From Actinomycetes bacterium (GTDB lineage: Bacteria > Actinomycetota > Acidimicrobiia > Acidimicrobiales > Ilumatobacteraceae), in contig JAIOPC010000004.1 in assembly GCA_021414085.1 (NCBI GenBank), positions 62,001-126,000 on the forward strand: a stretch of 64,000 nt of DNA, given 5' to 3'. Shown piece after piece: positions 1-64,000 of the stretch. The position numbers and the translations under genes were made by a program. The notes beneath the pieces were generated by a model, which saw only the letters and a program-made list of their open reading frames with translations, ran no database searches and had not been told where the DNA came from. Numbering within the stretch: position 1 is the stretch's first letter; every line of letters starts with the position of its first letter.

Positions 1-1018
1 CCAAGTCCCAGCTGCGGCGCGTGGCTTCGATGTTCGCCCAGTCGTGCGCGAACCCGAGCACAACACCAAATCCACCGGTGACGTGCTGCAGCTTGCGAAT
101 TGCCTCGATGAGATCGTCGGGGGTTCCGATGACGGCTGCACCACCACCATCCGCTCCGCGTTCAGCGACCTGTTCCATCAACTCAAACGGATCGTCTACG
201 TGGATCGCGCCCGGCCGACCGAGCACTGCGACGTTGTAGTCGTTGTGCCAGCGGTGCAGCCCATGCACCGCCTCCGCTCGCGCCTGCTCGCGCGTCTCGG
301 CGATGTGCCACGCCATCATCACCCGCCAGTTGCGGCGATCGACTGTTTGGCCGTGCGTGGCCGCGGACTCCTCGGCGAAACCCCATTGCGTGGGAAGCGC
401 CTGCAGACCTTCGGACGAGTTGCTGGCGATGCTGAGCACGCCGATCCCGTACTTGCCGGCCAAATGCATCCCCGACGGCGAGATGCTGCTCGCGGTGACC
501 ATCGGCATGTGCTCTTGCCGCGGCAGGATGTGCAGCGCCGCATCGCGCAGCGAGAACCAATCGCAGTCGTAGTCGAAACGTTCCGCGCCGCTGAGTAAAC
601 GGATGATGACGCCGAGGGCTTCGTCCTGGCGATCGCGCTGCACCATTGGGTCGATGTTCAGCGTGCGCGCATCGCTGGGTAAGGCGCCCGGGCCGCTGCC
701 GAACATCGCCCGCCCACGCGTCATGTGATCGAGCTGCACCATCCGTTGCGCAACATTGAACGGGTGGTGATAGGGCAGCGAGATCACTCCGGTGCCCAAG
801 CGGATGGTGTGCGTGTTCATGCCAGCGGCAGCGAGAAACATCTCTGGGCTGGCGATGGTTTCCCAGCCGGTGCTGTGGTGCTCGCCGACCCACAGTTCGT
901 CGTAGCCGAGCCGATCGAGATGCGCCGCCAATTCCAGGTCGCGCTGGAACTGCAGTGTCGCGCTCTCACCCGTTGGGTGGTGAGGGGCGAGAAAGGCACC
1001 GAACTGTGTGCGGGTCAC
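1..1018 (-). CDS. LLM-class flavin-dependent monooxygenase (LimB-like), 3' end cut by window edge
   Basis: About 339 residues are visible; the C-terminus lies off the left edge. The N-terminus reads VTRTQFGAFLAPHHPTGE, followed by DRLGYDELWVGEHHSTGWE and LGTGVISLPYHHP, the pattern of the luciferase-like TIM-barrel family and closest to the limonene 1,2-monooxygenase-like subgroup. Such enzymes use reduced FMN or F420 to oxidise small hydrophobic substrates; the substrate here is unknown. The start is GTG at 1018: a hexamer TAGTGT on the minus strand (1026-1031) sits 7 nt upstream, fitting a leaderless start. It is divergent from the kinase gene with only 30 bp between starts. Confidence 0.85.
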   Translation of the reverse strand, partial: MTRTQFGAFLAPHHPTGESATLQFQRDLELAAHLDRLGYDELWVGEHHSTGWETIASPEMFLAAAGMNTHTIRLGTGVISLPYHHPFNVAQRMVQLDHMTRGRAMFGSGPGALPSDARTLNIDPMVQRDRQDEALGVIIRLLSGAERFDYDCDWFSLRDAALHILPRQEHMPMVTASSISPSGMHLAGKYGIGVLSIASNSSEGLQALPTQWGFAEESAATHGQTVDRRNWRVMMAWHIAETREQARAEAVHGLHRWHNDYNVAVLGRPGAIHVDDPFELMEQVAERGADGGGAAVIGTPDDLIEAIRKLQHVTGGFGVVLGFAHDWANIEATRRSWDL

Positions 1019-1025
1019 GGTCGCG

Positions 1026-1039
1026 ACACTAGGGATACT
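1026..1039. promoter_or_regulatory. Divergent overlapping -10 elements for two leaderless genes
   Basis: The 30-bp gap between divergent GTG starts (1018 minus, 1049 plus) holds TAGTGT for the minus gene (complement of 1026-1031, 7 nt from GTG) and GATACT for the plus gene (1034-1039, 9 nt from GTG). Recognisable -35 boxes would lie inside the opposite gene. This is inferred from spacing only. Confidence 0.45.
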
Positions 1040-1048
1040 GTCGGGGCT

Positions 1049-1885
1049 GTGTCGGGTCCAGCGCGAACGCGATTGCCGGGCGGATACCGCAACGAGGTTT
1101 GGAAGGTGCGCTCCGGTCGCGGTTGGTTGATCGAGAAGCGTTACGTGGAAGATCCGGGCGAAGCGAACCCGATGTATCCGAACCTGCCCGATCATGAGGC
1201 GCTGGCACTCGCCGCGTTGGGGCCGCGTGGGCTGGCACCAGAGTTAGTGGGCCACGAGCCGGGCGCGGTGACGTATCGGTTCGTGCCGGGCACGATGTGG
1301 CGCAGTGGGGTCGCCGACGTGGCGACGTTGCTGTCGGCTATCCATTCCGTGCCAGTTCCTCGTGGTTTGCGTCGCCTCTGTGAATCGGCGGCGCAAGCGC
1401 GGGATCACGGCGACGAGATGGTCGCGGGGGTGCCACGCAAAGCGGCATCGGAGTTGGTGGCTGTGCGACCGAAGGTTGGGTCGACGCTTGCCGTCCGTCG
1501 CGCAGCGTTGGTGCACACCGATTGTGGACCGGGCAATCTGGTGCGATCGCGTCATGGCTTGCTGTTGATCGATTGGCAGTGTCCCGGCCTCGGTGATCCG
1601 GTGGAAGACATTGCCTGCTTCCTCTCGCCGGCGATGATGATCCTGTACGAGCAACAGCCGCACACCGCTCGCGCTGTCGAGCAGTTTCTCGAGGTGTACG
1701 AAGACACAACGCACGGTCGCAGCGCGGTTGCGCGCTATCGCCGCGACGCGGCGGCCTGGCACTACCGCATCGGCGGCTACTGCGTGTGGCGCGCCGATCG
1801 GCTGGCCCGCCGACTACCCGATATCGCGGCCCGCTATCGGCGCGCGCTGATGGCCGAGATCGCACTACTGCAGGAGTTGTCGTGA
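1049..1885 (+). CDS. Aminoglycoside phosphotransferase/choline kinase-like protein
   Basis: 278 aa. The kinase catalytic loop HTDCGPGN (HxDxxxxN type) is followed by LLIDWQCPGLGDP, where the Asp replaces the DFG metal ligand; this is the APH/ChoK fold. The N-terminal GGYRNEVWKV resembles the nucleotide-binding loop. The phosphate acceptor is unknown; sugars, amino alcohols and antibiotics are all possible. GTG at 1049 is chosen because it precedes the N-lobe loop and lies 9 nt after a -10-like GATACT; upstream in-frame starts would run into the divergent gene. It ends 10 bp before a sugar isomerase-like gene, so the two are probably one operon acting on a sugar-like molecule. Confidence 0.75.
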   Translation: MSGPARTRLPGGYRNEVWKVRSGRGWLIEKRYVEDPGEANPMYPNLPDHEALALAALGPRGLAPELVGHEPGAVTYRFVPGTMWRSGVADVATLLSAIHSVPVPRGLRRLCESAAQARDHGDEMVAGVPRKAASELVAVRPKVGSTLAVRRAALVHTDCGPGNLVRSRHGLLLIDWQCPGLGDPVEDIACFLSPAMMILYEQQPHTARAVEQFLEVYEDTTHGRSAVARYRRDAAAWHYRIGGYCVWRADRLARRLPDIAARYRRALMAEIALLQELS

Positions 1886-1895
1886 GGGAGAAACG

Positions 1896-2828
1896 GTGAA
1901 GCAGATCGAGTTCCACGTGCACAGCTTCTCGCTGCGCCATCACCTCCGTTACCGCGAACGCACCGGCTACGACGTGTTCTCGTACATCGCCGAAATGGCG
2001 CAACTCGGGTTCACAGGCGTCAACGTCTCTGCCAATGGCGCCGGTTATCGCGATCTGTGTGGAACGTCGCCCGAACACTTTGCGGCCGTGCGCTCAGCGG
2101 TCGCCGAGCGCGGTATGAAGCTGGAGCTCGATACCAGCGACACGCGCGTGGAGAACATGACCACGATGCTGCACGTGGCCGCCGCGTGCGGTGCCGACAC
2201 GTTGCGCACCTACACGAAGTACTCGGCTCCGTTGGCCGATGTGATCGAGTGGACGATTCGCGATCTACGCACGGTCGCGTCGTTGGCAGCGGATCTGGGT
2301 GTGCTGGTCGTACTCGAGAACCATGAGGACTTCACCGGTCCGGTGCTCGCGCAGATCCTCGGCGCCGTCGATCACACCAGCGTGCGAGCGCTCTACGACT
2401 ACGGCAACAGCCAGATGGTGGGGGAGGACCCACTCGACGCGCTGGCCGCGATGGCGCCGTTCATCGAACGCGTGCACGCCAAGGATCATGTGCTGCTGCG
2501 CGGCCCCGACGGCCCGGTCGTGCAGGGCGTTCCGTTCGGCAGCGGGCGCCTGCCCGTTGGCGAGACCACCGATCGCTTGTACGCGGCCGGCGTACGCCGC
2601 TTCTGTTACGAGAACGTGTGGAGCTACACGGCGCCGCTGAAGTGCGCTGCGGACGCGTTGCCGGACACGCCCTGTTTCGAGTGGGACGATCCGCACCGTT
2701 ACTTGGTGGGCGACACGCTCGCGCCTGAAGAAGCGGTGCGCGAGGAACGCCTCGCCTTCGATCAAGGCCTGCACGCTTTTCAGCAGATGCTGAAATCTCA
2801 CGGGTACGAGGTGAGTAGCGGCCGATAG
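1896..2828 (+). CDS. Sugar phosphate isomerase/epimerase-like TIM-barrel protein
   Basis: 310 aa. Reads as a xylose-isomerase-like (AP endonuclease 2 family) barrel: EFHVHSFSLRHHLRY at the start, LVVLENHEDFTG with a metal-binding Glu/His, DYGNSQMVGEDP, and ERVHAKDH with the conserved His after a beta strand. Such proteins isomerise or epimerise sugars and inositols, or act as metal-dependent lyases. The GTG start at 1896 has a clear AGGGAG ribosome-binding site 5 nt upstream, overlapping the stop of the preceding kinase gene, which supports translational coupling. The exact substrate cannot be told. Confidence 0.75.
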   Translation: MKQIEFHVHSFSLRHHLRYRERTGYDVFSYIAEMAQLGFTGVNVSANGAGYRDLCGTSPEHFAAVRSAVAERGMKLELDTSDTRVENMTTMLHVAAACGADTLRTYTKYSAPLADVIEWTIRDLRTVASLAADLGVLVVLENHEDFTGPVLAQILGAVDHTSVRALYDYGNSQMVGEDPLDALAAMAPFIERVHAKDHVLLRGPDGPVVQGVPFGSGRLPVGETTDRLYAAGVRRFCYENVWSYTAPLKCAADALPDTPCFEWDDPHRYLVGDTLAPEEAVREERLAFDQGLHAFQQMLKSHGYEVSSGR

Positions 2829-2846
2829 CCTGGCAGCCGCCACAAC

Positions 2847-2919
2847 GGGGACGTAGCTCAGTTGGCAGAGCGCTACCTTTGCAAGGTAGATGTCAGGGGT
2901 TCGATTCCCCTCGTCTCCA
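2847..2919 (+). tRNA. tRNA-Ala (anticodon TGC)
   Basis: 73-nt cloverleaf. The acceptor stem GGGGACG pairs with CGTCTCC, the D arm contains GCTCAGTTGGCAGAGC, the anticodon stem CTACC/GGTAG encloses loop TTTGCAA with anticodon TGC, and the T arm is AGGGG TTCGATT CCCCT. The discriminator is A and the CCA end is not encoded. It follows the isomerase gene by 18 bp and is convergent with the lipoprotein gene. Confidence 0.97.
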
Positions 2920-2948
2920 CTCGCGGATTACCAGCCATCACCGGACCT

Positions 2949-4001
2949 TCACGACTCGGGCTTGGGTCCGAACTGTGCCTCAAATCGTGCCGACAGGGCA
3001 TCCCGTTGCTCACCGGCCGCTGCCGAGTCGTACGCAACGAGCTTGATGCTGTCCAGATCGACCGACAACTCCGACACCTTCGCATCTGGGTTCATCGGTA
3101 GCTGAAAGGCGAATGCCTGCGCACCGACTTCTTGAGCTTGGGCGGTGAGTGCCCAATCGATCCACAGCCGGGCTGCCTCGGCGTCGGGCCCACCGTTGAT
3201 CATGGCCATCGCTCCGGTCTCGAAACCCGTGCCCTGCTCAGGGAACGTGAGTTGCAAATTCGTCGCTCCTTTGGCAATCGCCGCGGTGCAGTCGTGCGCG
3301 AAAACGATTCCAACAGCCGCTTCGCTATCGGCGACGACTTGCACTGGCGCCGATCCGCTCTTGGTGTAGTCGACGATGTTGGCGTCAAGTTGTTCGAAAT
3401 AGCTGAACGTCGCGTCTTCATCGAGATCGTTCAGCGTCATCACCGTCCACAGCGCGGTGTAGGCGGTTCCGGAGCTGGCTGGATGAGCCATCGATACCAA
3501 CCCGAGGAGCGCTGGATCAAGCAGGTCGTCCCACGAGTGCGGGGCCTCAAGGCCAGCCGTGTCGAGCGCCTCGGTGTTCGAGCAAAAGCCGAGTGCCCCA
3601 ACGTAGATGCCTGTCCAGAATCCGTCGGCGTCCTTGGATTGCGTTGGGACCGCGGCCGCGTTCGGCGAAACGTACGCCTCGAGCAGACCATCAGCCTGCG
3701 CCGCCACATAGCCGTCCGCCGAACCACCCCACCAGACACTGAACTGCGGGTCGTCCTTACCGTCGCGCAGGGCCGTGGCGGCGTCCCCCGAACTCATACG
3801 CACGAATGTGGTTGCAACTCCGGTTGCCTGTTGGAACGCAGCGGTCTGCGCGGCACACCACGTTTCTTCCACGGTGCACAGCACGCTCAGCTTCAACGAT
3901 GCGCCGTCCTCTTTCTCGGACGAGGAACCGCAGGCGCCGAACAACAGCAACGCCGCGCCCGCAATCAACAGTGACGGACCGGATTGGCTCTTGATCAGCA
4001 T
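2949..4001 (-). CDS. Substrate-binding lipoprotein of an ABC transporter (iron(III)/organic anion type)
   Basis: 350 aa. The N-terminal signal ends in the lipobox LFGAC, so the mature protein should be lipid-anchored at Cys24. The body resembles periplasmic-binding fold proteins of the Fe(III)/thiamine/2-aminoethylphosphonate group: CTVEETWCAAQTAAFQQATG, then FSVWWGGSADGYVAAQADGL and a C-terminal INGGPDAEAARLWIDWAL. No permease or ATPase gene is adjacent, so the transporter partners must be elsewhere or the protein acts as an orphan receptor. The ligand is uncertain. It is convergent with tRNA-Ala and lies downstream of the diguanylate cyclase on the same strand. Confidence 0.8.
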   Translation of the reverse strand: MLIKSQSGPSLLIAGAALLLFGACGSSSEKEDGASLKLSVLCTVEETWCAAQTAAFQQATGVATTFVRMSSGDAATALRDGKDDPQFSVWWGGSADGYVAAQADGLLEAYVSPNAAAVPTQSKDADGFWTGIYVGALGFCSNTEALDTAGLEAPHSWDDLLDPALLGLVSMAHPASSGTAYTALWTVMTLNDLDEDATFSYFEQLDANIVDYTKSGSAPVQVVADSEAAVGIVFAHDCTAAIAKGATNLQLTFPEQGTGFETGAMAMINGGPDAEAARLWIDWALTAQAQEVGAQAFAFQLPMNPDAKVSELSVDLDSIKLVAYDSAAAGEQRDALSARFEAQFGPKPES

Positions 4002-4066
4002 CCGGACAGGGTAGGTGTTCAGCGGTTCGATTCCAGGTGTCCGCCGTGACCCGCGACGTCGGTGCG

Positions 4067-5941
4067 CTATGCGCTGAGACTCGACTCCCTCGTCTCTACT
4101 GTCGAGTCTCCAGCGCTGCGCAGGGCATGTCGCGCACGTTTCTCTTCGTACATCGCCTCGTCGGCGGCGGCGAGCAGCGCGGTGCCGTCGTACCCAACGG
4201 CGTCTGTGTTGGCGACACCGATGCTCGCTGGGCAGACGACTTCGATGTTGGGCTCGATCAGGATCGGTCGCGACAACGCATGCTCGATCCGTTCGATCAG
4301 CTGATGCGAGTTGGCGTCATTTGGCTCGTAGACGATCACGAACTCGTCGCCGCCCAGCCGAGCGATGGTGTCGGCACCGCGGACCACCCGCAGCAACCGG
4401 TCGGCCGTTTCACACAACACCCGGTCGCCAACGTCGTGACCGTGGACGTCGTTCACGGTCTTGAAGCCGTCGAGGTCAAGGAACGCGAGAGCAAGCGGCC
4501 GTCCGGAGCGTTTGGTTCTTGCCAAGGCCGCGTCGAGGAGTTCGCTGAAGAGTCGGCGATTAGCTAGGCCGGTGAGCGAGTCACGCAACGCGAGCGCTGC
4601 CATGTTGTCCTGCAAGTTGCGCAACTCAGTCACGTCGCGGCTGACACCCTGCAGGCCATCGCGGATCGGTGAGGTTCGGGTCTCACCAACAACCGTTGAG
4701 CCGTCTGCGTGACGAAATCGGAAGTCGAAGCGGTCAAGGATCTGCTCTCCGTTCAACGCGCGCGCAATGGCCGTGCGGCCCACGTCATCGAGGATGTCCA
4801 TCATCCGAGAGAAGTCCTCGAGGAAGTACGAAGGCGGATAGCCGAGGATGTTCTCCACTGACGGGCTCATGTACTCGAAATGTGGCGTCGGTTGGGTCGT
4901 GAAGCGCCACACGACATCAGCGGACTTATCGGCGAGCTGGCGGAACCTGGTTTCGCTTTGGGCGAGCTCCATCTCAGCCACTTTGCGGCGGGTGACATCG
5001 CGACCGATGGACAGCACTTCCGGACCATCAACACCGGTGATGTAGCGATCCATCCACTCCAACCACTTTTCACCCGAGTCATGGCCCGCGACACGCGCAA
5101 CATGGTCGACCAGAATTGGGTTGTCGGGTCCCAGTATCGCTAGTTGGGAACGGAGACCGTCCTTCTCATCCTCAGATAGGAAGTCGTCCAGTCGACGGCC
5201 GACCGCTGCCTCCTGTGTGACTTCGTACTGCGCCGCCCATGCCGCGTTGCAGTACGTGATGACATGATCCGACATGCGGTAACGGTTAACGAGTTCGGGA
5301 AGCGCGTTGAGCACGGTCGCGCTGCGCTCAAGCGAGACTTGGTTGACAGCCACCTCACTAGTGAGTTTGCGCGAACGAGCGACCAAGCCGTGCAGCGTCA
5401 TTCCCATACCCGCGCAGCAGACGATGAGAACAGCGGTCGGCGCAACGCCACCAGTCGCAGGTGCAGAGTTGTGACCATGCGCCCCCAACCAGAGGACAAC
5501 CCCCGCTACTGCAGCGGCGATGAGTACAGCAGCCTGGTTCTCATAGATGGCCAACCACATCAGCGGCAGGACGGAGAGCGTGATGAACGGAGATCCGATG
5601 CCACTGCCTGTAGACGAAGCGAGTAGCAGGGCTCCGATGAGCAACAGGAACGGGGGCGCGAGCTGTGCTTGTCGCGGCACGCGGTGCCATGGCAGCACCG
5701 CGGACCCGGCGAGTGTGACGGCGACGAGAACCAAGCCGAACACAGCCATGTCAGGCTGGGTCCACGAGGCCGTTGGCACTGCAATTGCCATCGCAATGAT
5801 GGCGGTGGCCGCGAACGGCAGCGCACGCTGCAGTCGTCGATCGCCGATCAAGGGACCGTGCTCGGCCTCAACAGTGGGCGCGCCGCGAGGCGAGGTGGCC
5901 GTCGCCTTCACCCTGTCGCCGTTGTCAGCCAGATTCTTCAC
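4067..5941 (-). CDS. Membrane PAS-PAS-GGDEF diguanylate cyclase
   Basis: 624 aa. The N-terminal part (about residues 38-180) has several hydrophobic membrane helices, followed by two PAS-like regions (about 205-325 and 330-445) and a GGDEF domain (about 455-605). The active site reads RLGGDEFVIVY. Five residues before it is RGAD, an intact RxxD inhibitory site, so feedback-inhibited synthesis of c-di-GMP is expected. No EAL domain is present. The start is GTG at 5941. The PAS repeats suggest sensing of redox, light or a small ligand, but no cofactor residue can be assigned. A 10-bp inverted repeat lies within the last codons (4076-4110). Confidence 0.92.
   Translation of the reverse strand: MKNLADNGDRVKATATSPRGAPTVEAEHGPLIGDRRLQRALPFAATAIIAMAIAVPTASWTQPDMAVFGLVLVAVTLAGSAVLPWHRVPRQAQLAPPFLLLIGALLLASSTGSGIGSPFITLSVLPLMWLAIYENQAAVLIAAAVAGVVLWLGAHGHNSAPATGGVAPTAVLIVCCAGMGMTLHGLVARSRKLTSEVAVNQVSLERSATVLNALPELVNRYRMSDHVITYCNAAWAAQYEVTQEAAVGRRLDDFLSEDEKDGLRSQLAILGPDNPILVDHVARVAGHDSGEKWLEWMDRYITGVDGPEVLSIGRDVTRRKVAEMELAQSETRFRQLADKSADVVWRFTTQPTPHFEYMSPSVENILGYPPSYFLEDFSRMMDILDDVGRTAIARALNGEQILDRFDFRFRHADGSTVVGETRTSPIRDGLQGVSRDVTELRNLQDNMAALALRDSLTGLANRRLFSELLDAALARTKRSGRPLALAFLDLDGFKTVNDVHGHDVGDRVLCETADRLLRVVRGADTIARLGGDEFVIVYEPNDANSHQLIERIEHALSRPILIEPNIEVVCPASIGVANTDAVGYDGTALLAAADEAMYEEKRARHALRSAGDSTVETRESSLSA
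4076..4110 (-). repeat. Perfect 10-bp inverted repeat at the 3' end of the diguanylate cyclase gene
   Basis: GAGACTCGAC (4076-4085) and GTCGAGTCTC (4101-4110) are separated by 15 nt. The repeat lies inside the final coding codons and would form an mRNA hairpin just before the stop codon. No T-run follows on the minus strand, so a classical terminator is not supported. Confidence 0.5.
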
Positions 5942-6069
5942 GAGCCGCCGTCCATTCGTTCGAATTCACTATCGGCACGGATTTGGTCGTAAGAAGTGGT
6001 AATCCTCGGAACCCGGATGCATTTCCGGAGGGGGTTGCGAACAGATGTTCGGTTCGACATACTGAAGTT

Positions 6070-6756
6070 ATGAACTCGCCTGCGACGGTTACCGACGCTG
6101 AACTCATCTGGCAACAGTGCTTGTTTGCGTTCGAAGAGCCACAGGTGGCGACCGACTTCAGTGGCGTTACCCGCACTTGGCTGGATGAGACCTCGTGGGT
6201 CGACTATGTGCCGCATTGGTTGGGCGGCGCCGACCTGGTGTTCGCCGAACTTGTGGCGAAACTGGCCTGGAAGCAGCGCGAGGTCACCATGTACGACAAG
6301 CGTGTTACCGAGCCGCGGCTCACCAGCTGGTGGAGCTCGCTTGCCGGTCCGCCGGAACCGCTGCCGGTTCTGGAAAGTGCGCGGACGATGCTGACCCGCC
6401 AGTACGGGCGGCCGTTCGATTCGATCGGTTTCAACCTCTACCGCGACGGGCGCGATTCGGTGGCGTGGCACGCCGACCGCGAGCGCCACTACCACGAAGA
6501 TCCGGTGGTGGCGATTGTCAGCACAGGCGCGCCGCGTGCGTTTCAAATGCGCCCGATCGGTGGCGGCCAATCGCAGCGTTGGCAGCTCGGCTTAGGCGAC
6601 CTCTTCGTGATGGGTGGCTCCTGCCAGCACCAATGGGAGCACTGCGTGCCGAAAACGGCGACCGCCGTTGGGCCGCGCCTCAGCATCATGTTCCGGCACA
6701 ATCTGGCCGATTGGCAGCCGCCCGCTTCAGGTACGTATAACTCCGCGGCGCACTAG
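6070..6756 (+). CDS. AlkB-like 2-oxoglutarate/Fe(II)-dependent dioxygenase
   Basis: 228 aa. Iron ligands appear as WHADRE (HxD) and QHQWEHCVP (distal His), and GPRLSIMFRH carries the Arg residues that bind 2-oxoglutarate and substrate. YDKRVTEPRLTSWW matches the nucleotide-recognition lid of AlkB homologues. These enzymes reverse alkyl lesions in DNA or RNA by oxidative demethylation. ATG at 6070 is chosen over an in-frame start at 5983 because the family starts near this point. It is divergent from the diguanylate cyclase. Other repair genes lie further along the window (two glycosylase-like proteins and a photolyase). Confidence 0.88.
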   Translation: MNSPATVTDAELIWQQCLFAFEEPQVATDFSGVTRTWLDETSWVDYVPHWLGGADLVFAELVAKLAWKQREVTMYDKRVTEPRLTSWWSSLAGPPEPLPVLESARTMLTRQYGRPFDSIGFNLYRDGRDSVAWHADRERHYHEDPVVAIVSTGAPRAFQMRPIGGGQSQRWQLGLGDLFVMGGSCQHQWEHCVPKTATAVGPRLSIMFRHNLADWQPPASGTYNSAAH

Positions 6757-6773
6757 GCGCAATACTTGGGTCG

Positions 6774-8024
6774 ATGCCCAGCGAATCGACGACCCGAACC
6801 ACCGCCTCCGACACCGACCGCTACGCGTTCGTTCCGGGTTCGGCGCCCTATCCCACCATCGTGTCCGCTGAAGGCTGCTGGATGATCGCATCGGATGGTC
6901 GTCGCATTCTCGATGGCGCAGCCGGCGCGATCGTCGGCAACATCGGTTGGGGTCGCACCGAGGTCGCGCAAGCCGCAGCCGCGGTGATGCCGATTGGTTA
7001 CGTGATCCCGCTGTGGCCGACTCCCAGTCGGCTAGCGCTGCAGGACGAACTGATTCAGCATTGGTTGCCCGCGGGTTTCAATCACGTGTTCTTCACCAGC
7101 GGTGGCAGCGAGAGCACCGATTCGGCGATCCGTCTTGCCCGCGCCTATCAGGTGGGCAAGGGTCGCGAGGATCGGTGGAAGGTGATTGGTCGGCACCCGA
7201 GTTACCACGGCATGACCACCGGCACGATGGCCGTCGCCAGTCACCTCGGTCGCCAGAAGGGTTACGAGCCACTGCTGTTGCCGTTCCCGAAGGTGCCGTG
7301 GGACGACCCGGAGATGGTGCTGAAGGTGATCGAGCAAGAAGACCCGGCCACGATTGCTGGCTTCATCGCCGAACCCATCACCGGCGCTGCGGGCGCGTGC
7401 CTCACCGCTAGCGACGAGTACTGGCAAGTGGTCACCGATGCGTGCCACGAGCACGACATCTTGCTGATTGCCGACGAGGTGATGACGGGCTATGGCCGCA
7501 CGGGATTGAATTTCGGCCATCAACACTTCCCGTTCCAGCCCGACGTGATCGTTGGCGGCAAGGGCTTGGGTGGTGGTTACGTACCGCTCGGCGCTGTTGC
7601 GGCCAGCGACGAAGTCGCACAGGCGTTGGTCGGTTCCGGCTTCATGTATTTCACCTTCACCGGCAACGATGCCGCCTGTGCAGCAGGCTCGAAGGTGCTC
7701 GAAATCATGCGCCGCGAGAACTTGGTGGCTCGCGCGGCCTCGCAAGGCGCAGTGTTGGGCAAACGCTTGCACGCCGAGTTCGACGATCACCCGGCAGTCA
7801 CCGAAGTGCGTGGGCGCGGCATGTTCTACGGCCTCGAACTGCGCTGCAGTCGCGATGCGGTCGTGATGGCTGCTCTGGAGCGCGATCTGTGGATTTACCC
7901 GGCAGGTTCTGGCCCGGTGGCCGATGCTGTGCTGGTCGCACCGCCGTTCGTTGTCAGCGATGCGGAAATCGAGCAAATCGTCGCAACCACACGTGCCGCC
8001 ATCGACGAAGTCTTCGTCGGCTGA
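6774..8024 (+). CDS. Class III PLP-dependent aminotransferase
   Basis: 416 aa, the usual length for fold-type I class III transaminases. ILLIADEVMTGYGRTG carries the Asp that pairs with the pyridine nitrogen, and VIVGGKGLGGGYVPLGA carries the Schiff-base Lys. FFTSGGSESTDSAIRLAR is the phosphate-binding loop. The amino donor is unknown; omega-amino acids or polyamines are typical. It starts 17 bp after the AlkB-like gene and is followed 10 bp later by an S51-like peptidase, suggesting an operon, possibly for peptide or amine catabolism. Confidence 0.9.
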   Translation: MPSESTTRTTASDTDRYAFVPGSAPYPTIVSAEGCWMIASDGRRILDGAAGAIVGNIGWGRTEVAQAAAAVMPIGYVIPLWPTPSRLALQDELIQHWLPAGFNHVFFTSGGSESTDSAIRLARAYQVGKGREDRWKVIGRHPSYHGMTTGTMAVASHLGRQKGYEPLLLPFPKVPWDDPEMVLKVIEQEDPATIAGFIAEPITGAAGACLTASDEYWQVVTDACHEHDILLIADEVMTGYGRTGLNFGHQHFPFQPDVIVGGKGLGGGYVPLGAVAASDEVAQALVGSGFMYFTFTGNDAACAAGSKVLEIMRRENLVARAASQGAVLGKRLHAEFDDHPAVTEVRGRGMFYGLELRCSRDAVVMAALERDLWIYPAGSGPVADAVLVAPPFVVSDAEIEQIVATTRAAIDEVFVG

Positions 8025-8034
8025 GGTGATCGCG

Positions 8035-8667
8035 ATGAATGCCGGAATCATCTCACTGCAGGGCGGCGGACCGTTCGTAGCCAACGACGAACTCGATCGG
8101 CGCTTACTCGCCGAGGTTGGTGCGACGAAGGCGTTGGTGTTGCCGACGGCCGATGCGTTCGAGCACCCCGAGCGGTTGGTCGCAGCCGCGATGGCGTGGG
8201 GAGAACGACTCGACATCGAGATCGAGGCGCTGATGGTATTGCGTCGCGGTGAGGCGATGGAACCAGGCCCGGCCGATGTCGTGCGCGCCGCACGCGCGGT
8301 CTACTTCGTTGGCGACCAACCGCTGCACCTGCGTTCGGTGCTGAAGGACACTCCGCTGTGGGACGCGGTGTTGCAGGTTCTCGCCGGCGGTGGGTTGGTA
8401 GTCGGCGTCGCAGGCAGCGCTGCCGCTCTCTGCGATCCGATGGTCGATCCGCGCGGTGGAGCCTTCACCCTTGGCCTCGCGCTGGTCCCCAATCTGGCAC
8501 TGGTCACCGAAGCCGAGTTGTGGTCGCCGGAACGTCGCCATCGCACCCGCGAATTGGCAAACACAACGTTGGCCGAATTGCGCACCGGTGGTGCGCTGGT
8601 GCGCCGCGCGACAGGTTGGGAGTCGGTTGGCGACGTCGAACTACACGGCGAATTGCCCGCGATCTGA
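8035..8667 (+). CDS. Peptidase S51-like (cyanophycinase/dipeptidase E) protein
   Basis: 210 aa. The order of elements resembles the class I glutamine-amidotransferase-like fold of family S51: a start ISLQGGGPF, a strand VYFVGDQPLHL (family: xFxGGdQ), and VVGVAGSAAALCDPM at the nucleophile elbow. In active members the elbow reads GTSAGA; here it is GVAGSAAA, so a Ser is present but shifted, and activity is uncertain. ATG at 8035 has an AGGTGAT ribosome-binding site 5 nt upstream; an in-frame GTG at 8026 would overlap that site. It probably shares an mRNA with the aminotransferase. Confidence 0.65.
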   Translation: MNAGIISLQGGGPFVANDELDRRLLAEVGATKALVLPTADAFEHPERLVAAAMAWGERLDIEIEALMVLRRGEAMEPGPADVVRAARAVYFVGDQPLHLRSVLKDTPLWDAVLQVLAGGGLVVGVAGSAAALCDPMVDPRGGAFTLGLALVPNLALVTEAELWSPERRHRTRELANTTLAELRTGGALVRRATGWESVGDVELHGELPAI

Positions 8668-8694
8668 GCGATCTGAACGACCTGAGCCGCTAGC

Positions 8695-9792
8695 TCACGA
8701 TTCGGTGATCGTGATGCTTTCGATGATGACCGGCGTTGTTGGCGCTTCGCTGGTGTTGGTCTCGTCGGCGGTGAGCGCGATGGCGTTGAGCGTCGTCTCG
8801 ATGCCTTCGGTGACCTCGCCGAACAGCGAGTAGTTCGGCGGCAGCGTGATTCCACGATTGCCGGTCACGATGAAGAACTGACTGCCGTTGGTGTCGGGGC
8901 CACTGTTGGCCATCACGATGGAACCGATCTTGTATTCACCGTCGGCAGGTAGTTCGTCGGCAAACTCGTAGCCGGGGCCACCGTTTCCGTTGCCGGCTGG
9001 ATCTCCGCATTGGGCGACGAAATCGAGCGGGATGCGATGGCAGTTGAGACCGTCGTAGAAGTGATAGCGGCTGAGCACCACGAAGTTGTTGACCGTCAGC
9101 GGCGCCTTCGCCGCATCGAGCGTGACGGTGAGTTCGCCCAAATTGGTGACGATGGTGGCCGTGTATGTCTTGGTCTCGTCGATGCACATCGGCGGCGCCT
9201 CTTCGAAGGCGGTCTCGCGTGCCGAAGAGCCGTCGGCTTCTGGGCACGGTGTCGGCGCCGGGACGGGTACAGGAGCCGGGGTGATGCTCACGACCTCGAT
9301 CACGAAGCGCAGCGAGTCGCCGGGCTTGATGATGTCGCCGGAGCCCGTCTCGCCGTACCCGAGCGACGCGGGGATATCGAGCTGACGGGTACCGCCAGCC
9401 TGGACGCCGACGAGGCCTTGATCCCAGCCTTGGATGACGTTGCCGGCGCCCAACACGAATGAATAGGGCTCGTCGGGATCTTGGTTGCTGTCGAACTCGG
9501 TGCCGCCGTCCAGCAGCGTGCCGACGTAATGCACAGCGAGCGTGTCGCCTACGACGGCAGCGTCGCCAGTGCCGACTTCCACATCAGTGATCACCAGATC
9601 GGCAACCGTGACCGGCTTTTTGTCGTCGCTGCTGAGCAGCGCGGTGATGCCGGCGATTGCGACAACCGTCGCCACCAGGACGCCAATCCAGACACCGCGC
9701 CGCTTGCGCTTGGTCTTGCGCGCCTGCTTGGCCATCTCTTGCAGTCGCAGCTGGCGGTTGGCCTTCTGTCGTTCACGTTTGGTGGTAGCCAC
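8695..9792 (-). CDS. Membrane-anchored FKBP-cyclophilin fusion peptidyl-prolyl isomerase
   Basis: 365 aa. A basic cytoplasmic N-terminus (KRERQKANRQLRLQ) precedes one membrane helix (about 34-54). An FKBP domain follows (about 65-170: VHYVGTLLDGG, FVLGAGNVIQGWDQGL, PASLGYG), then a Pro-rich linker and a cyclophilin domain (about 205-360: NNFVVLSRYHFYDGLNCHRI, NGSQFFIVTG, YSLFGEV). Both domains catalyse prolyl cis-trans isomerisation, so this is a two-domain exported foldase. The cyclophilin Arg (CHRI) and SQFF residues are kept. In FKBP the usual ITEFD strand appears as TEFDSN. The start is GTG at 9792. It is convergent with the S51-like gene. Confidence 0.9.
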   Translation of the reverse strand: MATTKRERQKANRQLRLQEMAKQARKTKRKRRGVWIGVLVATVVAIAGITALLSSDDKKPVTVADLVITDVEVGTGDAAVVGDTLAVHYVGTLLDGGTEFDSNQDPDEPYSFVLGAGNVIQGWDQGLVGVQAGGTRQLDIPASLGYGETGSGDIIKPGDSLRFVIEVVSITPAPVPVPAPTPCPEADGSSARETAFEEAPPMCIDETKTYTATIVTNLGELTVTLDAAKAPLTVNNFVVLSRYHFYDGLNCHRIPLDFVAQCGDPAGNGNGGPGYEFADELPADGEYKIGSIVMANSGPDTNGSQFFIVTGNRGITLPPNYSLFGEVTEGIETTLNAIALTADETNTSEAPTTPVIIESITITES

Positions 9793-9894
9793 GAAGAGTG
9801 GAGGCTAGCGGACGACCCCGCGGCAGCACCTTCCCGCAGCTAACGAGCTGGTGAACGAATCAAGGATTTCTTAAGACCGCTGCGTCGAGCGCCG

Positions 9895-11880
9895 ATGCTG
9901 AAAACGATGCGGCGAACGGAACACAGCATCGCTCGAGCGATCGTTGTCGCTGGTCTGCTGGCCAGCCTTGGTTACCTGTCGTGGCGCGCCCTGTACACGC
10001 TCGCCGGTACCGATCTGTGGTTGTCGGTTCCCGCAATCCTTGTCGAGATCGCTGGATTTGTTGGGAGTGCCCTGTTGGCCTGGGCACTCTGGCCGCATCC
10101 GGGGTCTGTCCCTGACGCGACGCCCAGCGACGAGCTGGTCGCTGATGTGTCACCGGTGGACGTGCTCGTGCGGGTTGCTCATCAGGGCGCTCACGAGTTG
10201 CGCGCCACCCTGATCGCGCTCCGTTCCGTAGCAGCCGTGCGGGAGGTCATCGTCGTCCACGGCGGATTCGCGGATGCGGTTGCAGCGGCCGGTACGTCGC
10301 GTGTGCTGCTGCTGGACGCGGGTGATGTGCCCACTGCTGACATCGTGACGCGGCTGGCGCGGGCGTTTGTCGACGAGCGCGTCGCGGTCGTGCAGGGCCT
10401 TGGCGTTTCGTTTGCGGAAGACTCGATCGAGCACGGCCCTCACGGACGTCACGACTTCACCTTTGAACGTGGTGCCCTGAACCCGGCACTTGGTTCACGC
10501 GGTTGCGCGATCTGGACCGGCAGTGGATCGTTGGTGTCTGTTGACGCGTTGCGCGAAGCAATAGCGCGTGGCGTTGTCGGCGACTCACCACTGGCGACGC
10601 AATGGGCTCTGTCGGCCGAGATGCTCGCGGCGGGATGGCGCATCGTTGCACCGGCCGATGTAGCCGTGGTTGGGCTGCGCGTTGAGTCAATCGAATCGGT
10701 TGTTCACGAGGATCGACGTGCCCGCGTGCGCGCCGCTCGGGCGTTGGTCCGGCGCTGCCGAGGCGGGTTCTCGTGGCGACAGCGAATGTCGATCTTGGCG
10801 TGGTGTGTGCGGCCACTCTCCGGACTGCGTAGGTCAGCGTTCATCGCTGTGCTGGTTCTCGCGCTGTACGCGGGGTCGGCACCGCTCGCCTTGCCAGTCG
10901 GGGCGTCGTTGTCGATAGTGCTTGCCGTGTGGTCGACCGCGTTGATCGCCACATCAGTGGGACTCGGTCTGCTCAGTGGATGGCGGCTGCGGCCTGGCGA
11001 TCGTGCTCGGTGGTCGTTGGTCTCACTGGAGCCGATACGAAACAGCATGGGTCTGGTTGTGGCGATGACGGCAGTGACCGTCGTGTTGCTGTTGCGCGGC
11101 ATTAGCGATCAGTTCACGCACACGTTGGGCCGCCTGCCACAAGACACGTTGATGGGGCTGATCATCGTTGCGTTGTGGACGCTTGCGATGTCGCTTGACC
11201 ATGTTCGTTTGCTGACTCCGCGCACGCGTCGGCGAGGCAGCATTCGAGTCTCTACGTTGCTGCCCGCGATCCTGGGTGACCGCTCGGCGAAGATCATCGA
11301 CCTCACCCCCAACGGTGCCGGCTTGCTGAGTCAAACAGCCAACGCCGTTGGCGAGCGTGTCTTGCTGGTGTCGACGATCACCACCACGTCGGGTATCAAT
11401 GAGCTGCAAGTGCCCTGCGTGGTGCACAGCGCGGTCGCAATCGACGGCAAGTGCTGGCGTATCGGCGTGAAGTTCAGCGACGCTGAGGACGGCGCCATCG
11501 ACGACAGCGTTGTGAATGCGCTCGTCGAGTACTGCACTGTCGAGCCAACGTGGGCGCGACTGGGCGTGATGCCCGCGACCTCGGTCACCGAGGCCCGCCG
11601 AATCAACTACGCGCGCGAATCACAAGACGACGAAGCGTTTATTGGCAAAGGCATGTTGTGCTTCTTGTCGATAGTTGCGTTGGCTGGTGCGGTTGCCAGC
11701 GCCGTCTCGCGCTTCGACGCAACGAAGCCGAACACGACATGGTTGGTGCCGGTGGTCGTTTCGTTGGCGATCGGAATTGCTGCCAGCCTGCTACTCGCGC
11801 TCATCACGGGATCTCAGGCGCTGAGGTCCGAGCCAGAGAACTCGTCGTCGTCTCTCTCGCCCGACTTGGCAATTAGGTAG
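9895..11880 (+). CDS. Cellulose-synthase-like membrane protein with degenerate glycosyltransferase and a PilZ domain
   Basis: 661 aa. Two N-terminal membrane helices, a region laid out like the GT2 domain of BcsA (about 84-290), further helices, a PilZ-like domain (about 445-545) and two C-terminal helices. The GT2 motifs are eroded: the DxD region reads LLLDAGDVP, the TED position reads VGDSP, and the QxxRW helix reads RRARVRAAR. The PilZ features persist: RGSIR (RxxxR) and DLTPNGAG (DxTxxG). It is therefore most likely a c-di-GMP-responsive membrane protein that no longer makes polysaccharide. Whether it works with another synthase is unknown. Its 3' end overlaps the convergent metallopeptidase gene by 67 bp. 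Confidence 0.7.
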   Translation: MLKTMRRTEHSIARAIVVAGLLASLGYLSWRALYTLAGTDLWLSVPAILVEIAGFVGSALLAWALWPHPGSVPDATPSDELVADVSPVDVLVRVAHQGAHELRATLIALRSVAAVREVIVVHGGFADAVAAAGTSRVLLLDAGDVPTADIVTRLARAFVDERVAVVQGLGVSFAEDSIEHGPHGRHDFTFERGALNPALGSRGCAIWTGSGSLVSVDALREAIARGVVGDSPLATQWALSAEMLAAGWRIVAPADVAVVGLRVESIESVVHEDRRARVRAARALVRRCRGGFSWRQRMSILAWCVRPLSGLRRSAFIAVLVLALYAGSAPLALPVGASLSIVLAVWSTALIATSVGLGLLSGWRLRPGDRARWSLVSLEPIRNSMGLVVAMTAVTVVLLLRGISDQFTHTLGRLPQDTLMGLIIVALWTLAMSLDHVRLLTPRTRRRGSIRVSTLLPAILGDRSAKIIDLTPNGAGLLSQTANAVGERVLLVSTITTTSGINELQVPCVVHSAVAIDGKCWRIGVKFSDAEDGAIDDSVVNALVEYCTVEPTWARLGVMPATSVTEARRINYARESQDDEAFIGKGMLCFLSIVALAGAVASAVSRFDATKPNTTWLVPVVVSLAIGIAASLLLALITGSQALRSEPENSSSSLSPDLAIR

Positions 11881-12338
11881 CCGATCGCGCGCTCGGCTTT
11901 CGGATACCGATTGACGAGGCTCCAGAACTCGGGTGTGTGTCCGTCGACTTCCATGTGGCACAACTCGTGCACGATCACGTAATCGAGCACCCAGTCGGGA
12001 AACGCCACGAGGCGAGTACTCAAACGAATCTCACCGGTGTCGATCGTGCAGGTGCCCCAACGTCCGGTCATGGTGTCGTCCCACCGAATCACTTTCGGTC
12101 GCGGCAACGAATGACGTCGTGACAACGCCAGCGCGCGTTGTCGCAGATTGATGCGGTCGGTGGAAAGTTGACGGCGGTAGCTCGCTGACATCTTCTCTAC
12201 CCACTCGGCAGTCTCCGCGCGACTCATCCATGACGGAACACTGATGTGCAACACATCGTCGATCAGTTGGGCGCCGACACTGCGTTTGCGTCGCTTCGAC
12301 TTCGACACCTCAACACTGAACGGCGCACTCTCACTCAC
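11814..12338 (-). CDS. YgjP/WLM-type zinc metallopeptidase-like protein
   Basis: 174 aa. VIVHELCHMEVDGHTPEFW carries an HExxH zinc site (HELCH) and the third His in the downstream helix, as in the DUF45/YgjP family of SprT-like metallopeptidases. GRWGTCTIDTGEIRLSTRLVAFP matches the strand region before the zinc helix. The cellular target of this family is poorly known. The start codon overlaps the stop of the upstream histidine phosphatase by 4 bp (ATGA, 12335-12338), so the two are translationally coupled. The 3' end overlaps the convergent PilZ gene. Confidence 0.8.
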   Translation of the reverse strand: MSESAPFSVEVSKSKRRKRSVGAQLIDDVLHISVPSWMSRAETAEWVEKMSASYRRQLSTDRINLRQRALALSRRHSLPRPKVIRWDDTMTGRWGTCTIDTGEIRLSTRLVAFPDWVLDYVIVHELCHMEVDGHTPEFWSLVNRYPKAERAIGYLIAKSGERDDDEFSGSDLSA

Positions 12339-13009
12339 AGCGCGTCGCCGAATGATTGCGGGTCGATGAGGCTGACGACCTCACCAACTTCCACCTCGCC
12401 ATCGGCTGCGACATGGAACCAGCAACCTCCAAGGTTGGCAAATCTCAAGGAAGCTTGATCATCGCCACCCTTTAGCCCACGCCCATTGTTGACGAGTAAC
12501 TCCCGATGAAGTGTCCGCATGAGTCCCGCGTGTGTAATGACGAGCGCCTGTTGTCCGGGGTGTTCGATGGCGATAGTGCGCAGCGCACGCAGACCGCGAG
12601 CCAAGACATCTGCGGTGGGCTCGGCGCCCTCGGGTCGACGATGCTCCGCGAGGTAACCCGGCCAACCTTCCTCTATTTCGGCGATCGTGAGACCCTGCCA
12701 CGGGCCGAACGCATTCTCCATCAAGTCGTCCAGCAACTGCACCGGGCCAATGCCGATCGCTTCCGCGATGATCGCTGCGGTGTTGGCGGCGCGTTGCAAG
12801 CTGCTGGCGTAGATGCCGTCGAATGTGCCCAACACCGCGGCGGCAGCAACTGCTTGCAGCATGCCCGCGTCGGTCAGCGGCGGATCTGCCTGCCCTTGCC
12901 AGCGGCCAACTGCGTTCCATTCGCTCTCCCCGTGACGAATCGCAAGCACACTCGTGCGGCCGGATGCGGGGTAGGTCGCCATGAGCGCGAGGGTATCGTC
13001 GCCACTCAT
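12335..13009 (-). CDS. Histidine phosphatase (phosphoglycerate mutase) family protein
   Basis: 224 aa. LAIRHGESEWN holds the RHG phosphohistidine motif, YASSLQRAANTA the second Arg, and ALVITHAGLMRTL the second His. These support an acid-phosphatase/phosphoglycerate mutase-like enzyme; the substrate is unknown. ATG at 13009 is used; ATG at 12982 (MATYPASGRTS) is an equally possible start and would still keep the whole fold. It is divergent from the MoaD-like gene, with 23 bp between starts, and coupled to the downstream YgjP-like gene. Confidence 0.85.
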   Translation of the reverse strand: MSGDDTLALMATYPASGRTSVLAIRHGESEWNAVGRWQGQADPPLTDAGMLQAVAAAAVLGTFDGIYASSLQRAANTAAIIAEAIGIGPVQLLDDLMENAFGPWQGLTIAEIEEGWPGYLAEHRRPEGAEPTADVLARGLRALRTIAIEHPGQQALVITHAGLMRTLHRELLVNNGRGLKGGDDQASLRFANLGGCWFHVAADGEVEVGEVVSLIDPQSFGDAL

Positions 13010-13020
13010 AGCGGTCCCAC

Positions 13021-13026
13021 TAACCT
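13021..13026 (+). promoter_or_regulatory. -10-like TAACCT for leaderless MoaD-RsiG-HTH operon
   Basis: TAACCT lies 6 nt before the GTG start at 13033, the spacing expected for a leaderless transcript. The same bases must also serve the divergent phosphatase gene, whose start is at 13009. Confidence 0.35.
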
Positions 13027-13032
13027 GACGAT

Positions 13033-13275
13033 GTGGCAACACTTCGACTTTTCGCCTCCGCTCGCGAATCCGCGGGCACGGGTAGCGCGCAGTTCGAAGG
13101 TGCAACCGTGAGCGATGTGTTGGCCGCGGCAAGCGCGAGCTTCGGCCCGTCGTTCGTTGCAGTACTACCCAATTGCAAGGTGTGGGTGAATGGCGATCCC
13201 GCCGAGCCGACGACTGTTGTCGGAACTGCCGATGAGGTGGCGGTACTCCCGCCCGTGAGTGGAGGATCGCTATGA
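13033..13275 (+). CDS. MoaD/ThiS-like ubiquitin-fold sulfur carrier with Ser-Leu extension
   Basis: 80 aa. The length, the start VATLRLFASARESAG and the end VLPPVSGGSL fit the beta-grasp sulfur carriers used in molybdopterin, thiamine or cysteine synthesis. In working carriers the protein normally ends with Gly-Gly, which is adenylated and thiocarboxylated. Here two residues (Ser-Leu) follow the GG, so activation would need trimming, or the protein has another role. The stop overlaps the next start (ATGA). No MoaE or MoeB partner is nearby. The start is GTG at 13033, 6 nt after TAACCT. Confidence 0.8.
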   Translation: MATLRLFASARESAGTGSAQFEGATVSDVLAAASASFGPSFVAVLPNCKVWVNGDPAEPTTVVGTADEVAVLPPVSGGSL

Positions 13276-13778
13276 GCGCCAACGACCAGACAGAACACGG
13301 AGTCGACGCCGGCTCGCTCGCACTCGACGACCTGCGTGCCATGCGTGCCGAGTTGCAGCACCAGGACGACGCCGTCAGCTACGTGCGCCGGCTCGCGCAA
13401 GCACGGCTCGACTTCGTGCGCGCCGAGATGCGCAACCGCGCCGAGGGTTCCGACCGCGACATCAGCGACGAGATTCCCAACATCCTCGGTTCGCACCTAA
13501 CGGGTGGCGCGCCGCGGCCGCCGCGGCCGGCCGAAGATTTCAGCGGTCACCCGCTTGCGCTGCAGCTTGAGGTTCTCTGCGACGAGGCGTGCAGCACCGA
13601 CCTGCCCGCGATGAGTCACGAAGAATTGGGGGCGTATGCCAGCCGCCTGTACGAGTTCGAGCAACTGCGTTCGAACGAGCGCCGCGAATTGTTCGCCCGC
13701 ATCGACGCGCTGAGCGCCGAGCTAGTTCGTCGCTATCGCGACGGCGAGGCGAACGTCGACGGCCTGCTCGTCGACTGA
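13272..13778 (+). CDS. RsiG-like c-di-GMP-binding coiled-coil protein (putative anti-sigma factor)
   Basis: 168 aa, mostly helical and charged. Known RsiG proteins bind c-di-GMP through two copies of E-x3-S-x2-R-x3-Q-x3-D on antiparallel helices. The first helix here, DAVSYVRRLAQARLD, gives D-x3-S-x2-R-x3-Q-x3-D (E replaced by D). The second, EQLRSNERRELFARID, gives E-x3-S-x2-R-x3-F-x3-D (Q replaced by F). This supports membership of the RsiG family, which in Streptomyces holds sigma WhiG when loaded with c-di-GMP. No sigma gene is adjacent. It is coupled to the MoaD-like gene (ATGA overlap) and lies 6 bp before an HTH gene. Confidence 0.72.
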   Translation: MSANDQTEHGVDAGSLALDDLRAMRAELQHQDDAVSYVRRLAQARLDFVRAEMRNRAEGSDRDISDEIPNILGSHLTGGAPRPPRPAEDFSGHPLALQLEVLCDEACSTDLPAMSHEELGAYASRLYEFEQLRSNERRELFARIDALSAELVRRYRDGEANVDGLLVD

Positions 13779-13784
13779 CCCGTA

Positions 13785-14138
13785 ATGGCCATTCGCGGCG
13801 AGTTGGATAAGCGGCTAGCTGACGTCGGCGACTTCATACGCACACAACGCGAAGTCGCGCGCATGAGCGTGCGCCGCTTGGCCGAAGTCGCTGGCGTGAG
13901 TAATCCGTATCTGTCGCAAATCGAGCGCGGCTTGCGGAAGCCCTCGGCCGAGATCCTGCAACAGATTGCGAAGGCGCTAGAGATCAGTGCTGAGACCCTG
14001 TACGAGCGCGCCGGGTTCTTGGCCCCAGATGCGCAGGCTCGCGGTGTGCGCGCCGCAATTGCGGCCGATCCGCTGCTCACTCCCGAGCAGCAACAGGCGC
14101 TACTGAACGTGTACCAAAGCTTCGTCGGACAGCGATAA
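13785..14138 (+). CDS. XRE-family helix-turn-helix regulator
   Basis: 117 aa. RTQREVARMSVRRLAEVAG followed by VSNPYLSQIERGLRKPS is a clear Cro/C1-type HTH in the N-terminal half. The C-terminal part (DPLLTPEQQQALLNVYQSF) is a short helical tail also seen in actinobacterial relatives. It is a likely DNA-binding repressor. It follows the RsiG-like gene by 6 bp and is probably cotranscribed with it, so a link to c-di-GMP signalling is possible but unproven. Confidence 0.88.
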   Translation: MAIRGELDKRLADVGDFIRTQREVARMSVRRLAEVAGVSNPYLSQIERGLRKPSAEILQQIAKALEISAETLYERAGFLAPDAQARGVRAAIAADPLLTPEQQQALLNVYQSFVGQR

Positions 14139-14201
14139 ATCCCGCGAAACCACGGCATTTTCGGCCCCTCGCTCCCAGCCGCGGAATGTCGACCGGCGAG
14201 A

Positions 14202-14207
14202 TAGTGT
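14202..14207 (+). promoter_or_regulatory. -10-like TAGTGT before mshA
   Basis: TAGTGT is 10 nt upstream of the GTG start at 14218. No ribosome-binding site is seen, so leaderless or near-leaderless initiation is likely. Confidence 0.35.
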
Positions 14208-14217
14208 TTCAACTCTC

Positions 14218-15432
14218 GTGCAACGGGTCGCAGTGCTTTCGCTCCACACCTCGCCGCTGGCCCAACCGGGCTCGGGCGACAGTGGTGGCATGAATGTGTA
14301 CGTCCGCGAGTTGGTGTCGGCGCTCTCGCAGGCCGGTGTCGATTGCACGACGTACACACGTCGCACCAGCCGCGAGCAGGCCGAAGTTGTGCAGGTCGAG
14401 CCCGGGCACCGCGTCGTGCACGTGGAAGCTGGGCCGTTCGACCTCTCCAAGGAACAGTTGCCGGGCGTGCTGCAGGAGTTCGGCGATGTGGTGATGCACC
14501 ACATCAAGAACGATTCGCCGGCCGACGTGCTGCACGCCAACTATTTCCTCAGCGGGCTCGTTGCGCACCGGCTGAAGCACGAGCTCGATATTCCGTTCGT
14601 CAGCACCTTTCACACGCTTGCCCGAGTGAAGGCGGAAGGTGGCGACCTGGAACCGGAGTGGCGCGACCGCGCCGAACACGAGATCATCAGCTGTGCGGAT
14701 GCGATCCTGGTCAGCTGCACCGAAGAGGAACGTCAGTTCCGCCGCCTCTATGGCGACCCGCGGGGCCGCATCGAGATTGTTGCTCCTGGCGTCGAGCACG
14801 CGTTCTTCGCGCCCGGCGACCGCGGTGGCGCTCGCCGCGCGCTCGATCTGCCAGCGGATGTACCGGTGCTCTTGTTCGTCGGACGCATTCAGCCGCTGAA
14901 GGCACCCGACCTTGCGATCAAGGCGCTGGCGGGTCTGAATCGCAGCGATGCGTTGCTGTTGATCGTCGGTGGTGCCAGCGGGCAAGAGGGAGAGAGCGAA
15001 ATGGCTCGCCTGAATCTGCTGGTCGACGAACTGGGTCTTGCGGGCCAGGTTTGCTTCGTGGCACCGCAACCGCACCACATCCTCAGCACGTACTACCGCG
15101 CCGCCGACGCCGTCGTCGTGCCCAGTCGCAGCGAGAGCTTCGGCCTTGTCGCGCTTGAGGCGTCGGCGTGTGGCATTCCGGTTGTGGCGTCGGGCGTCGG
15201 CGGGCTGCTGACGCTGATTGATCACGGCGAGAACGGCTATCTGGTTCACGATCGCGACCCAGCGATGTTCTCGCACTACTTGCGCGAGATCATCGATCAT
15301 CCGGCGCACGCGGCAGCCCTCGGTGCGCGCGGCGCCGAGCGGGCGAAGGCGTACACGTGGGGCTTTGCAGCTGCCCGTCTGCGACGCACCTACAACGACC
15401 TCGCTGTACGCGAGTTGGTTGCCTGCGAGTGA
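14218..15432 (+). CDS. mshA: D-inositol-3-phosphate glycosyltransferase (MshA-like, GT4)
   Basis: 404 aa. The N-terminal GSGDSGGMNVYVRELV is the signature of MshA, which joins UDP-GlcNAc to inositol-3-phosphate as the first step of mycothiol synthesis. The C-lobe has FVGRIQPLKAPDLAIKAL and the nucleotide-binding motif SRSESFGLVALEASACGIPVV, typical of GT-B family 4. The following gene encodes a YbjN-domain protein, the same order as in mycobacteria, which supports the call. Start GTG at 14218. A different GT4 activity cannot be fully excluded without a tree. Confidence 0.88.
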   Translation: MQRVAVLSLHTSPLAQPGSGDSGGMNVYVRELVSALSQAGVDCTTYTRRTSREQAEVVQVEPGHRVVHVEAGPFDLSKEQLPGVLQEFGDVVMHHIKNDSPADVLHANYFLSGLVAHRLKHELDIPFVSTFHTLARVKAEGGDLEPEWRDRAEHEIISCADAILVSCTEEERQFRRLYGDPRGRIEIVAPGVEHAFFAPGDRGGARRALDLPADVPVLLFVGRIQPLKAPDLAIKALAGLNRSDALLLIVGGASGQEGESEMARLNLLVDELGLAGQVCFVAPQPHHILSTYYRAADAVVVPSRSESFGLVALEASACGIPVVASGVGGLLTLIDHGENGYLVHDRDPAMFSHYLREIIDHPAHAAALGARGAERAKAYTWGFAAARLRRTYNDLAVRELVACE

Positions 15433-15893
15433 GTGACTACTACCTGCCGCCCTCGCTGCAGGAGTGCGAAGCATCGATCGACGAGTGGCTGCGTGGGTTC
15501 GCGGCCGGCAACGAACTGTTCGAGGCCATCGATCGCGGCGAGCCGGACGAGCCCGAGCCGCGCTGGTACGTGCGCTTGCGTGGCGAAGAGAAAGAACACA
15601 TCACGCTGTGGTTCACGCTCGGCCAACGCACGCTGCGTTTCGAGGTCTACGTGCTGCCAGCGCCGCAAGAAAACGCGGCGGCCGTCTACGAGTTGGCGCT
15701 GCGGCGCAACGACAAGTTGGTTGGCGCCCACTTCGCCATCGGCGTAGAGGACGCGATCTTCTTGCGCGGCGAGTTACCACTCACGTCACTCAACGAGGCC
15801 GAGCTCGATCGCATCGTCGGCTCGCTGTACACGTACGTCGAGCAATCGTTCCCAGCGATGATCCGCCTCGCGTTCGCAAGCAAGTTCCAGTAG
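15429..15893 (+). CDS. YbjN domain-containing protein
   Basis: 154 aa. The pattern WYVRLRGEEKEHITLWFTLGQRTLRFEVYVLP matches the YbjN/type III chaperone-like alpha-beta fold, common next to mshA in actinobacteria. The molecular role is unknown. The start is GTG at 15429, overlapping the mshA stop by 4 bp (GTGA), so it is translationally coupled to mshA and may aid mycothiol synthesis or its regulation. A strong terminator follows. Confidence 0.8.
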   Translation: MSDYYLPPSLQECEASIDEWLRGFAAGNELFEAIDRGEPDEPEPRWYVRLRGEEKEHITLWFTLGQRTLRFEVYVLPAPQENAAAVYELALRRNDKLVGAHFAIGVEDAIFLRGELPLTSLNEAELDRIVGSLYTYVEQSFPAMIRLAFASKFQ

Positions 15894-15935
15894 AGCCTTG
15901 CCGCCGCCGCCATCGGCCGGTGCCCAGTACGGGTG

Positions 15936-15981
15936 CCGGGTGAGTGGCTCCTCGGGGAAGTCGACCACTCACCCGGTTTTT
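15936..15981 (+). terminator. Rho-independent terminator after mshA-ybjN
   Basis: Perfect 12-bp stem CCGGGTGAGTGG (15936-15947) and CCACTCACCCGG (15965-15976) with a 17-nt loop, followed by TTTTT. Confidence 0.9.
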
Positions 15982-16009
15982 CGCCGTTTGGAGCCGCTTG
16001 GAGGTGAGT

Positions 16010-16270
16010 ATGGTGATAAGTATGGCGACCAAGAAGGTCACGATCACTTTGCCCGAAGAGCAGGTCGCAGCCATGCGCGATCTCGTGGCGCTGGGCCAGG
16101 CCGACTCGATCTCCGGATTTGTCCATCATGCGGTCAACACAGCACTCAACGAGGTCGAACTTTGGCGGATGGAGCTAGATGCGGCCCTCGAAAGGACCGG
16201 GGGCCCTCTGACGGAGGAAGAAATCGCCTGGGCCGACGAGATTCTCGGGCATTCCCGGCGCGAACCATGA
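16010..16270 (+). CDS. Ribbon-helix-helix antitoxin of a VapBC-type pair
   Basis: 86 aa. KKVTITLPEEQVAAMRDLV is an N-terminal ribbon-helix-helix DNA-binding strand, followed by an acidic C-terminus (GGPLTEEEIAWADEILG) suited to blocking a nuclease. ATG at 16010 follows a GGAGGT site by 4 nt; GTG at 16013 and ATG at 16022 are alternatives. It overlaps the PIN-domain gene by 4 bp (ATGA), the usual antitoxin-first order. It probably represses its own promoter. Confidence 0.82.
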   Translation: MVISMATKKVTITLPEEQVAAMRDLVALGQADSISGFVHHAVNTALNEVELWRMELDAALERTGGPLTEEEIAWADEILGHSRREP

Positions 16271-16644
16271 GTGGGCTCACCCTCGATGCGGGAGCATTGA
16301 TTGCTCTCGACCGCGATAGCCGGCTGGTGCTGCGACTACTTGCCCGAGCGTTGGCGGTCGGTGATCGTGTGACCATTCCGGCTGGCGCACTAGCGCAGTC
16401 GATCAGACAGCCTCAGCGACAGGCCCGCCTCGCCCGCCTTTTGCGACAGCCAACGACCGATGTGGTCGCACTCAACCACCGCGATGCCGTTGCCATTGGC
16501 CGAATGTTGGCTCGGTCAGGAGCTGCCGACGTGATCGATGCCCACGTCGTCCTCTGTGCGCAACGCGCTCAGCAGGCGGTGGCCACATCGGACCTCGATG
16601 ACCTCGCGCGCCTCGACCCGACGCTTCGACTCGTTCGCATCTGA
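16267..16644 (+). CDS. PIN-domain ribonuclease toxin (VapC-like)
   Basis: 125 aa. LTLDAGALIALDR has the first acidic residue of the PIN active site, a central Asp-rich helix AADVIDAHVVLCAQ carries further acids, and VATSDLDDLARL ends the site. Such toxins cut specific RNAs. The spacing and the overlap with the upstream ribbon-helix-helix gene make a toxin-antitoxin unit. The usual Glu in the middle of PIN domains is not obvious; the region reads IPAGALAQSIRQ, so catalytic strength is uncertain. Confidence 0.8.
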   Translation: MSGLTLDAGALIALDRDSRLVLRLLARALAVGDRVTIPAGALAQSIRQPQRQARLARLLRQPTTDVVALNHRDAVAIGRMLARSGAADVIDAHVVLCAQRAQQAVATSDLDDLARLDPTLRLVRI

Positions 16645-16649
16645 CGCGT

Positions 16650-16666
16650 CACTTCCCTCTAGGGTC
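16650..16666 (+). promoter_or_regulatory. proC promoter with motif shared with the gene at 63166
   Basis: CACTTCCCTCTAGGGTC contains a -10-like TAGGGT (16660-16665), 7 nt before ATG 16673. The same 17-mer, with two changes, precedes the oxidoreductase gene at 63166. Confidence 0.5.
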
Positions 16667-16672
16667 GGCGCG

Positions 16673-17461
16673 ATGACGTATCGGTTGGCTGTTGTTGGCG
16701 GGGGGAACATGGGTGCCGCGCTGGTGGGCGGGCTGCTGAATTCCGGTTGGGCGGCGGGCGATCTGGCGATCGTGGAGGTGCTGGCGAGCCGCGCCGATCA
16801 ACTACGCGAGATGTTCCCCGGTGTGGGCGTGACCGACGCCATTCCCGCGTGCGCCGCGGCGGTCATCGCGGTGAAGCCTCCCGATGTCGCCGCCGCATGC
16901 ACCGCTGCTGCGGCCGCGGGAGCGACGCGACTGCTCAGCATCGCGGCCGGGATTCCGCTGGTGACTTTGCAGGCGGCCGCTGGTCCGACGGTCGCGGTAG
17001 TGCGCGCAATGCCAAATACTCCGGCGCTCGTCGGGCAAGGTGCCGCCGCGATCAGTGCTGGCAGCGCGGCAGACGACACCGACATGGCGTGGGCGGAGGA
17101 AATTCTCGGCGCGGTCGGAACTGTCGTGCGCGTTCCCGAATCGGAACTCGACGCGGTCACTGGTTTGGCAGGTAGCGGACCGGCGTACTTGTTCCTCGTC
17201 GCCGAATCGCTGATCGCTGCCGGCGTCGCGGCGGGTCTGAGCCAAGCAAACAGTGAGGCGTTGGTGACGCAGTTGTTCGTCGGCTCCTCCGCGCTGCTGA
17301 AGGAACGCGGCGAACCCGCCGAGCTGCGCAAGATGGTGACTTCGCCGGGCGGAACAACCGCCGCTGGACTCCGCGTGCTCGATGAGCGCGGAGTCCGCGA
17401 TGCCTTCGGTGATGCCGTGCTCGCGGCAAAGGCACGCAGCATTGAATTAGGCAAGCCCTGA
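16673..17461 (+). CDS. proC: Pyrroline-5-carboxylate reductase
   Basis: 262 aa. RLAVVGGGNMGAALVGGLL is the N-terminal Rossmann loop for NAD(P)H, VVRAMPNTPALVGQG is a family hallmark, and GLAGSGPAYLFLVAESL plus KMVTSPGGTTAAGLRVL form the C-terminal dimer domain with the proC signature. It reduces pyrroline-5-carboxylate to proline in the cytoplasm. ATG at 16673 starts right at the Rossmann strand and is 7 nt after TAGGGT. The length is normal. It stands alone after a toxin-antitoxin pair and is followed by a candidate structured RNA. Confidence 0.95.
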   Translation: MTYRLAVVGGGNMGAALVGGLLNSGWAAGDLAIVEVLASRADQLREMFPGVGVTDAIPACAAAVIAVKPPDVAAACTAAAAAGATRLLSIAAGIPLVTLQAAAGPTVAVVRAMPNTPALVGQGAAAISAGSAADDTDMAWAEEILGAVGTVVRVPESELDAVTGLAGSGPAYLFLVAESLIAAGVAAGLSQANSEALVTQLFVGSSALLKERGEPAELRKMVTSPGGTTAAGLRVLDERGVRDAFGDAVLAAKARSIELGKP

Positions 17462-17514
17462 CTGCGGTAAGAAATCGGGGTGTGACGCTTTTCTCATCAC
17501 CAAATGTGTGCCTA

Positions 17515-17636
17515 TTGTTCACCCGGTCGCAAGACCGCCGAGTGATTCGTCACACGGGTGTCGCGCCCCGCAAGGGCTGCGCCGCAGAGGGCTGGTGCCA
17601 TCGGGGGGTTGGCATCGGCCCTCTTCGTTTTTCTGG
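17515..17636 (+). ncRNA. Candidate structured RNA with GNRA and UUCG hairpins ending in a terminator
   Basis: Within the 209-bp gap after proC are consecutive foldable elements: CACCCG (17520-17525) pairs with CGGGTG (17555-17560), enclosing GGTC-GCAA-GACC (17525-17536) and GTGA-TTCG-TCAC (17542-17553). A third hairpin with a GCAA loop (about 17562-17581) and a terminator (17586-17634) follow. Two GNRA loops and one UUCG loop in 60 nt suggest selection for structure. It could be a small RNA, a riboswitch-like leader of the next gene, or the proC 3' UTR. I could not match it to a known family. Confidence 0.4.
17586..17634 (+). terminator. Rho-independent terminator between proC and the SAM hydrolase-like gene
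   Basis: AGAGGGC (17586-17592) pairs with GCCCTCT (17618-17624), extended inward by GGTGCCA/TGGCATC, with a G-rich loop and a T-rich tail TTCGTTTTTC. Confidence 0.85.
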
Positions 17637-17655
17637 TGCACTTTGTCGATGTCGC

Positions 17656-17661
17656 TAGCGT
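17656..17661 (+). promoter_or_regulatory. -10-like TAGCGT for a leaderless gene
   Basis: TAGCGT lies 9 nt before ATG 17671 and directly after the terminator, so the next gene probably has its own start site. Confidence 0.35.
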
Positions 17662-17670
17662 TGGCCGCCC

Positions 17671-18552
17671 ATGGGCCGACAGTTCGACACGATCTCGTTT
17701 CTGAGTGATCTTGGCGTGGTCGATGAACACGTCGGTGTCGTGAAGTCGGTCGTGCGCGACATGGCACCGCACGTGCAGGTGATCGATCTCACGCATCACA
17801 TCGCGCCCTACGACGTGCGCGCTGGAAGCTTGGCGCTGGCGCGAGCCGTTACGTATCTGCCGTCGGGAGTCGTTCTCGCGCTCGTCGATGTTGGCGATCG
17901 GCGGCCAGTCGCTGTCGAAGTTGCCGGTGGCAAGGGGGTGCTGCTCGGGCCTGATAACGGGCTACTGGCTTCGGCCGTCGCCATGGTCGGCGGCGCCGAG
18001 CGCGCGGTAGTGCTGGACCGCGAGGAGTTTCACCTCGTCAGTCCTGGGGGCACGCTTGCCTCGCGCGACGTGTTCGCTCCGGTGGCGGCGCATCTGTGCA
18101 ATGGCACAGATCTTGAAGAGCTCGGCACCATCGTTGATGCCGCGACGATCCTGCCCGGAGTCGTTCCGCTCGCCCGTGACTTCAGCGGGGTTGGCAGCAC
18201 CGACGAGGGAATCGGTGTCCACGCCGAGGTGTTGTGGATCGACCACCTGGGCAATTGTCAGCTGAACATCGGGCTCGACGACGTCGCGCCCTGGGGAGTG
18301 GCGGAAGGAACGCTGTTGCAGGTGACTGCTGGCGATCAGACGCGGTCGGTGTTGCGCGTGAGTAGCGCGGCAGCGCTTGGCCCCGGAGCAATTGGCGTGC
18401 TGGTCGATGGTTCCGGATTGCTGACGCTGGTACTTGATCGTCGCTCAGCCGCCGACGAACTGTCGCTCGCCGCGGCGGACCAGGTCACCGTTCAGCCCGG
18501 CACCGAAAGCGGCAACGGCGCGGTCTCGGTGCCGATCAACCTGCGCCGCTAG
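17671..18552 (+). CDS. SAM hydroxide adenosyltransferase (DUF62-type S-adenosylmethionine hydrolase)
   Basis: 293 aa. DTISFLSDLGVVDEHVGVVKSVV matches the N-terminal Asp-containing strand of the DUF62/fluorinase fold. DLTHHIAPYDVRAGSLALARA, VLALVDVGDRR and VLLGPDNGLLASAV follow in family order, and the C-terminal beta domain contains DHLGNCQLNI. Members split S-adenosylmethionine with water into adenosine and methionine. The related halogenases carry special loops that cannot be judged here. The start ATG 17671 has no Shine-Dalgarno site but a TAGCGT 9 nt upstream. Confidence 0.85.
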   Translation: MGRQFDTISFLSDLGVVDEHVGVVKSVVRDMAPHVQVIDLTHHIAPYDVRAGSLALARAVTYLPSGVVLALVDVGDRRPVAVEVAGGKGVLLGPDNGLLASAVAMVGGAERAVVLDREEFHLVSPGGTLASRDVFAPVAAHLCNGTDLEELGTIVDAATILPGVVPLARDFSGVGSTDEGIGVHAEVLWIDHLGNCQLNIGLDDVAPWGVAEGTLLQVTAGDQTRSVLRVSSAAALGPGAIGVLVDGSGLLTLVLDRRSAADELSLAAADQVTVQPGTESGNGAVSVPINLRR

Positions 18553-18555
18553 CGT
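18550..18555 (+). promoter_or_regulatory. -10-like TAGCGT for a 27-aa membrane peptide gene
   Basis: TAGCGT overlaps the stop codon of the SAM hydrolase-like gene and ends 7 nt before ATG 18563. Confidence 0.35.
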
Positions 18556-18562
18556 TGCATCC

Positions 18563-18646
18563 ATGCGCCCGGCCACCACGCTCACACTCGGTTTGTTGTT
18601 GGTAGCGATCCTCGTCGCCAGCGTCATTTCGCTCGTACGCCTATGA
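18563..18646 (+). CDS. Small single-span membrane protein (27 aa)
   Basis: The frame from ATG 18563 encodes 27 residues: MRPATT, then a hydrophobic stretch LTLGLLLVAILVASVISLV, ending RL. That is long enough for one membrane helix with a basic flank on each side. It sits between the SAM hydrolase-like gene and the acyl-CoA ligase, with a TAGCGT hexamer 7 nt before the start, the same spacing as in neighbouring genes. The function is unknown. It is too short for confidence by coding statistics alone. Confidence 0.4.
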   Translation: MRPATTLTLGLLLVAILVASVISLVRL

Positions 18647-18659
18647 ACTGGGAACGCCC

Positions 18660-20159
18660 ATGAACCTGGCGCACATCATCGACGCCCATCCGGCGGATCG
18701 TGTGGCCCTCATCAGTCGCGGGCGTGAAACCACCTACGGCCAACTACGCGACCAGGTAGCGCATGTGCGTGGCGGTCTGCAGGCTCTCGGCGTTGGCAAG
18801 GGCGATCGCATCGCACTGCTGTGCGGCAACGGTCGCTACTTCGTCGACCTGTACCTAGCTGCCCTCGGCCTCGGCGCGGTCACGGTGCCCCTCAACCCTG
18901 GCAGCCCGGCACCCGAGATTGAACGCGAGTTGCGCACTGTCGAACCCAAGATCGTCGTCGTCGAGCCTGTGGCCGCGCACGCGTGGTCGCAGCTCAACAG
19001 CGATTCGGTGTCAGCGGTCGAGCATGTGGTCTGCACCGAGCCCGGAACAGTTGCCGGCGCCGACAGCTCGTTCGACGAACTGCTGGCGGGCGAGTCGGTA
19101 GCCGCCATCGATGTCGACCCCGACGATCTTGCGGCGCTGATCTTCACCAGTGGAACCGCCGGCTCGCCGCGCGCCGCGATGCTGAGCCACGGCAACCTGC
19201 AGAGCAACCTCGATCAAAGCAGCAGCACCGACGGCATCAAAGCCAGTGACGTGGTGTACGGCGTGCTGCCGCTCTTCCACATCTTCGGCCTCAATGTGGT
19301 CATCGGGCTCGGCCTGGCGCGCGGTGCCACGTTGGTAATGGTGCAACGTTTTGATCCGTTCACTGCGCTCGAGACGATTCGCGATCGCAAGGTCACGATC
19401 ATTCCGGGTGCGCCGCCGCTATGGCTGGCGTTCAGTCACATGGACGACATGAGTGCTTTCCCGGCCGACAGCTTCGCCACCGTGCGCTTGGCGCTGACCG
19501 GGGCGGCGAAGATGCCCGAAGAAGCGATGCGGCGACTGAAGGAACGCTTCGGTCTGACGCTGCTCGAGGGTTACGGCCTCACCGAGGCGTCGCCGGTTGT
19601 TACCAGCTCGGCAGGAATGGACGTGAAGGTCGGGTCCGTTGGCAAAGTGCTCGACGGCATTCAGGTTCGCCTCGTCGACGAGAACGGCGACGATGCCTTG
19701 CGGGGCGACGCCGGCGAAGTTTGGGTGAAAGGGCCGAACGTCTTCAAGGGTTACCTCAACGAGCCCGAAGCCACTGCTCGCGTTCTCACGGCCGATGGCT
19801 GGCTACGCACTGGCGATATCGCCATCGTCGACGACGACGGCTACCTCTACTTGGTGGATCGCGCGAAGGACCTGATCATCGTCAGTGGCTTCAACGTGTA
19901 CCCGGCGGAAGTGGAAGAGATCCTGCTCGACCACGCCGACGTCGCGGAGTGCGGTGTGATCGGTGTGCCACACCCGCACACCGGTGAAGCAGTCAAGGCG
20001 TTTGTGGTGCTGAAGCAAGGTGCCCGGGCACACGAGGATTCGCTGGTGTCGTGGTGTCTCGACAACCTGGCGCGTTACAAGTGCCCGTCGAAGATCATCT
20101 TCGTCGACGAGCTACCGCGCAACGTCAGCGGCAAGCTCCTGCGTCGGAGTCTGATCTAG
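18660..20159 (+). CDS. Acyl-CoA synthetase (AMP-forming)
   Basis: 499 aa. The phosphate loop reads LIFTSGTAGSPRAAM (usual TSGTTGxPKG), YGLTEASPVV is motif A5, WLRTGDIAIVDDDGYLYLVDR is A7/A8, and NVSGKLLRRSL holds the catalytic A10 Lys. It activates a fatty or related acid to its CoA thioester. The substrate class cannot be fixed, but the compact N-terminus and length suggest medium or long chains. ATG 18660 follows the small membrane peptide gene by 13 bp. Its 3' end overlaps the convergent membrane-protein gene by 48 bp. Confidence 0.88.
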   Translation: MNLAHIIDAHPADRVALISRGRETTYGQLRDQVAHVRGGLQALGVGKGDRIALLCGNGRYFVDLYLAALGLGAVTVPLNPGSPAPEIERELRTVEPKIVVVEPVAAHAWSQLNSDSVSAVEHVVCTEPGTVAGADSSFDELLAGESVAAIDVDPDDLAALIFTSGTAGSPRAAMLSHGNLQSNLDQSSSTDGIKASDVVYGVLPLFHIFGLNVVIGLGLARGATLVMVQRFDPFTALETIRDRKVTIIPGAPPLWLAFSHMDDMSAFPADSFATVRLALTGAAKMPEEAMRRLKERFGLTLLEGYGLTEASPVVTSSAGMDVKVGSVGKVLDGIQVRLVDENGDDALRGDAGEVWVKGPNVFKGYLNEPEATARVLTADGWLRTGDIAIVDDDGYLYLVDRAKDLIIVSGFNVYPAEVEEILLDHADVAECGVIGVPHPHTGEAVKAFVVLKQGARAHEDSLVSWCLDNLARYKCPSKIIFVDELPRNVSGKLLRRSLI

Positions 20160-20843
20160 CGCTCGAACTGGTCGGGTACTCGTCGCAACCAGGAAACCTG
20201 CGAAGAGCACGCAGATCCCGATGAGCAGCGTGACTGCGAACGCGCGGTCCTTACCGAGTCGGCCGGCGAGAGTGCCACTGGCGCTCAGCACCAACGTGCC
20301 CGCGGCGATCAACACGTTGCCGATCGTCAGCCGACTGCCCCCTCGCCGAGGACGCCACACGCTCCACACCGCGCCAGCGACGATGATCAACGCTGCAAGG
20401 CCGGAGCCAACGGCCGCGAGCACGCGCGGCGCGACACCGAACACTTCTTTGCCGGTGGGCAGCTCATCGCCGGTCACGGTCGCCCTGGTTGGCGCGAACA
20501 GCACCACGCCAACGGCAAAGCCCGAGATCAAGATCAGCCAGCCGCGTACGCGGTCGGCGAAGCGCTTGCCAAATGGCAACCGATCGGCGAGCAGATACAC
20601 GGTTCCCAAGGCGAGCCACGGAACGTTGAGAATCGCGCCAGCGAGGTAGAACACGCGGAACACGCCGAGCCCCCAACCGACCGACTCCGCCCACCACAAC
20701 GCACCCGCTCCGAATGCAAACAGGGCGAGCGAGACGGTCCATGCCAAGTCGTGCGGTCGCCGCCGCCGCAACCAACGATCGAGCGTGCTGAGCGCGAATG
20801 CGCTGGCCACCAGGGTGGCGGCGGCTGCAAGCGCGGCGTTCAT
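20112..20843 (-). CDS. Multi-pass integral membrane protein of unknown function
   Basis: 243 aa with about seven hydrophobic helices. It begins MNAALAAAATLVASAFALSTL and includes RRRPHDLAWTVSLALFAFGAG and FRVFYLAGAILNVPWLALGTVYLLADR. The arrangement of an N-out helix, the HDLAWT motif and the FYLAGA helix recurs in uncharacterised actinobacterial membrane proteins. I assign no function. ATG 20843 is chosen because the membrane region starts there; a longer upstream reading would run into the rex promoter. It is convergent with the acyl-CoA ligase and divergent from rex. Confidence 0.75.
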   Translation of the reverse strand: MNAALAAAATLVASAFALSTLDRWLRRRRPHDLAWTVSLALFAFGAGALWWAESVGWGLGVFRVFYLAGAILNVPWLALGTVYLLADRLPFGKRFADRVRGWLILISGFAVGVVLFAPTRATVTGDELPTGKEVFGVAPRVLAAVGSGLAALIIVAGAVWSVWRPRRGGSRLTIGNVLIAAGTLVLSASGTLAGRLGKDRAFAVTLLIGICVLFAGFLVATSTRPVRALDQTPTQELAADVAR

Positions 20844-20873
20844 CGGCGGGAGAGTAGCGGGGTGAGGCGAGCT

Positions 20874-20891
20874 TTGTGAACGCGTGCACGA
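20874..20891 (+). promoter_or_regulatory. Candidate Rex operator upstream of rex-hemCD
   Basis: TTGTGAACGCGTGCACGA matches the Rex operator consensus TTGTGAA-N4-TTCACAA at 12 of 14 defined positions (the left half is perfect, the right half TGCACGA). It lies 5 nt before the -10-like TAACGT (20897-20902), where binding would block RNA polymerase. Rex autoregulation of a rex-hem operon is known in Streptomyces. Confidence 0.6.
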
Positions 20892-20896
20892 GTGCC

Positions 20897-20902
20897 TAAC
20901 GT
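20897..20902 (+). promoter_or_regulatory. -10-like TAACGT for rex
   Basis: TAACGT lies 10 nt before ATG 20913 and directly downstream of the candidate Rex operator. It decides between ATG 20913 and an in-frame GTG at 20892, since the latter would lie upstream of the promoter. Confidence 0.4.
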
Positions 20903-20912
20903 GAACGGCGGT

Positions 20913-21599
20913 ATGTCCCCTGATCGCAACCGTCGCCCAATTCCCGATGCAACTGTTTCGCGGTTGCCGGTGTATCTGCGGATCCTGGGCGAGCAGCGCG
21001 ATCTTGGCGTCGACAGCATTTCGTCGGATCGCTTGGCCGAACTCGGTGGCGTCAATGCCCCCAAAGTGCGCAAGGACCTCAGCTATCTCGGCAGCTATGG
21101 CACCCGCGGGGTCGGCTACGAAGTCGAGTACCTCATCTTTCAGATTCAACGCGAGTTGGGGCTAACCCACGATTGGCCGGTCGTCATCGTCGGCGCTGGC
21201 AACCTGGGCCAGGCGTTGGCAGGGTATGGCGGCTTTGGCGAGCGCGGGTTTCCGGTCGCGGCGATCGTCGATGTCGATGCGTCGAAGGTTGGCTCGGTCT
21301 TGGGCGGCACGCGTGTGCGCCCAGTTGATGAGCTGCCGCAGATTGTGCGCAGCAAGCGGATCAACATCGGAGTTGTTGCGACACCGGCCAGTGCTGCGCA
21401 AGATGCGGCCGATCGTTTGGTGGCTGCCGGCGTTACCAGCATCCTGAACTTCGCTCCGATCGTTCTCACGGTGCCGGCCGGGATTGAAGTGCGCAAGGTC
21501 GATCTTGCGGTCGAGTTGCAGATCTTGAGTTACTACGAGCAACGGCGCACCGGTGGCGCGGCGCCAACGGCGCGCGCGCGATCCGCAAGCGCGTCGTAA
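20913..21599 (+). CDS. rex: Redox-sensing transcriptional repressor Rex
   Basis: 228 aa. The N-terminal winged helix (RLPVYLRILGEQRDLGVDSISSDRLAELGG, then VRKDLSYLGSYGTRGVGY) is diagnostic of Rex. A Rossmann domain (VVIVGAGNLGQALAGYGGFGERGF) senses the NADH/NAD+ ratio. Rex releases DNA when NADH is high, turning on respiratory genes. It is followed after 3 bp by hemC and then hemD, an arrangement like the Streptomyces rex-hemACD operon, but hemA is absent here. A Rex operator-like site lies just upstream. Confidence 0.95.
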   Translation: MSPDRNRRPIPDATVSRLPVYLRILGEQRDLGVDSISSDRLAELGGVNAPKVRKDLSYLGSYGTRGVGYEVEYLIFQIQRELGLTHDWPVVIVGAGNLGQALAGYGGFGERGFPVAAIVDVDASKVGSVLGGTRVRPVDELPQIVRSKRINIGVVATPASAAQDAADRLVAAGVTSILNFAPIVLTVPAGIEVRKVDLAVELQILSYYEQRRTGGAAPTARARSASAS

Positions 21600-21602
21600 C
21601 AA

Positions 21603-22526
21603 ATGAATCGACCTGCGGTGCTGCGCATCGCCACACGTGGCAGCGCGCAGGCAAAGGCTCAGGCTGGCGAAGTGGCCGTGGCTTTGGGGCAACGGCACCC
21701 CGGGCTCGACGTCGAACTGGTACTGGTCGAAACGCTTGGCGATAAGCGCGCCAATGTGCCGTTGCACACGATGGGCGGCCAAGGCGTGTTCGTGAAGGAA
21801 GTGCAGCGAGCGCTACTCAACGGCGACGCTGACGTGGCGGTCCACAGCGCGAAAGACTTGCCGTCCTCCGCAGTCGCGTCCGTCATTGATGGATCGGTCG
21901 ACGTCGAGCGTCTCCAACTCGCTGCGTTTTACAAGCGCCGCGATCCGCGCGATGCACTCGTCGGCGCAGCGTTGTCCGATTTGCAACCGGGCGCAACGGT
22001 GGCCACTGGCTCGGTGCGACGCAGCGCGCAACTTGCACACGTGCGTCCCGACCTGCAGTTCACCGAGTTGCGCGGCAATATCCACACGCGCCTCGGCAAG
22101 GTGCCGGCCGGCGGTGCATTGGTGATGGCCGTCGCCGCGCTAGAGATCCTCGAACTCACCGATCGCATCGCCGAGTACTTGCCCGTGGATCCGTTCGTGC
22201 CATCGCCCGGACAAGGGTGTGTTGCGGTGGAGTGCCGCGCTAGCGACGACTGGGTCGCCGAGCTCTTGGCAGGAATCGACGACGCCCCAAGCCGCGCCGC
22301 CGTCGAAGCCGAGCGCGCGTTTCTCGCCGAACTCGGCACTGGCTGCTCGTTGCCAGTCGGCGCGTTTGTCGACGGCGATGAGTTGATTGGCTTTCTGGCA
22401 CGTCCCGAGACGGGTCGTGTGCTGATCCGCAGTGTTCAGCTGCCGGCGGGTCCTCACCGCTTCAACGCCGCCGCCAGCCTCGCCCGACAACTGCACGCGG
22501 AGTTGCACGAGGACCCGCACAGCTAA
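21603..22526 (+). CDS. hemC: Porphobilinogen deaminase (hydroxymethylbilane synthase)
   Basis: 307 aa. LRIATRGSAQAKAQAGEVA starts the enzyme, VHSAKDLPS is the catalytic Asp region, GSVRRSAQLAHVRPDL the substrate-binding Arg region, and LGTGCSLPVGAF contains the Cys that carries the dipyrromethane cofactor. It joins four porphobilinogen units into hydroxymethylbilane. It is 3 bp after rex and overlaps hemD by 1 bp (TAATG), forming a redox-linked heme operon. Confidence 0.97.
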   Translation: MNRPAVLRIATRGSAQAKAQAGEVAVALGQRHPGLDVELVLVETLGDKRANVPLHTMGGQGVFVKEVQRALLNGDADVAVHSAKDLPSSAVASVIDGSVDVERLQLAAFYKRRDPRDALVGAALSDLQPGATVATGSVRRSAQLAHVRPDLQFTELRGNIHTRLGKVPAGGALVMAVAALEILELTDRIAEYLPVDPFVPSPGQGCVAVECRASDDWVAELLAGIDDAPSRAAVEAERAFLAELGTGCSLPVGAFVDGDELIGFLARPETGRVLIRSVQLPAGPHRFNAAASLARQLHAELHEDPHS

Positions 22527-23251
22527 TGGGCTCGGTGCTGGCCGGTCGGCGAATTGTGGTCACCCGCGCTGTCGAGCAAGCCGACGAGCTAGCCGCATTG
22601 CTCCAGCATCACGGGGCGGTGCCAGTGGTGATTCCGCTGATTGAGATCGTCAGTACGCCCACGGAAATGGCACAACTCGCCGAAGAAGTCGGGAACGACT
22701 TCGACTGGCTGATCGTTACCTCTCCCAATGGCGCCCATTGTTTGATCGAGGCCGCGGCAGTTCTTCCAGCAGCTACCCAGGTCGCAGCGATCGGTACTGC
22801 GACGGCTGATGCGTTGCGGGCCGGTGGCTTCGCGGTGGCGTTCGTTCCCGCGGTGCAATCGGCAGTCGGCTTGCTGGCTGACTTTCCCCAGGCGAGCAGG
22901 GTGCTGCTCGTGCAAGCAGCCAACGCTGAACCGACGTTGGCGGAGGGTTTGCGTCTGCAAGGCGCAGCCGTGACGATCGTCGCGCCGTATCGCACGGTCG
23001 CCGCCCGGGTGACTGCCGCCCAGCAGTTAGCCGCGCTGTCGGCCGATGCGGTGCTCTTTGCGAGTGGCTCGGCGGCGCGAGCGTGGGCCGACGTTTTCGG
23101 TGACTCGACACCACCGGTGGTGGTGGCAATTGGGCCCCAAACCGCGGCCGCGGCCACGAATGCTGGGCTTAAGGTCACCGCCGTCGCTGCCGATCATTCA
23201 CTGCCTGGAATGCTGCAGGCCCTAGAACGCCAATTGTTAAGCCAGAGTTAA
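22526..23251 (+). CDS. hemD: Uroporphyrinogen-III synthase
   Basis: 241 aa. Low sequence conservation is normal for HemD. LAGRRIVVTRAVEQADELAALL, VIPLIEIV, DWLIVTSPNGAHC and the C-terminal VLFASGSAARAWADVF plus VAIGPQTAAAATNAGLK match the two-lobed fold in the expected order. It closes hydroxymethylbilane with ring-D inversion. The position straight after hemC with overlapping codons supports it. The stop is followed by a stretch leading to an unrelated exported protein rather than hemB. Confidence 0.93.
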   Translation: MGSVLAGRRIVVTRAVEQADELAALLQHHGAVPVVIPLIEIVSTPTEMAQLAEEVGNDFDWLIVTSPNGAHCLIEAAAVLPAATQVAAIGTATADALRAGGFAVAFVPAVQSAVGLLADFPQASRVLLVQAANAEPTLAEGLRLQGAAVTIVAPYRTVAARVTAAQQLAALSADAVLFASGSAARAWADVFGDSTPPVVVAIGPQTAAAATNAGLKVTAVAADHSLPGMLQALERQLLSQS

Positions 23252-23292
23252 GCTCGCACACCGACTAGGCAACGGATACTGCACCAACGATC

Positions 23293-25785
23293 ATGCATCG
23301 CTCGTCGAAACCTCGCCGCCGGGCCCTCCTTCTGGGTCTTGGAGTGTTGCTGACGGCACTGGGAGTCACCCAGGTAGCCGCTGATCGGCGCGCCCCAACC
23401 CAACCGTTGCAGCAGTTGCCCAGGACCGTCGTCGAGTCGGTCTTGTCGCACACGCCCACCGTGTCGGCCGATGGCCGCTGGGTTGCCTACGCCGGAGTAC
23501 GGGCGCTGCGCGCTGCCGAATCCGTTGCAACCACGGAAGTCGACGAGAAACAGGAAGACACGATCTGGTTGAAGGATCGCGAGAACGACGTCCTGATCGA
23601 TCTCACGCCCAGCAGCGCCTCGCTGCGCCTTGGTCGAACCGTGTGGCCGGTGATCAGTGGCGACGGTTGCACGCTGACGGTGATCACCGAGTTGGCGCTC
23701 GATCTGTTCCGAGACGACGACCTCGGCAACCGATGGGACGTGTATCGCCTGTTGCTTCCGCATTGCGACGGCGAACCGGGCGATTGGGAGTTGGTGTCGG
23801 CCACTGACGGATCTGGGTTCGATGTCACCGCCGGCGACAATGCCAGCCCGTTGTATCCGCCCGCTGTGTCTGCCGACGGCAACCGCGTGGCGTACACGCA
23901 TGAGTTCGATCCGCTCGTCGCCGATGTCTTGGGCGTAACTGTCGTCGATCTCACGATCGCGATTGGCGAGCCCGGGCGTTCGCTCGCAGTCGCCGGCACA
24001 CCGGAAGGTGCACCCAATTCCACGTATCGCTATCGCGGTCAGCGCGAGCCAGCAATCAGCGCCGATGGCAATGTGTTGGCCTTCACGTCCGATGCTGTTT
24101 CGGATGCGCCGGTGCCCGAGTGGGGTGTCGGGCTGGTCGAAGGCGGGTTCGCCGTCTCGAATGTTTACGTGTGGGATCGCACGCCTCCCGCAGTTGATGC
24201 GGCGCTTGATCCCGCGCTTGATCCTCTCGCTACGCAAGTTGCAGCGCCCACACCGGCTGCGGACACCATCGTCGCCATCTCGACGGTTACCGCTGGTGCG
24301 ACAGGCGACGCCACGAGCCCAGCACTGTCGGGCAACGGTCGCTTTGTTGCGTTCGTCTCCACTGCGAACAACTTGATTCCCGGCGCAACACTGCCGCCGT
24401 GCGGCGAGGTGTGTTTGCCGCAGGTGTATCTGTTCGATCGCGTTGGTAACTCGTTGAGCCTCGCGAGTCGTGAGCCGGGTGATCCCGCATCGCCGCCGAT
24501 TGCTGCCGATGGTGGCGCGACGCAACCGGCGCTGAACTACGGCGGCGAGGAACTGTTGTTTGTTAGCCGTAGCAACAATCTGTTCCCCACGCGCAGTCAG
24601 AGTGTTGGCGACGCCAACGACGGCGACATTGTGTTGGCGCTTCCCGCGCTGGGCACAGTTGATCGCGTGTCGGTGCTGGCCGATGGCATCACGCCCGCCC
24701 CTGCCGCCAATGCGCACCCGCGTTTGTCGGCCGTCGGTCGTGTCATCGTGTTCGACACTCTGGCGGGTGCTGTCTACGGCACGCCGCAGGTCGGCCGCCA
24801 GGTCGCGGTCGTCGACCATTCACCGAGCCTGGTGCTCTCCGATCTCGATGTCGGCACCGTTGAGGTCTGGTTCCCCGGTCCCGAGTGGTTCTTGGTGTTG
24901 GCGAACAACGGTCCTTCCTCCTTCTTGCCCGTGACGGCCACGGTGGACAACGAAGACTTCCTGATCAGCGGTGGCAGCTGCCTCGAACAAGCTGCTGCTG
25001 TTGCGCCGGGCGCGACGTGCACTATCAAGCTGATGTTGCTGCCCACCGTTGCTGGCGAACGCAAGGCCACTCTGACGGTTAGCGAGGAAGGCTTCAACGC
25101 CGTTTCGATCTCCGCCCAGCTCACCGGCCGCGGTGGTGCGCCGTCGCTGGCGCCGACGCCCGCTGGCGGCTACGCCGGTTCGGTTTTGGTTGGGTCGTCC
25201 AGCATCGAGCCGCTTTCGTTTGAGATGGCCAACGTTTCGTTTGGCCGGGTCAACGTGAAGTCGATTGCTGTCGAGGGTGCCAACCCCGGCGACTTCGCCG
25301 TCACGACTGATACCTGCTCGGGAACGAAGCTTGCGCCGGGCGCGACTTCATGTGATCTGCAGGTGGTCTTCACTCCGACGGCGGGTGGCCGACGATCTGC
25401 GCAGGTTGTCGTGACGACTGGCGATGGCGGCTACGCAACCATCCTGCTCAGCGGTGACGCGTTCTACGATCCGCTGTTGGCTGTCGACAGGTCGACACTT
25501 CCGGCCGGCAGTCGACTGACTGTCACCGGTTCGGGCTTTGCACCCAACTCGCCGGTCACTGTTTCTTGGGCCGATGGCAGCGGTGGCTCTGCGACTGCGG
25601 TGACCGATGCGGCTGGCGGCCTCAGTACCCAACTCGTGGTGCGGGCAACTGATCGCACTGGCCAGCGCACACTCGTGGCGCAGGGTGTTGATCAGGGCGC
25701 CGACCAGGTGGCGACGGTCGACGTGTTGATCTTGGCGCCGGGCAACAACCGCGGCCCGAGCTCGCCCGCCTGGCCCGGTGCGTGA
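23293..25785 (+). CDS. Secreted beta-propeller-like and choice-of-anchor D-type protein
   Basis: 830 aa. A basic start and hydrophobic segment (RRRALLLGLGVLLTALGVTQVAA) act as signal or anchor. The first two thirds has repeated motifs of PD40/TolB-like blades (TVSADGRWVAYAG, AVSADGNRVAYTHEF, AISADGNVLAFTSD, ALSGNGRFVAFVST). The last third has Ig-like units of the choice-of-anchor D type (CLEQAAAVAPGATCTIKLML, CSGTKLAPGATSCDLQVVF) and ends in a further beta domain. No catalytic site is seen. It probably works outside the membrane in binding or wall attachment. It is convergent with a membrane Ig-like protein (19 bp apart). Confidence 0.75.
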   Translation: MHRSSKPRRRALLLGLGVLLTALGVTQVAADRRAPTQPLQQLPRTVVESVLSHTPTVSADGRWVAYAGVRALRAAESVATTEVDEKQEDTIWLKDRENDVLIDLTPSSASLRLGRTVWPVISGDGCTLTVITELALDLFRDDDLGNRWDVYRLLLPHCDGEPGDWELVSATDGSGFDVTAGDNASPLYPPAVSADGNRVAYTHEFDPLVADVLGVTVVDLTIAIGEPGRSLAVAGTPEGAPNSTYRYRGQREPAISADGNVLAFTSDAVSDAPVPEWGVGLVEGGFAVSNVYVWDRTPPAVDAALDPALDPLATQVAAPTPAADTIVAISTVTAGATGDATSPALSGNGRFVAFVSTANNLIPGATLPPCGEVCLPQVYLFDRVGNSLSLASREPGDPASPPIAADGGATQPALNYGGEELLFVSRSNNLFPTRSQSVGDANDGDIVLALPALGTVDRVSVLADGITPAPAANAHPRLSAVGRVIVFDTLAGAVYGTPQVGRQVAVVDHSPSLVLSDLDVGTVEVWFPGPEWFLVLANNGPSSFLPVTATVDNEDFLISGGSCLEQAAAVAPGATCTIKLMLLPTVAGERKATLTVSEEGFNAVSISAQLTGRGGAPSLAPTPAGGYAGSVLVGSSSIEPLSFEMANVSFGRVNVKSIAVEGANPGDFAVTTDTCSGTKLAPGATSCDLQVVFTPTAGGRRSAQVVVTTGDGGYATILLSGDAFYDPLLAVDRSTLPAGSRLTVTGSGFAPNSPVTVSWADGSGGSATAVTDAAGGLSTQLVVRATDRTGQRTLVAQGVDQGADQVATVDVLILAPGNNRGPSSPAWPGA

Positions 25786-25804
25786 GTGGCGGAAGCGCTC
25801 TTGC

Positions 25805-27040
25805 TCAGCCGGTGAGTAATACGCCGCTGGCGGTGACCTTCGGTGCGCACGTTCCCACCGTCTGATCGCCAACACCGACGCAGCTCACGACCACGACTAA
25901 GTCCTGCCCAGTGAGGAACTCGATTGGCGTCACGAGCGGCACACCCACGTCGCTGAAGATGTTGTCGAGTCGGTAGGTGAACAGCACGACTTCGTTGCGT
26001 TGAATCGTCAGGGTTCCTTGATCGGCGTTGGGGTTTTGCACGATGAGATCCGTGACTTGCAAGACCTGCCCGGCCGGCACCGAATAGCGCTGCTCGATCG
26101 TTTCTCCCTGGGCCGCGATTGGCGAGAACGGAATCGCCGTGGGTTGGCCGTCGTTAACGATCGGCACCAGCGTCGAGGCCACCGTCTGGTTGGTTTGTCC
26201 CGTGTTGTCTGGATTGGTGTTCGGCGTCGTGGCTGCGGTCGGTTGTGCGTCTTTGACGGCCTCGTCGGCCGCATCGCGAATCGCAGGCTTGACGACGGTA
26301 AACCAGCACGCCGCGATGAGGGCGAGCGCACCAGCGGCTGCCACCAAGCGGCCGACCATGCGTTCGGGCACGATTGGCACCTGCACAAAGGTGGCTTCTG
26401 CGGTTGCGGTGGGGCTTCCCGTCTGATCGGCGTCGATACGGAACGGCAACGTGCGTGCGCGTCGTTCCCACTGCATGCCTTTGGTGCGCAGCTTCAGCCG
26501 AATCAGCGTGCTCGCGCCGGGCTCGACCCCGGCAGCTGGCGGATCGAACTCGCCTTCGACGCGTCCGCTTGGATCGATGACGCGAAGTCGGCAGCTGGCG
26601 GGTGTGTTGCCGCGGTTTTCCAGCATCATCTCGAACGTTGCGCCACGGCGACCGCGTTGTGCTGGTTGCAAGACGTCGAGGCGGCGACTTTGGCTGCTAC
26701 CGATGACGATGGTGGTCTCGGCGCCACGAACGTCGTCGGGGTCGCTGTGCGGCACAATCCGCACCGGCAGCAGCGTCGGTCCCGCAGTAGTGCTGGGCAG
26801 CATTGGCGGACGAACTTCCACCGCCACGACTTGTTGGGTTCCGCCGAACAGCGTCAGTGTCGCCGGTTCAATCGTGGTCCACGCAGCGGCCAGCCCTGAC
26901 GGAGTGAGGACGAACGCATCGGTGGTATCGGCCAGGTTCACCACCGTCATCTGCAGTACGACGGTCGTTCCAGGCGCGACATCGACCTGATCTTGAGAGA
27001 ACCACGCTTGCGCTGCCATCGCAGCGACGTTACCGGCCAT
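25805..27040 (-). CDS. Membrane protein with N-terminal Ig-like domains (COG1470-like)
   Basis: 411 aa. The first half has two beta-rich units: SQDQVDVAPGTTVVLQMTVVNLADT and ATFEMMLENRGNTPASCRLRV, typical of NEW3/COG1470-type domains. One membrane helix follows (about 233-255, GRLVAAAGALALIAACWFTVV), then a Thr/Asn-rich linker and a C-terminal beta domain. There is no signal peptide, so the N-terminal domains may be cytoplasmic and the C-terminal one outside. ATG 27019 (MAAQAWF) is an alternative start. The role is unknown; the converging neighbour is also beta-rich and exported. Confidence 0.6.
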   Translation of the reverse strand: MAGNVAAMAAQAWFSQDQVDVAPGTTVVLQMTVVNLADTTDAFVLTPSGLAAAWTTIEPATLTLFGGTQQVVAVEVRPPMLPSTTAGPTLLPVRIVPHSDPDDVRGAETTIVIGSSQSRRLDVLQPAQRGRRGATFEMMLENRGNTPASCRLRVIDPSGRVEGEFDPPAAGVEPGASTLIRLKLRTKGMQWERRARTLPFRIDADQTGSPTATAEATFVQVPIVPERMVGRLVAAAGALALIAACWFTVVKPAIRDAADEAVKDAQPTAATTPNTNPDNTGQTNQTVASTLVPIVNDGQPTAIPFSPIAAQGETIEQRYSVPAGQVLQVTDLIVQNPNADQGTLTIQRNEVVLFTYRLDNIFSDVGVPLVTPIEFLTGQDLVVVVSCVGVGDQTVGTCAPKVTASGVLLTG

Positions 27041-27061
27041 GCCGCGAAGGAATGTGGCAGG

Positions 27062-28594
27062 TCAGCGAAACGAGATGCGGTCGCGGCCTGTGCGCTTCGC
27101 CACTTGCAGCGCCGTGACTGCTTCGGTCAGCAAGTGTTCGCGGTTGGCCGAATCGCCGCCGACGGTGACACCGATCGATGCGGTCAGCCGCAAACCGGCC
27201 GGAACGCCGTGCCACACACGTTGCGCGATCAAGGTGCGTACCCGCTCGAACACCATCAGCGCGTCACCCGGCGAGGTGTTGCCCAGCAGCATCACGAACT
27301 CGTCGCCGCCGAGGCGAGCAACCGAATCGCCGCGCCGGCACACGCGCTCGAGCAGCACCGCCACCTCTTGCAGCACGGTGTCGCCTTGCATGTAGCCGTA
27401 TTCATCGTTGATGTGCTTGAAGCCGTCGAGGTCGATGACGCCGATGCACACGGGTGCGTTGTGATCGAGCACGTTCGGCAGCACCTTGTTGAGATAGCGC
27501 CGGTTGGGTAACCCTGTCAGTGGGTCGCTCTCGCTGATCGCCTCGACGCGCCGATGCTCGACTCCGAGGCGCACGTGTTCCCAACGCGCCGCTCGTTCGT
27601 CATACAACTGCTGCCCAGCTTCGCGGAGCTGACGCTCCATCACAATGCGTGCCTCTTCGAGCCGACCGATGCTCCACAGCGCTTCGATCTCGGTCTTGAG
27701 GAGTGGTGCGAGGAAGTCGTAGTAGCCGATCTCGCGGGCAAGGTCGAGTGTCTTGTCGATCAACTCGAGCACGTTTGGATCTCTTGTCGAGCCCCATCGC
27801 GCGATGGCTTCGGCTGCCATCGCGACGATCTGCTCCTCACGTATCCCGTGTTCGAGCGTCATGCGCCGAGCAAGGCGCGCATCGTCGAGCGCAGACTCGA
27901 AGTGCCCGATCTCGGCGAGCATCATCGCTCGGTGCGCTAGAGCTCCGCCCATCGCCAACAACTCGACATCGGCTACCCGTTCGAGAGCAGCCGTCGCCGC
28001 GTAGAGGCCAGCGTGAATGAGGCGCTGGCGCTCGTTGGGATCTTGCTCGCGCTGCGCGGCGTAGTGGTAGGCGCTGGCCATGCTGCCGTACGTGTACTGC
28101 CGGTCGCCGTCGTTGTCGGCCAGATGAAGGGCGCGGTCGTAAAGATCGAGGGCTGCCTTCACGAAGCCGCAGGTCGCGTAGGTAGCCGCCATGTTGTGGA
28201 CGACCTGATAATGGCGCGACTCGTTGGGCAGTTGATCGAGTGTGTACATGGCCTCGGCAAGCACGTTGGATGCCTCGGCCAACCGATCCGACCGCATGTG
28301 ATGATCCACGATGAGGCCGAGCGCGTCGGCGAGTTCGGCAAGAAAGCCTTCAGTTCGCGCCCGCTTGGCGACGATCTCTGCCAATGCAGCCGCTTCCTCG
28401 TGGCGTTCGACCGCCAACATGCAGCATGCCTGTCGGATCTGCAGGTCGAGTTCCTTGCGAAGATCGTCTTCCACCTCGGCGGCCTTGCAGAACAACTCGG
28501 CCGCGAGCTCAAACGAGCCGGACTGGCGCGCATGGATGGCGTTTTGTTCCAGCGTCAGTGACTGGTCGAGTTCGACAGCTCGCAGATCAGCCAC
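27062..28594 (-). CDS. TPR-like sensor with C-terminal GGDEF diguanylate cyclase
   Basis: 510 aa. The N-terminal two thirds (about 20-340) is helical and TPR-like (AIHARQSGSFELAAELFCKA, AALDLYDRALHLADN, LARRMTLEHGI). The C-terminal GGDEF domain reads DPLTGLPNRRYLNKVLP, IDLDGFKHINDEYG and RLGGDEFVMLL, with RRGD five residues before it as an intact inhibitory site. No membrane helix is seen, so it is a cytoplasmic enzyme. The start is set at GTG 28594 to avoid overlap with hemB; ATG 28645 is in frame but lies inside the hemB coding region. It may respond to binding of a partner by its TPR part. Confidence 0.9.
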   Translation of the reverse strand: MADLRAVELDQSLTLEQNAIHARQSGSFELAAELFCKAAEVEDDLRKELDLQIRQACCMLAVERHEEAAALAEIVAKRARTEGFLAELADALGLIVDHHMRSDRLAEASNVLAEAMYTLDQLPNESRHYQVVHNMAATYATCGFVKAALDLYDRALHLADNDGDRQYTYGSMASAYHYAAQREQDPNERQRLIHAGLYAATAALERVADVELLAMGGALAHRAMMLAEIGHFESALDDARLARRMTLEHGIREEQIVAMAAEAIARWGSTRDPNVLELIDKTLDLAREIGYYDFLAPLLKTEIEALWSIGRLEEARIVMERQLREAGQQLYDERAARWEHVRLGVEHRRVEAISESDPLTGLPNRRYLNKVLPNVLDHNAPVCIGVIDLDGFKHINDEYGYMQGDTVLQEVAVLLERVCRRGDSVARLGGDEFVMLLGNTSPGDALMVFERVRTLIAQRVWHGVPAGLRLTASIGVTVGGDSANREHLLTEAVTALQVAKRTGRDRISFR

Positions 28595-28618
28595 GGCGGA
28601 ATACCCCGGCGGGTTGAA

Positions 28619-28624
28619 TACGAT
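28619..28624 (+). promoter_or_regulatory. -10-like TACGAT for hemB
   Basis: TACGAT lies 8 nt before the GTG start 28633 in the gap between hemB and the divergent GGDEF gene; no Shine-Dalgarno site is present. Confidence 0.35.
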
Positions 28625-28632
28625 GCCGTGCC

Positions 28633-29634
28633 GTGACCGGTTCATTTCCCGCCGCCCGCCCGAGGCGGCTGCGCAGTTCGGCCGCTATGCGCGATTTGGT
28701 CGCGGAGACCTCGCTGGATGTTCGCCAATTGGTGGCACCGCTGTTTGTGCGCGAAGGCATTAGCGAGCCGCAACCAATCGTGTCGTTGCCGGGTGTTGTG
28801 CAGCACACGCGTGCATCGGTGCGCGAGGAAGTACGGGCGCTCGCCGACCTGGGCGTGCGTTCGGTGATCCTCTTCGGAGTCCCAGCCATCAAGGACGGTA
28901 TCGGCTCGCAAGCCTTCGACCCTGAGGGAATCGTGCAGCACACGTTGCGCGATTTGACCGCTGACCTGGGCGATTCTGTGGTCCTGATGGCCGATCTATG
29001 TGTCGACGAATACACCGATCACGGCCATTGCGGGGTGCTCGACGGCCCTGCGGGCGACCCGAACACGTCGGTCGACAACGACGCCACGCTGGAGGTTTAC
29101 GCCCGCATCGCTGTCGCCCAAGCCGATGCTGGTGCCCAGGTGGTGGCGCCCAGCGGGATGATGGATGGCCAGGTCGGTGCCATCCGCGCCGCGCTGGATG
29201 GGGCCGGGCACCAGAACGTGGCGATCCTTGCCTATTCGGCCAAGTATGCGAGTGGCCTGTACGGCCCGTTCCGCGATGCGGTCGATTGCGCGATCGTTGG
29301 TGGCGGTAATCGCAAGGCGTATCAGCAGGATTGGCGCAATGCCCGCGAGGCAATCGCCGAGGTGCAGGCCGATATCGCGCAAGGCGCCGACATGGTGATG
29401 GTCAAGCCGGCGCTTCCGTACCTCGACATCATCGCCGCGGTGAAGGCGGCCGTGAACGTGCCGGTCGCCGCGTATCACGTCAGCGGCGAGTACGCGATGC
29501 TCAAGGCCGCTTCCGCTAACGGCTGGATCGATCACGATGCCGTAGCGCTGGAGAGCCTGACCGCCATCCGCCGCGCCGGCGCCGACATCATCCTCACCTA
29601 CCTAGCCCGCTGGTTCGCCGAACTCCGAGCCTGA
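28633..29634 (+). CDS. hemB: Delta-aminolevulinic acid dehydratase (porphobilinogen synthase)
   Basis: 333 aa. The N-terminal PRRLRSSAAMRDLVAETSLD and QLVAPLFVREGI match HemB. LMADLCVDEYTDHGHCGVL holds the metal-binding Cys residues, and MVKPALPYLDIIAAVKA contains the second Schiff-base Lys. It joins two aminolevulinate molecules into porphobilinogen. Start GTG at 28633 fits family N-termini. It sits about 5.4 kb from hemCD, separated by two beta-rich protein genes and a GGDEF gene, so it is regulated apart from the Rex operon. Confidence 0.96.
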   Translation: MTGSFPAARPRRLRSSAAMRDLVAETSLDVRQLVAPLFVREGISEPQPIVSLPGVVQHTRASVREEVRALADLGVRSVILFGVPAIKDGIGSQAFDPEGIVQHTLRDLTADLGDSVVLMADLCVDEYTDHGHCGVLDGPAGDPNTSVDNDATLEVYARIAVAQADAGAQVVAPSGMMDGQVGAIRAALDGAGHQNVAILAYSAKYASGLYGPFRDAVDCAIVGGGNRKAYQQDWRNAREAIAEVQADIAQGADMVMVKPALPYLDIIAAVKAAVNVPVAAYHVSGEYAMLKAASANGWIDHDAVALESLTAIRRAGADIILTYLARWFAELRA

Positions 29635-29650
29635 CCCGGCATTCAAGGCC

Positions 29651-29697
29651 GCGTTTGTACGCTGCCGCACGGTATGCGTGCAAAACCGTACAAACGC
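29651..29697. repeat. Nested inverted repeat between hemB and pheA
   Basis: Perfect 11-bp arms GCGTTTGTACG (29651-29661) and CGTACAAACGC (29687-29697), with inner arms GCACG (29667-29671) and CGTGC (29677-29681). There is no T-run after it. It could be an attenuated terminator of hemB or an operator site. Confidence 0.6.
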
Positions 29698-29714
29698 AAT
29701 CGTCTTCGTGGAAT

Positions 29715-29720
29715 TAGCCT
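29715..29720 (+). promoter_or_regulatory. -10-like TAGCCT for pheA
   Basis: TAGCCT lies 6 nt before ATG 29727, just after the inverted repeat, consistent with a leaderless transcript. Confidence 0.35.
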
Positions 29721-29726
29721 GAGCCG

Positions 29727-30662
29727 ATGAGTTCTGGCCGCCAGCGTGTTGGGTTTCTTGGGCCGCTGGGAACGTTTACCGAGCAGGCGTTGCTGACGCA
29801 GCCCGACTTGGCCGCGGCCGAGCACGTGCTGTTTCGCACGATGCCCGATGTGCTCGATGCCGTCGAGTCGGGCGCCGTTGATCTGGGGTTCGTCGCCATC
29901 GAGAACTCGATCGAAGGCACCGTCAACCTCACGCAAGACGAACTCGCCTTTAATCACAATCTGCTGATCCAGCGCGAGGTCGTGCTGAACATCGAGCACT
30001 GCTTGATGGCGAAGCCGGGTACGGCGCTCGCCGACGTGAAGGTCGTCCTGTCGATTCCGATCGCGAGCGCGCAGTGCCACACCTACCTACGCACGCAGGT
30101 CGGCCAGGCCGAGTTGCGCGCGTCGAACTCCACCGCGGAAGCGGCGCAGATGGTGGCCGAGGAACTTGGGCCGGGCACTGCCGCGATCGCACCGCGCGCG
30201 AGCGCCGCGTTGTACGGGCTGGAAATCTTGGCCGCCGACATTGCCGATCATCCCGGCAACCAAACGCGGTTCGTGCTGGTCGCCAAGGAAGGCATTCCCG
30301 CGCCGACCGGGCACGACATCACAGCACTCGTTATCTACCAGCGCGCCGACGAGCCGGGCAGCTTGATCTCGATCCTGCAGGAGTTCGCGGCGCGGCGCAT
30401 CAACCTCAGCAACTTGTTGTCGCGCCCGACTAAAGACGGCGGCCTCGGCGACTACTGCTTCGTGATCTACGCCGATGGGCATGTGGCTGACGAGTTGGTA
30501 GCCGACACGATGCGCTCGCTGCATTCGAAGCAAGGACGTGTGAAGTTCTTGGGCAGCTATCCGGCCGCCGGGGCGCACGTGCACACGGCGCGCGAACATG
30601 CCGACACTCGTTGGCGCGATGCGGACGATTGGGTGCAGCAGTTGCGCGCCAATATTCGCTGA
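29727..30662 (+). CDS. pheA: Prephenate dehydratase with ACT domain
   Basis: 311 aa. RVGFLGPLGTFTEQA begins the catalytic domain, VAIENSIEGTVN and NQTRFVLVA (the TRF motif) mark the active site, and ITALVIYQRADEPGSLISIL begins the regulatory ACT domain. It converts prephenate to phenylpyruvate for phenylalanine synthesis and is usually inhibited by phenylalanine. The ACT motif ESRP is LSRP here, so feedback binding may be altered. The protein is a monofunctional dehydratase, as usual in actinobacteria. Confidence 0.95.
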   Translation: MSSGRQRVGFLGPLGTFTEQALLTQPDLAAAEHVLFRTMPDVLDAVESGAVDLGFVAIENSIEGTVNLTQDELAFNHNLLIQREVVLNIEHCLMAKPGTALADVKVVLSIPIASAQCHTYLRTQVGQAELRASNSTAEAAQMVAEELGPGTAAIAPRASAALYGLEILAADIADHPGNQTRFVLVAKEGIPAPTGHDITALVIYQRADEPGSLISILQEFAARRINLSNLLSRPTKDGGLGDYCFVIYADGHVADELVADTMRSLHSKQGRVKFLGSYPAAGAHVHTAREHADTRWRDADDWVQQLRANIR

Positions 30663-30748
30663 CGGAGCCCGTGCAAGAATTCAGTCCGAAAAGTGTCAGA
30701 CATGAGTCGGGAGCGACTCTTGTCGGGCAACCCAAAGGAGAACCCACC

Positions 30749-31435
30749 ATGAAATTCCAAAGGATTGCCATTGCAAGTCTGGTGCTCGCCGCAGCCGGTC
30801 TCACCGCCTGCAGCAGCACCGCCAAGAACACAGCAGCCGGCAGCACTTCAGTGACTGGCAGCACGACGCCCGACGTCGTGTCATCAACGCAGACGACCCC
30901 GCCTCCGGCCGCTACCAATCCGCCGGCGACGAATCCGCCCGAGACTCAGCCGCCGGCCACCAATCCGCCGGCCCCGACCCGCAACCTGTACGACCAGGTC
31001 GAATCACCGAACGTGCCCGGCGGCCACACCGACCCGTTCGCTTCGTCGGGCGTGCTCGGCAATGGCGTGTATTGGGTGCAGTACAACGGTGGCGAGACGT
31101 TCACTCCCGACATCACCGTGTACCAAGCGTTCTTCGGCCAGGAGTGCATCGATCAAGCCACAGCCGCGGGCGACGAGTGTCTCAACGACATCTTCGTGCT
31201 CGACTCGCCCAGCCGCGACATCGCCGACTTGCCGTTTGCCGACGGTGTACACCTGACGATTGCCGCTTCGGACACGCAACTGAGCTACTGGATCACGCCC
31301 GATGAACTGCGCACCATCCGGGCCAGCAGCCCATCGGTCGACAATGCGCCCGACGGCGTGTTCGTTCCGTTCCCGTTCCTGATGACGGTGGAGAACGGCA
31401 AGATCACAAAGTTCGAGCAGGTCTGGACGCCGTAA
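30749..31435 (+). CDS. Secreted lipoprotein with Pro/Thr-rich linker, unknown function
   Basis: 228 aa. Signal peptide MKFQRIAIASLVLAAAG ends at lipobox LTAC; the mature protein begins at Cys21. A Pro-, Thr- and Asn-rich linker (PPATNPPETQPPATNPP) spans about residues 50-75, then a globular domain of about 150 residues. The ATG at 30749 has an AAAGGAG ribosome-binding site with 8 nt spacing, one of few clear ones here. The globular part shows no motif I recognise. A strong terminator follows the gene. Confidence 0.8.
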   Translation: MKFQRIAIASLVLAAAGLTACSSTAKNTAAGSTSVTGSTTPDVVSSTQTTPPPAATNPPATNPPETQPPATNPPAPTRNLYDQVESPNVPGGHTDPFASSGVLGNGVYWVQYNGGETFTPDITVYQAFFGQECIDQATAAGDECLNDIFVLDSPSRDIADLPFADGVHLTIAASDTQLSYWITPDELRTIRASSPSVDNAPDGVFVPFPFLMTVENGKITKFEQVWTP

Positions 31436-31452
31436 CCAGCTAGCAGTCTGCA

Positions 31453-31490
31453 AACAGCCCGGACCCGAGCGGTCCGGGCTGTTCCCGTTT
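31453..31490 (+). terminator. Rho-independent terminator after the lipoprotein gene
   Basis: Perfect 13-bp stem AACAGCCCGGACC (31453-31465) / GGTCCGGGCTGTT (31471-31483) with a 5-nt loop, followed by CCCGTTTTC. Confidence 0.9.
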
Positions 31491-31513
31491 TCGGCCACGG
31501 TAGATTCGTGGGC

Positions 31514-31598
31514 GGAACGGTGGCAGAGTGGCCAAATGCGCGCGCCTTGAAAGCGCGAGGGTGTCAAAGCCCCGGGGGTTCAAATCCCTCCCGTTCCG
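31514..31598 (+). tRNA. tRNA-Ser (anticodon TGA)
   Basis: 85-nt class II tRNA. Acceptor GGAACGG/CCGTTCC, anticodon stem CGCGC/GCGCG with loop CTTGAAA (anticodon TGA), a long variable arm AGGGTGTCAAAGCCCC, and T arm with loop TTCAAAT. Discriminator G. CCA is not encoded. Confidence 0.96.
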
Positions 31599-31627
31599 CT
31601 CAGTGGTTTCTGACTGCATGTCCGCGG

Positions 31628-32764
31628 TCAGGACCCGATCGCGATCGTCGGACCGTCGGGTAGGCGATCCCACCATCCACCGAATCGGGAGAACACGGCG
31701 GGCTCTCGGTCGGCCAGCAGGCGTCGCAGCTGCCGCGCTTCGTGGTCCAGATCGTCCAGGGTGGCATCGTCGAGCGCGTTCAACGCTCGGACCTCGATCG
31801 CGTCGGCCGAGGCCCGCCAGACACCCCGGACGACACCGTCGACCAGCACGGTCGGGAGGACGTCGCCGTTGCGCCTGATGACGTGCGGACGGTGCTCGTC
31901 GGGAATCACGCGGGAGCGATCCTCGTAGGCGAGCAGCACGCTGTCCCACATCCCCAGCAGTCGCGGCGGAAGGGTTGTCATCTCGGTATCTGGTCGAGGA
32001 TCGCCGCCGTCCACATCGAGGAGCTGCGATCCGTCCGGCCCGGAAACGGCGACGACATCGGCCATCGAAGCAATGGCCTCCCGGAGGGCGGAACGTTTGA
32101 GGATCGTGAACTGCGCCATGTCAGCGACCGTCGCCGGCCCGAACGCTGTGAGGTAGCGACGCACGAGTTCTGCAGTTGCGGCTGCTTCGTCATCGGTTGC
32201 AACCGTGCACGGCAGAAAGGCCGGGCGTCGGCCGAACGACCAGGGGTCGGTCGTCGGTGCGTGCCGGAAGGCAACGACGCGGAGAGCCGACCAGAGCCTG
32301 GCAGGGTCGTCGCTCTCGGGAACGAGCTCGGCGAGCAGCTGTTCCATGTCGGTGTTGTCGTGCGGCGTGGCCATCACCTTCGACAGCCGTTTGAGGAGCT
32401 GGTCGACCCGTTTCGGCGTGAGTCCGGTGTCGTCGAGGACGTTGCGATATCCGGCGTCGCGCACCCGACTCTGCATCGCGGCCCTCACCCATGGGATGTC
32501 GTTCGCGTCGACGGCGTGCAGTGTGAATCGAAGCAGTGACGCCTTCACGATCGCACCGTCGGCCAACGCCCGGTCGAGATCGCTCGGATCGAAGTTGTCC
32601 ATGCGATTCCACAGCGACAGATACAGCGCCGCCGGTTCCTGGGCCTGCAGCGCCAGCGCGGATCGCACGGCGTCGACGACCCCTACGGGTCGGCGCGACG
32701 ACAGGCCCTGGCGAACCATTGTCTCGTGGGTCAATGCTTCTCGGGTCCACGACGTCACGGCCAC
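31628..32764 (-). CDS. Winged-helix DNA-glycosylase-like protein, AlkZ-type (QxQ)
   Basis: 378 aa. It matches the HTH_42 family: VRSALALQAQEPAALYLSLWNRM, then LLRFTLHAVDANDIPWVRAAM, and the C-terminal TVLVDGVVRGVWRA. The QAQ tripeptide is the QxQ motif found at the active site of AlkZ, which unhooks interstrand crosslinks and removes bulky alkyl bases. Such genes are common in actinomycetes. Activity is inferred. A second family member with QxD lies at 33812-34918, beyond a toroid protein gene. Confidence 0.78.
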   Translation of the reverse strand: MAVTSWTREALTHETMVRQGLSSRRPVGVVDAVRSALALQAQEPAALYLSLWNRMDNFDPSDLDRALADGAIVKASLLRFTLHAVDANDIPWVRAAMQSRVRDAGYRNVLDDTGLTPKRVDQLLKRLSKVMATPHDNTDMEQLLAELVPESDDPARLWSALRVVAFRHAPTTDPWSFGRRPAFLPCTVATDDEAAATAELVRRYLTAFGPATVADMAQFTILKRSALREAIASMADVVAVSGPDGSQLLDVDGGDPRPDTEMTTLPPRLLGMWDSVLLAYEDRSRVIPDEHRPHVIRRNGDVLPTVLVDGVVRGVWRASADAIEVRALNALDDATLDDLDHEARQLRRLLADREPAVFSRFGGWWDRLPDGPTIAIGS

Positions 32765-32829
32765 AACCTAGAGCTCATCAACGTGCTGGTTCGCCGAGCC
32801 GCGCTTCTGCCCGGTCACGCTGCGACAAG

Positions 32830-33795
32830 ATGGTTCACGTGAAACAGCAAGCACTTTCCGACTTTGATCATCGTGAGCGAGAGATTGTCGACTGGTTACT
32901 GCAGGGTGATCCGTCGGTGCGCTGGCAGGTCATGCGTGACCTGCTGGGTGATTCGAAGCAGAAGGTGACTGCTGAACGCCGGCGAGTTGCCGACGAAGGC
33001 TGGGGTGGCCAGCTCTTGGCCGCACAGGATGCCGACGGATGTTGGGCTCGCGCGTTGTACAGCCCGAAGTGGACTTCCACGACGTACTCGCTGCTGCTGC
33101 TGGAACGATTGGGGTTGCAGCACGGCAACGACCGCGCGCTTGCCGGTTGTCGTCGCCTGTGGGACGGGGCGACGTGGTTCGACGGCGGTCTCACGTTCGC
33201 GAAGAGCATTCGCCAGGCCGAGACATGCATCACCGGGATGTTGGTGCTACTGGCCGCACGGTTCGGCCTTGTTGAACCACGCCTGGACCCGACGGTTGAG
33301 TGGTTGTTGGGTCAGCAATTGGCGGACGGCGGCTGGAATTGCCAGTCGCTTCGATGCGGTTCGACGCATGGATCGTTCCATACGTCGATCACAGCCTTGG
33401 AAGCGCTGTTCGCGTACCAGCAAGCCGGGGGGAAAGTCCCCGTGTCCGCCGCCATGGCAAAGGGCCAGCAGTTCTTCCTCGCTCACCGTCTCTACCGCTC
33501 GCATCGCACCGGAAAGGTTGTTGATCCGGTCTTCACTAAGTTCCCGTTCCCTCCGCAATGGCACTTCGACATTGTTCGCGGCCTCGAACACTTCCGTGCG
33601 GTCGGCGCGGATCGCGACGAGCGTCTCGGCGATGCGATCGAGGAGGTACGCAGCGCGCGCCGACCCGACGGAACGTGGCCGTGGTTCGCGCCGTACCCCG
33701 GTCGGCAATGGTTCCCGCTGGAAGAGCGCGGCCCGAGTCGCTGGTCAACCCTGCGCGCGATGCGCGTGCTCGCCTGGTGGGACGGCTCTTCGTGA
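32830..33795 (+). CDS. Squalene/terpene cyclase-like alpha-alpha toroid protein
   Basis: 321 aa. Repeats such as GWGGQLLAAQDADGCWARALY, WLLGQQLADGGWNCQS and VRSARRPDGTWPWFAPYPGRQW are QxxDGxW-type units of terpene cyclase and prenyltransferase barrels. The enzyme DxDD acid motif is not seen, so cyclase activity is doubtful; it may be a scaffold or a polysaccharide- or lipid-acting protein. ATG 32830 is used, though GTG 32839 is also possible. It is divergent from the AlkZ-type gene and convergent with the AlkX-type gene. Confidence 0.7.
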   Translation: MVHVKQQALSDFDHREREIVDWLLQGDPSVRWQVMRDLLGDSKQKVTAERRRVADEGWGGQLLAAQDADGCWARALYSPKWTSTTYSLLLLERLGLQHGNDRALAGCRRLWDGATWFDGGLTFAKSIRQAETCITGMLVLLAARFGLVEPRLDPTVEWLLGQQLADGGWNCQSLRCGSTHGSFHTSITALEALFAYQQAGGKVPVSAAMAKGQQFFLAHRLYRSHRTGKVVDPVFTKFPFPPQWHFDIVRGLEHFRAVGADRDERLGDAIEEVRSARRPDGTWPWFAPYPGRQWFPLEERGPSRWSTLRAMRVLAWWDGSS

Positions 33796-33811
33796 GGAGT
33801 TGATGCCTCAA

Positions 33812-34918
33812 TCACCGTGCGTCGGTGAACTCGGCTTTCAGCCACTTCGCTAGGTCGGCGATCTCGGCGTCTACCGCAGCCGCGATTGCCTTGCTGAACG
33901 GTTCGTCCTCATGCACTGCGTCGACGCGCAATTCGCCCGACTTGCGGTTGAAGGTGGCATCGAGTTTGCCGACCAGTCGATCGCCATAGAGGATCGGCAG
34001 CGCGTAGTAGCCCCACTTGCGTTGTGGTGCCGGCTTGTACATCTCCAACGCGTACTCGAACTCGAAGAGGTCGACCATGCGGCGGCGCTCGAACAGCAGT
34101 CGGTCGAGCGGCGACAGCAGCGCGGCGCGGCCGGCGAACGGCAGACCGAGCTGCGCGGGGTCGACGCGCCATTCACCAGCGACGCCTTCGATCACCGCTG
34201 CTTCGCCAACCTCGCCAACGTCGCCCGGTTCAATCGGACACTCAGGCCCGCGTGCGCGAGCGATGCCGAGAGCGCTCAGCCGCTTCTCACTGCGCTTTCG
34301 CTCAGCCTTCTCGGCGGGTACTGCTGGCTTATTGGGGTAGATGCGCTCAGCGAGATCCCATAACCGTTCGCGACCCTCGCGACCAGCACCTGCAACCTCG
34401 CCGCGCAGCACCATCAAGTCCAGCAGCATCGTGACGTTCTTGTTGTTGTTCCACCCCGAAGACGCCCACGGCCTCCTGCACGTATCCGGCAACTCTCGTG
34501 CAGTGAGTGGGCCAGATGCCCGCAAGCGGCGCAGGATGTCGCGACGACACATGTCGTTGGCCTCGACCCAGTCGCGTTGCGCCTTCTTGTAGCTGCGCAG
34601 CTCGCCGGTGCCCGGCCATTGCGCCATGTCGGCGGTGTAGAGCGCGATGTCTTCGCTCGGCCGGATCATGCCGCGCAGGTCGATGACGGTGTGCTTCTCG
34701 AGCGCTGTGCGTAGCGCAGCCGGTGAGTACGACGATCCGATGCGACTCCACAACACCAGGTCTGCGCTTGGCGCGACAGCGCTAGTGCCGTCGAGTTGCA
34801 CCATCGTCAGGTGACGGATGGTTTTCATCATGTCGGTCGGCCGCGACTTGTCGAGCAATTGCGCGCGTATCGCGATTCGTCGGGCGTCGCGTCGAGAGAG
34901 GCGGTGAACCGTCGTCAC
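33812..34918 (-). CDS. Winged-helix DNA-glycosylase-like protein, YcaQ/AlkX-type (QxD)
   Basis: 368 aa. MVQLDGTSAVAPSADLVLWSRIG carries a QxD motif (QLD), the hallmark of the YcaQ/AlkX branch of HTH_42 glycosylases. PWASSGWNNNKNVTMLLDLMVLRGEVA and RALLSPLDRLLFERRRMVDLFEF style elements match the family, as does the C-terminal RKWGYYALPILYGDRLVGKLDA. It probably removes alkylated or crosslinked bases. The start at 34918 is the first codon in a good frame. Together with the QxQ protein nearby it gives this locus two different branches of one family. Confidence 0.85.
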   Translation of the reverse strand: MTTVHRLSRRDARRIAIRAQLLDKSRPTDMMKTIRHLTMVQLDGTSAVAPSADLVLWSRIGSSYSPAALRTALEKHTVIDLRGMIRPSEDIALYTADMAQWPGTGELRSYKKAQRDWVEANDMCRRDILRRLRASGPLTARELPDTCRRPWASSGWNNNKNVTMLLDLMVLRGEVAGAGREGRERLWDLAERIYPNKPAVPAEKAERKRSEKRLSALGIARARGPECPIEPGDVGEVGEAAVIEGVAGEWRVDPAQLGLPFAGRAALLSPLDRLLFERRRMVDLFEFEYALEMYKPAPQRKWGYYALPILYGDRLVGKLDATFNRKSGELRVDAVHEDEPFSKAIAAAVDAEIADLAKWLKAEFTDAR

Positions 34919-34971
34919 GTTGCGAGGCTAGGTCGGCGAGTTGAAACGCTTTGATATGCGGCGATTGTGAT

Positions 34972-35847
34972 CTAACCGGCTAACGGCACCCTGATCATTT
35001 TGCGGTAGTCGGCGGCTGAGAGTTCGCCGTAGCTCTGGAAGTCGAGAGCCATGAGCGTGACGCCCTCACTCAAACACGCGACCATCACGCCATCGTGCCA
35101 ATTTGACAGCCATTCCCATACCTCGGGTGACACGGTCTCCTCGAAAAGCACAGCTAGCTGTACAGAAGTGGGTTCGGACCAGTCATCTGCCGCGATCCCG
35201 ATTTCCGTGACCTCGTTATCTATCCGCGTGTGGAATTCCAGATCTACTTCGTTGAGAGATCCAAGCGCGGATGCGAGCGACCGCTGAACCAAACGCACAA
35301 TGACGTCAGGTATCGCCGGTCGCTCTCGCAGGAACGCGAGACGCGATGCCAAGATTCGGAAGCCTTCTTCGTTCTCGAAGGCGGGTAGCGGAATTTGATT
35401 GGCCAGCCACCCTTTCTCAACCGGCATCTCAATTCGTAGGTCAACGACTTGGAAGCCGTCCAGCGCGGGAAGGTGCATCCAATAGTTGGGCCCGCGGTGT
35501 CGCTCGAGTTTCTTCCGCCAACCGGAATCCAGGTGTTTTACCCCGTCAAAGACGGGTGCGATCTGGACCCACGGACGCAGTGGCTTGGTACTGTTCTCCT
35601 CCGTGATATCGCATGTTTGGGTCGTGATCAGGCCGAACGGCGGCCCCGAGCCGGGCGCGACCTCAATCAACTCCGGGCCTGTTGAGGACTCGGTATAGGC
35701 GCGGGTGTGGTTCCAAACTGGGAAAGCCGGATCCGCGTAGTAGAACATCGACGGCGATGGCACGACCGATCCCTGACGAAAGGATGCAAGTCGAGCCGCC
35801 AATCCCGCGGGCCACGCATCTGCTGGGGGCACGCCCTCGTTGATCAT
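34972..35847 (-). CDS. 'QTCDI' motif protein, third gene of a three-gene cassette
   Basis: 291 aa. GLITTQTCDITEEN is a motif I associate with uncharacterised proteins of sporadic distribution; otherwise no domain is recognised. PWVQIAPVF follows the motif. The C-terminal half has acidic stretches (NEVDLEFHTRIDNEVTEIG). No membrane segment or signal is present, so it is probably cytoplasmic. It starts 12 bp after the HTH/MbcA-like gene, in the same direction, and closes the cassette. It may be a toxin, an effector or a sensor; the role is open. Confidence 0.65.
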   Translation of the reverse strand: MINEGVPPADAWPAGLAARLASFRQGSVVPSPSMFYYADPAFPVWNHTRAYTESSTGPELIEVAPGSGPPFGLITTQTCDITEENSTKPLRPWVQIAPVFDGVKHLDSGWRKKLERHRGPNYWMHLPALDGFQVVDLRIEMPVEKGWLANQIPLPAFENEEGFRILASRLAFLRERPAIPDVIVRLVQRSLASALGSLNEVDLEFHTRIDNEVTEIGIAADDWSEPTSVQLAVLFEETVSPEVWEWLSNWHDGVMVACLSEGVTLMALDFQSYGELSAADYRKMIRVPLAG

Positions 35848-35859
35848 GACGGGGAGGTC

Positions 35860-36744
35860 CTAAATGATTCGGCGAGGACGATTCGGTGGTGTCTGCGCCG
35901 ACGTCGGATCGAACTCGAAATCCGGAACTTCATCATCGAGGTCGGATGGATGGCGAGGGAGCTCTGGTTTAGCGAACAGCACTGTTCTCGCTGCTCGACT
36001 TAGTCGAAGGATCCCGTCAGCCGCGTTGAGCTGGTCAAGGCGTGTCTCGCCAGAGTCGTCTTGTTCCAAGAACCAGGCGCGCCCTCTGTCCTCGCCAAGG
36101 CGTCGTACGACTGAGCCGACCAATCCGTGTAGCTCCATAAGACGCCGGGTGGACGAGGCGTGAGGCTCAGTTTCGCCCGATTGCCAATATGCGATCGTTC
36201 GCTTCGCCAGCCCTGCCGCGCCCGAGACCACATCTCGAGACACGGTCAGCCACTCCTGGATGTCGGCGATGGCCTTGAGCGCCATCGATGCTCTCGGCTG
36301 AAGTGGTGGAAGTGGTTCAAGCGCTGCGCGGCTCGAGGTTTGGGCCCAGTGCGGGGGTCGGTGGGTTGGCTCAATAACCGTCGTAGGCCCCCCCGTCGGA
36401 GTGATCAGCAGTATTCCGAGGATGTGCTCCAAAGCGTAAAAGATGAGCCCGGTTCCACTAATAGGGGTGGCATGTCGCAACAAACGCGCCTCTTCCCAAA
36501 AGTCCTGATCGCCACACGACATTCGCAGCTTCGCGGGACTGTTCCAGGTTGGTCTGGCACTCCGACAGCTGAGAATGCTCTGATCGAGGTCGTCGTACGA
36601 CGCCAGGGCGTCCTTCAAAGGTTGATTGATTGTGCCCTGCGCACCACCGAAGCCGATCAGAGGAGTCGACTCAAATCCAGACCACGTCGAAACTGAGTGC
36701 GGGGTTGCGGACAGATGCGACAAGGAGGCCATTACCCCAGGCAT
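35860..36744 (-). CDS. HTH protein with MbcA/ParS/Xre-like C-terminal region, second gene of the cassette
   Basis: 294 aa. The N-terminal 150 residues are unlike anything I know. From about residue 155, IQEWLTVSRDVVSGAAGLAKRTIAYWQSGE is a helix-turn-helix, followed by ASSTRRLMELHGLVGSVVRRLG and AWFLEQDDSGETRLDQLNAADG, resembling the toxin-binding part of Xre/MbcA antitoxins. It may therefore be a regulator-antitoxin with an extra sensor domain. The start ATG abuts the stop of the TIGR04255-like gene, with GAGG 6 nt before it. Base composition is lower in G+C than the flanks. Confidence 0.6.
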   Translation of the reverse strand: MPGVMASLSHLSATPHSVSTWSGFESTPLIGFGGAQGTINQPLKDALASYDDLDQSILSCRSARPTWNSPAKLRMSCGDQDFWEEARLLRHATPISGTGLIFYALEHILGILLITPTGGPTTVIEPTHRPPHWAQTSSRAALEPLPPLQPRASMALKAIADIQEWLTVSRDVVSGAAGLAKRTIAYWQSGETEPHASSTRRLMELHGLVGSVVRRLGEDRGRAWFLEQDDSGETRLDQLNAADGILRLSRAARTVLFAKPELPRHPSDLDDEVPDFEFDPTSAQTPPNRPRRII

Positions 36745-37524
36745 CTATACCTCTTCCCGGAGGTAGGCCATCAAGGCCGGGGTCACTGACGCTTGAAACA
36801 CCTGGAGTGCAATTGTATGCAGGTCCTCAATTCCGGTGAGCACGGCCTCGGCTTCAAACGGCTGAGATCTCGCGGTCGAACAGTCATAGTCCAAGAGGTA
36901 CGTCCACCCGCCGCCGTCTTCCGTTGAACAGCCGTGACGGAGGATGACCTGCCTTCCGTCGTCGGTGTCTAACCGAACGACCTGCTGGAGTTGCGTGAGG
37001 GAGTCCCCCAAGGTCGGATGAAGAATCGGACCGATCAGACTGGGGTCAATGAAAGGGGCCCAATCTCTCGCGGACTCAGCATGAGGCTTCGTAAGCCGGT
37101 CGATGTATCGGAGCCCGAGGCGGGTCTCAATAGACGGACTCAGCTGATCGTGAATGGCGGCCGTCAACTCCGTGAGTCTCTCCTTAAATTCCTCCCATGT
37201 CGAGTACTCGGTGGTCTCGAGAGAGAAGAAGTCCGGCATAATCACCACGATCCACTTCTCGTCTGGGCTGCGAAATCGCCAACCTCGACTTGTTTCGGAC
37301 GACACAGGCCCCACGCCGGTCGGCCCTGAGACGACGAAGCCGATCTCTTGTGCAGACATGTCCTCGATTGATGGATATCGCGAGGCCAGCGTGCTGTGGA
37401 CGCTAAGCGCACGTTTTGGGTCGATCGAGGCGAAGTTCCGTTCATGGCGAACTTGGCACACGACAAGGTCAAGTTGGGCGCGGGGAAGCCGGTCCCGCAT
37501 CGGTTCGGGCAGATTTAGAGGCAT
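36745..37524 (-). CDS. TIGR04255-like protein, first gene of the cassette
   Basis: 259 aa. The N-terminus (LPRAQLDLVVCQVRHERN, followed by HSTLASRYPSIEDM) and the C-terminus (LLDYDCSTARSQPFEAEAV, then LHTIALQVFQASVTPAL) follow the layout of the sporadically distributed TIGR04255 family, whose role is unknown but which often lies in mobile or defence-rich regions. ATG 37524 is chosen over an in-frame ATG at 37584, because a -10-like TATACT lies between them. It is the first of three abutting genes on the minus strand. Confidence 0.72.
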   Translation of the reverse strand: MPLNLPEPMRDRLPRAQLDLVVCQVRHERNFASIDPKRALSVHSTLASRYPSIEDMSAQEIGFVVSGPTGVGPVSSETSRGWRFRSPDEKWIVVIMPDFFSLETTEYSTWEEFKERLTELTAAIHDQLSPSIETRLGLRYIDRLTKPHAESARDWAPFIDPSLIGPILHPTLGDSLTQLQQVVRLDTDDGRQVILRHGCSTEDGGGWTYLLDYDCSTARSQPFEAEAVLTGIEDLHTIALQVFQASVTPALMAYLREEV

Positions 37525-37573
37525 GGGTCCTTCGTCGGTAGGTGAGCACGGCAGGAGATTGCACCTAAGTTGC

Positions 37574-37579
37574 AGTATA
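37574..37579 (-). promoter_or_regulatory. -10-like TATACT for the three-gene cassette
   Basis: TATACT on the minus strand (complement of 37574-37579) is a near-consensus -10, leaving a leader of about 40 nt before ATG 37524 and an AAGGA site just before the start. This leadered layout differs from the leaderless pattern of neighbouring genes. Confidence 0.45.
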
Positions 37580-37699
37580 CGCATCAGTTATCGGGCCGTA
37601 GTGCAGCGAGCATAAGGCCAGGTTTTGACAGTGAGCCTTCTCACCTGGATGGTCCGACTCCCGTCCGTACTTGGGAGCAAGTGCAGTTGGCCCGATGCC

Positions 37700-37705
37700 T
37701 ACTGT
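37700..37705 (+). promoter_or_regulatory. -10-like TACTGT for the DinB-like gene
   Basis: TACTGT lies 7 nt before ATG 37713, supporting that start over ATG 37695, which lies upstream of the hexamer. Confidence 0.35.
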
Positions 37706-37712
37706 GGGTCAG

Positions 37713-38285
37713 ATGGAGATCAGAACTGACAGGGTTGGGTTGCTCGTCGAGCAACTTACGGAGTCCGCGATGTTCAGCCGCGAGCGACTCGATGGCATGA
37801 CCGACGACGAGTTCTGCTGGGAACCGGCGCCAGCGATGTGGTCGATTCGCCGGCGAGCGGATGCGACAACTCCGGACGCGTCCGGGCCGGGCGAGTACGT
37901 GATCGACTTCGACCGCAGCGGCGATCCGTTCGCGCCTGGTCCGTTGACGACGATTGCGTGGCGCGTTGGACATCTGCTGTCGGGTTTCGCCGGTCGCTAC
38001 GAGTGGACGTTCGGTTCGCGCAGTATCGACCCGAAGCAGATCGTCGAGTTCTCGACGAGCGCCGAGGAGATGATGACTCGGTTGTGGGCCGAGATCGATC
38101 GCTGGGGTGCTGCCGTCGAGAAGTTGACAGATGAGCAACTCGACATGATCGGGTTTGGTCAGTACCCGCAAGGACTCGATCCGGAGCTGCCGTTCATCGG
38201 CATCGTGCGTTGGGTGAACCGCGAAGCGATTCATCATCTCGCCGAAGCGGCGCTTCTTCGAGATCTCTACCGAACGCGCAAGTAG
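37713..38285 (+). CDS. DinB-like (DUF664) four-helix protein
   Basis: 190 aa. WRVGHLLSGFAGRYEW and VNREAIHHLAEAALLRDLY supply the spaced His residues that bind metal in the DinB/YfiT fold. Members use metal to act on thiols such as mycothiol or bacillithiol, or have lost activity. With mshA in this genome, a mycothiol-dependent transferase is plausible but unproven. The start is set at ATG 37713 by the upstream hexamer. It is followed by a VOC protein gene. Confidence 0.75.
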   Translation: MEIRTDRVGLLVEQLTESAMFSRERLDGMTDDEFCWEPAPAMWSIRRRADATTPDASGPGEYVIDFDRSGDPFAPGPLTTIAWRVGHLLSGFAGRYEWTFGSRSIDPKQIVEFSTSAEEMMTRLWAEIDRWGAAVEKLTDEQLDMIGFGQYPQGLDPELPFIGIVRWVNREAIHHLAEAALLRDLYRTRK

Positions 38286-38294
38286 GGTTCGGCG

Positions 38295-38678
38295 ATGGCA
38301 ACGCACTGGACGCTCGGTTGCGACGCGAACGATCCGCACCGTGTCGCGGAGTTTTGGGCACTTGCGCTTGGGTACATCGCTGAGCCGGGCTTTGACGATC
38401 CAGACGGCGCGTCCATCATCGACCCCGACAGTGTCGGACCGGCCATCGGTTTCTTGAAGGTGCCCGAAGGCAAGACCTCGAAGAATCGTATGCACATCGA
38501 CGTTCGCGTCGCGGGTGAGCCGCCATGGAACATGGTCGAGCGAGCGGCGCTGATCCGCGCGAAGGTCGCTGTGCTTGCATCTGCTGGCGGCACGATCGTG
38601 CGTGAAGAGAACTACGACGAGGACCTCGGCCACGTGGTGATGCTCGACCCCGAAGGCAACGAGTTCTGCGTCGCGTAA
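38295..38678 (+). CDS. VOC (glyoxalase-like) family protein
   Basis: 127 aa. TLGCDANDPHRVAEFWALALGY begins a VOC half-barrel, and HVVMLDPEGNEFCVA ends it with the metal-ligand Glu position. HIDVRV holds the middle His. These proteins bind metals or act on glyoxals, antibiotics and similar compounds; the substrate is unknown. It begins 9 bp after the DinB-like gene and its stop abuts that of the convergent photolyase. Confidence 0.85.
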   Translation: MATHWTLGCDANDPHRVAEFWALALGYIAEPGFDDPDGASIIDPDSVGPAIGFLKVPEGKTSKNRMHIDVRVAGEPPWNMVERAALIRAKVAVLASAGGTIVREENYDEDLGHVVMLDPEGNEFCVA

Positions 38679-39956
38679 CTAGTGGCGCTTGATCGCCTCG
38701 TAGCGCGCCAGCGCTTCTGCGCGCTCGACCTTGTGATCGACCATCGGCGCTGGGTACTCGCTGGTGTCGAGCTCCGGAATCCATCGGTGCATGTACTCGC
38801 CAGTTGGGTCCCAGCGCTCTTGTTGCGCCGTCGGGTTGAACACGCGAAAGAACGGCGCCGCGTCGGTGCCACTACCTGCTGCCCATTGCCAGCCGTGGTT
38901 GTTCGATGCGAGATCGCCGTCGACGAGATGCTGCATGAAGAACCGAGCGCCCCATTGCCACGGCAGGTGCAGATCCTTCACCAGGAAGCTGGCCGTGATC
39001 ATCCGCACGCGGTTGTGCATCCAACCGGTGGCCGCGAGTTGGCGCATGCCTGCGTCGACGATGGGGAAGCCGGTCGCACCGCGACACCACACCTCGAAGC
39101 GAGCGTGGGCTGCGGCATCGGTATCGACATGCAGTCGGTCGAAGCGCTGATCGAGGTTTTCCCACGCCGATCGCGGGAAGCGCGACAACACATCGGCGTA
39201 GAAGTCGCGCCAGGCCAGCTCGCTGCGAAACACGCGATGGCCGTCGATCGACTCGTCGACGTCGGCGAGTAACTGGCGCGGGTGCACCACGCCGAACTTC
39301 AGCGCGGCCGATAGTCGACTGGTCCCGTCGACTGCCGGAAGATCGCGCTGCGTTGCGTAGTCAGCGAGCCCGGCTCGGCGGAACTCGTCCCAACGCTCGA
39401 CGGCGGTAAGCGCGGCCGAGTCGGGCGCGATTGGGTGTGGGTCCGAGGGTGCCTCGATCCAGTCGACCGCAGTTGGCGGAGCGATCGGTGCCGGAATCCC
39501 GTGGCTCAGCCAGCGACGCGAGAATGGAGTGAACACCGAGTACGAAGTCCCATCGTCCTTCAACACCGTTCCGGGTTCGGCCACGTAGTTGGAACCGACG
39601 CCGCGCAATCGTCGGCCGCCGGCTCGCAATGCATCGGCAACCCGGGCGTCGCGAGCACGTCCGTATGGTGCAAAGTCTTTCGTCACGAACACGGTCGATG
39701 CATCCACGGTCGCGGCGAGCGCGGGAACGATGTCGACTGGATCGCCGCTCCGAACAACAAGCGCACCGCCTGTCGCCGCGTTGAGCCGCCCGAGGCAAGC
39801 GCGCAACATCTGCGCGCGCGGCGCCCCACAGTCGGCGAACGTGGGATCAAGCACGAACAGCGGCAGCACCGCGCCAGCGCCACACGCTTCTGCCAGCGCC
39901 GGATGGTCGCTCAGTCGCAGGTCGCGCCGGAACCACATGATCGAGCGTTGCGACAT
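38679..39956 (-). CDS. phr: Deoxyribodipyrimidine photolyase
   Basis: 425 aa. The N-terminal antenna domain begins MSQRSIMWFRRDLRLSDHPA. The FAD domain has ELAWRDFYADVLSRFP, GFPIVDAGMRQLAATGWMHNRVRM and SNNHGWQWAAGSGTDAAPFFRVFNP, the class I CPD photolyase signature with its Trp electron-transfer residues. It uses blue light to split pyrimidine dimers. The cofactor type of the antenna cannot be told. It is divergent from an SRPBCC-SDR-DUF427 operon with 86 bp between the starts, an order seen around photolyases in other light-responsive clusters. Confidence 0.95.
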   Translation of the reverse strand: MSQRSIMWFRRDLRLSDHPALAEACGAGAVLPLFVLDPTFADCGAPRAQMLRACLGRLNAATGGALVVRSGDPVDIVPALAATVDASTVFVTKDFAPYGRARDARVADALRAGGRRLRGVGSNYVAEPGTVLKDDGTSYSVFTPFSRRWLSHGIPAPIAPPTAVDWIEAPSDPHPIAPDSAALTAVERWDEFRRAGLADYATQRDLPAVDGTSRLSAALKFGVVHPRQLLADVDESIDGHRVFRSELAWRDFYADVLSRFPRSAWENLDQRFDRLHVDTDAAAHARFEVWCRGATGFPIVDAGMRQLAATGWMHNRVRMITASFLVKDLHLPWQWGARFFMQHLVDGDLASNNHGWQWAAGSGTDAAPFFRVFNPTAQQERWDPTGEYMHRWIPELDTSEYPAPMVDHKVERAEALARYEAIKRH

Positions 39957-40042
39957 ACCGATACTTGCTATCGGCGATCGACGTGTGACACACGACCGAG
40001 CAGGATCGAAATACTCAGGATGGGCCTGGCGTTCCACCCTGC

Positions 40043-40504
40043 ATGGCCCGTTACCTGATGCACGTGCGCACCCCTAAGTCACCCGCCGAGGCGTTCGCCT
40101 ATATGGCCGACCTCAACAACTTTGCGAAGTGGGATCCCGGTGTCGACCGCGTCGTACAGGTGAAGGGCGAGGGTGGCGGCCCGGGCGCCGCGTTCGATGT
40201 CGACGTGAAGACGTTCGGCCGCTCGCTGACGCTGCGCTACGACACCATCACCTACGACGCGCCGACCACTGTTGTGGCCTTCGCCGAGAGCAGCCTGTTG
40301 ACCTCGCGCGACACCATCACCGTGAAGGCGGATGATGCTGGGTCGGGTTCGATCGTTACGTACGACGCGGTGCTGAAGCTGAAGGGGCCGCTCGTCCTCG
40401 CCGATGCGTTGCTGCGTCGCAGCTTCAACAAGATCGGCGACCGCGCCGGTGTTGGCCTGGTGGCTGCTCTCGCGGGTGAGCGCGTTCCGGAAACCGCTCG
40501 ATGA
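40043..40504 (+). CDS. SRPBCC (START-like) family protein
   Basis: 153 aa. RTPKSPAEAFAYMADLNNFAKWDPGV is the usual start of polyketide cyclase/START-like helix-grip proteins, which bind hydrophobic ligands. A central TYDAPTTVVAFAE and a C-terminal helix RSFNKIGDRAGVGLVAAL complete the fold. It shares 4 bp (ATGA) with the next SDR gene. It probably binds a lipid or isoprenoid that the SDR acts on; this is inferred from context only. Confidence 0.85.
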   Translation: MARYLMHVRTPKSPAEAFAYMADLNNFAKWDPGVDRVVQVKGEGGGPGAAFDVDVKTFGRSLTLRYDTITYDAPTTVVAFAESSLLTSRDTITVKADDAGSGSIVTYDAVLKLKGPLVLADALLRRSFNKIGDRAGVGLVAALAGERVPETAR

Positions 40505-41484
40505 ACGGGCGTGCAATTGCGGACGCGCTGATTGAGGCGCCGATCTTCACCAGCTTCACCAAGATTGGCTACGCGGCGCGCCAGCGACTGGAAGGCTGGT
40601 CATCGCTCGACGACTACGACTTGACCGGAAAGGTTGTCGTCGTTACCGGCGCGACGTCGGGCCTTGGCTTCACGGCCGCGCAACAGTTCGCGAAGAACGG
40701 AGCGACGCTCGTCCTGGTCGGTCGTGGCGCGGAGCGCAACCAACGAGTTGTCAGCGAACTGATTGCAGCGACCAGCAACAAGTCGATCACACAGATTCCT
40801 GCCGACATGGGTGACTATCAGCACGTACGCGATCTCGCCGCACGACTGCTTGCCGAACACGATCGGCTCGACGTGTTGGTGCACAACGCGGGTGCGCTCA
40901 GTCCCAAACGTCAACTCGCATCCGACGGCACGGAGGCAACGGTTGCAAGTCAGGTCGTGGGCCCGTTTCTGCTCACTGCGTTGCTACTCGATCGGCTCGC
41001 CACGTCAGCTCCGGCGCGCGTGATCACGATGTCGTCGGGTGGTATGTACGCCGCCGGGCTCACCGTGTCGCAACTGCAGATGACTCCCGAGAACTACAAC
41101 GGCACCAAGCAGTACGCGCTCGCCAAGCGGGCGCAGGTCACGCTGAACGAGATGTGGGCGGATCGGTTCGGCGAGTCAGGTATTCGCTTCCACGCAATGC
41201 ACCCGGGCTGGGCCGACACGCCCGGTGTAGATGCCTCACTGCCCACGTTCTCGAAGCTGATGGGTCCGTTGCTTCGCACGCCCGCCCAAGGCGCCGACAC
41301 GCTCGTGTGGTTGGCGGCCGACGACGCGCCGCTTGCATCGAACGGAAAGTTCTGGCTCGACCGGCGCCAGCGCTCGATCCACAAGCTGCCCTCGACAAAG
41401 AAGTCGGATACCCCCGAGCGTCGCTCCGAGTTATGGGATTGGGTTGCGCGCACCGCAAGCATCGAGCCAGCACTGTCCTCATGA
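40501..41484 (+). CDS. Short-chain dehydrogenase/reductase (DHRS12-like)
   Basis: 327 aa. VVVTGATSGLGFTAAQQFAKNG binds NAD(P), LVHNAGALSPKR is the NNAG-type motif, MSSGGMY gives the Ser and YALAKRAQV the YxxxK active site. The C-terminal HAMHPGWADTPGVDASLPTF matches the DHRS12-like subgroup. It overlaps both its neighbours by 4 bp (ATGA at each end), so the SRPBCC-SDR-DUF427 genes form a tightly coupled operon. The substrate is unknown. Confidence 0.9.
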   Translation: MNGRAIADALIEAPIFTSFTKIGYAARQRLEGWSSLDDYDLTGKVVVVTGATSGLGFTAAQQFAKNGATLVLVGRGAERNQRVVSELIAATSNKSITQIPADMGDYQHVRDLAARLLAEHDRLDVLVHNAGALSPKRQLASDGTEATVASQVVGPFLLTALLLDRLATSAPARVITMSSGGMYAAGLTVSQLQMTPENYNGTKQYALAKRAQVTLNEMWADRFGESGIRFHAMHPGWADTPGVDASLPTFSKLMGPLLRTPAQGADTLVWLAADDAPLASNGKFWLDRRQRSIHKLPSTKKSDTPERRSELWDWVARTASIEPALSS

Positions 41485-41984
41485 GTGCGTTCGATCGCAA
41501 TCGCGAAGTCGCAGGGCCAGGCCAGGAGTCAGTGTGGGATTACCCGCGCCCACCGCGGCTTGAGTTATCGAAACGTCGCGTGCGTGTCGCTCTCGATGGA
41601 GTGTCGATCGCCGACAGCGTGCGCGCATTCCGCGTGCTGGAGACGTCGCATCCGCCGACGTACTACGTGAACCCCGACGATGTGGTGTGGGATCTAGTTC
41701 AGCCCGCAACCGCCCGCGGAACGGTGTGCGAGTGGAAGGGATTGGCGACGTACTGGACGGTGCAGGTCGGCGACATACGCGTTGAGGCTGGTGCGTGGTC
41801 GTATCCCAATCCGACGCCAGCTTTCGCCGAGCTTGCCGATCACGTCGCGTTCTATCCAGCAATGTTCGAGTGTCACCTCGACGACGAGTTGGTTCGTCCA
41901 CAGCCGGGTGGCTTCTACGGCGGCTGGGTTACCAACGACGTCGTTGGCCCGTTCAAAGGCGCGCCCGGCACGCAGGGTTGGTAG
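41481..41984 (+). CDS. DUF427 domain-containing protein
   Basis: 167 aa. SVWDYPRPPRLELSKRRVRV, SHPPTYYVNPDDV, CEWKGLATYWTV and AGAWSYPNPTPAF are the core of DUF427, a small beta fold with a conserved W/Y cluster. The function is not known; it is often beside SDR, SRPBCC or photolyase genes. The protein has no signal. The start overlaps the SDR stop (ATGA). Confidence 0.9.
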   Translation: MSAFDRNREVAGPGQESVWDYPRPPRLELSKRRVRVALDGVSIADSVRAFRVLETSHPPTYYVNPDDVVWDLVQPATARGTVCEWKGLATYWTVQVGDIRVEAGAWSYPNPTPAFAELADHVAFYPAMFECHLDDELVRPQPGGFYGGWVTNDVVGPFKGAPGTQGW

Positions 41985-41987
41985 GCG

Positions 41988-42395
41988 TTAGACCTTCATC
42001 GCGAAGAGACAGAACGGGTGGCCAGCCGGATCGAGCATCACTCGTACGTCTCGCTGCGGTTGGTGTGCGGCGATCGTCGCTCCCGCCGCGAGCGCCCACG
42101 CGATTCCGTCTTCGAGATCTTCGACACCGATGTCGAGGTGCATCATCATCTGTTGCTTACCCGCAACTGCCGGCCACGTCGGTGGCACATAGTGCTGCTC
42201 GTACTGGAACTCGATCTTCATGTCGCGGCTCGACGAGCGCAGCTTCGCCCATCCATCCTCCGCGGGGTAACCGGGTCGAGGCCCTTCGATCTCGACCATC
42301 TCCCACCCAAGTAGTCGCTCGTAGAAGCGGGCCAGTCCAATCGGGTCGGCGGCATCAAGTGCCGGACCAGTAATGCGCATCGCCGGACGCTGCAT
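41988..42395 (-). CDS. VOC (glyoxalase-like) family protein
   Basis: 135 aa. ALDAADPIGLARFYERLLGW starts the fold, MMMHLDIGVEDLEDGIAWALAAGA gives the middle strand with His, and RVMLDPAGHPFCLFAMKV ends it. A GGAGG site precedes ATG 42395. It is unrelated in sequence to the other VOC protein apart from the fold. The ligand is unknown. It is convergent with the DUF427 gene. Confidence 0.85.
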   Translation of the reverse strand: MQRPAMRITGPALDAADPIGLARFYERLLGWEMVEIEGPRPGYPAEDGWAKLRSSSRDMKIEFQYEQHYVPPTWPAVAGKQQMMMHLDIGVEDLEDGIAWALAAGATIAAHQPQRDVRVMLDPAGHPFCLFAMKV

Positions 42396-42465
42396 CGTTC
42401 CTCCAGAAGGTGTTGCTCGTCACCAGTTTGCCGCGAGAGCATTTGTGTCGCGCCAAACTTGAGCG

Positions 42466-42996
42466 GTGACTTCGGCGTTCCTCTATCACTTCAGTGAAGA
42501 TCCAACGATCACTCGGTTCATTCCGCATGTTTCTCGTACTAACCCTGAGCATTCTCCCGCCGTGTGGGCGATTGATGAACTGCACTCGCCGCTCTACTGG
42601 TTTCCTCGGGACTGTCCCCGAGTGACGGCCTGGCCACGCACGCCTGACGAGGCTGCCGCGTTTCGCGCGGCCCTTGCTACCGACGCTCACCGCGTGCACG
42701 CGATCGAGACCGGCTGGCTTGAGCGCATGAGCACTACCACTGTGTATCGCTACGAGCTCGACGCCGCCGACTTCGTGCCTTGGAACGACGCGGGCGGGCA
42801 ATGGGTCTGCGACCACGAGATCGAGCCGCTTGCCGTCGCGCCGATTGGCGACCTTCTTGCCTTACACCGCGACGCGGGAATCGAACTGCGCGTCGTCGAC
42901 AACCTGTGGCCGTTGCGCGAGCTCGCACACCGAGGGCCTTGGGACTTCAGCACTGTTCGGATGGGCAACGCGCGGGCGCGCGACACGCTCGCGTAG
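42466..42996 (+). CDS. DUF6886-like protein
   Basis: 176 aa. AFLYHFSEDPTITRFIPHV and AVWAIDELHSPLYWFPRDCPRV match the DUF6886 pattern of small enzyme-like proteins of unknown role. The C-terminus DNLWPLRELAHRGPWDFS is also typical. Start GTG 42466 is taken by family length. It is followed 27 bp later by a DNA methyltransferase, but there is no evidence that the two act together. Confidence 0.7.
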   Translation: MTSAFLYHFSEDPTITRFIPHVSRTNPEHSPAVWAIDELHSPLYWFPRDCPRVTAWPRTPDEAAAFRAALATDAHRVHAIETGWLERMSTTTVYRYELDAADFVPWNDAGGQWVCDHEIEPLAVAPIGDLLALHRDAGIELRVVDNLWPLRELAHRGPWDFSTVRMGNARARDTLA

Positions 42997-43023
42997 GCTT
43001 CGCTTCACCTTGAGCTTGGAGGG

Positions 43024-44424
43024 GTGATGAAACAGCGACGACCGACGACTACCTCCAACTTCGGTGTCGGCGCTCGCGAAAGTCACGACTCGAAGCCGTT
43101 CTACGACCGCTTTCGACCGCCCGAACTCTCCGACGACAACACGGTGCCGTCGCCGACGCCGGTTGATCAGCCGTTCGTGCACGGCGATGCTCGCCACATG
43201 GACAGCGTGGCCGATGGTTCGGTCGCACTCGTTGTCACGTCGCCGCCTTACTTCGCTGGCAAGCAGTACGAAGAAGAGTTGGAGCGCGAGGGCGTTCCGG
43301 CGTCGTACCTCGAGTACCTCGCCATGCTCACCGACGTGTTCGCCGAGTGCGTGCGCAAGCTGGAGCCAGGCGGACGTATCGCGGTCAACGTCGCCAACCT
43401 CGGTCGTCGCCCGTATCGCAGCCTGTCGGCCGACGTGATTCGCATTCTGGAACACGACCTTGGCCTGCTGTTGCGCGGCGAACTGATCTGGCAGAAGGGT
43501 GAGGGCGCCAGCAGTTCGTGCGCATGGGGGTCGTTCCGCAGCGCGGCCAACCCAGTGCTGCGCGACATCAGCGAACGCGTCGTCGTTGCCAGCAAGGGTC
43601 GCTTCGATCGTGCGCTCTCAGTGAAGCAACGCGCTACCGACGGTCTGCCGCACGAGAGCACCGTCATGACCGAAGACTTCATGGCCAGCACGCTCGACGT
43701 GTGGTCGATGCCACCGGAGAGCGCGCAACGCGTTGGTCACCCAGCGCCATTCCCTGTCGAACTACCCGAGCAGCTGATCCGTCTGTACACGTTCAAAGAC
43801 GATCTGATTCTCGATCCGTTCATGGGCAGCGGTTCGTCGCTGGTTGCAGCCGCGCGCCTCGGTCGCCGCTACATCGGCTACGACCTAGACGCGAACTACA
43901 TCGAGATCGCCCGCCAACGCGTCGCAGCCGAACTGGAAGCGCAACCAACGGAAGTTCTCGCAGTGGAAGATGGCCGGCCTGCGCAGAAGCTTGCTGAGCA
44001 AGTTCTCGAAGACGCTGGCTTCACCATCACCGAGCGCGACAAACGCATCCGCAAGACCGGCGTCACCATCAACTTCGTCGCCACCGATGCGGACGGCGCC
44101 ACGTGGTTCTTCGATGTCGCCGGCGCGTTCACTACCTATCGCGGTGGCCTGTTGCGTAGCGAGATGGTGTGGAAGACACTTGGCCGCGCGTTTGCGATCA
44201 AGAAGGCACGAGCCAGCACTCCGCTCGTCGTCCTCAGCAGTCACCTGCCCAAACAACCGAGCGAAGGCGACACCGCCCTCCGCGCTGCTGGCCGCGATGC
44301 GTTCTTCGACGTGATCGACATGTTGTCGGCCGACGGTCTTGATCGCTTGCGGCGTTACGCGAAGGGCGGGTTCACCGATAGCCCGCAGTCCGGCTTCTGG
44401 ACTGCGTCGGACTTGGCTAACTAG
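43024..44424 (+). CDS. DNA methyltransferase (N4/N6, beta-type order) with extra C-terminal domain
   Basis: 466 aa. LVVTSPPYFAGKQYEEE holds motif IV (SPPY), while ILDPFMGSGSSLVAAARLGRRYIGYD holds motif I and the SAM site, giving the beta order of N4-C or N6-A methyltransferases. Residues about 330-466 form an added region (GVTINFVATDADGATWFFDVAG, SEMVWKTLGRAFAIKKA, TPLVVLSSHLPKQPSEGD) resembling a PD-(D/E)XK-type fold; the catalytic acids are uncertain. No separate restriction gene is adjacent. It ends 8 bp inside the convergent SPFH gene. Confidence 0.85.
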   Translation: MMKQRRPTTTSNFGVGARESHDSKPFYDRFRPPELSDDNTVPSPTPVDQPFVHGDARHMDSVADGSVALVVTSPPYFAGKQYEEELEREGVPASYLEYLAMLTDVFAECVRKLEPGGRIAVNVANLGRRPYRSLSADVIRILEHDLGLLLRGELIWQKGEGASSSCAWGSFRSAANPVLRDISERVVVASKGRFDRALSVKQRATDGLPHESTVMTEDFMASTLDVWSMPPESAQRVGHPAPFPVELPEQLIRLYTFKDDLILDPFMGSGSSLVAAARLGRRYIGYDLDANYIEIARQRVAAELEAQPTEVLAVEDGRPAQKLAEQVLEDAGFTITERDKRIRKTGVTINFVATDADGATWFFDVAGAFTTYRGGLLRSEMVWKTLGRAFAIKKARASTPLVVLSSHLPKQPSEGDTALRAAGRDAFFDVIDMLSADGLDRLRRYAKGGFTDSPQSGFWTASDLAN

Positions 44425-46522
44425 CGGGCGTCTCCTCGGCAGATTTTGAGTCGCTCAGGTCGGCAGCAGTGACAGTGCCCCCGGCCCCTAGCCGCTTGAT
44501 CAGCGTCGCGGCCAAACCTTCGATGCCGCCACCACCACCGGTGACCAACACGTCGGGCACCACGTTGACGCCACCTTCGGCGATTGCGTTGATGGCAGCA
44601 ACGATCGCTGTCGCCTGCGGCCCGAGAGCGCGCTTCTGCGCTTCGAAGCCCTCCGCGCGTGCGAGACCGAGCGCCTCGGCCGCCTTCGCTTCCGCAAGAC
44701 CAACGGCTTCGGCTCGCGTCGCTTCTGCAGCACCCACCGCTTGCACCTTCGATGCCTCGGCGGCACCGACGGCTTGAATGCGGCTGGCGTCGGCCTTACC
44801 AATGACTTCCACCCTCGTCGCTTCGGCGCGAGCAGTCGTTTCGACGTATGCGGCCTGACCACGCGCCTCGGCGGCGCGCGCTTCAGCTGTGTTGGAGTTG
44901 ATCTCGATGCTCACCTGCGAGCTCGCCAGCTGACCTTGCATGTCGGCGGTACCACGTGCGCGTTCCACCTCGATGCGCGCGTGCTGCGCTTCCTGCTGCT
45001 CGTGGAAGGTGGCCTTCTCTTGCCGTGCGATTTCCCGCTCGGTCAAGACCTTCACCAGCTCTTCCGGGAACACGACGTCTTGGATGTACACGCCGCGCGT
45101 CTCCACGTCGTAGCCGGTGAGGTACTCGGTTATCGCTTCCAGGGCGGCCGACTGCACTTCGTCGCGCGTCTCGATGAATCGAATCGCTTCTAGGCGCTGC
45201 AATGTGTTGCGGAAGTGGTTGCCCACCGCTGACTGCAACACTTCGTTCACCAGGTTCTGCATCGTGCCAACCATCGAAATCACTTTCGGTGCCTTCGTGT
45301 CGCTGACATGAATCTGCACCTGCAGGTCGATCTTGAACACGAAACCTTCGCGGCTCTTACCTTCGATTGGGCTCAGCGCGTGGTCGAGGTTGTGTGCCTG
45401 ACTCACCGCACTCGCCCAGTTGAGGGTGAGGATGCTGGTGGGCACAATCTCCGACGCGTAGATGCGCGGGTTGAGCGGGTACTTACCGGTGCGTAGCGGT
45501 TCTTGCCAAATGCCGCGTCGCCCGGGCCGCACGATCGAGCCGAACTTGAACTCACTACCGCTGGTGTCGAGCGTCGGTAGTCCGACGAAGCTCTTGATGA
45601 CAGCAACTTCGCCCTGACGCACCACCAGCATCGGCACCATCTCGACGCTGATCAGAAACGGATTCAGCAAGTACGCGCCGTACAGCAACGGGTCGTGCTG
45701 CAGACCAATGCGCCCACCCATGGTGACGAACTGTTGGAAGTCTTGGTAGTTGTTGTGCAACTCGTTCTTGCGGCCGAGCAACGTGTCGATGATCTCGGCG
45801 TCGCTGACCTCAGCAGAGTGCATCTTGACGACGTCTTCGAAGCCGCCCAGGCGACTCGCGATGTCACCAGAGGGCAACGGGTCGCCGTCGAGCGCCGTCA
45901 CGATGCCCACCATGTCGATCGCGCCTTGCGGCGAAATCACGGTCACCTGCAGTTGCGCAGGCGTGAGCCCAAATGCAGTCGGGGTGAGCCCACCGCGACC
46001 TGCCGCCATGCTGCGCAACTCGTGCGACACGGGTGTGCCGTACACGCGGCTCGCGGTGATGACGAGGAACGCAGCCGGATGAATCGGCACCAGCGTGCCC
46101 GGAGGCAGCACAGGCCGCTGCACACCCTTTTGCCCACCGTTCGCGAGGAATGCTTCGAGGTCCGAAAAGTTGCCGAACTCGGCTTTGTACTCGCCGCTCT
46201 TCGCGCCGATCTTGATCGGTTGGCCGACCTGCGCGATGACGACACCAATTTCACCGGCGGGAACTTGCACCCACGGGTGCTTGCTCACCGCGAAAATCGG
46301 CCACAGCTTGAAGCGCAGGCCCGGCATCAACAAGGTCCCTTGGAAACCTGCCTCGCCGCGCAACGCAACCGGGTTGCCCTGACTGAGACTCTTGCGCGCT
46401 AAGCGCTTATTGACGAGTCCGATCGACGCTGGCCCGATGCTGTGAAAGGACTTCGCAACAATCAAGAGGGCGAGTAGGACAACTCCCAAACTCACTAGCA
46501 GTACGACCAATGTGGTCTGCAC
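44417..46522 (-). CDS. SPFH-domain (flotillin-like) membrane protein
   Basis: 701 aa. One N-terminal membrane helix (TLVVLLVSLGVVLLALLIV) is followed by a large SPFH region with GVYIQDVVFPEELVKVLTEREIARQEKA, typical of flotillin/stomatin proteins. From about residue 560 there is an Ala/Glu-rich coiled-coil segment with imperfect VGAAEA(S/T)xxxA repeats. The C-terminus has a Gly-rich motif VTGGGGGIEG. Start GTG 46522 follows an AAAGGAGA ribosome-binding site. It probably forms large membrane assemblies. It is downstream of lacZ on the same strand. Confidence 0.88.
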   Translation of the reverse strand: MQTTLVVLLVSLGVVLLALLIVAKSFHSIGPASIGLVNKRLARKSLSQGNPVALRGEAGFQGTLLMPGLRFKLWPIFAVSKHPWVQVPAGEIGVVIAQVGQPIKIGAKSGEYKAEFGNFSDLEAFLANGGQKGVQRPVLPPGTLVPIHPAAFLVITASRVYGTPVSHELRSMAAGRGGLTPTAFGLTPAQLQVTVISPQGAIDMVGIVTALDGDPLPSGDIASRLGGFEDVVKMHSAEVSDAEIIDTLLGRKNELHNNYQDFQQFVTMGGRIGLQHDPLLYGAYLLNPFLISVEMVPMLVVRQGEVAVIKSFVGLPTLDTSGSEFKFGSIVRPGRRGIWQEPLRTGKYPLNPRIYASEIVPTSILTLNWASAVSQAHNLDHALSPIEGKSREGFVFKIDLQVQIHVSDTKAPKVISMVGTMQNLVNEVLQSAVGNHFRNTLQRLEAIRFIETRDEVQSAALEAITEYLTGYDVETRGVYIQDVVFPEELVKVLTEREIARQEKATFHEQQEAQHARIEVERARGTADMQGQLASSQVSIEINSNTAEARAAEARGQAAYVETTARAEATRVEVIGKADASRIQAVGAAEASKVQAVGAAEATRAEAVGLAEAKAAEALGLARAEGFEAQKRALGPQATAIVAAINAIAEGGVNVVPDVLVTGGGGGIEGLAATLIKRLGAGGTVTAADLSDSKSAEETPAS

Positions 46523-46583
46523 GGCTCATCTCCTTTGTAGTACTTCGTTGAGTTTCAAGTTATCGCGGCGGCTGAAAAACTAT

Positions 46584-49484
<2,901 letters not shown>

Positions 49485-52400
49485 CTAGCTACTGAGAACG
49501 TGTTCGGCGCGCGCCTTGATGTACTTCAGACCAAGTCGATCAGCAATTGCGAGGGCCGACTCCGCAAACTCGCGCGCACGTGCCGCGTCGCCCACTTCGT
49601 TGCGCTTCACCAACATCTCCGCCCAATGAAGGTCCGTGGCAGCAAGGTAGGTGATCGCCCCAGCCCGTTCGCACAGCGCGCGCGAGTTGGCGAAGTGCTG
49701 CTCGGCCTTGTCGTACCACCCAAGTGCAGTGGCGGCACAACCGACTCCGATGCCAACCGGGTACTCGTAGCCAACTCCAGAAAACGGAAAGGTCTTGTCG
49801 AACGGAGCGGCGTAGTTGTAGGCGGTCTCGGCAGCCTCCAGCGCGCCGACCATGCCCGCGACTCGAGCCGCGGCCGAACATGTCACCAAGAAGGCACCGT
49901 TGCGCTGCACCATCGCGAAGTCGTCGGCCGTGACAGCTTCGACATGCGGCCGAGCCAACTCGGCGCGCCCGGTCTGCAGGTACACCCCGCAAAGCGCCAT
50001 TCGCCAAACTGGTACGAGCGGCTGCGCGGCAATGATGTCGGTCAACAGCGACTCAAGATCGGCGAGGTCGCCGCGTTCGTACTGCAAGCGATAACGAATG
50101 CCAGCTGCAGCAGCGCCGTTGCTGACTCCCTCACGCGCGTTGTACGCCTCCCAATCGGCCAGCAACACGTCGCAATCATCAAGCTGTCCCAGCAGTAGGG
50201 CGTGCGAAGCACGCAAGATCTTGGTCCGTGCGATCAACTGCGGAATTCGCAAGCGCTCGGCCAGCAGTGCTGCGTCGTGGAGATCGCGTTCGCCGGCCGC
50301 AGTGTCGCCGGTGCAGACGGACGAGATGGCCCGTACGCACAGCCCATTGCATACGAGCGCATCGTCGATTCCGGCCGCGACATTGATGATCTCGGTCGCT
50401 TCTTCCATCGCCCGATCGAGGCGATCGATCTGCGTGACATCAGCTGCGTAACTGCTGCTGTGCAGAACGTAGGCGAGAACGCGCCGATCCCCGAGTTCGC
50501 GTGCGATGGCAAGCGCCTGATCGCAGAGTTCGACCCGTCGGTGCTGCGCATCGGTCCAGAACAACTCGAGCGCATACGTGGCCAGCACTCGGGCGTGAAG
50601 TGCGGGTGTCAGTTGGTCTGCGCGGGCCAGTAGGAAGTCGGCCAGCGCGACGTTGTGGGGATCGACTTCGGCGGTTCCACGAACAAAGATCGAGGTTCCC
50701 AAGGCGTTGAACACGTTGGCCAACAGTTCCATGTCGTTGCGCTCACGCCCGGAGGCTTCGGCAGCGCGCAGCAGTGTCAATCCGCGCGGGTCGGCGATCT
50801 GGTGCAGCGCGTCGCCGGCAGCCATCAGGAGGTGACAACGCAGCGGCTCGTCGATCGGCTCCTGCAGTTCGAGCGCCTCGAGTGCCCGCTCAAAGTGCGC
50901 GGCTGCTTCCTCGTAGGCAACATCGCTGATCGCCGCTTCTCCGGCGCGGCGGCTGTACATCACTGCTTTGTCGACTTCGCCCAGCGCCGCCGCCTCGGTG
51001 AAGTGGCGTGCAAGCTCGGTCAGGTGTGTCGTTCCGTCGCTGAGTTGTTCGAGCGCGTGGCCGATGTCGCGGTGCAAGCGCAGACGACGACTGGTTGGCA
51101 GTTCGTCGTACAGCGCAGAGCGGACGAGCGCATGCGCGAAGCGGTACACACCTGGCCTTCCGTTGACGGCCTCCACCAGGCTGGCGGTCTCGGCGGCGCC
51201 GACAGCATCGAGCACGCGGTCGGTGCCGCCCGCCACCGCACTGAGTGTGCGCAACTCGAACTCGCGACCAATGACCGCGGCGCTGGCCAGTACCTCGTTC
51301 GTCGTGGCGTCGAGATTGGAGAGGCGACGGCCGATTACCTCGCGCACGCCTTCAGGGATGCCGATGTCGTCGATGGTCTTGTCGGAATCCCAGCGGCCAT
51401 CGCGGAACACCAACGCGCCCGACTCGCCGAGGTGGCGCAGCACCTCGCCGATGAAGAACGGGTTGCCCTCCGTTTCGCGTGCGATCACGCGCGCGAGATC
51501 CTGACCACGTTGATCCATGGCATGACCAGCGACACCCTCGAGAAACTGTTGCACTCCGTCCTCGTCGAGGCCGTGCAGCATCAGGCGCTCAACTCCGGTC
51601 TGACGGCGCATGTCGGCCAACATCTCCGACAACGGATGAGTTCGGTCGAGGTCGGTGTCTCGATAGGTCGACACAATCAGCAGCTGCATCGGCAGCGACG
51701 ACTTCAGTAGGTGGCGGAGCAACAACAACGTCGGCTTGCGTGCCCAGTGGAGGTCGTCGAGCACTAGCACCACCGGGCTGCGCGTCGACAACTGATGCAG
51801 CAACTCGGTCGCAGCCTCGAACAAGCGATGGCGTTCGGTTTCCGGATCGTCACTCAAGCGTGCCTCAAGGTCCGGGATCCGCTGCCCAAGATCGGGGATC
51901 AGCGGGATGAGCTCACTGCCCAACGCACCAACCAACTCGCGCAACACATCTGGTGGTGTCGCGTCGGCCAGCCAGCGGAACGCTTCGAGGAACGGTTGGT
52001 AGGGGAGCGCCAATTCTTCATCGCACGCGCCCCACAAAACCGTTCCACCCTCGCGGTGCGCGGTGCGACACAGCTCCTTCACCAACCGGGTCTTACCGAT
52101 ACCTGGTTCGCCACCGACGAAGACCGCGAGGCGTCCGGAAACCATCGTGGTCTTCCACGCACCGAGCAGCGCGTCGCGTTGTTCGTTGCGACCGACGAAG
52201 CCGAACACATCGTCTTGTGTCACCTGTGGCGGAAGCGCGAGTTCAATCCGATCGCCGAGCGCGCTGGCGACGGGCGACCACGCGACCTCGCACGCCTTCA
52301 TCGGCGTTGCGAGACCCTTGCCTTCAATGTCGGCGACGGGCACCATCTCGTGGCCCGCGCGCGAACCGGCGAGTACGCGCACGATGTCGGTAACGAGAAT

Positions 52401-52787
52401 CTGGCCACCAGTTGCCGCGTCGCACAACCGCGACGCTTCAACGACCGGCGTTCCGAACCAGTCGCCTTCCTCAAACGTGGCATCGCCGGCACTGACACCG
52501 ATGCGCATCTGCACTGCGGGCGAGCCACCCTCGCCATTGTTGGCATGCACCCGCTGCTGCATCGCAACGGCACCCGCGATCGCGTCGGTGGCCGAACTGT
52601 ACGACACCATCATCGCGTCGCCGATTGTCTTCACCTCGGTGCCGCCAGTGGTCGATACCGCGCGGCGCAATTGATCGAAGTGGTCGCGACGTAGCTTGTC
52701 GGCGGCCGTGTCTCCCAATTGCTGCGCGAGCGCGGTCGAGCCAACGAGGTCGGTGAACAGAATGGTGATCAGGCCGGAACTGGCCAT
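49485..52787 (-). CDS. Adenylate/guanylate cyclase domain, STAND-like ATPase and TPR regulator
   Basis: 1100 aa. The N-terminal class III cyclase domain has LFTDLVGSTAL and KTIGDAMMV with the two metal-binding Asp; the transition-state Asn position reads V (GTPVVEASRLC), so activity may be low. A central ATPase has FVGGEPGIGKTRLVKEL (Walker A) and VVLVLDDLHWA (Walker B). The C-terminal half is TPR-like repeats for partner binding. ATG 52787 is chosen at the start of the cyclase domain; GTG 52853 is an alternative. It lies directly upstream of lacZ. Confidence 0.88.
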   Translation of the reverse strand: MASSGLITILFTDLVGSTALAQQLGDTAADKLRRDHFDQLRRAVSTTGGTEVKTIGDAMMVSYSSATDAIAGAVAMQQRVHANNGEGGSPAVQMRIGVSAGDATFEEGDWFGTPVVEASRLCDAATGGQILVTDIVRVLAGSRAGHEMVPVADIEGKGLATPMKACEVAWSPVASALGDRIELALPPQVTQDDVFGFVGRNEQRDALLGAWKTTMVSGRLAVFVGGEPGIGKTRLVKELCRTAHREGGTVLWGACDEELALPYQPFLEAFRWLADATPPDVLRELVGALGSELIPLIPDLGQRIPDLEARLSDDPETERHRLFEAATELLHQLSTRSPVVLVLDDLHWARKPTLLLLRHLLKSSLPMQLLIVSTYRDTDLDRTHPLSEMLADMRRQTGVERLMLHGLDEDGVQQFLEGVAGHAMDQRGQDLARVIARETEGNPFFIGEVLRHLGESGALVFRDGRWDSDKTIDDIGIPEGVREVIGRRLSNLDATTNEVLASAAVIGREFELRTLSAVAGGTDRVLDAVGAAETASLVEAVNGRPGVYRFAHALVRSALYDELPTSRRLRLHRDIGHALEQLSDGTTHLTELARHFTEAAALGEVDKAVMYSRRAGEAAISDVAYEEAAAHFERALEALELQEPIDEPLRCHLLMAAGDALHQIADPRGLTLLRAAEASGRERNDMELLANVFNALGTSIFVRGTAEVDPHNVALADFLLARADQLTPALHARVLATYALELFWTDAQHRRVELCDQALAIARELGDRRVLAYVLHSSSYAADVTQIDRLDRAMEEATEIINVAAGIDDALVCNGLCVRAISSVCTGDTAAGERDLHDAALLAERLRIPQLIARTKILRASHALLLGQLDDCDVLLADWEAYNAREGVSNGAAAAGIRYRLQYERGDLADLESLLTDIIAAQPLVPVWRMALCGVYLQTGRAELARPHVEAVTADDFAMVQRNGAFLVTCSAAARVAGMVGALEAAETAYNYAAPFDKTFPFSGVGYEYPVGIGVGCAATALGWYDKAEQHFANSRALCERAGAITYLAATDLHWAEMLVKRNEVGDAARAREFAESALAIADRLGLKYIKARAEHVLSS

Positions 52788-52874
52788 CAACCCGCCTTCT
52801 TCTTCGACCCGTCGACCGGGTGACTGATCGGAAGAGTACCCGGAATTGCTCACCCGAGGATTTGTGGTACTCGC

Positions 52875-52880
52875 TACGCT
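52875..52880 (+). promoter_or_regulatory. -10-like TACGCT for the antitoxin-like/nucleotidyltransferase pair
   Basis: TACGCT lies 7 nt before ATG 52888, supporting this start and leaderless initiation. Confidence 0.35.
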
Positions 52881-52887
52881 CGGAGGC

Positions 52888-53139
52888 ATGGCCGCCTCCG
52901 ATACGTCATTGGCGGTCACTCAGATGAGAGTCGCCTTGTTTCGCAGCATGTCTTCTGGCGAGAAGTCGGCGATGGTGGCGCAGATGTCTGAGGAGTCACG
53001 GGAATTGGCGCGTTGCGGGATCCGCGAGCGTCATCCTGGGTACTCGCCTGACGAGGTCGAGCACGCACTTCATCGACTCTTGGTGGGCGATGCCCTGGCC
53101 GACAAAGCGTGGCCTGACTTCGCGCACTTGCGCCCATGA
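52888..53139 (+). CDS. Small protein paired with a nucleotidyltransferase
   Basis: 83 aa. MRVALFRSMSSGEKSAMVAQM and RELARCGIRERHPGYSPDEVEHAL are helical and resemble a small family often found just before AbiEii/MNT-like nucleotidyltransferase genes. The arrangement resembles an antitoxin-first pair, with ATGA overlap to the next gene (53136-53139). No DNA-binding motif is obvious. A role as partner or inhibitor is likely but unproven. Confidence 0.65.
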   Translation: MAASDTSLAVTQMRVALFRSMSSGEKSAMVAQMSEESRELARCGIRERHPGYSPDEVEHALHRLLVGDALADKAWPDFAHLRP

Positions 53140-53693
53140 CGCTCGCTGAATTCGTGGCCGATGTCGTCGGCAGGCTGGAAGCGGCATCGATCGACTACAT
53201 GATCGGGGGCTCGGTAGCGAGTTCGATCTACGGCGAGCCGAGAACAACACGTGACGTCGACATTGTGATCGACGTGTCCCCCGAGTCGTTGGCATCCCTC
53301 TTTGCCGGGTTCGATCGTGCGCGCATCTACGTCGACGAACCTCCGAGCGGCCAGGTGGTGGCGGCTGGCCGGATGTACAACCTGTTGGATACGCACAGTG
53401 GATGGAAGGCCGACCTGGTGGTGCGCAAGGCACTCCCATTCAGCAGCGTGGAGTTCGCCAGACGATCGCGGCGTGAGGTTTTGGGCACCGCAGCAATGGT
53501 GGCGTCCGCCGAAGACGTTCTGCTGACAAAGCTGGAGTGGTCGCTGGCCTCAGGTTCTTCTCGTCAGATTGATGACGCACGCGGCATCGTCGCTGTGCAG
53601 GGTGATCGACTCGACACTGAATACCTCCGCCGATGGGCTGTCGAGCTTGGTGTCGTTGAGTTGTTGGACAGCGTTCTCAGGTCAAACAACTAA
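53136..53693 (+). CDS. Nucleotidyltransferase-like protein (AbiEii/MNT fold)
   Basis: 185 aa. YMIGGSVASSIYGEPRTTRDVDIVIDV has the GS...DxD catalytic pattern of nucleotidyltransferases. Downstream VASAEDVLLTKLEWSLASGSSRQIDDARGI matches the substrate-recognition helices of this branch. Related proteins are toxins or antitoxins that nucleotidylate tRNA or other targets. It overlaps the upstream small gene by 4 bp and the next MFS gene by 1 bp. Confidence 0.82.
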   Translation: MTLAEFVADVVGRLEAASIDYMIGGSVASSIYGEPRTTRDVDIVIDVSPESLASLFAGFDRARIYVDEPPSGQVVAAGRMYNLLDTHSGWKADLVVRKALPFSSVEFARRSRREVLGTAAMVASAEDVLLTKLEWSLASGSSRQIDDARGIVAVQGDRLDTEYLRRWAVELGVVELLDSVLRSNN

Positions 53694-54919
53694 TGCCAAC
53701 GCCCGTTCCGTCCGTGTGGCGCAGCCGCGACTTCCGCTTGGTGATGTTTGGTGGCGTGGTCAACGACATTGGCGACTGGATGCTGTCGCTGGCGTTGCCG
53801 ATTTTCGTCTTCACCGAGACCGGGTCGGGACGCGACACCGCCTTGGTGTTGCTGATCGAACTGCTCGTGGGTGTCGCCTGTGGGCCAATGGCTGGTGCGC
53901 TTGTTGATCGCTGGGATCTGCGACGAACCATCATCGTCACCAACGTGCTGCAGGCGCTCACGTTGATGCCGTTGTTGGCGGTCAATCACGACCGAATTTG
54001 GATTGTCTTCATCGTGGCCGCACTGCAGGCCTTGCTGATCGTCGTGAACAACCCAGCTTCGTGGGCATTGGTGCCTCGCGTGGTCACTGAGGAACAGTTG
54101 GTGCAAGCCAATGCGGGCTTCTCTGCTGGTGGGTCGATCGCTCGGCTGGTCGGTGCGCCGCTTGGCGGAATCCTGATCGCAACTGGTGGCTTGACCACCG
54201 TGGTGTGGGTAGATGCAGCCACGTTCCTCAGCATTGCCATTGCGTTGGTGTTCCTCCGCGCGCCGACCGCCCCGATTCAGAAGTCACCAGATGAGAACGA
54301 AGCAGATGACGCCGGTGTCATCGCTGGTTGGCGAGTGATCCGAACCCAGCCCGTGCTAGTCGGCTACCTGGTCGCGCAGTCGTTGGCGCAACTTGCGTTC
54401 GCGATGTTTCCGCTCGTGTTCATCAAGTTCGTGATCGTGGAACTTGGAGGCGGTGGTACCGAGATCGGTGTCATCCGTGGGTGTGCTGCATTCGGTGGAC
54501 TTGTTGCGTCGGTGTTGATCACTCGGGCCGCTCAACGAGCCAACCCCGCCCTCTTGATGATGTGGGGCTACTTCGGCTTCGCGCTCGTGGGGTGGACGTT
54601 CATCAACGCCACGTTTGTAACTACGGCGCTCGGCGTCTACCTAGTCCTCTTCGCTCTCACTGGCGTGCCGAACGCGACCTCACAGATCGGCGCGCAAGCG
54701 ACGGCGCAGCGTTGGTGTCCGCCCGAGATTCGTGGGCGGCTGTCGGGCGTGATGTCAGCAGCGGGAGCCATCGGCGCAGGAATCGGAACGATTGCCGCCG
54801 GTGCGCTCGTCGATCACGTCAGCGTGATTGCGTTGTTCAACGGCCAGACCACGATGTTCTTTCTCGCAGGGTTCGCCACGCTCTTCCTGATCGTGCGGCG
54901 GCTAGACGCGGATACCTGA
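53693..54919 (+). CDS. MFS transporter (macrolide-efflux/EntS-like)
   Basis: 408 aa with about 12 hydrophobic helices. The start VWRSRDFRLVMFGGVVNDIGDWML and the loop AGALVDRWDLRRTIIVTNVLQ (motif A region) match the MFS_3/EntS-Mef group of exporters. The substrate could be a drug, siderophore or metabolite. Start ATG 53693 overlaps the preceding stop (TAATG). A bidirectional terminator follows. Confidence 0.88.
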   Translation: MPTPVPSVWRSRDFRLVMFGGVVNDIGDWMLSLALPIFVFTETGSGRDTALVLLIELLVGVACGPMAGALVDRWDLRRTIIVTNVLQALTLMPLLAVNHDRIWIVFIVAALQALLIVVNNPASWALVPRVVTEEQLVQANAGFSAGGSIARLVGAPLGGILIATGGLTTVVWVDAATFLSIAIALVFLRAPTAPIQKSPDENEADDAGVIAGWRVIRTQPVLVGYLVAQSLAQLAFAMFPLVFIKFVIVELGGGGTEIGVIRGCAAFGGLVASVLITRAAQRANPALLMMWGYFGFALVGWTFINATFVTTALGVYLVLFALTGVPNATSQIGAQATAQRWCPPEIRGRLSGVMSAAGAIGAGIGTIAAGALVDHVSVIALFNGQTTMFFLAGFATLFLIVRRLDADT

Positions 54920-54929
54920 ACGCGCAAAC

Positions 54930-54956
54930 GCGGCCCTCGCGAGTTGCGAGGACCGC
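54930..54956. terminator. Bidirectional stem-loop between convergent genes
   Basis: GCGGCCCTCGC (54930-54940) and GCGAGGACCGC (54946-54956) pair with one mismatch and a 5-nt loop. It lies between the ends of the MFS gene and the small exported protein gene. There is no clear T-tract. Confidence 0.55.
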
Positions 54957-54975
54957 GCTCAGCGCTATGTGGGAG

Positions 54976-55455
54976 TTAGTCGATCCGTACGCGGAGGCTG
55001 TTGTCGTCATCGCTGATTCGGACTTCGATGCGGGCATCGCCGTCGTTACCTTCGAAGTCGACACGAATCCGATCCGATCGCTGGTCATGGATTTCGGCTG
55101 TAAACCCAGTTGCCGCGTTCACGGAATCGAGGGTGAACGCTGTTCCGTTCCATGTCACCGTGATCGATCCACCAGCAGAGGTGTAGGTCTCGGTGAAGGG
55201 AGCCGGCAACGGCTGACCTGGGGTGCTGTTATCGGGCACCGAGCTGTTGCTGTCGTCGTCGACAGAGTTGGGTGTCGAGTTGACGGTGTCGTCGACCGAG
55301 TCGGGGGTGCTGACCTCGGTCGACGTTTTGGTGTCGTCACTGAAGAGACTCGACGACTGGCTGGCGGCGACAAGTCCCATCCCACCAACAACAAAGCCGA
55401 CTGTTGCGGCCACGACAACCGCGGCTCGACTACCTAAACGCTGCCTAATGCTCAT
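54976..55455 (-). CDS. Small exported or membrane-anchored protein with Ser/Thr/Asp-rich linker
   Basis: 159 aa. MSIRQRLGSRAAVVVAATVGFVVGGMG is a signal or anchor segment, followed by an acidic Ser/Thr/Asp linker (STPDSVDDTVNSTPNSVDDD) and a beta-rich C-terminus (GSITVTWNGTAFTLDSV, VDFEGNDGDARIEVRIS). ATG 55455 has AAGGAG 7 nt before it. It is probably attached to the membrane with a globular domain outside. No family is recognised. Confidence 0.7.
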   Translation of the reverse strand: MSIRQRLGSRAAVVVAATVGFVVGGMGLVAASQSSSLFSDDTKTSTEVSTPDSVDDTVNSTPNSVDDDSNSSVPDNSTPGQPLPAPFTETYTSAGGSITVTWNGTAFTLDSVNAATGFTAEIHDQRSDRIRVDFEGNDGDARIEVRISDDDNSLRVRID

Positions 55456-55551
55456 GTCTCTGCTCCTTGGGGGGTGCTCATTGGTGAGTACGTCTGAGAC
55501 ACGCCGAAAGGTCTCTTTGGGTTTGGTTGCCTTCCGATCCTCGAATTGAGA

Positions 55552-55571
55552 TGTACCTATAGTTCTGTACA
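55552..55571 (+). promoter_or_regulatory. Phd/YefM-type operator around a -10 box
   Basis: TGTACC (55552-55557) and TGTACA (55566-55571) flank the -10-like TATAGT (55558-55563). TGTACA is the known YefM core site. The second copy overlaps the start ATG 55571, so binding would block transcription. Confidence 0.55.
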
Positions 55572-55834
55572 TGAAGTCCGTGTCCGTGGCCGAGGCCCGG
55601 CAATCGCTCAGTGCCCTGATCGCTGAGGTTGAGAACTTTGACGAGCACGTTCTCATCACCAAGAACGGCCGGCCGACCGCCGTCATCATCTCGGCTGACG
55701 AATGGGAAGCAATCGAAGACACGGCGTTCTGGAGATCGGTTCCCGACATAGCCGAGGACATTCGTGAAGCCCGCGCGCAGCGGGGTGTGCCACTCGACCA
55801 GTACCTCGCCGCGCGTTCCACGCCGACGGCATGA
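55571..55834 (+). CDS. Phd/YefM-family antitoxin
   Basis: 87 aa. VSVAEARQSLSALIAEVENFDEHVLITKNGRPTAVIIS is the Phd/YefM DNA-binding fold; the tail DEWEAIEDTAFW and following acidic helix bind and block the toxin. ATG 55571 is 7 nt after TATAGT and overlaps TGTACA. It overlaps the toxin gene by 4 bp. It should repress its own operon with the toxin as co-repressor. Confidence 0.93.
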   Translation: MKSVSVAEARQSLSALIAEVENFDEHVLITKNGRPTAVIISADEWEAIEDTAFWRSVPDIAEDIREARAQRGVPLDQYLAARSTPTA

Positions 55835-56091
55835 CCTACCCGATCGAGCTTCGATCACCCGCCCAGCGCTCGCTGAACAAACTTCCAGCGAAGGCGTTCG
55901 CCGCCGTCGTCGCCTTCATTTCTGGGCCGCTTGCCGAAAATCCACAAAAGGTTGGCAAACCGTTGCGGCACGAGCTGGAGGGTCTCTACTCGACGCGCGT
56001 CGGGCCGTATCGAATCCTTTACGAGGTGGATGATGTTGTGCGAATCGTCGCTGTCATTCGCATTGCTCATCGCTCCGACGTGAACGGCTAG
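55831..56091 (+). CDS. RelE/ParE-family toxin
   Basis: 86 aa. YPIELRSPAQRSLNKLPAKAFAAVVAFI and ELEGLYSTRVGPYRILYEVDDVVRIVAVIRIAHRSDVNG match RelE: the GxYRIxYxVDD segment and IAHR near the end are hallmarks. It probably cuts mRNA on the ribosome. ATGA overlap with the antitoxin at 55831-55834. Confidence 0.93.
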   Translation: MTYPIELRSPAQRSLNKLPAKAFAAVVAFISGPLAENPQKVGKPLRHELEGLYSTRVGPYRILYEVDDVVRIVAVIRIAHRSDVNG

Positions 56092-56096
56092 TCCGG

Positions 56097-57719
56097 CTAG
56101 TCCGGCTGGCGGAGCCGAAAGCGCTGAATCTTCCCCGTCGCAGTCTTAGGAAGCGCTTCGACGAACACGACTGAGCGCGGGTACTTGAACGGTGCGATCG
56201 TTGCCTTCACGTGTTCTTGCAACCGAATCACGACCGCATCCGACGCGTTGACGCCCGCTACGAGCACGACGTGTGCCTGCACGATTTGCCCGCGAGCTTC
56301 GTCGGCGATACCGATCACTGCGCACTCGGCAACGTCGGCATGCGCCAGCAAGGCAGCTTCGACCTCCGGGCCGGCGATGTTGTAGCCCGAGGAGATGATC
56401 ATGTCGTCGGATCGGGCCGCGAAGTGGAAGTAGCCATCGTCGTCCTGCTCGAACGAATCGCCGGTCAGGTTCCATCCGTCGCGCACGTACACGTGCTGAC
56501 GCTTGTCGGCCAGATAGCGACAGCCGGTCGGTCCTTTCACCGCCAGCTTGCCAACGGTGTTACGCGGCAACTCGTTCATGTCGTCGTCGACGATCCTCGC
56601 CTGGTACCCACGCACCGGTTTGCCGGTACACGCCGGATGCGAATCGCCGAAGCGATTGGAGATGAAGATGTGCAACATCTCGGTGGCGCCGATGCCATCG
56701 AGCATTGGCTTACCGGTCTTGGCCATCCACGCTTCGTACACAGGTGCTGGCAACGTTTCGCCAGCAGACACCGCGGCGCGTAGCGACGACAGGTCGGCGC
56801 CTGCATCCATGGCGGCCAACATCGCCCGGTATGCGGTCGGCGCGGTGAAGCACACTGTCGCCTTGTAGGTCTGAATGATCTCGATCAGGTTCGGCGGCGA
56901 GGCGTTCTCCAACAGCGTCGCGGCCGCACCGAAGCGCAGGGGGAACACGGCCAAGCCGCCGAGGCCGAACGTGAAGGCGAGCGGTGGCGAGCCAACGAAC
57001 ACATCTTCCGGTGTCACGTTGAGAACTTCCTTCGCATAACCGTCGGCGATGATCAGCAGGTCGCGATGGAAGTGCATCGTTGCTTTCGGCTGACCAGTCG
57101 TGCCGGAGGTGAAGCCAAGCAGCGCCACGTCGTCGCGGCCGGTACGCACCGCGTCGTAACGCACCGGCTTGTCGAGCGCGATGCGGTCGAGCTCCGCGTC
57201 GTGGTTGGCGGTCCCGTCGAACCCGATGACCTGCTGCAGGAAGCGGCTCTCCTTCGCACACGTCACCAGCTCGTCCATCAGGCGCGTGTCGCACAGTGCG
57301 ATCGTGACCTTGGCCTTATCGACGATCTGCGCCAACTCGCCGGCGCGCAGCATCGGCATCGTGTTCACCACGACAGCGCCGGCCTTGGTAGCGGCTAGCC
57401 AGCACGCGACCATCGCTGGGTTGTTTGCCGAACGAATCAACACGCGGTTGCCGGGCTTCACGCCGTAGTGATCGGTGAGTGCGTGCGCCAATCGATTGGT
57501 CCAATCGGTGAGCTCCTTGTACGTGCGCCGACGGCCATTGCCGATCAGCGCCACGTGATCACCAAAGCCCTGCTCGACCATCCGATCGGTCAACTCCACC
57601 GCGGCGTTGATGAATTCGGGGTACTCGTAACCGTCGAGCAAGATTTCCGGCCACTCCTCAAACGGCGGCAGGTTGTCGCGCGCGAACGTGTCGACGTGTG
57701 CTGTCGGTCCCAACGTCAC
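56097..57719 (-). CDS. 2-aminobenzoate-CoA ligase-like (AMP-forming)
   Basis: 540 aa. The phosphate loop LLGFTSGTTGQPKATMHFH, motif DGIGATEMLHIFISNRFGD and the C-terminal KTATGKIQRFRLRQ are typical of the benzoate/aminobenzoate-CoA ligase branch. It activates the aromatic acid for the CoA-dependent pathway. GTG 57719 overlaps the upstream RidA stop (GTGA). It is the last gene of the operon; its partner, the monooxygenase/reductase fusion, is at 60122. A related benzoate substrate cannot be fully excluded. Confidence 0.82.
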   Translation of the reverse strand: MTLGPTAHVDTFARDNLPPFEEWPEILLDGYEYPEFINAAVELTDRMVEQGFGDHVALIGNGRRRTYKELTDWTNRLAHALTDHYGVKPGNRVLIRSANNPAMVACWLAATKAGAVVVNTMPMLRAGELAQIVDKAKVTIALCDTRLMDELVTCAKESRFLQQVIGFDGTANHDAELDRIALDKPVRYDAVRTGRDDVALLGFTSGTTGQPKATMHFHRDLLIIADGYAKEVLNVTPEDVFVGSPPLAFTFGLGGLAVFPLRFGAAATLLENASPPNLIEIIQTYKATVCFTAPTAYRAMLAAMDAGADLSSLRAAVSAGETLPAPVYEAWMAKTGKPMLDGIGATEMLHIFISNRFGDSHPACTGKPVRGYQARIVDDDMNELPRNTVGKLAVKGPTGCRYLADKRQHVYVRDGWNLTGDSFEQDDDGYFHFAARSDDMIISSGYNIAGPEVEAALLAHADVAECAVIGIADEARGQIVQAHVVLVAGVNASDAVVIRLQEHVKATIAPFKYPRSVVFVEALPKTATGKIQRFRLRQPD

Positions 57720-58107
57720 GGCACTACCGCCGTCGCTTCGATCTCAACTTTGGCTCTTTGCTCGACGAGTGCAACTACCTGCACGAGCGCCATTGCCGGA
57801 AAGTTCTTGCCGAGGACTTCTCGATACACAGGCCCTAACTCCTTCAATCGTGCGACGTACTCGTCGCGATTGGTCACGTACCAGGTCAGGCGCACGAGAT
57901 GTTCCGGTGTCGCCCCTGCTTCTGCCAACACCGCCACCACGTTGCGCAGCGCTTGCGCGACCTGCTCGATGAAGTCGTCGGTTTCGAACTCCTGCTGCGC
58001 GTTCCAGCCGATCATGCCGCCGACGAATACCATCCGCCCGCTCGCCGCGACCCCGTTCGCATAACCGCGTGCCGGCTTCCAAGATTGCGGGTGCAACAAC
58101 TCGTGCA

Positions 58108-58108
<1 letters not shown>
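57716..58108 (-). CDS. RidA/YjgF-family deaminase-like protein
   Basis: 130 aa. VFVGGMIGWNAQQEFETDDFIEQVAQALRNVVAVLAEAG matches the RidA fold; VRLTWYVTN and the segment ending ALVQVVALVEQRAKVEIEAT give the conserved core and C-terminal Glu. RidA proteins hydrolyse reactive enamines or imines. In the aminobenzoate operon it could remove the amino group from an enamine CoA ester. It overlaps both neighbours (TAATG with the hydratase, GTGA with the ligase). Confidence 0.88.
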
Positions 58109-58903
<795 letters not shown>

Positions 58904-58920
<17 letters not shown>

Positions 58921-59365
58921 GGGCTCCAACTTTCTTGAACGGTTCGATTCGTCGTAGAAGGTCTTCCAAGGCGTCGAGATCGGCGGCCGACACATCACTG
59001 AAGATCTCGTCGACCTGCGCCTCGTGCTCGGCTGCGAGACGTGTGAACTGGCGCCGACCAGCGGCGGTCAGTGCAACGTTGTTGATGCGCCGGTCGGCAG
59101 TCGAAGGGGTGCGTTGCACCAGTCCGTCGCTTTCCAAACGGTCGATGACGGTGGTCGTGTTGCCGTTCGAGACGAGTAATCGCCGCGAAAGCTCGGTCAT
59201 TGTTAGCTCACCGTCGGCGCGGTGCAGCGCGGCCAGAACATCGAAGCGCGGCATCGTCGATTCGTGTGCGCGCAGAAACTCGCGCAGTTGAGACTCGGTC
59301 ACGCGCGTGATGCGCAGCAAGCGGATCCACAAACGCAGGCGGCGCTTTGCCAAGGTGTCGGTCAC
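58904..59365 (-). CDS. MarR-family transcriptional regulator
   Basis: 153 aa. [32 protein letters not shown] and [20 protein letters not shown] give the winged helix of MarR. Members of this kind in aromatic-degradation operons sense the CoA ester and derepress. GTG 59365 is 10 bp after the SDR stop. Its place in the middle of the operon suggests autoregulation of the whole unit. Confidence 0.9.
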
Positions 59366-59375
59366 GGCGACTCGC

Positions 59376-60125
59376 TCACACTTCACCGCCTGCGATACCA
59401 ATCGATTGCCCGTTGACCGCATCGGAGCCCGCGCCGCACAACCACAGCGCAGCGGCGGTGACCTCGGCCGGCTCAACCAGTCGCCCCATCGGACTCATCT
59501 TGGTGATCGATTGGAGCGCTGCCTCGCGAGTGCGGCCGGTCTTCTCCATGATGTTGACGATTGTCCGCTCGGTCATCTCGGTGTTGATGTAGCTGGGGCA
59601 CAGCGCGTTCGATGTGACGCCAGTGCCAGCGACCTCTTGTGCAACCATGCGCATCAGGCCGATCACGCCGTGCTTGCTCGCCCCGTACGCCGAGACGTAG
59701 GGGTAGCCCTTCAAGCCGGTGATGGAAGAGATCACGAGCAGTCGTCCCCAACCCCGCCCCTCTAACTGCCGCAAGCCCTCGCGTAGCGTGAGGAACGCAC
59801 CGGTGAGGTTGGTGTCGATCATCTCGTGCCACAGATCCAGGCTCGTGCGCACTAGTGGTGCGCTCGCGGCGACACCCGCGTTGGCGATCACGATGTCGAC
59901 CGGCCCGGCTTCGGCAAACATGCGGATCACGTCGGCCTCACTGGTCACGTCGCCAGTCACTGCTCGAATGCGCGGCGCGCTGGCAGCCACGACATCGAGC
60001 TGCTCGCGCCGGCGACCCGTGATCACTACTTCGGCGCCCGCTGCCGCGAAACCGCGTGCGAGATCGGCGCCGCTGCCGGTGCCACCACCGGTTACCAACA
60101 TCCGCTTGCCCGACAAATCGCTCAT
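59376..60125 (-). CDS. SDR-family 3-hydroxyacyl-CoA dehydrogenase-like protein
   Basis: 249 aa. [23 protein letters not shown] binds NAD(P), [10 protein letters not shown] is the NNAG-type motif, [22 protein letters not shown] gives Ser and YxxxK, and IAGGEV ends the protein as in FabG-like enzymes. It may oxidise a hydroxyl in the ring-derived CoA ester. ATGA overlap with the upstream monooxygenase/reductase (60122-60125). Confidence 0.88.
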
Positions 60126-62413
60126 GCCCGAATCGCCTCCTGTGCTCGTTCGGCCAACCGCACCGCTTGATCGCGTCCCGGTAGGTATGGCAATGGCCAC
60201 TGCGTGTCGCTGTCGCCGAGGGCGATCGCCGCGTGCAGCGTCCAGTACGGATCGGCGAGGTGCGGGCGCGCCAGGCACACAAGATCCGCTCGGCCAGCCA
60301 TGAGGATCGAGTTGACGTGATCGGGTTCGTAGATGTTGCCGACGGCCATCGTCGCGATGTTTGCCTCGTTGCGTATGCGATCGGAGAACGGTGTCTGGAA
60401 CATCCGGCCGTAGATCGGCTTGGCATCGGTGGAGGTTTGACCGGCCGACACGTCGATGATGTCGGCACCGGCTGACGAAAACATCTTGGCGATCTCCACC
60501 GCTTCATCCGGTGTCACGCCGCTGCCGCCTACCCAGTCGTTGGCCGAGATGCGCACCGACATCGGCTTCGCGGCCGGCCACGCGGCGCGCATTGCGGCGA
60601 ACACCTCCAGCGGATAGCGCATTCGGTTCGCGAGGCTGCCGCCGTACTCGTCGGTGCGCGTGTTCGAAGTCGGCGAGATGAACGACGAGATCAGGTAGCC
60701 GTGTGCCGCGTGCAGTTCGATCATGTCGAACCCGGCGCGTTCCGCCATCTGTGTGGCGCTCACGAACTGCGCCGTCACCGCATCCATGTCGGCGCGATCC
60801 ATCGCCTTGGGCACCGGGTTGCGTGGCGTCCACGGAATCGCCGAGGCAGACATCACCGGCCACGTGCCATTCAGCGCCTCGACCGGTGCGTCGATCTCTT
60901 CCCAACCCAACTGCGTGCCACCCTTGCGACCGGAGTGACCGATCTGGCAACACAACTTGGCGCTGGTCTCGGTGTGAACGAAGCGCACCAATCGCGCCCA
61001 TGCCTCCTCGTGCTCGGGTGCATACAAGCCCGTGCAACCGGGCGTGATGCGGCCCGCGGGCGACACGCACGTCATCTCCGTGTACACCAGCCCGGCACCG
61101 CCTTTCGCGCGTTCGGCATAATGAACGAAGTGCCAGTCGGTCGGGCAACCCTCGACGGCTTTGTACTGCGCCATCGGTGAGACGACGACACGGTTCACCA
61201 ACTTCATGTCGCGCAACTGAAAGGGCGCGAACATTGGTGCCCGGCCCGGCTTGCCATCCGCGTTCGCTTGAAACCAGTCCTCGGCGGAGCGCAACCACGC
61301 GGCGTCGCGCAGGCGCAGGTTCTCGTGCGAGATGCGCTGCGAGCGGGTGAGCAGCGAGTACGCGAACTGCACTGGATCGAGGTCGAGGTAGCGCTCGGCT
61401 TGCTCGAACCACTCGAGACTGTTGCGCGCGGCCGACTGCAACCGCAGCACTTCCACGCGCCGCTCGTCTTGGTAACGCTCGAACGCGGCCACCATCGTTG
61501 GTTCGCTGTGTAGGAACTCGGCCAACGCGATCGCACTGTCGAAGGCGAGGCGCGAGCCCGATCCGATCGAGAAGTGGCCGGTCGCGGCGGCGTCGCCCAT
61601 CAGCACCACGTTCTCGTGGTACCAGCGCTCGCAGATCACGCGCGGGAAGTTCATCCACACGGCTGAGCCGCGCAGGTGATTGGCGTTCGAGATCAGCGCA
61701 TTGCCGTCGAGGTGTTGCGCGAACACCTGCTCGCACGTGGCGATCGTCTCTTCCTTCGACATCTGCTCGAAGCCCCACGCGTCCCATGTCTGCTGTGTGC
61801 ACTCGACGATCACTGTCGCGGTGTCGGCGTCGAACTGATAGGCGTGAATCCACATCCAGCCGTGCTCGGTTTGCTCGAAGATGAACGTGAATGCGTCGTC
61901 GAACTTCTGATGCGTGCCGAGCCAGATGAACTTGCACAACCGCATGTCGATGTCGGGGCGGAACACATCGGCGTACTCGGCGCGCACCAGCGAGTTGATC
62001 CCATCACAAGCCACGACCAGGTCGTATTCGTGGCGGTATTCCTCGGCCGATGCGAAGGTCGTCTCGAAGCGCAGCTCCACACCCAACTCGCGAGCGCGAT
62101 CCTGCAACAGCAACAGCATCTTCATGCGACCGATGCCGGCGAACCCGTGCCCACCCGAAACGGTGCGCACGCCGCGGTGAATCACGGCGATGTCGTCCCA
62201 GTAGGCGAAGTTCTCGCGAATCGCGGCTGTGCTCTTGGGGTCGTTGCGCTCCATGTTCCCCAGCGCATCGTCGGAGAGAACGACGCCCCAACCGAACGTG
62301 TCGCCAGCGCGGTTGCGTTCCATCACTGTCACCTCGTGGGATGGATCGCGCAACTTCATCGAGATCGCGAAGTACAACCCGGCAGGCCCGCCCCCCAAAC
62401 ACAGCACCTTCAT
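60122..62413 (-). CDS. 2-aminobenzoyl-CoA monooxygenase/reductase (FAD monooxygenase-OYE fusion)
   Basis: 763 aa. The N-terminal half is an FAD monooxygenase: [15 protein letters not shown] (GxGxxG), [12 protein letters not shown], and [19 protein letters not shown]. The C-terminal half is an old-yellow-enzyme-like NADH:flavin reductase: [40 protein letters not shown] and [15 protein letters not shown]. The fusion is that of 2-aminobenzoyl-CoA monooxygenase/reductase, which both hydroxylates and reduces the ring; the related salicylyl-CoA 5-hydroxylase is the alternative. It is the first gene of a six-gene operon with an aminobenzoate-CoA ligase. ATG 62413 follows GGAGAG less clearly than usual. 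Confidence 0.88.
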
Positions 62414-62511
62414 ATGGAGAGTGTCGCGCCGAACGCGAGATACTTCAAGCTCAAAGCTTCTGTAAGCACTCACCCGACGCAAGGCCACAACCCTGGCCTT
62501 ACGGCCGCCCG

Positions 62512-62910
62512 TCACCGGTGAAGAGTTGGTACCGGCAGATTGGGGGCGGCGGCGAGTCGTTGGTCAGCCGTAAGCAGTGGACACTGCAGCGCCTCGGCGA
62601 GAGCGACGTAACAAGCATCGGAGAAGGTGATGTTCGCCCGTAGTTGCCACGCTCGGTCGGTAATGCTTGCAACGGTCGCGCGTCTTAGACGTAGATCCGC
62701 GAATCGCAGCTTGGCTGACTCGACCTCGAGGTTTGTGAGGATTGCGTTCAGGTCCCATCGCCGTAGAACCGCGAGTACCTCTACGTCGAAGAGTCCGTCT
62801 GGCACCCAAAGCGTCGACTTATCCGGCACCAGTGCTGCAAGTTCGATGCCGAAGGTTGTTCTGGCGATCATCTCGATGCCAGCCGAGGCATCGAGTACGA
62901 GATCGCTCAC
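62512..62910 (-). CDS. PIN-domain toxin (VapC-like)
   Basis: 132 aa. [14 protein letters not shown] supplies the first acid, [16 protein letters not shown] the second (Glu), and [28 protein letters not shown] the last acids. This is a complete PIN active site, better kept than the 16267 toxin. It overlaps the upstream 61-aa gene by 4 bp. A ribonuclease role is expected. Confidence 0.9.
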
Positions 62911-63092
62911 AGGTCTCCGTCGCGACGCGCAGCCGCCAGTTCCTCTGCCGCTGAAACTGGCAGCTCAATTGCCTGCGAGCTACGCAGGTCGGAGAGCCAT
63001 GTGGCCACCCTGTCCGCAATCTCCGCGTCAGTTAGGCCATCGTCGACTATGTCGATCGGGTGGCTTGCAGGGAGTTTGGCTGGGCGTGCCAT
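62907..63092 (-). CDS. Antitoxin partner of the PIN toxin
   Basis: 61 aa. ARPAKLPASHPIDIVDDGLTDAEIADRVATWLSDLRSSQ with an acidic tail ARRDGDL. It has no plain ribbon-helix-helix motif, so the DNA-binding type is unclear; position and ATGA overlap mark it as antitoxin. ATG 63092 lies 6 nt after a -10-like TATCAT on the minus strand. Confidence 0.7.
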   Translation of the reverse strand: MARPAKLPASHPIDIVDDGLTDAEIADRVATWLSDLRSSQAIELPVSAAEELAAARRDGDL

Positions 63093-63098
63093 GGGCCG

Positions 63099-63104
63099 AT
63101 GATA
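63099..63104 (-). promoter_or_regulatory. -10-like TATCAT for the PIN toxin-antitoxin pair
   Basis: Complement of 63099-63104 reads TATCAT, 6 nt before ATG 63092, supporting a leaderless start. Confidence 0.35.
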
Positions 63105-63143
63105 TCCCGGGCCCGCAGCCTTAGATCGGCGGCGCGGCAGCGC

Positions 63144-63160
63144 CACTTCCCTCTAACGTC
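63144..63160 (+). promoter_or_regulatory. Promoter motif shared with proC
   Basis: CACTTCCCTCTAACGTC holds TAACGT (63154-63159), 6 nt before ATG 63166; identical to the proC motif (16650-16666) except two bases. Confidence 0.5.
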
Positions 63161-63165
63161 AAGCC

Positions 63166-64000
63166 ATGACTGATGTTCCCAAGCAGATGCGGCAACTGCG
63201 TTCGCTCGTAACCGCCGACGGCGAGCTGCGGCTCTCGATCGAAACCGTGCCGACGCCGGTACCCGGGCCGGGCGAGGTGTTGGTGCGCATGGAGGCGGCA
63301 CCGATCAACCCGTCGGATCTCGGGCTGCTGATTGCTACGGCCGACGTCAGCAAGGCCAAACGCGACGGCGACACTGTGACCGCGCCGATTCCACCGGCGA
63401 CGATGGGAGGCTTGACCGCCCGCGTTGGCGAATCGATGCCGGTCGGCAACGAGGGCTGCGGCATCGTTGTCGCCGCTGGCGATACTCCCGACGCACAGGC
63501 GCTGCTCGGTCATCTGGTCTCGCTTGTTGGTGGCGCCACCTACGCCGAGTATCGAACCGTGAGCACGATGTTCTTGATGGATTTGCCCGACGGCACGACT
63601 GCCGAGCAGGGCGCTTCGTGCTTCGTCAACCCTCTGACGGCGCTGGCGATGGTGGAGACGATGCGCATGGAGGGCCACACCGCGCTTGTGCACACAGCTG
63701 CCGCTTCCAACCTGGGTCAGATGTTGAATCGCATCTGTCTCGCCGACGGCGTGCAGTTGGTCAACATCGTTCGCCGTCCCGAGCAAGCTGCGATCTTGCG
63801 CGAGCAAGGTGCGTTGATTATCTGCGACACGAGTCAGCCGACGTTCACGCAGGACCTGACCGCTGCTCTCACCGCGACTGGTGCCACTATCGCGTTCGAT
63901 GCGATTGGCGGCGGCAAACTCGTCAGCCAGATTCTTGGCTGCATGGAAGCGGCAGCCAGCGCGAACGCGACCGAATACAGCCGTTACGGCAGCAGCGTGC
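63166..64000 (+). CDS. MDR-type zinc/NAD(P)H oxidoreductase (quinone oxidoreductase-like), cut by right edge
   Basis: About 278 residues visible. VPTPVPGPGEVLVRMEAAPINPSDLGLL begins the GroES-like domain; GNEGCGIVVAAGD, LVSLVGGATYAEYRTV and LTALAMVETMRMEGHTALVHTAAASNLGQML continue into the nucleotide-binding domain with a degenerate Rossmann loop. The catalytic zinc Cys/His set is not seen, so it may be a zinc-free quinone or enoyl reductase. It lacks the C-terminus. It starts 6 nt after TAACGT in a motif shared with proC. Confidence 0.82.
   Translation, partial: MTDVPKQMRQLRSLVTADGELRLSIETVPTPVPGPGEVLVRMEAAPINPSDLGLLIATADVSKAKRDGDTVTAPIPPATMGGLTARVGESMPVGNEGCGIVVAAGDTPDAQALLGHLVSLVGGATYAEYRTVSTMFLMDLPDGTTAEQGASCFVNPLTALAMVETMRMEGHTALVHTAAASNLGQMLNRICLADGVQLVNIVRRPEQAAILREQGALIICDTSQPTFTQDLTAALTATGATIAFDAIGGGKLVSQILGCMEAAASANATEYSRYGSSV

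Follow-up and report, generated by a model that had tools for sequence, protein, structure and literature searches.

A twin-motif RsiG in an Ilumatobacteraceae genome and the predicted target genes of its WhiG-type sigma factor

The rsiG locus and the motifs of its product

The DNA analysed here (the window) is a stretch of 64,000 nt from contig JAIOPC010000004.1 (positions 62,001 to 126,000), which belongs to an Ilumatobacteraceae genome of 3.2 Mb that is 97% complete. On the plus strand of the window, a MoaD/ThiS-like gene with a GTG start (13033..13275; PF02597, E=4.1e-11) overlaps by 4 nt the gene rsiG (13272..13778), which codes for a predicted c-di-GMP-dependent anti-sigma factor; the ATG of rsiG and the moaD-like stop codon share the letters ATGA. 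An XRE-type HTH gene (13785..14138, plus strand; PF01381, E=1.8e-13) starts 6 nt past the rsiG stop, and a conserved neighbour follows, an MshA-like glycosyltransferase gene (14218..15432, plus strand) whose product scores 388.5 bits against TIGR03449, under the cut-off of 462.5. This order of MoaD-like, RsiG and HTH genes had been proposed in the original prediction, together with the absence of a WhiG-type sigma gene next to rsiG, and both points stand, the ORF and Pfam reading having revealed no such gene adjoining it. A comparison of 19 rsiG loci places mshA downstream, on the same strand, in all 19 and proC in 18; moaD is found upstream in 17, an adjacency that is not constant, and an HTH gene was detected beside rsiG in just nine. 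The place of rsiG has therefore been largely kept, which argues against a recent transfer. Upstream of rsiG, the minus strand of the window (8695-9792) codes for a double prolyl isomerase, in which FKBP and cyclophilin domains (PF00254 and PF00160) are joined in one polypeptide; in six of the 19 loci, rsiG has a match to this protein upstream.

The rsiG ORF starts with ATG and codes for 168 amino acids. Its identity as RsiG has been confirmed by several methods. The protein matches PF22802 in two stretches (E=1.3e-25; 89.3 bits, cut-off 27) and, in a phmmer search, RsiG of S. venezuelae (6pfj_T) at E=1.8e-17 over RsiG residues 12-166. The AlphaFold model, for which an alignment of 43 RsiG sequences served as input, has a mean pLDDT of 89.6 and two long helices (residues 18-57 and 116-156), and the four Foldseek matches in the PDB at E<=0.001 all belong to S. 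venezuelae RsiG (6pfv/6pfj, TM 0.66-0.75); as modelled, the protein has the antiparallel coiled-coil fold of RsiG. Relatives with 64-77% identity are encoded at three metagenome-assembled loci, two from Ilumatobacteraceae and one from an uncultured Acidimicrobiaceae, and the genome search returned a single RsiG gene in the source genome (two stretches, one ORF). It is thus well supported that the ORF at 13272-13778 is a bona fide, ordinary and full-length twin-motif RsiG.

Reading of the sequence and of the 43-RsiG alignment places c-di-GMP motif 1 (D32 S36 R39 Q43 D47) at 13365..13412 and motif 2 (E130 S134 R137 F141 D145) at 13659..13706, both on the plus strand. The spacing that had been noticed originally, D32-x3-S36-x2-R39-x3-Q43-x3-D47 and E130-x3-S134-x2-R137-x3-F141-x3-D145, is correct, both helices presenting S, R and D in the x3-x2-x3-x3 arrangement. 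Consensus residues occupy eight of the ten motif positions, the exceptions being D32 (for E) and F141 (for Q); when E in first place and Q or H in fourth place are strictly demanded, two of ten positions miss them, motif 1 reading D and Q and motif 2 E and F. Besides the window's protein, the alignment contains the 30 top-scoring Pfam matches and sequences from 12 other loci, a non-random pick from the 175 genomes of the order (Acidimicrobiales) with RsiG; seven more loci only duplicated genes that were present already. Of these 43 proteins, 36 have E and seven have D at position 32, and all seven carriers of D belong to the Ilumatobacteraceae (7 of the 12 family members read). The Q of motif 1 is kept in 42 and replaced by H in one. 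At position 141, 24 have H, 19 have F and none has Q; F is present in all 12 family RsiGs read, the window's included. The remaining motif positions (S, R and D of motif 1; E, S, R and D of motif 2) are invariant and account for seven of the 11 invariant columns of the alignment. As far as the alignment goes, D32 and F141 are lineage features common to relatives. The Q of motif 1 is described as often replaced by H, which is capable of the same guanine stacking (PMC8325347); in this order, it is the Q position of motif 2 that varies. F can stack too, and binding is probably retained with it. Because the substitutions are common to relatives and keep acidic and aromatic side chains, loss of binding is not indicated, and neither is a degenerate, non-binding motif, since relatives carry the same substitutions.

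A WhiG-type sigma factor encoded elsewhere in the genome

Four sigma-70 region 3 matches are present in the genome, two of them RpoD-like, one FliA-like and one WhiG-type, the last at C7:74946-75686 and unlinked to rsiG. The original prediction had hinted at a missing sigma partner and had called for a genome search for a WhiG homologue; the presence of this WhiG-type gene contradicts the hint, and an orphan RsiG is ruled out by it. The best PDB match of the protein is WhiG of S. venezuelae (6pfv, E=6.4e-74; best FliA, 1.8e-47), and it scores 253.9 bits against the FliA/WhiG subfamily model TIGR02479, above the cut-off of 189.6. The NCBI WhiG equivalog model NF004935 is its top-scoring model, nonetheless with 283.5 bits and under the cut-off of 343, and the protein is therefore named WhiG-type here and not certified as WhiG. 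In both solved RsiG–WhiG complexes, a K, a G and an R of WhiG touch c-di-GMP (PMC8325347). All three are kept in the WhiG-type protein, and among relatives (29 best matches read) K/G/R is found in 27 and K/S/R in two. The FliA-like sigma factor, with D/G/Q at these positions, is encoded at one end of a C13 flagellar cluster, the genes of which were named by eye. It is a divergent protein of 371 aa (L003:973-2088, plus strand) in which a stretch rich in Asn, Ser and Gly lies close to the start, and its gene adjoins one that by eye is EAL-like.

The two partners also occur together across the order. RsiG was found in 175 of 298 genomes and a strong WhiG, that is, one with a best E<=1e-55, in 165. 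Both are present in 156 genomes, RsiG only in 19, WhiG only in nine and neither in 114 (one alone in 28), which gives a Fisher p=4e-50, uncorrected for kinship or incomplete genomes. Eleven genomes whose best WhiG E lies between 1e-55 and 1e-40 were placed among those without WhiG, and four of them fall among the 19 with RsiG only; G246, at 5.4e-41, alters no count. We infer that this RsiG binds both WhiG and c-di-GMP.

A candidate promoter element and the genes behind it

The source genome contains T4P-type (type IV pilus) ATPases besides the flagellar cluster named by eye, and nine GGDEF matches were found in it. The usual spacer of WhiG-type promoters is 15 nt. Section 14 of PMC8325347 gives TAAA/GCCGATAA as the consensus for flagellar and WhiG sigma factors. 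Searches for this textbook form with 14-16 nt between its halves returned no exact match, and with N15 and two mismatches it was not enriched, with 65 matches vs 85 in the control. No promoter consensus was found in passages of PMC13293333, from a literature search on Actinoplanes. A different element, TCAAG-N16-CCGATA, was picked post hoc from T4P upstream regions. It precedes the T4P operon in four of five genomes inspected (G000, G102, G006 and G211) and was looked for without success at that place in the fifth, G134; its CCGATA half is the core of the -10 GCCGATAA given in section 14 of PMC8325347. Allowing N15 or N16, the source genome has eight sites vs one for the reversed control pattern, and the 12 family genomes have 58 vs 10. 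In the five larger family genomes (G000, G102, G211, G006 and G134) the count is 40 vs 4, or 36 vs 4 once the four T4P sites from which the motif was derived are set aside, and 34 of the 40 sites have N16. Two sets of ten genomes played no part in choosing the motif: in genomes from other families with both RsiG and WhiG, 24 sites were counted vs 4 controls, and in genomes without RsiG and WhiG 12 vs 11, no excess. Other family genomes with both proteins have little or no excess (G064, 0 vs 0; G161, G186 and G288, 1 vs 1 each; G251, 4 vs 1), and G270, which has RsiG and no WhiG-type match at E<=1e-15, has seven vs one. The clustered TAAA-type matches on G251:C3 were dropped, no pilus or c-di-GMP gene being visible there by eye.

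The 64-kb window contains no exact TCAAG-N(15,16)-CCGATA. A site before the rsiG operon was also rejected, as none of three matches from a looser scan of the window is close to rsiG. Upstream of rsiG, the glycosyltransferase-like gene at 9895-11880 was searched for a TCAAG-type site with no good match, and genes matching it are preceded by TCAAG-N16-CCGATA in G006 and G211 (L038:3566, plus strand; L043:6763, minus strand). Two GGDEF genes on the minus strand of the window are possible sources of c-di-GMP. The one at 4067..5941 (GGDEF match at C4:66130-66591) has no good WhiG-type site upstream, the best match having three mismatches. Before the other, at 27062..28645 (GGDEF match at C4:89077-89529), the only site is a weak one with two mismatches (28898-28925, minus strand), which was dropped because it lies within a divergent neighbouring ORF.

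In the five larger family genomes, the element often stands close before a start codon. For 21 of the 40 sites, an ORF at least 100 aa long has its start codon beginning at base 6-11 past the element, 18 of these 21 at base 8 or 9; of 20,000 positions drawn at random from these loci, 8.8% are so placed (p=1.6e-12). Several of the 21 ORFs are only 115-173 aa long and are perhaps not real genes. This spacing is what leaderless transcripts would look like. Elsewhere it was found in 2 of 11 sites read in the negative genomes, 6 of 19 in the positive genomes outside the family and 2 of 17 in the other seven family genomes; the reading covered all 40 sites of the five larger genomes, 17 of the 18 in the remaining seven of the family, 11 of the 12 in the negative genomes and 19 of the 24 in the outside positive ones. 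None of six sites read in G270 is at leaderless distance.

Among the genes behind the eight sites of the source genome are the T4P operon (62 nt from its site), two GGDEF-EAL genes, which have the exact element 8-9 nt before them, and an M15-peptidase gene. The other sites lead to two genes without an informative family, one of which codes for a protein that resembles, by eye, one behind a site in G102, to an unassigned stretch and to a pilT-like gene at 252 nt; this last site falls in an opposite-strand ORF that reads like a prepilin peptidase, and its conservation may therefore be due to coding only. Two of eight sites lying within 100 nt before nine GGDEF genes would have p=5.5e-7 if sites were random. 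Of the nine GGDEF genes, eight were looked at: the exact element precedes two of them and a near match two others, and the last four lack both, although one of these four loci, L088, ends short of the gene start. Pfam was run on 23 hand-picked proteins whose genes adjoin the 40 sites, and on one next to a TAAAG-type site; GGDEF was found in seven of the 23, five of which also have EAL. In relatives, the element is linked to GGDEF or GGDEF-EAL proteins (G211, G006 and G134), to an HD-domain protein and a SpoIID-like one, to NlpC/P60-LysM, cadherin-like and fibronectin-type proteins, to a response regulator and a sensor-kinase-like protein, to a sugar transferase and a UDP-sugar dehydrogenase, and, at a distance of 512 nt, to a carboxypeptidase-regulatory-domain protein. 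Two proteins of about 700 aa from G000 and G102 (L237:386-2545, plus strand; L243:1428-3452, minus strand) have no informative Pfam family and start alike by eye, and both are encoded behind a TCAAG-type site at leaderless distance.

The proposed switch, its rivals and known systems

The best explanation, and probably the right one, is that a twin-motif RsiG exerts a c-di-GMP-gated hold on WhiG, and that WhiG reads the pilus, GGDEF-EAL and surface promoters. At high c-di-GMP, two molecules of the nucleotide would settle on the two motif helices and RsiG would hold the unlinked WhiG-type sigma factor; when c-di-GMP falls, WhiG would be released, and the free sigma factor would transcribe from TCAAG-N16-CCGATA before the T4P operon, GGDEF/EAL genes, and surface and cell-wall genes. 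Since WhiG is proposed to transcribe GGDEF/EAL genes, the switch would be at the same time a c-di-GMP sensor and a feedback on c-di-GMP turnover. By analogy with Rubrobacter, its likeliest role would be to place pili, the surface and c-di-GMP turnover under the control of c-di-GMP, suggesting that the sporulation switch of Streptomyces is used here for surface control.

Alternatively, the switch could be real and the element read by another sigma factor, in which case the pilus and c-di-GMP-enzyme target set would be wrong. This is a minor but appreciable chance, given that the motif was chosen post hoc, that the canonical consensus is unenriched, that some family genomes with WhiG have no excess and that G270 has seven sites and no WhiG match; it is countered by the ten-genome sets (12 vs 11 without RsiG and WhiG, 24 vs 4 with both in other families) and by the match of CCGATA to the published -10 core. 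It is possible that FliA is the reader in the source genome. However, G102 and G211 carry the element and have WhiG as their sole FliA/WhiG-type match at E<=1e-15 (among the 9 of 13 and 9 of 15 candidates scored), and the 20 kb flagellar stretch of the source genome (L095) contains no TCAAG-type site; WhiG is therefore favoured, and we infer that it reads these elements. The same two observations speak against the reading in which RsiG targets the FliA-like sigma factor instead of WhiG and controls flagella, as G102 and G211 have both RsiG and WhiG and, among the candidates scored, no second match of this type at E<=1e-15. Such a target would suit the position of the divergent FliA-like gene at the end of the C13 flagellar cluster (genes by eye), but the K and R contacts are D and Q in its product, and we consider this very improbable. 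More plausible, and still unlikely, is that RsiG and WhiG bind each other while c-di-GMP dependence has been reduced or lost through the D and F substitutions, leaving an anti-sigma factor that is constitutive or responds to another signal. In the solved complexes, the motif residues corresponding to positions 32 and 141 touch c-di-GMP (PMC8325347, section 10), and the side chain of F is incapable of hydrogen-bonding. On the other hand, the eight other motif residues fit the consensus, position 141 is H or F only in the 43 RsiGs of the order and its assigned role is guanine stacking, and the K/G/R contacts of WhiG are kept.

The c-di-GMP-gated switch that we prefer resembles the RsiG–WhiG system of S. 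venezuelae in having a twin-motif, single-chain RsiG (36% identity in the structural alignment) and a WhiG partner with identical K/G/R contacts. It differs in D32 and F141, which replace E and Q, and in its predicted targets, which are pili, c-di-GMP enzymes and surface proteins and not sporulation genes. The novelty originally seen in an RsiG outside Streptomyces does not hold, as RsiG has been described as scattered over the Actinobacteria, with a twin-motif form in three of four Acidimicrobiales species (PMC8325347), and the present protein is for this reason a new member of a known form. It shares with those RsiGs the order and the twin-motif form; the portion of PMC8325347 used here describes neither targets nor a motif 2 F for them, and a literature search on WhiG and type IV pili in Acidimicrobiia gave nothing beyond that paper. 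What is added here is a predicted target set for the twin-motif RsiG–WhiG switch, and this is the part that deserves experiment. In 2021, RsiG–WhiG was described as the sole known sigma/anti-sigma pair targeted by c-di-GMP, with a role established in Streptomyces and suggested in Rubrobacter (PMC8325347). Tentatively, and with about even chances of being right, the twin-motif switch of the Acidimicrobiia may run a largely leaderless set of T4P, adhesin, cell-wall-enzyme and c-di-GMP-turnover genes through TCAAG-N16-CCGATA, pilus and surface control with feedback being ancestral in both RsiG forms and Streptomyces sporulation a later use. A target set predicted for a twin-motif member in the Acidimicrobiia brings the question of the ancestral role within reach of experiment.

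The second form is that of Rubrobacter radiotolerans, in which RsiG has one motif and dimerises, as seen in the (RsiG)2-(c-di-GMP)2-WhiG structures (PDB 7lq2-7lq4); here, a single chain carries both. In that bacterium, as here, the predicted targets are type IV pili and DGC/PDE genes (PMC8325347, section 14), and the -35 is TCAA here vs TAAA there. The two halves of the present element appear to be separated by one base more than the usual 15. A TAAAG-N14-GCCGATA site has also been observed in the source genome, on C11, before a LysM-NlpC/P60 gene (L098:3734-4616, minus strand) whose start codon is 9 nt past the site, and in G102 a LysM-NlpC/P60 gene stands behind a TCAAG-type site.
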